A stretch of DNA of 12,746 bases from Caulobacteraceae bacterium (GTDB lineage Bacteria > Pseudomonadota > Alphaproteobacteria > Caulobacterales > Caulobacteraceae), in contig JACDGF010000019.1 of the NCBI GenBank assembly GCA_013815405.1, positions 1 to 12,746 of the forward strand. The letters are read 5' to 3'. The notes under the pieces are model-generated. The model did not search any database and was not told where the DNA came from. It was given only the letters and a program-made list of their open reading frames with translations. The translations under genes were made by a program, and so were the position numbers. Positions 1 through 12,746 of the stretch are shown here, one piece after another. The first letter of the stretch is position 1. Every line of letters begins with the position of its first letter.

Positions 1-198
1 GGGCGCCGTGGCGCCCACCGCCTGGGCCACGGTGTCGAACACCGGCAGGCCCAGGTGCGTCGAACCGCCCTTGCCCGGCGATGTCCCCCCCACCATCGCC
101 GTGCCATAGGCGATGGCCTGCTCGGTATGGAGCGTCCCCTGGGCGCCGGTGACGCCCTGGCAGATGACGCGGGTCCGATTGCCGACAAGGATGGACAT
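1..198 (-). CDS. sucD: Succinyl-CoA ligase, alpha subunit (N-terminal part, runs off the window)
   Basis: SucD is the alpha subunit of succinyl-CoA synthetase, the TCA-cycle enzyme that converts succinyl-CoA to succinate with NTP formation in the cytoplasm. It provides the CoA-binding Rossmann fold and the phosphorylated histidine. On the minus strand an ATG at 198 opens a 66-codon frame that continues past position 1. It begins [20 protein letters not shown], then [15 protein letters not shown] and [15 protein letters not shown], which is the conserved SucD N-terminus with its CoA-binding glycine-rich segment. The catalytic histidine lies further along, outside the window. The partner sucC is not the immediate upstream gene here; a small exported protein and then the CRISPR locus are. 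The CRISPR block may therefore have been inserted beside the TCA-cycle cluster (inference). The assignment is by remembered family sequence. Confidence 0.93.
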
Positions 199-210
199 CA
201 GGTCTCGCTC

Positions 211-238
211 AAAAAAGGGGGGCGGCGCCGCGACGCCG
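211..238 (-). terminator. Possible intrinsic terminator between the exported-protein gene and sucD
   Basis: On the minus strand a CGGCG/CGCCG stem with a 6-nt loop (223-238) is followed by a C-run and then six T residues (216-211). It lies just downstream of the stop codon of the 242-790 gene and only about 12 nt upstream of the sucD start, so it could terminate the first gene or attenuate sucD. The stem is short and separated from the T-run by Cs, so this is weak. Confidence 0.3.
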
Positions 239-241
239 GGG

Positions 242-790
242 CTATTTCTTGATCTTCAGCAGATCGAGGATGGCGTCCTGGCCGTCGGCGGAGATGGTCA
301 GGATCTCCATGCCCGCGCCCGCCGCGGCCGCGTCATAGTCGGCCTTGGCCAGGGGCTTGCGCGCGCCCGCGTCGTCGGTGAACCGGAAGGTGGCTTTCTT
401 GGCGTCGGCGTCCTGCGGCGCGAAGCCGGCCCAGGCCTGCGCGCGCTCGCGCAGATCGGCGGCCTTGGACCGGCCCACGCGCACGGTGCAGGCGCTGACC
501 TGGATCGCCCCCTTCATGCCGCGCCAGGCGAACAGGGTGAGGTCCGCGCCCCCGGCCTTGGCGTCGCGCGAAATCTTGTCGGTCACCGCCACTCCCTCCA
601 TCGTGGCCGCGCGCACTTCGGTCGGTTTCCACTTGCCGGCGTCGGCCGCCGCCGCGACCGCCGGATAGTCCACCCGGGTGTCGGCGCACACCGCGGCGAA
701 AGCGGCGAAGGTCTGGGCCGGATCAGACGCGGCGGCGGCGGGGGCGGGGAGGAGGGCAAGGGCGCAGGCGTACGCGGGCCGGACGATCAC
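242..790 (-). CDS. Small exported protein of unknown function
   Basis: I do not recognise the family with confidence. The frame could open further upstream (to about 1027), but the GTG at 790 is the best start. AGGA lies 7 nt ahead of it on the minus strand, and the product (182 aa) then begins with a classical signal peptide: a basic residue, a hydrophobic Ala/Leu core ([15 protein letters not shown]) and a likely cleavage site near residue 21. The longer frame would also run through the mini-CRISPR region. The mature part has two cysteines (AAVCADT and SACTVR), compatible with one disulfide in the periplasm, and is rich in Ala and Lys/Asp. It ends ILDLLKIKK with no membrane anchor. It lies just upstream of sucD in the same orientation and diverges from the cas operon. 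No function can be assigned. Confidence 0.72.
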
Positions 791-933
791 GCAGCGTTCC
801 TCTCTTGATACCGGGACGGGCAAGGGAATGTCACGGCAAACCCTTACGGCATGCAACGTGCGACGCAATGGTTGGTTGAGGGAGAGCCGCATCCGAGCTG
901 AGTCTCTTCCCCCCGAAGCGAGCTTCTCGCGTG

Positions 934-1041
934 GGGTCAATGAGGCCTCGGCGTTTCGGCCGAGGAATTTGAGTGCTCCAAGAAGGCGGACTCTACCGCC
1001 TAAAGCTTCAATCAGGCTGGACCGCACAAGATCCAGAGGCG
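934..1041 (-). CRISPR. Degenerate mini-CRISPR (two pseudo-repeats, one 35-nt pseudo-spacer), candidate Cas-regulating RNA
   Basis: Seen directly: the plus strand at 1005-1016 reads GCTTCAATCAGG, 11 of 12 identical to the start of the array repeat at 12465 (GCTTCAATGAGG). It is followed by a CTGGA/TCCAG stem (1017-1021/1032-1036). A second copy at 937-945 (TCAATGAGG) is followed by a perfect 7-bp stem CCTCGGC/GCCGAGG (946-952/959-965), which mimics the array-repeat hairpin. The 35 nt between them (970-1004) match the array spacer length of 35-39. Read on the minus strand the order is pseudo-repeat 1 (ending in an intact ATTGAAGC handle), spacer, pseudo-repeat 2. This is the layout of CreA/CreR RNAs, crRNA-like RNAs that guide Cascade to repress a promoter. 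Its first 15 spacer bases resemble the cas3 promoter region (see 1149-1186). I could not identify a convincing minus-strand promoter. Confidence 0.75.
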
Positions 1042-1043
1042 AT

Positions 1044-1065
1044 CCCGCAGTTGGTCACCTGCGGG
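1044..1065. repeat. 7-bp inverted repeat (CCCGCAG / CTGCGGG)
   Basis: A perfect 7-bp palindrome with an 8-nt loop lies directly next to the pseudo-repeat at 1005-1041, on the side from which a minus-strand RNA would be transcribed. It could be an operator for a dimeric regulator, a hairpin at the 5' end of the RNA, or coincidence in GC-rich DNA. No T-tract follows it in either direction, so it does not look like an intrinsic terminator. Confidence 0.4.
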
Positions 1066-1148
1066 TTCGACCGAGTTGGGACCCCGGCCGCGGCCGTCGC
1101 CTTCGACGCTACCGCTCTATCCGATTCGCGCCCATCACCCTATTGTTT

Positions 1149-1186
1149 TTCTTTAGTCTGTAGAGTTGGGAGCCTTGACATGCTGC
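1149..1186 (+). promoter_or_regulatory. Putative self-target of the mini-CRISPR (TTC PAM plus partial protospacer) over the cas3 promoter
   Basis: Seen directly: plus-strand TTC at 1149-1151 is followed by TTTAGTCTGTAGAGT (1152-1166). The pseudo-spacer read on the minus strand from 1004 begins TTTAGGCGGTAGAGT. Thirteen of 15 positions agree; the mismatches are at positions 6 and 8. Position 6 is one that type I crRNAs do not read because the base is flipped out. TTN-type PAMs are reported for I-U/I-G systems (recalled, not checked). A 35-nt footprint would end at 1186 and cover the TTGACA at 1175-1180, so bound Cascade would block RNA polymerase. A match of this length with few downstream matches would fit binding without cleavage, as in CreA/CreR. 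The function is inference. Confidence 0.6.
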
Positions 1187-1203
1187 CCGACTTGCCGCTT
1201 TTG
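1175..1203 (+). promoter_or_regulatory. Candidate promoter of the cas operon
   Basis: A perfect TTGACA -35 hexamer (1175-1180) lies 17 bp ahead of a poor -10 candidate (CTTTTG, 1198-1203). The start of transcription would be near 1210, giving a very short leader before the TTG start at 1224. The -10 is weak even by alphaproteobacterial standards, so the exact start is uncertain. The whole -35 lies inside the putative Cascade self-target. Confidence 0.45.
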
Positions 1204-1223
1204 GCCTCCTAAGGGGGAGGCAT

Positions 1224-4095
1224 TTGGAACTCAGCGCAGCACAGATCGCCGAATTCCTGGGGGGGCGACCGCTTTACAAGTGGCAGCGGCGACTCCTGGA
1301 AGAATGGTTTTGCGTCGGGTGCACGCCGGACGCGCTCGATCTTCCCACCGGCCTCGGCAAGACCAGCGTCATCTGGCTTTGGCTCGCGGCGCGGGCGATC
1401 GGCGCAAATCTGCCTCGCAGATTGATCTATGTCGTCGATCGTAGGGCGGTCGTGGATCAGGCAACCGCCGTCGCCGACATGATTGCGGAGCGGCTCGGGC
1501 CTTCGGCGGCGGCCGGTCCTGCCACGCAGATTCGGGCGGCCCTTGGCCTCTCCGGGGAGGAGAGCCTCCCCATCTCGACTCTCCGAGGTCAGCACCTCGA
1601 CAACCGCCGCTGGCTTGAAGACCCTGCCTCATCGGCAATCGTGGTGGGCACCGTCGATATGATCGGCTCACGATTGCTGTTCGAGGGCTATGGCGTCAGT
1701 CGGAAAATGCGGCCGGTCCACGCTGGGCTCATTGGCGTGGACTCCCTCATTGTTCTCGATGAAGCCCATCTGGTCCCGCCGTTCGAGGCGCTCGTCCGGC
1801 AGGTGTCGACACTGGGGAGGGGCGATGCGAATCGCGCTCCGCATCCGCTTGCCCGATCGATCCATCTGATGAGTCTTTCGGCTACGGGGCGAGAGACGCC
1901 CGGTGCAAGCGTGTTCCGCCTGATCGAGGATGATCTGGACGATCCACCGGTTCGCGCCAGACTTGAATCCCCCAAGCGTTTACGTGTTCTGCCGGAAGCG
2001 TCGCCCAACGATATTGTGCGAAAGCTGGCCGACGAGGCGTGGACTTTCGGCGAGGGCGGTCGGCGGGTTGTAGTGTTTTGCAACAGCCGAAAGACCGCCC
2101 AAGCGGTTGAAGCCGATATCGCCAACCGAATCTCGAAGGACAAAGCAAGATTTGGCAAGGATGCCCATCTTACCGCCCTCCTGGTGGGCGAGAGGCGTTA
2201 CCGTGAGCGGCTGCGGTTGGCCGGCGATGGAACGCCGAACCACCCAGGTTCCTGGGCTTTCAACCGCTTTCGGCCGGGCGAAAGTTCTGATCCAAGCGGT
2301 CGGCCGGCCTTCCTGGTCGCCACCTCCGCGGGAGAGGTGGGAGTTGATCTCGACGCCGACGACATGGTCTGCGACCTCTTGGCCTGGGAGCGCATGGTCC
2401 AACGCCTAGGCAGGGTGAACCGCCGTCCCATCCCCGGCGAGGCCCGCGTCACCGTGATCCCGGTCATGAAAGAGAAGGAGGCCGAGGACAATATCGAGGA
2501 CACGGACTTGGCGCGATACCGTGCGCCCTTCGACAACTCGTTTTGGCCCGAGGGCGAAGACGGGGCCAAAGATGCCAGCCCCATCGCCCTGGCTCGATTG
2601 AGAGAAATACCCGAGATCAAGGAGGTTCTGGCCGACGCTTCCACTCCCGAACCCTTGCGGCCGCTGCTCACGCGCGCCACGGTGGAGGCCTGGTCGATGA
2701 CCTCGCTTGATACTCATCCCGGCCGCCCGAAGGTGCAGCCCTGGATTCGCGGCTGGGTCGAGACCGAACCCCAGACGACGATGGTCTGGCGCCGGTTGTT
2801 CCCGCTTCCCGGCGGCGAAGAGCCGGTCATGCGCGATTTGAAGGCCTTCTTCGAAGCCGCACCACCTCACGTCAGCGAGAGTCTTCAGGCGCCGACTTGG
2901 CGGGTGGTCGAGGTTTTGCGCAAGCGCGCCGACGCGTGGCGCAAGGCAGGTTTCAAGGTAGGCTCAGTCGTTAAGGATGGGGCGGAGCTCGACGCGGAAG
3001 CGACTGATGTTCCGGACGCTGATGTCCGCGAGGCGCCGGAAGCCGATGCGCGAGCCGAGCCAAAGCCGGCTTTCGCGCCCGTGGTCGTTCTCATTGGCCC
3101 GGATGGCGATGTCGAGGATGTCTACAGCATCGCCCGCTTGGCCGAAGCCAATGCCGACGCCCTGGGAAGAGCTCTCGCGAACGGGACGGTCGTGGTCGAT
3201 GCCCGCATGGGAGGTCTCGACCGCAATGGCCTTCTCGATGTGAAGGCATCCGTCGAGCCCGACACCATCGACATGCAGCAACTCGGCGGATGGGGTCTGG
3301 GTCTCGAGCGATCCACCGGATGGCGCGTGATCTTCGGGGAGCGCCCGATGCGTGAGGGGTCGCGCCATGACGGCTCGTGGAGACTGGACGAATTTCGCTG
3401 GGCGGCGTCGGACGCCGACGACGCCGAGGGCTTGTGGGTGGAGCTATGGCGCGGCCCTGGCCACAACCTCGGCGATCCGGCGGTCAGCGGCAGATCGCGA
3501 AGCCTGGGCGATCACCACGACGACACCGGCGGGCACGCCATGCGGATCGCGGATAGCATCGGTTTGGACTCGCCCTACCGCGAGCTGCTGATAGCGGCGG
3601 CGCGGGCTCATGATCTCGGCAAAGACCGTAAGCTTTGGCAGGACGCGATGGGCGCGGGGCTGGACGGTCGGCCCTGGGCCAAGACCTTGGGTGGCGGGGA
3701 CGGCCGGGCCCTGAATGGTTACCGGCACGAGTTCGGCTCGCTGCGCGACGTGACAAATGGAGAGGGTTCGGGGCTTCTTGCCCTCTTCAAACCTGGGGGC
3801 GAATTTGATGACCCCGGACTGCACGATCTCGCCCTGCACCTCGTCGCCACCCACCATGGTTGGTTGCGACCGGTCATCAAGGCCTACGACCCGCATCTAG
3901 ACGAGCCACCCAGCCGTTCCTTGCCCCGTGCGCGGGAAGCGGCACTCCGGTTCGCGCGATTGCAGGCGACTTGGGGACCTTGGGGGCTGGCTTGGTGGGA
4001 GGCTCTGCTACGCGCCGCCGACTGGGCGGCTTCACGGGGTCTGAACGACGCAGCGACAGCGCCGATACAATTTCCACAGGCGTCGGAAACGCCCC

Positions 4096-4103
<8 letters not shown>
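1224..4103 (+). CDS. cas3: Type I-G/I-U CRISPR-associated helicase-nuclease Cas3 with C-terminal HD domain
   Basis: Cas3 is recruited by target-bound Cascade and unwinds and degrades the invading DNA in the 3'-5' direction. The protein has 959 aa. Superfamily 2 helicase motifs come first: Walker A LPTGLGKTS (40-48), DEAH (179-182), SLSATG (217-222), and the motif V/VI region ending QRLGRVNRR (393-401). An acidic Asp/Glu/Ala/Pro linker (about 582-616) precedes the HD nuclease: H764/H765, the HD pair H796-D797 in AHDLGKDRK, H835 in RHEFG, H877/H878 in THHGW, and D933. Helicase-then-HD order, the reverse of most Cas3 proteins, is typical of I-U/I-G. The start is TTG at 1224, the first start in this frame, with a strong AAGGGGGAGG three bases upstream. 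The 3' end overlaps csb3 by 8 nt. All key residues look intact, so an active enzyme is expected. Confidence 0.95.
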
Positions 4104-6079
<1,976 letters not shown>

Positions 6080-6104
6080 TGCGCCCGATCGAGGAGAATC
6101 GAGC

Positions 6105-8360
6105 ATGAGTGACCGGGCGCTGCTGATCGAGGTGCGCTGGCCCGATGGGCGATTTCACGGCGTACGCGAAGGGCGCGAACGTGGCAGAGGCGCGGAGGCC
6201 GTGGTGCGGGAGTGGCCGCCGTCGCCGTTTCGCCTTTTTCAGGCGCTGGTCGCGGGCGCCTATGGCGGACGTTGGGCGTTCGAGGCCCGCGCCGAAAAGG
6301 ACGCCGCCTTTGCTTGGCTGGAGCGGCTTGATCCACCGGTGATATTGGCTCCGGCGGGCAAGACGCTGCGGCCGGTGACCTACTACGTACCGAACAACGA
6401 CGCGGATGCGGTGGGCGGTGACCCGGGCCGGGTAAACGAAATCCGCTCCGCCAGGACCCTACGCGCCAGCATGTTCGAGTCCGAACGCCCCGCCGCCTAT
6501 CTCTGGACTTTCGACGGCGACGATGCGCCGGCCAGGCGAATGGCCCAGCTAGCCGGACGATTGCATACTCTGGGTCATGGGATAGACGCCGCTTTTGCCC
6601 GGGCGGAAGTGCTAGATGTCCACGAAGGAGAACAGCGGCTATTGGCGCTGGGTGGAACTCCGCGCCGACCCGCGATCCGCCCAGTGTCGGGCGAACGGGG
6701 AACACCGTGCCCGGCGTCTGGTAGTTTCGACAGCCTTCGCCGACGGCATGAAGCCTTCATCGGTCGCTTCACTCGCGCGGGAGCCGGACGCAAGGCCGTC
6801 ATCGCATTTCGCCAACCCTCCAAGGCCCATGCGCGCGCTATCTGCTATGACCAACCATCGGCGCGGCTGCTCTACGAACTGACTCCCCTTCGGGGGCGCG
6901 CGCAATTCCGGCCGTGGCCACTCATCAATGCGACTCTGCTCACGGTCATGGTGCGCGATCAGGCGGCGCGCGCCCTGCGATCAGAATGGCCGAGGGAGGT
7001 GGAGCGATACGTGATCGGCCGCGGCGCTGGGCCGGGCGACGTTACGGCCCGCTTGCGCATCCTGCCCCTGCCTTCGATCGGGACGCGTCACACCAGCCAG
7101 GATATCCGCCGCATGCTCGTCGATGTTCCGCCCGATCACCCCGTTCCCATCGCCGATCTGAAGTGGGCCCTGTCCGGGCGAGAGCTCGCCGATGGGCAGG
7201 GCGAGCCGACCGGCATAGTGCTCTCGCCCGCGTCCGACACCTCGATGCTTGGCCGCTATCGCGCGAACGTTGCTCACGGCGAGGGCCGCGTCTGGCGTAC
7301 GGTCACGCCCGCCGCCCTGCCTGGAAGGCGCGGCCGAGGACGCGGCGGAGACGCTCGTGCGGCGGCGGAGGCGCAGGCGGCTGGCTCCGTCGTTCAGGCG
7401 CTTCGTCACGCTGGGATCACCACGCCTGTCTCGGCGGTGCGGGTGCAGAAGGAGCCGTTCGACCTCAAAGGCGAATGCGCCGACCGTTTCATGCCCGACC
7501 GCTTCAACGTTCACGACCTGCATCACGTTGAAATCACGTTCGGCCGACCCGTGGGTGGGCCGTTGGTGCTGGGCGATGGCCGTTGGCTGGGGCTCGGCGT
7601 CATGCGCCCCGTCTCCGGGGGCGTCGTGCGCGCGCGGGCCGGTACGGATGGTCTGCACGTGCTGTCCTTCAATGCCGGGCCTGCCTTAGGAGCCCGGGAT
7701 GCCGAGGCGATCACGCGCGCGCTGAGGCGGGCGGTGATGGCTCGCGCTCAGTTGGTCGCCGGAACGCGGCTGAAACGCGGCGAGAACCTGCCGGTCTTCT
7801 TCACCGGGCACGTCGAGACCACCGCCCCGGCCCGGCGGACCCAACCAGCGAAAAGCGGCCTGCACGAACATTTGTTTTTCGCGTTCGACCCAAATCGCGA
7901 GACACCGCGACTCCTTGTCATCGCGCCGCATCGCGTCGACAGGAATCGCGAGGTGCTTGACCGCACAAGGCGCCAGCTTAGTTGGCTAGCCGAAGCCGTC
8001 GAAGGCCTGGACGATCTCCGCGCCGGCGCCCTGGGGCGTTTCTCGCTAGCGCTCGTTTCGCCCGAGGGGGCCGACCCCATATTTGGCCGTTCGAAGGCCT
8101 GGGTTTCGCTCACCGCCTACCGCCCTACTCGTCATCCTCGTGGTCAGCAGGACGCCGCCGAAGCCTTGATTGTCGATTTGATTCACGAAGCCTCGCGACG
8201 AAACCTCCCGCGTCCCGAGGTCGACGTGCTGGCCGTGAAAACTGGTCCGCGCGGCGGCATCCAAGCCGACCTCCAGCTACGCTTCGCGGTCGCCGTCAAC
8301 GGACCCCTCCTCCTTGGACAAGACTCGCACTTTGGCGCCGGGTTGTTTGGAAGAAATTAG
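6105..8360 (+). CDS. csb2: Type I-G/I-U Cas5-Cas6 fusion protein Csb2 (GSU0054-like)
   Basis: Csb2 combines a Cas5-like part, which caps the 5' handle of the crRNA, with a Cas6-like endoribonuclease that cuts the repeat hairpin. In this 751-aa protein the Cas5-like N-terminus shows REWPPSPFRLFQALVAG (35-51) and LRPVTYYVPNN (88-98). The Cas6-like C-terminus shows HEHLFFAFD (587-595) and a glycine-rich RNA-binding loop, GPRGGIQADLQLRF then GQDSHFGAGLF (714-748). H587/H589, or the histidine of PTRHPRG, are candidate catalytic residues, but I cannot decide which. An Arg/Gly/Ala-rich linker near residues 403-430 (GRRGRGRGG) joins the halves. The length is greater than I recall for typical GSU0054 members. 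The ATG at 6105 follows GAGGAGAA, 25 nt after csb1. It is the last intact cas gene in the window. Confidence 0.92.
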   Translation: MSDRALLIEVRWPDGRFHGVREGRERGRGAEAVVREWPPSPFRLFQALVAGAYGGRWAFEARAEKDAAFAWLERLDPPVILAPAGKTLRPVTYYVPNNDADAVGGDPGRVNEIRSARTLRASMFESERPAAYLWTFDGDDAPARRMAQLAGRLHTLGHGIDAAFARAEVLDVHEGEQRLLALGGTPRRPAIRPVSGERGTPCPASGSFDSLRRRHEAFIGRFTRAGAGRKAVIAFRQPSKAHARAICYDQPSARLLYELTPLRGRAQFRPWPLINATLLTVMVRDQAARALRSEWPREVERYVIGRGAGPGDVTARLRILPLPSIGTRHTSQDIRRMLVDVPPDHPVPIADLKWALSGRELADGQGEPTGIVLSPASDTSMLGRYRANVAHGEGRVWRTVTPAALPGRRGRGRGGDARAAAEAQAAGSVVQALRHAGITTPVSAVRVQKEPFDLKGECADRFMPDRFNVHDLHHVEITFGRPVGGPLVLGDGRWLGLGVMRPVSGGVVRARAGTDGLHVLSFNAGPALGARDAEAITRALRRAVMARAQLVAGTRLKRGENLPVFFTGHVETTAPARRTQPAKSGLHEHLFFAFDPNRETPRLLVIAPHRVDRNREVLDRTRRQLSWLAEAVEGLDDLRAGALGRFSLALVSPEGADPIFGRSKAWVSLTAYRPTRHPRGQQDAAEALIVDLIHEASRRNLPRPEVDVLAVKTGPRGGIQADLQLRFAVAVNGPLLLGQDSHFGAGLFGRN

Positions 8361-8399
8361 GTGGCTTGAGGGCGACGAGCGAGGCTTTCGCAGCCGCCA

Positions 8400-8525
8400 T
8401 CAATTCAATCCCAGATCCTTCTTGATCTTGTTCACCAGGCCCGAGCCCAATTCCTTCGCGGCGCCATGCATCGGCGGTTGTGACGTCCGATCGTGCGCCG
8501 GACCGTCAGGTGGCCGGAGCCACCC
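8400..8525 (-). pseudogene. HicA (YcfA-like) toxin C-terminal remnant
   Basis: HicA toxins are small double-stranded-RNA-binding-fold mRNA interferases paired with HicB. On the minus strand a short stretch ending at the stop 8402-8400 reads PMHGAAKELGSGLVNKIKKD then LGLN, closely resembling HicA C-termini (P-H-G-x-KEL-x-x-G-x-x-x-K-I). Just upstream in another frame (about 8525-8508) GGSGHL resembles the catalytic G-S-H segment. The remnant is therefore frameshifted and lacks the N-terminal half and any start. No HicB partner is visible. It lies 40 bp past csb2, in opposite orientation, next to CRISPR-repeat remnants. It may be a relic of a toxin-antitoxin pair, or of a toxin once controlled by a crRNA-like antitoxin (inference). 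Confidence 0.6.
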
Positions 8526-8633
8526 TCCCATCCGGCCCCCGTTTCGGGAGCGAGGGAGGGCGGTGAAAGCTGTATCGCCAAGGCGAAGATATGCCGGCTT
8601 CAATGAGGCCCCGGCTTCTCGAAATAGTGAACG
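8524..8633 (-). CRISPR. CRISPR repeat remnant(s) upstream of the HicA relic
   Basis: Plus-strand 8597-8616 reads GCTTCAATGAGGCCCCGGCT, 20 of 20 identical to the first 20 bases of the array repeat; the remaining 17 positions have diverged. Read on the minus strand the ATTGAAGC handle is intact. After a 36-nt interval (8596-8561) there is a second, much weaker candidate at 8560-8524. It aligns to the repeat at roughly 21 of 33 positions by eye and keeps a CCCG/CGGG stem. The spacing equals one array spacer. The first remnant is clear. The second could be coincidence in GC-rich DNA or part of the decayed HicA coding region. Confidence 0.6.
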
Positions 8634-8877
8634 ACCTCCGCCGGCCGGCCCGCCTGGTGCGCCACGCTTCCCGACTCCACCCGCCGCCTCTTCCAACCCC
8701 CGCGCCACCGCGTCGGGATTCAATCGATTTATCTGGAGCGTTGCCTGTTTGTTCTTGCCCACGAATATTATTGAGTTCAAGATGGAAGGGGGTACACAAC
8801 CGAAGGGCATCTGGAGGCTCGCCAATCCGTCGCGGGATCGGCAATCTGGAAAACTCTCGATTCGACAGGGAATGAAC
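8634..8877. other. Stretch without a recognisable gene, containing an AT-rich promoter-like patch
   Basis: No convincing coding sequence is seen between the repeat remnant and the small gene at 8878. A locally AT-rich patch (about 8720-8780) contains TTGCCT (8741-8746) and TATTAT (8766-8771) with 19-bp spacing. This could be a promoter for the interrupted small gene and the dCTP deaminase-like gene, but the spacing is long and the call is tentative. The rest has the GC content of the surroundings. Confidence 0.3.
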
Positions 8878-8940
8878 ATGGCGAAATTGATGGTGACCAA
8901 GCTCGGCGACGGGCTTCATTCGAGCGAGGTGATCGTCGCG
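8878..8940 (+). pseudogene. 5' fragment of a small gene interrupted by the IS21 element
   Basis: The ATG at 8878 (AGGG at 8867-8870, 7 nt upstream) starts MAKLMVTKLGDGLHSSEVIV and is cut after 21 codons by the insertion sequence. A second in-frame ATG at 8872 is possible but has worse spacing. The frame resumes exactly in phase at 11538 once the element and one copy of the 7-bp target duplication are removed. The family is not recognised. Read through the insertion, the 5' part would end at a TGA inside the IS end (8989-8991), adding only a short foreign tail. Confidence 0.7.
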
Positions 8941-9033
8941 TGCGTATTCCACGCGATCGCGGGCACGGATTCCACCGGAAGGCGGGCATGATTTCCACGC
9001 GAACGTGGGCACGGATTCCACGGGAAGGTGGGC
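8941..9033. repeat. Left-end multiple terminal repeats of the IS21 element (four copies, 23-24 bp)
   Basis: Four tandem units start at 8941, 8965, 8988 and 9011. Each has the pattern (A/T)TTCCAC followed about ten bases later by (C/G)GGGC or TGGGC. Such arrays are the binding sites of the IstA transposase at IS21 ends. Confidence 0.85.
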
Positions 9034-9114
9034 GCTCCGTCTGAGGGGGTGATGGAGGCCAGACCGACGATCTGACCGGGCTACCTGGGTCCTCGTTTTT
9101 CACGAGGAGGCCGG

Positions 9115-10653
9115 ATGCCCAGCGAGAGATTGTCGATGCGCCACATACGCGAGCTGTTGCGTCTGAAGTTCGAGAACGGCCTGCCGGGCCGGCTGATCGC
9201 CGCGTCGCTGGGGCTCAGCAAGGGCGCGGTGCACGACTACCTGCAGCGGTTCGCGGTCGCCGGGTTGAGCTGGCCCTTGCCGGAGGATCTGAGCGACACA
9301 GCGCTCGAACGGCGTCTGTTTCCTGGGCCGCCAGCCGCGGGATCGGCGGGGCGACCCGAGCCGAACTGGGCCTATGTCGACGCCGAGTTGAGGCGCAAGG
9401 GCGTCACCCGGTCGCTGCTCTGGCAGGAATATCGCGCCGATCAACCCGAGGGTTACGGCTACTCCTGGTTCTGCGAACATTACGACGCCTGGAAGGGGCG
9501 GGTCTCGGCGACGATGCGCCAGCGGCATGGCGCCGGGGAGAAGGTGTTCGTCGATTACGCCGGCGATACGATCGACATCATCGACCCGGCAAGCGGGGTG
9601 GCGCGGCCGATGAAGCTGTTCGTCTCCGCCATGGGCGCATCGTCCTACATCTACGCCGAGGCCCGGCCGAGCGAGGGACTGGCCGACTGGATCGGCTGCC
9701 ACGTGTCGCTGTTCGCCTTCCTGGGCGGGGTTCCCGGCATGGTCGTCTGCGACAACCTCAAGTCTGGCGTGACCAAGCCCGATCGCTATGAGCCGGCGAT
9801 CAACCGCACCTATCAGGAGATGGCGCGTCACTACGGAACCGGCATTGTTCCGGCGCGGCCTTACAAGCCGCGCGACAAGGCGAAGGTGGAACAGTCGGTG
9901 TTGCTGGCTCAGCGATGGGTGCTGGCCCGCCTGCGTAACCGGCGCTTCTTCAGCGTCGCGACACTCAACTCCGCCATCGCCGAGCTGGTGAGGGATCTCA
10001 ACGCCCGGGTGATGCGCGCCTATGGCGCCAGCCGCGCCGAGCTGTTCGCCACCGTGGACGCTCCGGCGCTCAAGGCTCTGCCGGCCGAGCCCTACGCCTT
10101 CGCCACCTGGAAGCGCTGCCGCGTCGCGCCCGACTACCATGTCGAGGTCGAGGGCTGCTTCTACTCGGTTCCCTATCGGCTGATCCGCGAGGCCATCGAC
10201 GTGCGCGTCGCCGATCGCACGATCGAGGCCTTCCACAAGGGTGAGCGGGTGGCCAGTCACGCCAAGTCGCCGGGACGGCGGGGACACGTCACCGTTCCCG
10301 AGCACATGCCGAGCGCCCATCGCCGCCATGCCGCCTGGACGCCGGCGCGAATGATGGCGGCGGCCGACAGGATCGGTCCCGCCGCCGCGGCGCTGTTCTC
10401 CGAGATCATGACCGACCGGCCGCATCCCGAGCAGGGCTTCCGCACCTGTCTGGGCATCCTCGCGCTGGAGAAGACCTACGGTCAGGCCCGGATCGAAGCG
10501 GCCTGCCAGCGCGCCGGCGTGATCCGAGCCCGCTCGGTGAGTTCCCTTCGCTCGATCCTCAAGACCGGCCTCGACCGCGCCTTCCTCGAACCGGAGCCGG
10601 AGCCCGAACCCCTGCGCCACGGCAACATCCGTGGCCGGACCTACTTCCACTGA
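9115..10653 (+). CDS. istA: IS21-family transposase IstA
   Basis: IstA is the DDE-type recombinase that binds the terminal repeats and carries out strand transfer with the help of IstB. The product has 512 aa, the usual size. A helix-turn-helix lies near residues 25-45 (GRLIAASLGLSKGAVHDYL). The RNase H-like catalytic core shows D147 (VFVDYAGD), D213 (VVCDNLKSG) and E259 (KPRDKAKVEQ), so the DDE triad is complete. A C-terminal beta-barrel region (YHVEVEGCFYSVPYRL) follows. The ATG at 9115 has GAGGAGG about 5 nt upstream. istB begins 17 nt downstream. No frameshift or internal stop is seen. The long opposite-strand frame over the same DNA is a GC-rich shadow. Confidence 0.96.
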   Translation: MPSERLSMRHIRELLRLKFENGLPGRLIAASLGLSKGAVHDYLQRFAVAGLSWPLPEDLSDTALERRLFPGPPAAGSAGRPEPNWAYVDAELRRKGVTRSLLWQEYRADQPEGYGYSWFCEHYDAWKGRVSATMRQRHGAGEKVFVDYAGDTIDIIDPASGVARPMKLFVSAMGASSYIYAEARPSEGLADWIGCHVSLFAFLGGVPGMVVCDNLKSGVTKPDRYEPAINRTYQEMARHYGTGIVPARPYKPRDKAKVEQSVLLAQRWVLARLRNRRFFSVATLNSAIAELVRDLNARVMRAYGASRAELFATVDAPALKALPAEPYAFATWKRCRVAPDYHVEVEGCFYSVPYRLIREAIDVRVADRTIEAFHKGERVASHAKSPGRRGHVTVPEHMPSAHRRHAAWTPARMMAAADRIGPAAAALFSEIMTDRPHPEQGFRTCLGILALEKTYGQARIEAACQRAGVIRARSVSSLRSILKTGLDRAFLEPEPEPEPLRHGNIRGRTYFH

Positions 10654-10670
10654 CCCCCGAAGGAGACATC

Positions 10671-11429
10671 ATGCTTGCCCATCCCACCCAAGAACGCCTG
10701 ATCGCCCTGGGCCTGGCCGGCATGGCCAGGGCCTTCGAGGAACAACGCGGCTCGCCCGACCTCCTCGCCCTCTCCTTCGAAGAGCGCGTCGGCATCATGG
10801 CCGACCGCGAAGCCGCCGAGCGCGACACCCGGCGCACCGCGACCCGGCTCAAGTTCGCGGCTCTGCGCCAGAACGCCTGCGTCGAGGATATCGATCTGCG
10901 AACGCCGCGTGGCCTTGATCGAGCCCTTCTCGCCAGGCTTGTCGCCGGCGACTGGATCGACCGACACGACAACCTGGCGATCGTCGGCGCCACCGGGGTT
11001 GGCAAGAGCTGGATCGCCTGCGCCCTGGGCCACAAGGCCTGCCGCGACGGCCGGACCGTGCTCTATCAGCGCGTGCCCCGGCTCTTCGAAGCCTTGGCGC
11101 TCGCCCGCGGCGACGGGCGCCATGCACGATTCCTGAAGACCCTCGCCCGGATCGATCTCCTCATCCTCGACGACTGGGGCCTGCAGGTCCTCACCCAGAC
11201 GCAGCGGATCGATCTGCTGGAGATCCTCGAGGACCGCGCCGGCCGGGGATCCACCCTCGTCACCAGCCAGGTCCCCATCGACCAATGGTGCGACGTCATC
11301 GGCGACCCCACGCTCGCCGACGCCATCCTCGACCGCTTCGTCCACAACGCACACCGCATCAACCTGACCGGCGAGAGCATGCGGCGCGCCAACGCCAAGC
11401 GAAGCCTTGACGCCGGCCAAAACGCCTGA
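10671..11429 (+). CDS. istB: IS21-family helper ATPase IstB
   Basis: IstB is a AAA+ ATPase of the DnaC-like clade that selects target DNA and stimulates IstA. The 252-aa product has Walker A GATGVGKS (106-113), Walker B LLILDDWG (163-170) and a sensor-like STLVTSQVP segment, with the typical C-terminus FVHNAHRINLTGESMRR. The ATG at 10671 follows AAGGAGA and lies 17 nt after istA, so the two are cotranscribed. Length and motifs are complete. Confidence 0.96.
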   Translation: MLAHPTQERLIALGLAGMARAFEEQRGSPDLLALSFEERVGIMADREAAERDTRRTATRLKFAALRQNACVEDIDLRTPRGLDRALLARLVAGDWIDRHDNLAIVGATGVGKSWIACALGHKACRDGRTVLYQRVPRLFEALALARGDGRHARFLKTLARIDLLILDDWGLQVLTQTQRIDLLEILEDRAGRGSTLVTSQVPIDQWCDVIGDPTLADAILDRFVHNAHRINLTGESMRRANAKRSLDAGQNA

Positions 11430-11461
11430 CCCTGTAAACCTGTCGGTCAGTCTCCAGGACC

Positions 11462-11530
11462 GCCCGCCATCACGTGGAATCAGCGCCCACCATCACGTGA
11501 AACCGGCGCCCGCGATCAGCGGAATGCGCA
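11462..11530. repeat. Right-end multiple terminal repeats of the IS21 element (three copies, 23 bp)
   Basis: Three tandem 23-bp units start at 11462, 11485 and 11508, each beginning GCCC and inverted relative to the left-end units. The outermost unit ends AATGCGCA at 11530 and pairs with the outermost left unit at 8941. Confidence 0.85.
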
Positions 11531-11537
11531 CGTCGCG

Positions 11538-11741
11538 GTTCGGACGGCGGATGGCCCTCGAGAGGAGGTCATGCTGGATCGCCGATCCGTGTCTGACGAC
11601 CTGACCATCGAAGTTGGTCATCCGATCACGCGGCGAGAAGATCGAAGCCTTGTCGAGTTGCCGCGGGAAACGGCGCGGGGCTGCTGGAGGGTGTGGGTCC
11701 CCAACGACGCGCTGGTCGGCCAGGAAGAACCGACGGCGTGA
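11538..11741 (+). pseudogene. 3' fragment of the small gene interrupted by the IS21 element
   Basis: The frame continues the 5' fragment (8878-8940) exactly after the second target-duplication copy and encodes VRTADGPREEVMLDRRSVSD and onward to GQEEPTA, stopping at TGA 11739-11741. The restored protein would have 88 aa and be acidic and soluble, with no membrane segment and no recognised domain. Its stop overlaps the GTG start of the dCTP deaminase-like gene in a GTGA quartet. The two were therefore probably one translationally coupled unit before the insertion. The 3' fragment has an in-frame ATG (MLDRRSVSDD) behind GAGAGGAGGTC, so a truncated product could still be made. The function is unknown. 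Confidence 0.7.
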
Positions 11742-12310
11742 TCCTGACCGATCGCGAGATCAAGATTTCGATCCAGGAAGGGTTGATCGAACTCGATCCT
11801 CCGCCCGCGCCGGACGCATACAGTTCAACGAGCGTCGATCTGAAACTCGACCCCTCCATCAGTGAATTTGTTTCGCCCTCGGCCGGCCTGCGCTTCGCCA
11901 TCGATCCGTCCGCCAAGGGTTACAGTTTCAAGTCCGTCATTGAACAGATCACTCGCAAGGTCACGATCTCGGACCAGACCGGATACGAACTGGCGCCGAA
12001 TTCGCTTATTCTGGCGTGGACGAACGAACGGGTGAATCTTCGCGCCAGTGCGAGGGTGGCCGCGCGGGTGGAAGGCAAGAGTTCCCTGGCTCGAATCGGC
12101 TTGGCCATTCACGTGACCGCCCCGACGATCCATGCCGGCTTCGAAGGGCAGATCCAGCTCGAGGTCGTGAACCACGGCCCTCTGCCGATTGTTCTTCGAC
12201 CGGGCATGAGGGTCTGCCAGCTGATTTTCGAACTGACTCTTGGTGTTCCAGAGCGCGGCTACGGTGGCCAGTTCGCCGCGCAGACTTCCGCCGAAAGGTT
12301 TCCGGGCTGA
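11738..12310 (+). CDS. dCTP deaminase/dUTPase superfamily protein (Dcd-like)
   Basis: Dcd-type enzymes deaminate dCTP to dUTP; some members also hydrolyse dUTP, and some relatives act in phage defence by draining dCTP. Starting at the GTG of the GTGA overlap, the product has 190 aa and begins MILTDREIKISIQEGLIEL. Family motifs are the VEGKSSLARIG loop (111-121), the core HVTAPTIHAGFEGQIQLE (125-142) with the expected catalytic glutamate at E142, and the C-terminal GYGGQFAAQTSA lid segment. Similar trimeric-barrel folds are shared with dUTPases, so deaminase versus dUTPase activity cannot be fixed from sequence alone. The gene may have lost its normal promoter because the IS element lies upstream, although IS read-through is possible. 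Its place between CRISPR parts hints at defence, but housekeeping nucleotide metabolism is equally possible. Confidence 0.85.
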   Translation: MILTDREIKISIQEGLIELDPPPAPDAYSSTSVDLKLDPSISEFVSPSAGLRFAIDPSAKGYSFKSVIEQITRKVTISDQTGYELAPNSLILAWTNERVNLRASARVAARVEGKSSLARIGLAIHVTAPTIHAGFEGQIQLEVVNHGPLPIVLRPGMRVCQLIFELTLGVPERGYGGQFAAQTSAERFPG

Positions 12311-12368
12311 ACCTGCCGTGAACGCCCTCCGACTAATATTAAGGCGTCCTCGCGCCACGGCGGCAGGT
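12311..12368. repeat. Long imperfect inverted repeat between the Dcd-like gene and the CRISPR array
   Basis: ACCTGCCGTG (12311-12320) pairs with CACGG-CGG-CAGGT (12356-12368, three extra bases), enclosing a second stem ACGCC/GGCGT (12322-12326/12343-12347) around an AT-rich loop. It begins immediately after the Dcd-like stop codon and could end transcription of both that gene and the opposing array. It lacks a T-run, so a factor-independent terminator is doubtful. Confidence 0.4.
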
Positions 12369-12388
12369 AGCCCATTGGGAAACCGGAA

Positions 12389-12619
12389 TTTTTAATGAGG
12401 CCCCGGCTCTGAGAGCCGGGGAAAGGCTGACGACGTGTGTTTCGGGGCGAAGCTGCAAGACCGCGCTTCAATGAGGCCCCGGCTCTGAGAGCCGGGGAAA
12501 GAGGGTCGAGTTCCTCTCCGCCACCATGCGGTCCCTGATGCTTCAATGAGGCCCCGGCTCTGAGAGCCGGGGAAAGCCCTCCTCCACGTTCAGCCGCGGG
12601 ACGGCGTAGGGGCTTCAAT
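12389..12619 (-). CRISPR. Short CRISPR array, three 37-bp repeats plus a truncated fourth, transcribed on the minus strand
   Basis: Repeats lie at 12389-12425, 12465-12501, 12540-12576 and 12612-12619 (only GCTTCAAT left). On the plus strand each begins GCTTCAATGAGG, then forms a 9-bp stem CCCCGGCTC/GAGCCGGGG around TGA, and ends AAAG. Spacers are 39, 38 and 35 nt. The direction is inferred from the complement, which ends ATTGAAGC, the usual 8-nt 5' handle of type I crRNAs. The terminal repeat at 12389 agrees, because it is eroded exactly at its handle end (GCTTCA changed to TTTTTA), as expected at the leader-distal end. The leader should lie to the right, where an insertion sequence now interrupts the fourth repeat. 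This array presumably serves the I-G effector upstream. Confidence 0.95.
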
Positions 12620-12746
12620 TGCGGATTCCGATGATGCCGCCCACTCATTCCGACATGATCCCGCCCACTATTCCGGGCTGATGCCGCCCATCTGGGTGGG
12701 CTTTGTCGGTGGTTTTTCAGTGGCTGCTTTTCCAGACGTGGGTCAA
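12620..12746. mobile_element. End of a second IS21-like insertion sequence (runs off the window)
   Basis: The sequence changes abruptly inside a CRISPR repeat at 12620 to TGCGGATTCCGATGATGCCG, followed by two more units with ATTCCG and GCCCAC (near 12644 and 12668). This repeat style resembles the ends of the complete IS21 element at 8941, but the sequence differs, so it is a different member. On the minus strand a frame ends at 12717 (LTHVWKSSH then stop). It may be the tail of a transposition gene, but that is uncertain. The other end and the target duplication are outside the window. Confidence 0.7.

Follow-up and report, generated by a model that had tools for sequence, protein, structure and literature searches.

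The type I-G locus

The contig under study (GenBank accession number JACDGF010000019.1, 12,746 nt, here referred to as the window) is one of 513 contigs in the 2.72 Mb assembly of a Caulobacteraceae bacterium (GCA_013815405.1), which was searched as a whole. It was found to carry cas genes of type I-G, described as the least well understood of the type I subtypes (PMC9638904), and the end of a CRISPR array on the opposite strand:

1224..4103, plus strand: cas3, the first gene of the operon, with a TTG start codon
4096..4998, plus strand: csb3 (cas8g)
5000..6079, plus strand: csb1 (cas7g)
6105..8360, plus strand: csb2, a cas5-cas6 fusion, likely the processing enzyme (role from PMC9638904)
12389..12576, minus strand: CRISPR array end with three repeats, the repeat at 12389 having a decayed handle

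All of the cas genes in the window are full-length, and cas3, cas8g (csb3), csb1 and csb2, together with a cas4-cas1 fusion and cas2 found on another contig of the assembly (C401), make up the type I-G gene set. The array repeat, CTTTCCCCGGCTCTCAGAGCCGGGGCCTCATTGAAGC (37 nt, minus strand), occurs in the window as two exact copies and the one with the decayed handle, while C401 carries 32 copies, adjoined by the cas4-cas1 fusion and cas2; the array on C401 may be the remainder of the window array. Between csb2 and the array end, 9115-12310 is occupied by an IS21-type pair (istA/istB-like) and a dCTP deaminase-like gene. By eye, the array breaks off past the handle at 12612-12619, and short direct repeats resembling the end of a transposon follow up to 12746.

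A mini-CRISPR upstream of cas3

On the minus strand at 934-1036, a single spacer lies between two degenerate copies of the array repeat:

1005..1036, minus strand: first pseudo-repeat (psiR1), with a 7-pair hairpin at 1017-1036, CCTG at 1013-1016 and an intact handle, ATTGAAGC, at 1005-1012
971..1004, minus strand: spacer-like guide of 34 nt, with the seed at 990-1004
934..970, minus strand: second pseudo-repeat (psiR2), with a 7-pair hairpin at 946-965, CCTC at 942-945 and a decayed handle, ATTGACCC, at 934-941

This is the arrangement that the initial annotation had described, except that its spacer of 35 nt is 34 nt long. The handle has no mismatch in psiR1 and two in psiR2. In both pseudo-repeats a hairpin of seven pairs is preserved and stops 4 nt ahead of the handle position, this being the only spacing permitted by the script used for the psiR2 hairpin. 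Handle, hairpin and 4-nt spacing fit the cut site of Csb2 from T. sulfidiphilus, which cleaves 4 nt after the hairpin and leaves an 8-nt handle (PMC9638904).

Plain identity to the array repeat proved a poor test of a pseudo-repeat, as psiR2 (22/37 ungapped) ranks ninth in the window and psiR1 is absent from the 20 best ungapped matches; it was set aside for the handle, the hairpin and the target. The case for the pseudo-repeats is built on these three features and on related loci, plain identity being weak. No clear promoter for the unit was found in a scan of 880-1260.

Two kinds of RNA with a comparable anatomy are known. CreR (Liu et al. 2023, Cell Host Microbe) is presented in reviews as a cas-regulating RNA (PMC12737573, PMC12948488, PMC13131331), and the degenerate repeats found here match the local array repeat type, as expected of CreR. 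CreTA is a CRISPR-regulated toxin-antitoxin system, described from the type I-B system of H. hispanica and others (PMC8501985, PMC9458426) and from Acinetobacter type I-F (PMC10097628). In haloarchaeal creA, the antitoxin RNA gene, the psiR1 handle is kept and that of psiR2 has decayed (PMC9458426); the two degenerate repeats of the window show the same condition.

The target of the guide

The guide matches a site between the unit and cas3:

1149..1151, plus strand: PAM-like TTC (TTN is the type I-G PAM; PMC9638904)
1152..1186, plus strand: target, of which bases 1-15 (1152-1166) pair with the guide except at 6 and 8
1175..1180, plus strand: TTGACA, a possible -35 element inside the target, without a good -10 partner

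Thirteen of the first 15 guide bases match at 1152-1166, directly behind TTC; this match, in which only bases 6 and 8 fail to pair, and the position of TTGACA within the 35-nt target had both been noted in the initial annotation and were confirmed. Apart from the spacer itself, no other site in the window has a seed match of at least 12/15, and when the region towards cas3 was shuffled 3000 times with its dinucleotides preserved, the observed guide-target score was never reached. When the whole assembly was searched with base 6 free and up to two mismatches, three matches were obtained, namely the spacer, the target (one mismatch) and one other site (two mismatches). The reversed-pattern control gave 15, so that genome-wide rarity alone proves little and it is the position that matters.

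The target starts 72 nt ahead of the cas3 start codon. The guide is partly complementary, with a PAM, to the region ahead of its own cas operon, as is characteristic of CreR. The promoter scan of 880-1260 found no promoter here, and the best -10 partner of TTGACA scores 2/6.

From the target end to the cas3 start there are 37 nt with no separate ORF, and no toxin gene, as would be seen in CreTA, lies directly behind the target in the window. A complete CreTA whose toxin has been overlooked, e.g. a very small RNA at 1186-1224 or one overlapping the cas3 start, is very improbable. Such a toxin could be short, since the known CreT ORFs have four to six codons (PMC8501985), and related loci have candidates (see below), but the 37 nt leave little room and the sole listed ORF of at least 30 codons between target and cas3 extends into cas3.

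On the minus strand after csb2, at 8597-8633, a partial repeat with an intact handle was seen beside a 36-nt spacer-like stretch (8561-8596) and a possible second hairpin, the whole spanning 8524-8633. It was rejected as a second unit, being targetless: the best match in the window is 12/15 without TTN, and none was found in the assembly at up to three mismatches.

Occurrence and covariation in other type I-G loci

Type I-G loci were gathered by Csb3 and Csb1 searches, and 21 loci, checked to be distinct, were scanned, of which 18 have at least 1 kb upstream of cas3. A unit was called where, no more than 1.2 kb ahead of cas3, a handle-like octamer is followed by a guide matching a TTN-flanked site at most 300 nt away. 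Units were present in eight of the 18 loci, i.e. the window, L009 (Hyphomicrobiales), L011 and L012 (both Acidobacteria), L029, L031, L038 and L060, so that the device is shared by several bacteria of only distant kinship. None was found near cas3 in L010, L028, L033, L034, L035, L045, L047, L050, L061 and L062; two of these, L034 and L035, are divergent, with csb2 preceding cas3.

The guides differ among the eight loci and each matches its own locus. TTN and matched bases 1-5, both of which were criteria of the final 21-locus scan, occur in 8/8, while base 6 is mismatched in all but L012 (7/8). Before any PAM was demanded, the same targets had already ranked best for their guides in 7/7 loci when the region between unit and cas3 was searched, and the L060 target had likewise ranked best over its whole locus; in both rankings every sixth base was penalised more lightly. 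When all bases were penalised equally, on both strands of the whole locus, the target came first in six of seven loci and third in L031 (L060 not included). For seven loci, 0 to 7 of 3000 shuffles per locus reached the observed score.

Guides scored 10.0-15.5 on their own region and at most 7.5 on those of other loci, save that the guide of L012 scored 10.5 on L011 and that of L038 scored 12.0 on L009, both of them related pairs. Handle-like octamers were accompanied by a target in 8 of 13 cases within 1.2 kb upstream of cas3, compared with 2 of 286 elsewhere; the two outside matches lie inside an unmasked array (L045) and at a solo repeat (L061), the latter of which looks real as well. A looser scan, in which the handle could have two mismatches, added rows without TTN in L028, L033 and L009, the last being a hairpin that matches itself; these rows were excluded. 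Parts of the unit are weak in some relatives: the psiR1 hairpin has four pairs in L011 and L031, and the hairpin and handle scan found no convincing psiR2 in L029 and L060.

Seed and target covary over the eight loci, which is the comparison that the initial annotation had proposed as a test. A predicted crRNA-like unit, aimed by seed-only pairing just ahead of cas3, is well supported, since guide and target covary in this way. The anatomy, the PAM, the seed match, the covariation and the free sixth base can all be read from the DNA itself. Taken alone, the comparison is also evidence that the type I-G effector may leave the sixth guide base unread, and that about 15 bases may be enough to aim it at promoters. 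A chance match beside a decayed array fragment, to which the low plain identity of the pseudo-repeats and the targetless partial repeat at 8597-8633 might point, is hardly credible in view of the shuffles (0/3000) and of seven further loci that repeat both the arrangement and the pattern of pairing.

Surroundings of the targets in relatives

TTGAC occurs from -21 to +44 nt of the target start in seven of the eight loci, with offsets of +33 in L009, +34 in L031 and L038, and +23 in the window. Promoter-like sites, defined by a -35 of at least 5/6 and a total of at least 9/12, were found at 14 of 121,321 plus-strand positions in the eight loci, and one is located at the target in six of them (L009, L011, L012, L029, L031 and L038). 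A stricter promoter search recovered the site of L009 and not that of L038.

In the six relatives whose target faces cas3, 338-571 nt containing hairpins and small ORFs separate the target from the cas3 match, whereas the window is without that insert (72 nt from target start to cas3). Such a gap with small ORFs suggests that the regulated gene in these six relatives may not be cas3. Their layout of target, hairpins and small ORFs resembles the toxin-antitoxin pairs of CreTA, and a toxin gene directly behind the targeted promoter is possibly present there.

The ORFs themselves are diverse. L009 has, between the targeted promoter-like site and cas3, a 60-aa cysteine-rich ORF (4684-4866) with a strong ribosome site, seven homologues and no Pfam family. 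L038 has a 66-aa ORF between target and cas3, while L011 and L012 have ORFs of 60 and 105-113 aa with N-termini that are similar by eye; at E 0.001, none of 32 candidates was a homologue of the small ORF of L012. In L060 the target lies next to the psiR1 of that locus, on the minus strand, and is followed by an ORF ahead of cas3 that gave the only Pfam match among the small ORFs (DUF3892).

In L029 a four-codon ORF, ATG CGA CCA CCA TAG (3014-3028), preceded by GGAGG, sits between two strong hairpins (2943-3061) behind the targeted promoter-like site. CCA is used 1.7 times per 1000 codons in the cas genes of this locus, against 56.1 for CCG. Since two rare codons in succession are a described feature of the mini-ORFs of CreT toxins (PMC8501985), the CCA pair makes this ORF a good lead as a candidate CreT.

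These loci bring up the reading of the window unit as a relic of a CreA antitoxin, in which the ancestor had a promoter, a small toxin and cas3, as the relatives seem to have, a deletion then removed both toxin and -10 element, and little function is left to the unit. The distances of 338-571 nt, with hairpins and small ORFs, against 72 nt in the window, and a TTGACA without a -10 would agree with it. It is nonetheless unlikely, as a relic would be expected to lose the handle, the hairpins, the PAM and the 13/15 seed bases that are still intact, and the toxin of the relatives is itself a candidate only. Between a working brake and a recent relic, these intact features favour function.

Proposed mechanism

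The preferred reading, to which we give a probability of about two in three, is that the window unit is a CreR-like autorepressor of cas, a guide RNA restraining its own type I-G system. We infer the following course, from transcription through cutting, loading and repression to relief. The unit at 934-1036 would encode a crRNA-like RNA on the minus strand, which Csb2 would cut so that a 34-nt guide retains an 8-nt handle. This RNA would be loaded by the type I-G effector (Csb1, Csb2 and Csb3), which would then bind 1152-1186 via TTC and about 15 paired bases. As the remaining guide hardly pairs, the effector would hold the site and leave it uncut, damping the transcription that enters cas3 and the closely spaced csb3, csb1 and csb2. 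The feedback would relax once array crRNAs or an anti-CRISPR occupy the effector, following the logic of CreR.

Several findings count against the autorepressor: the window has no recognisable -10 and no clear promoter for the unit, 10/18 loci are without a unit near cas3, the six relatives with a target facing cas3 have it 338-571 nt from the cas3 match with small ORFs in the gap, the target of L060 is on the other strand and that of L031 comes third with equal penalties, and parts of the pseudo-repeats are weak in L011, L031, L029 and L060.

The initial annotation had proposed a CreR-like control of cas3; the seed-only aim just before cas3 holds over the eight loci, while plain CreR had to be modified because the relatives are nearer to CreTA. 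Possibly the window is a derived form that lacks the toxin, its unit being, in evolutionary terms, perhaps a CreA that lost it. A tentative extension is that a type I-G family of effector-guided RNAs upstream of cas3 guards swappable toxins, and that the RNA of the window, its toxin lost, became a brake on the effector operon, a natural step from CreTA to CreR.

Comparison with known systems

CreR has been reported to act in types I-B, I-E and V-A (PMC13131331), or, more broadly, in type I and V-A (PMC12737573). Like CreR, the mini-CRISPR of the window adjoins the cas operon and has limited guide complementarity before the first cas gene; unlike it, the window unit is of type I-G, is known from its sequence and has no recognisable promoter. 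It shares with CreTA a partial guide match to a nearby promoter-like site and, in relatives, small ORFs behind the target, and differs in that, in the window, nothing the size of a toxin gene separates target and cas3, the type I-G toxins being candidates only.

The auto-repression of type II-A Cas9 uses a long guide RNA. There too the effector restrains its own operon through RNA and anti-CRISPRs relieve the restraint (PMC13131331), as is proposed here, but the effector is of class 2 and no mini-CRISPR of degenerate repeats is involved.

In the literature searched no paper names CreR together with type I-G, or CreTA together with type I-U, and CreTA and type I-G occur together once, type I-G there only in a reference list; the original CreR report, outside this scope, may list I-G loci. 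Within the literature searched, type I-G is a new setting for CreR and CreTA, in agreement with the initial annotation, which knew of no I-G/I-U case. If the autorepressor reading is true, effector-guided self-regulation extends to type I-G, and the relatives offer candidates for toxin-antitoxin pairs of type I-G, along with a path from CreTA to CreR that can be tested.

Other observations

Viral contigs, searched with Csb1, yielded no relative. In L045 (2176-3172), a WYL-domain gene is divergent from cas3, with no mini-CRISPR near cas3, and is perhaps another mode of regulation; the I-G type of this locus is carried by two Cereibacter plasmids. The solo repeat of L061, at 14822 with cas3 set to the plus strand, has an exact handle and by eye lies just upstream of a cas4-cas1-like gene. 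The guide of this repeat has a match 79 nt upstream on the opposite strand, at a site flanked by TTA, and of the first 16 bases only 6 and 11 are mismatched; the repeat may regulate the adaptation genes.
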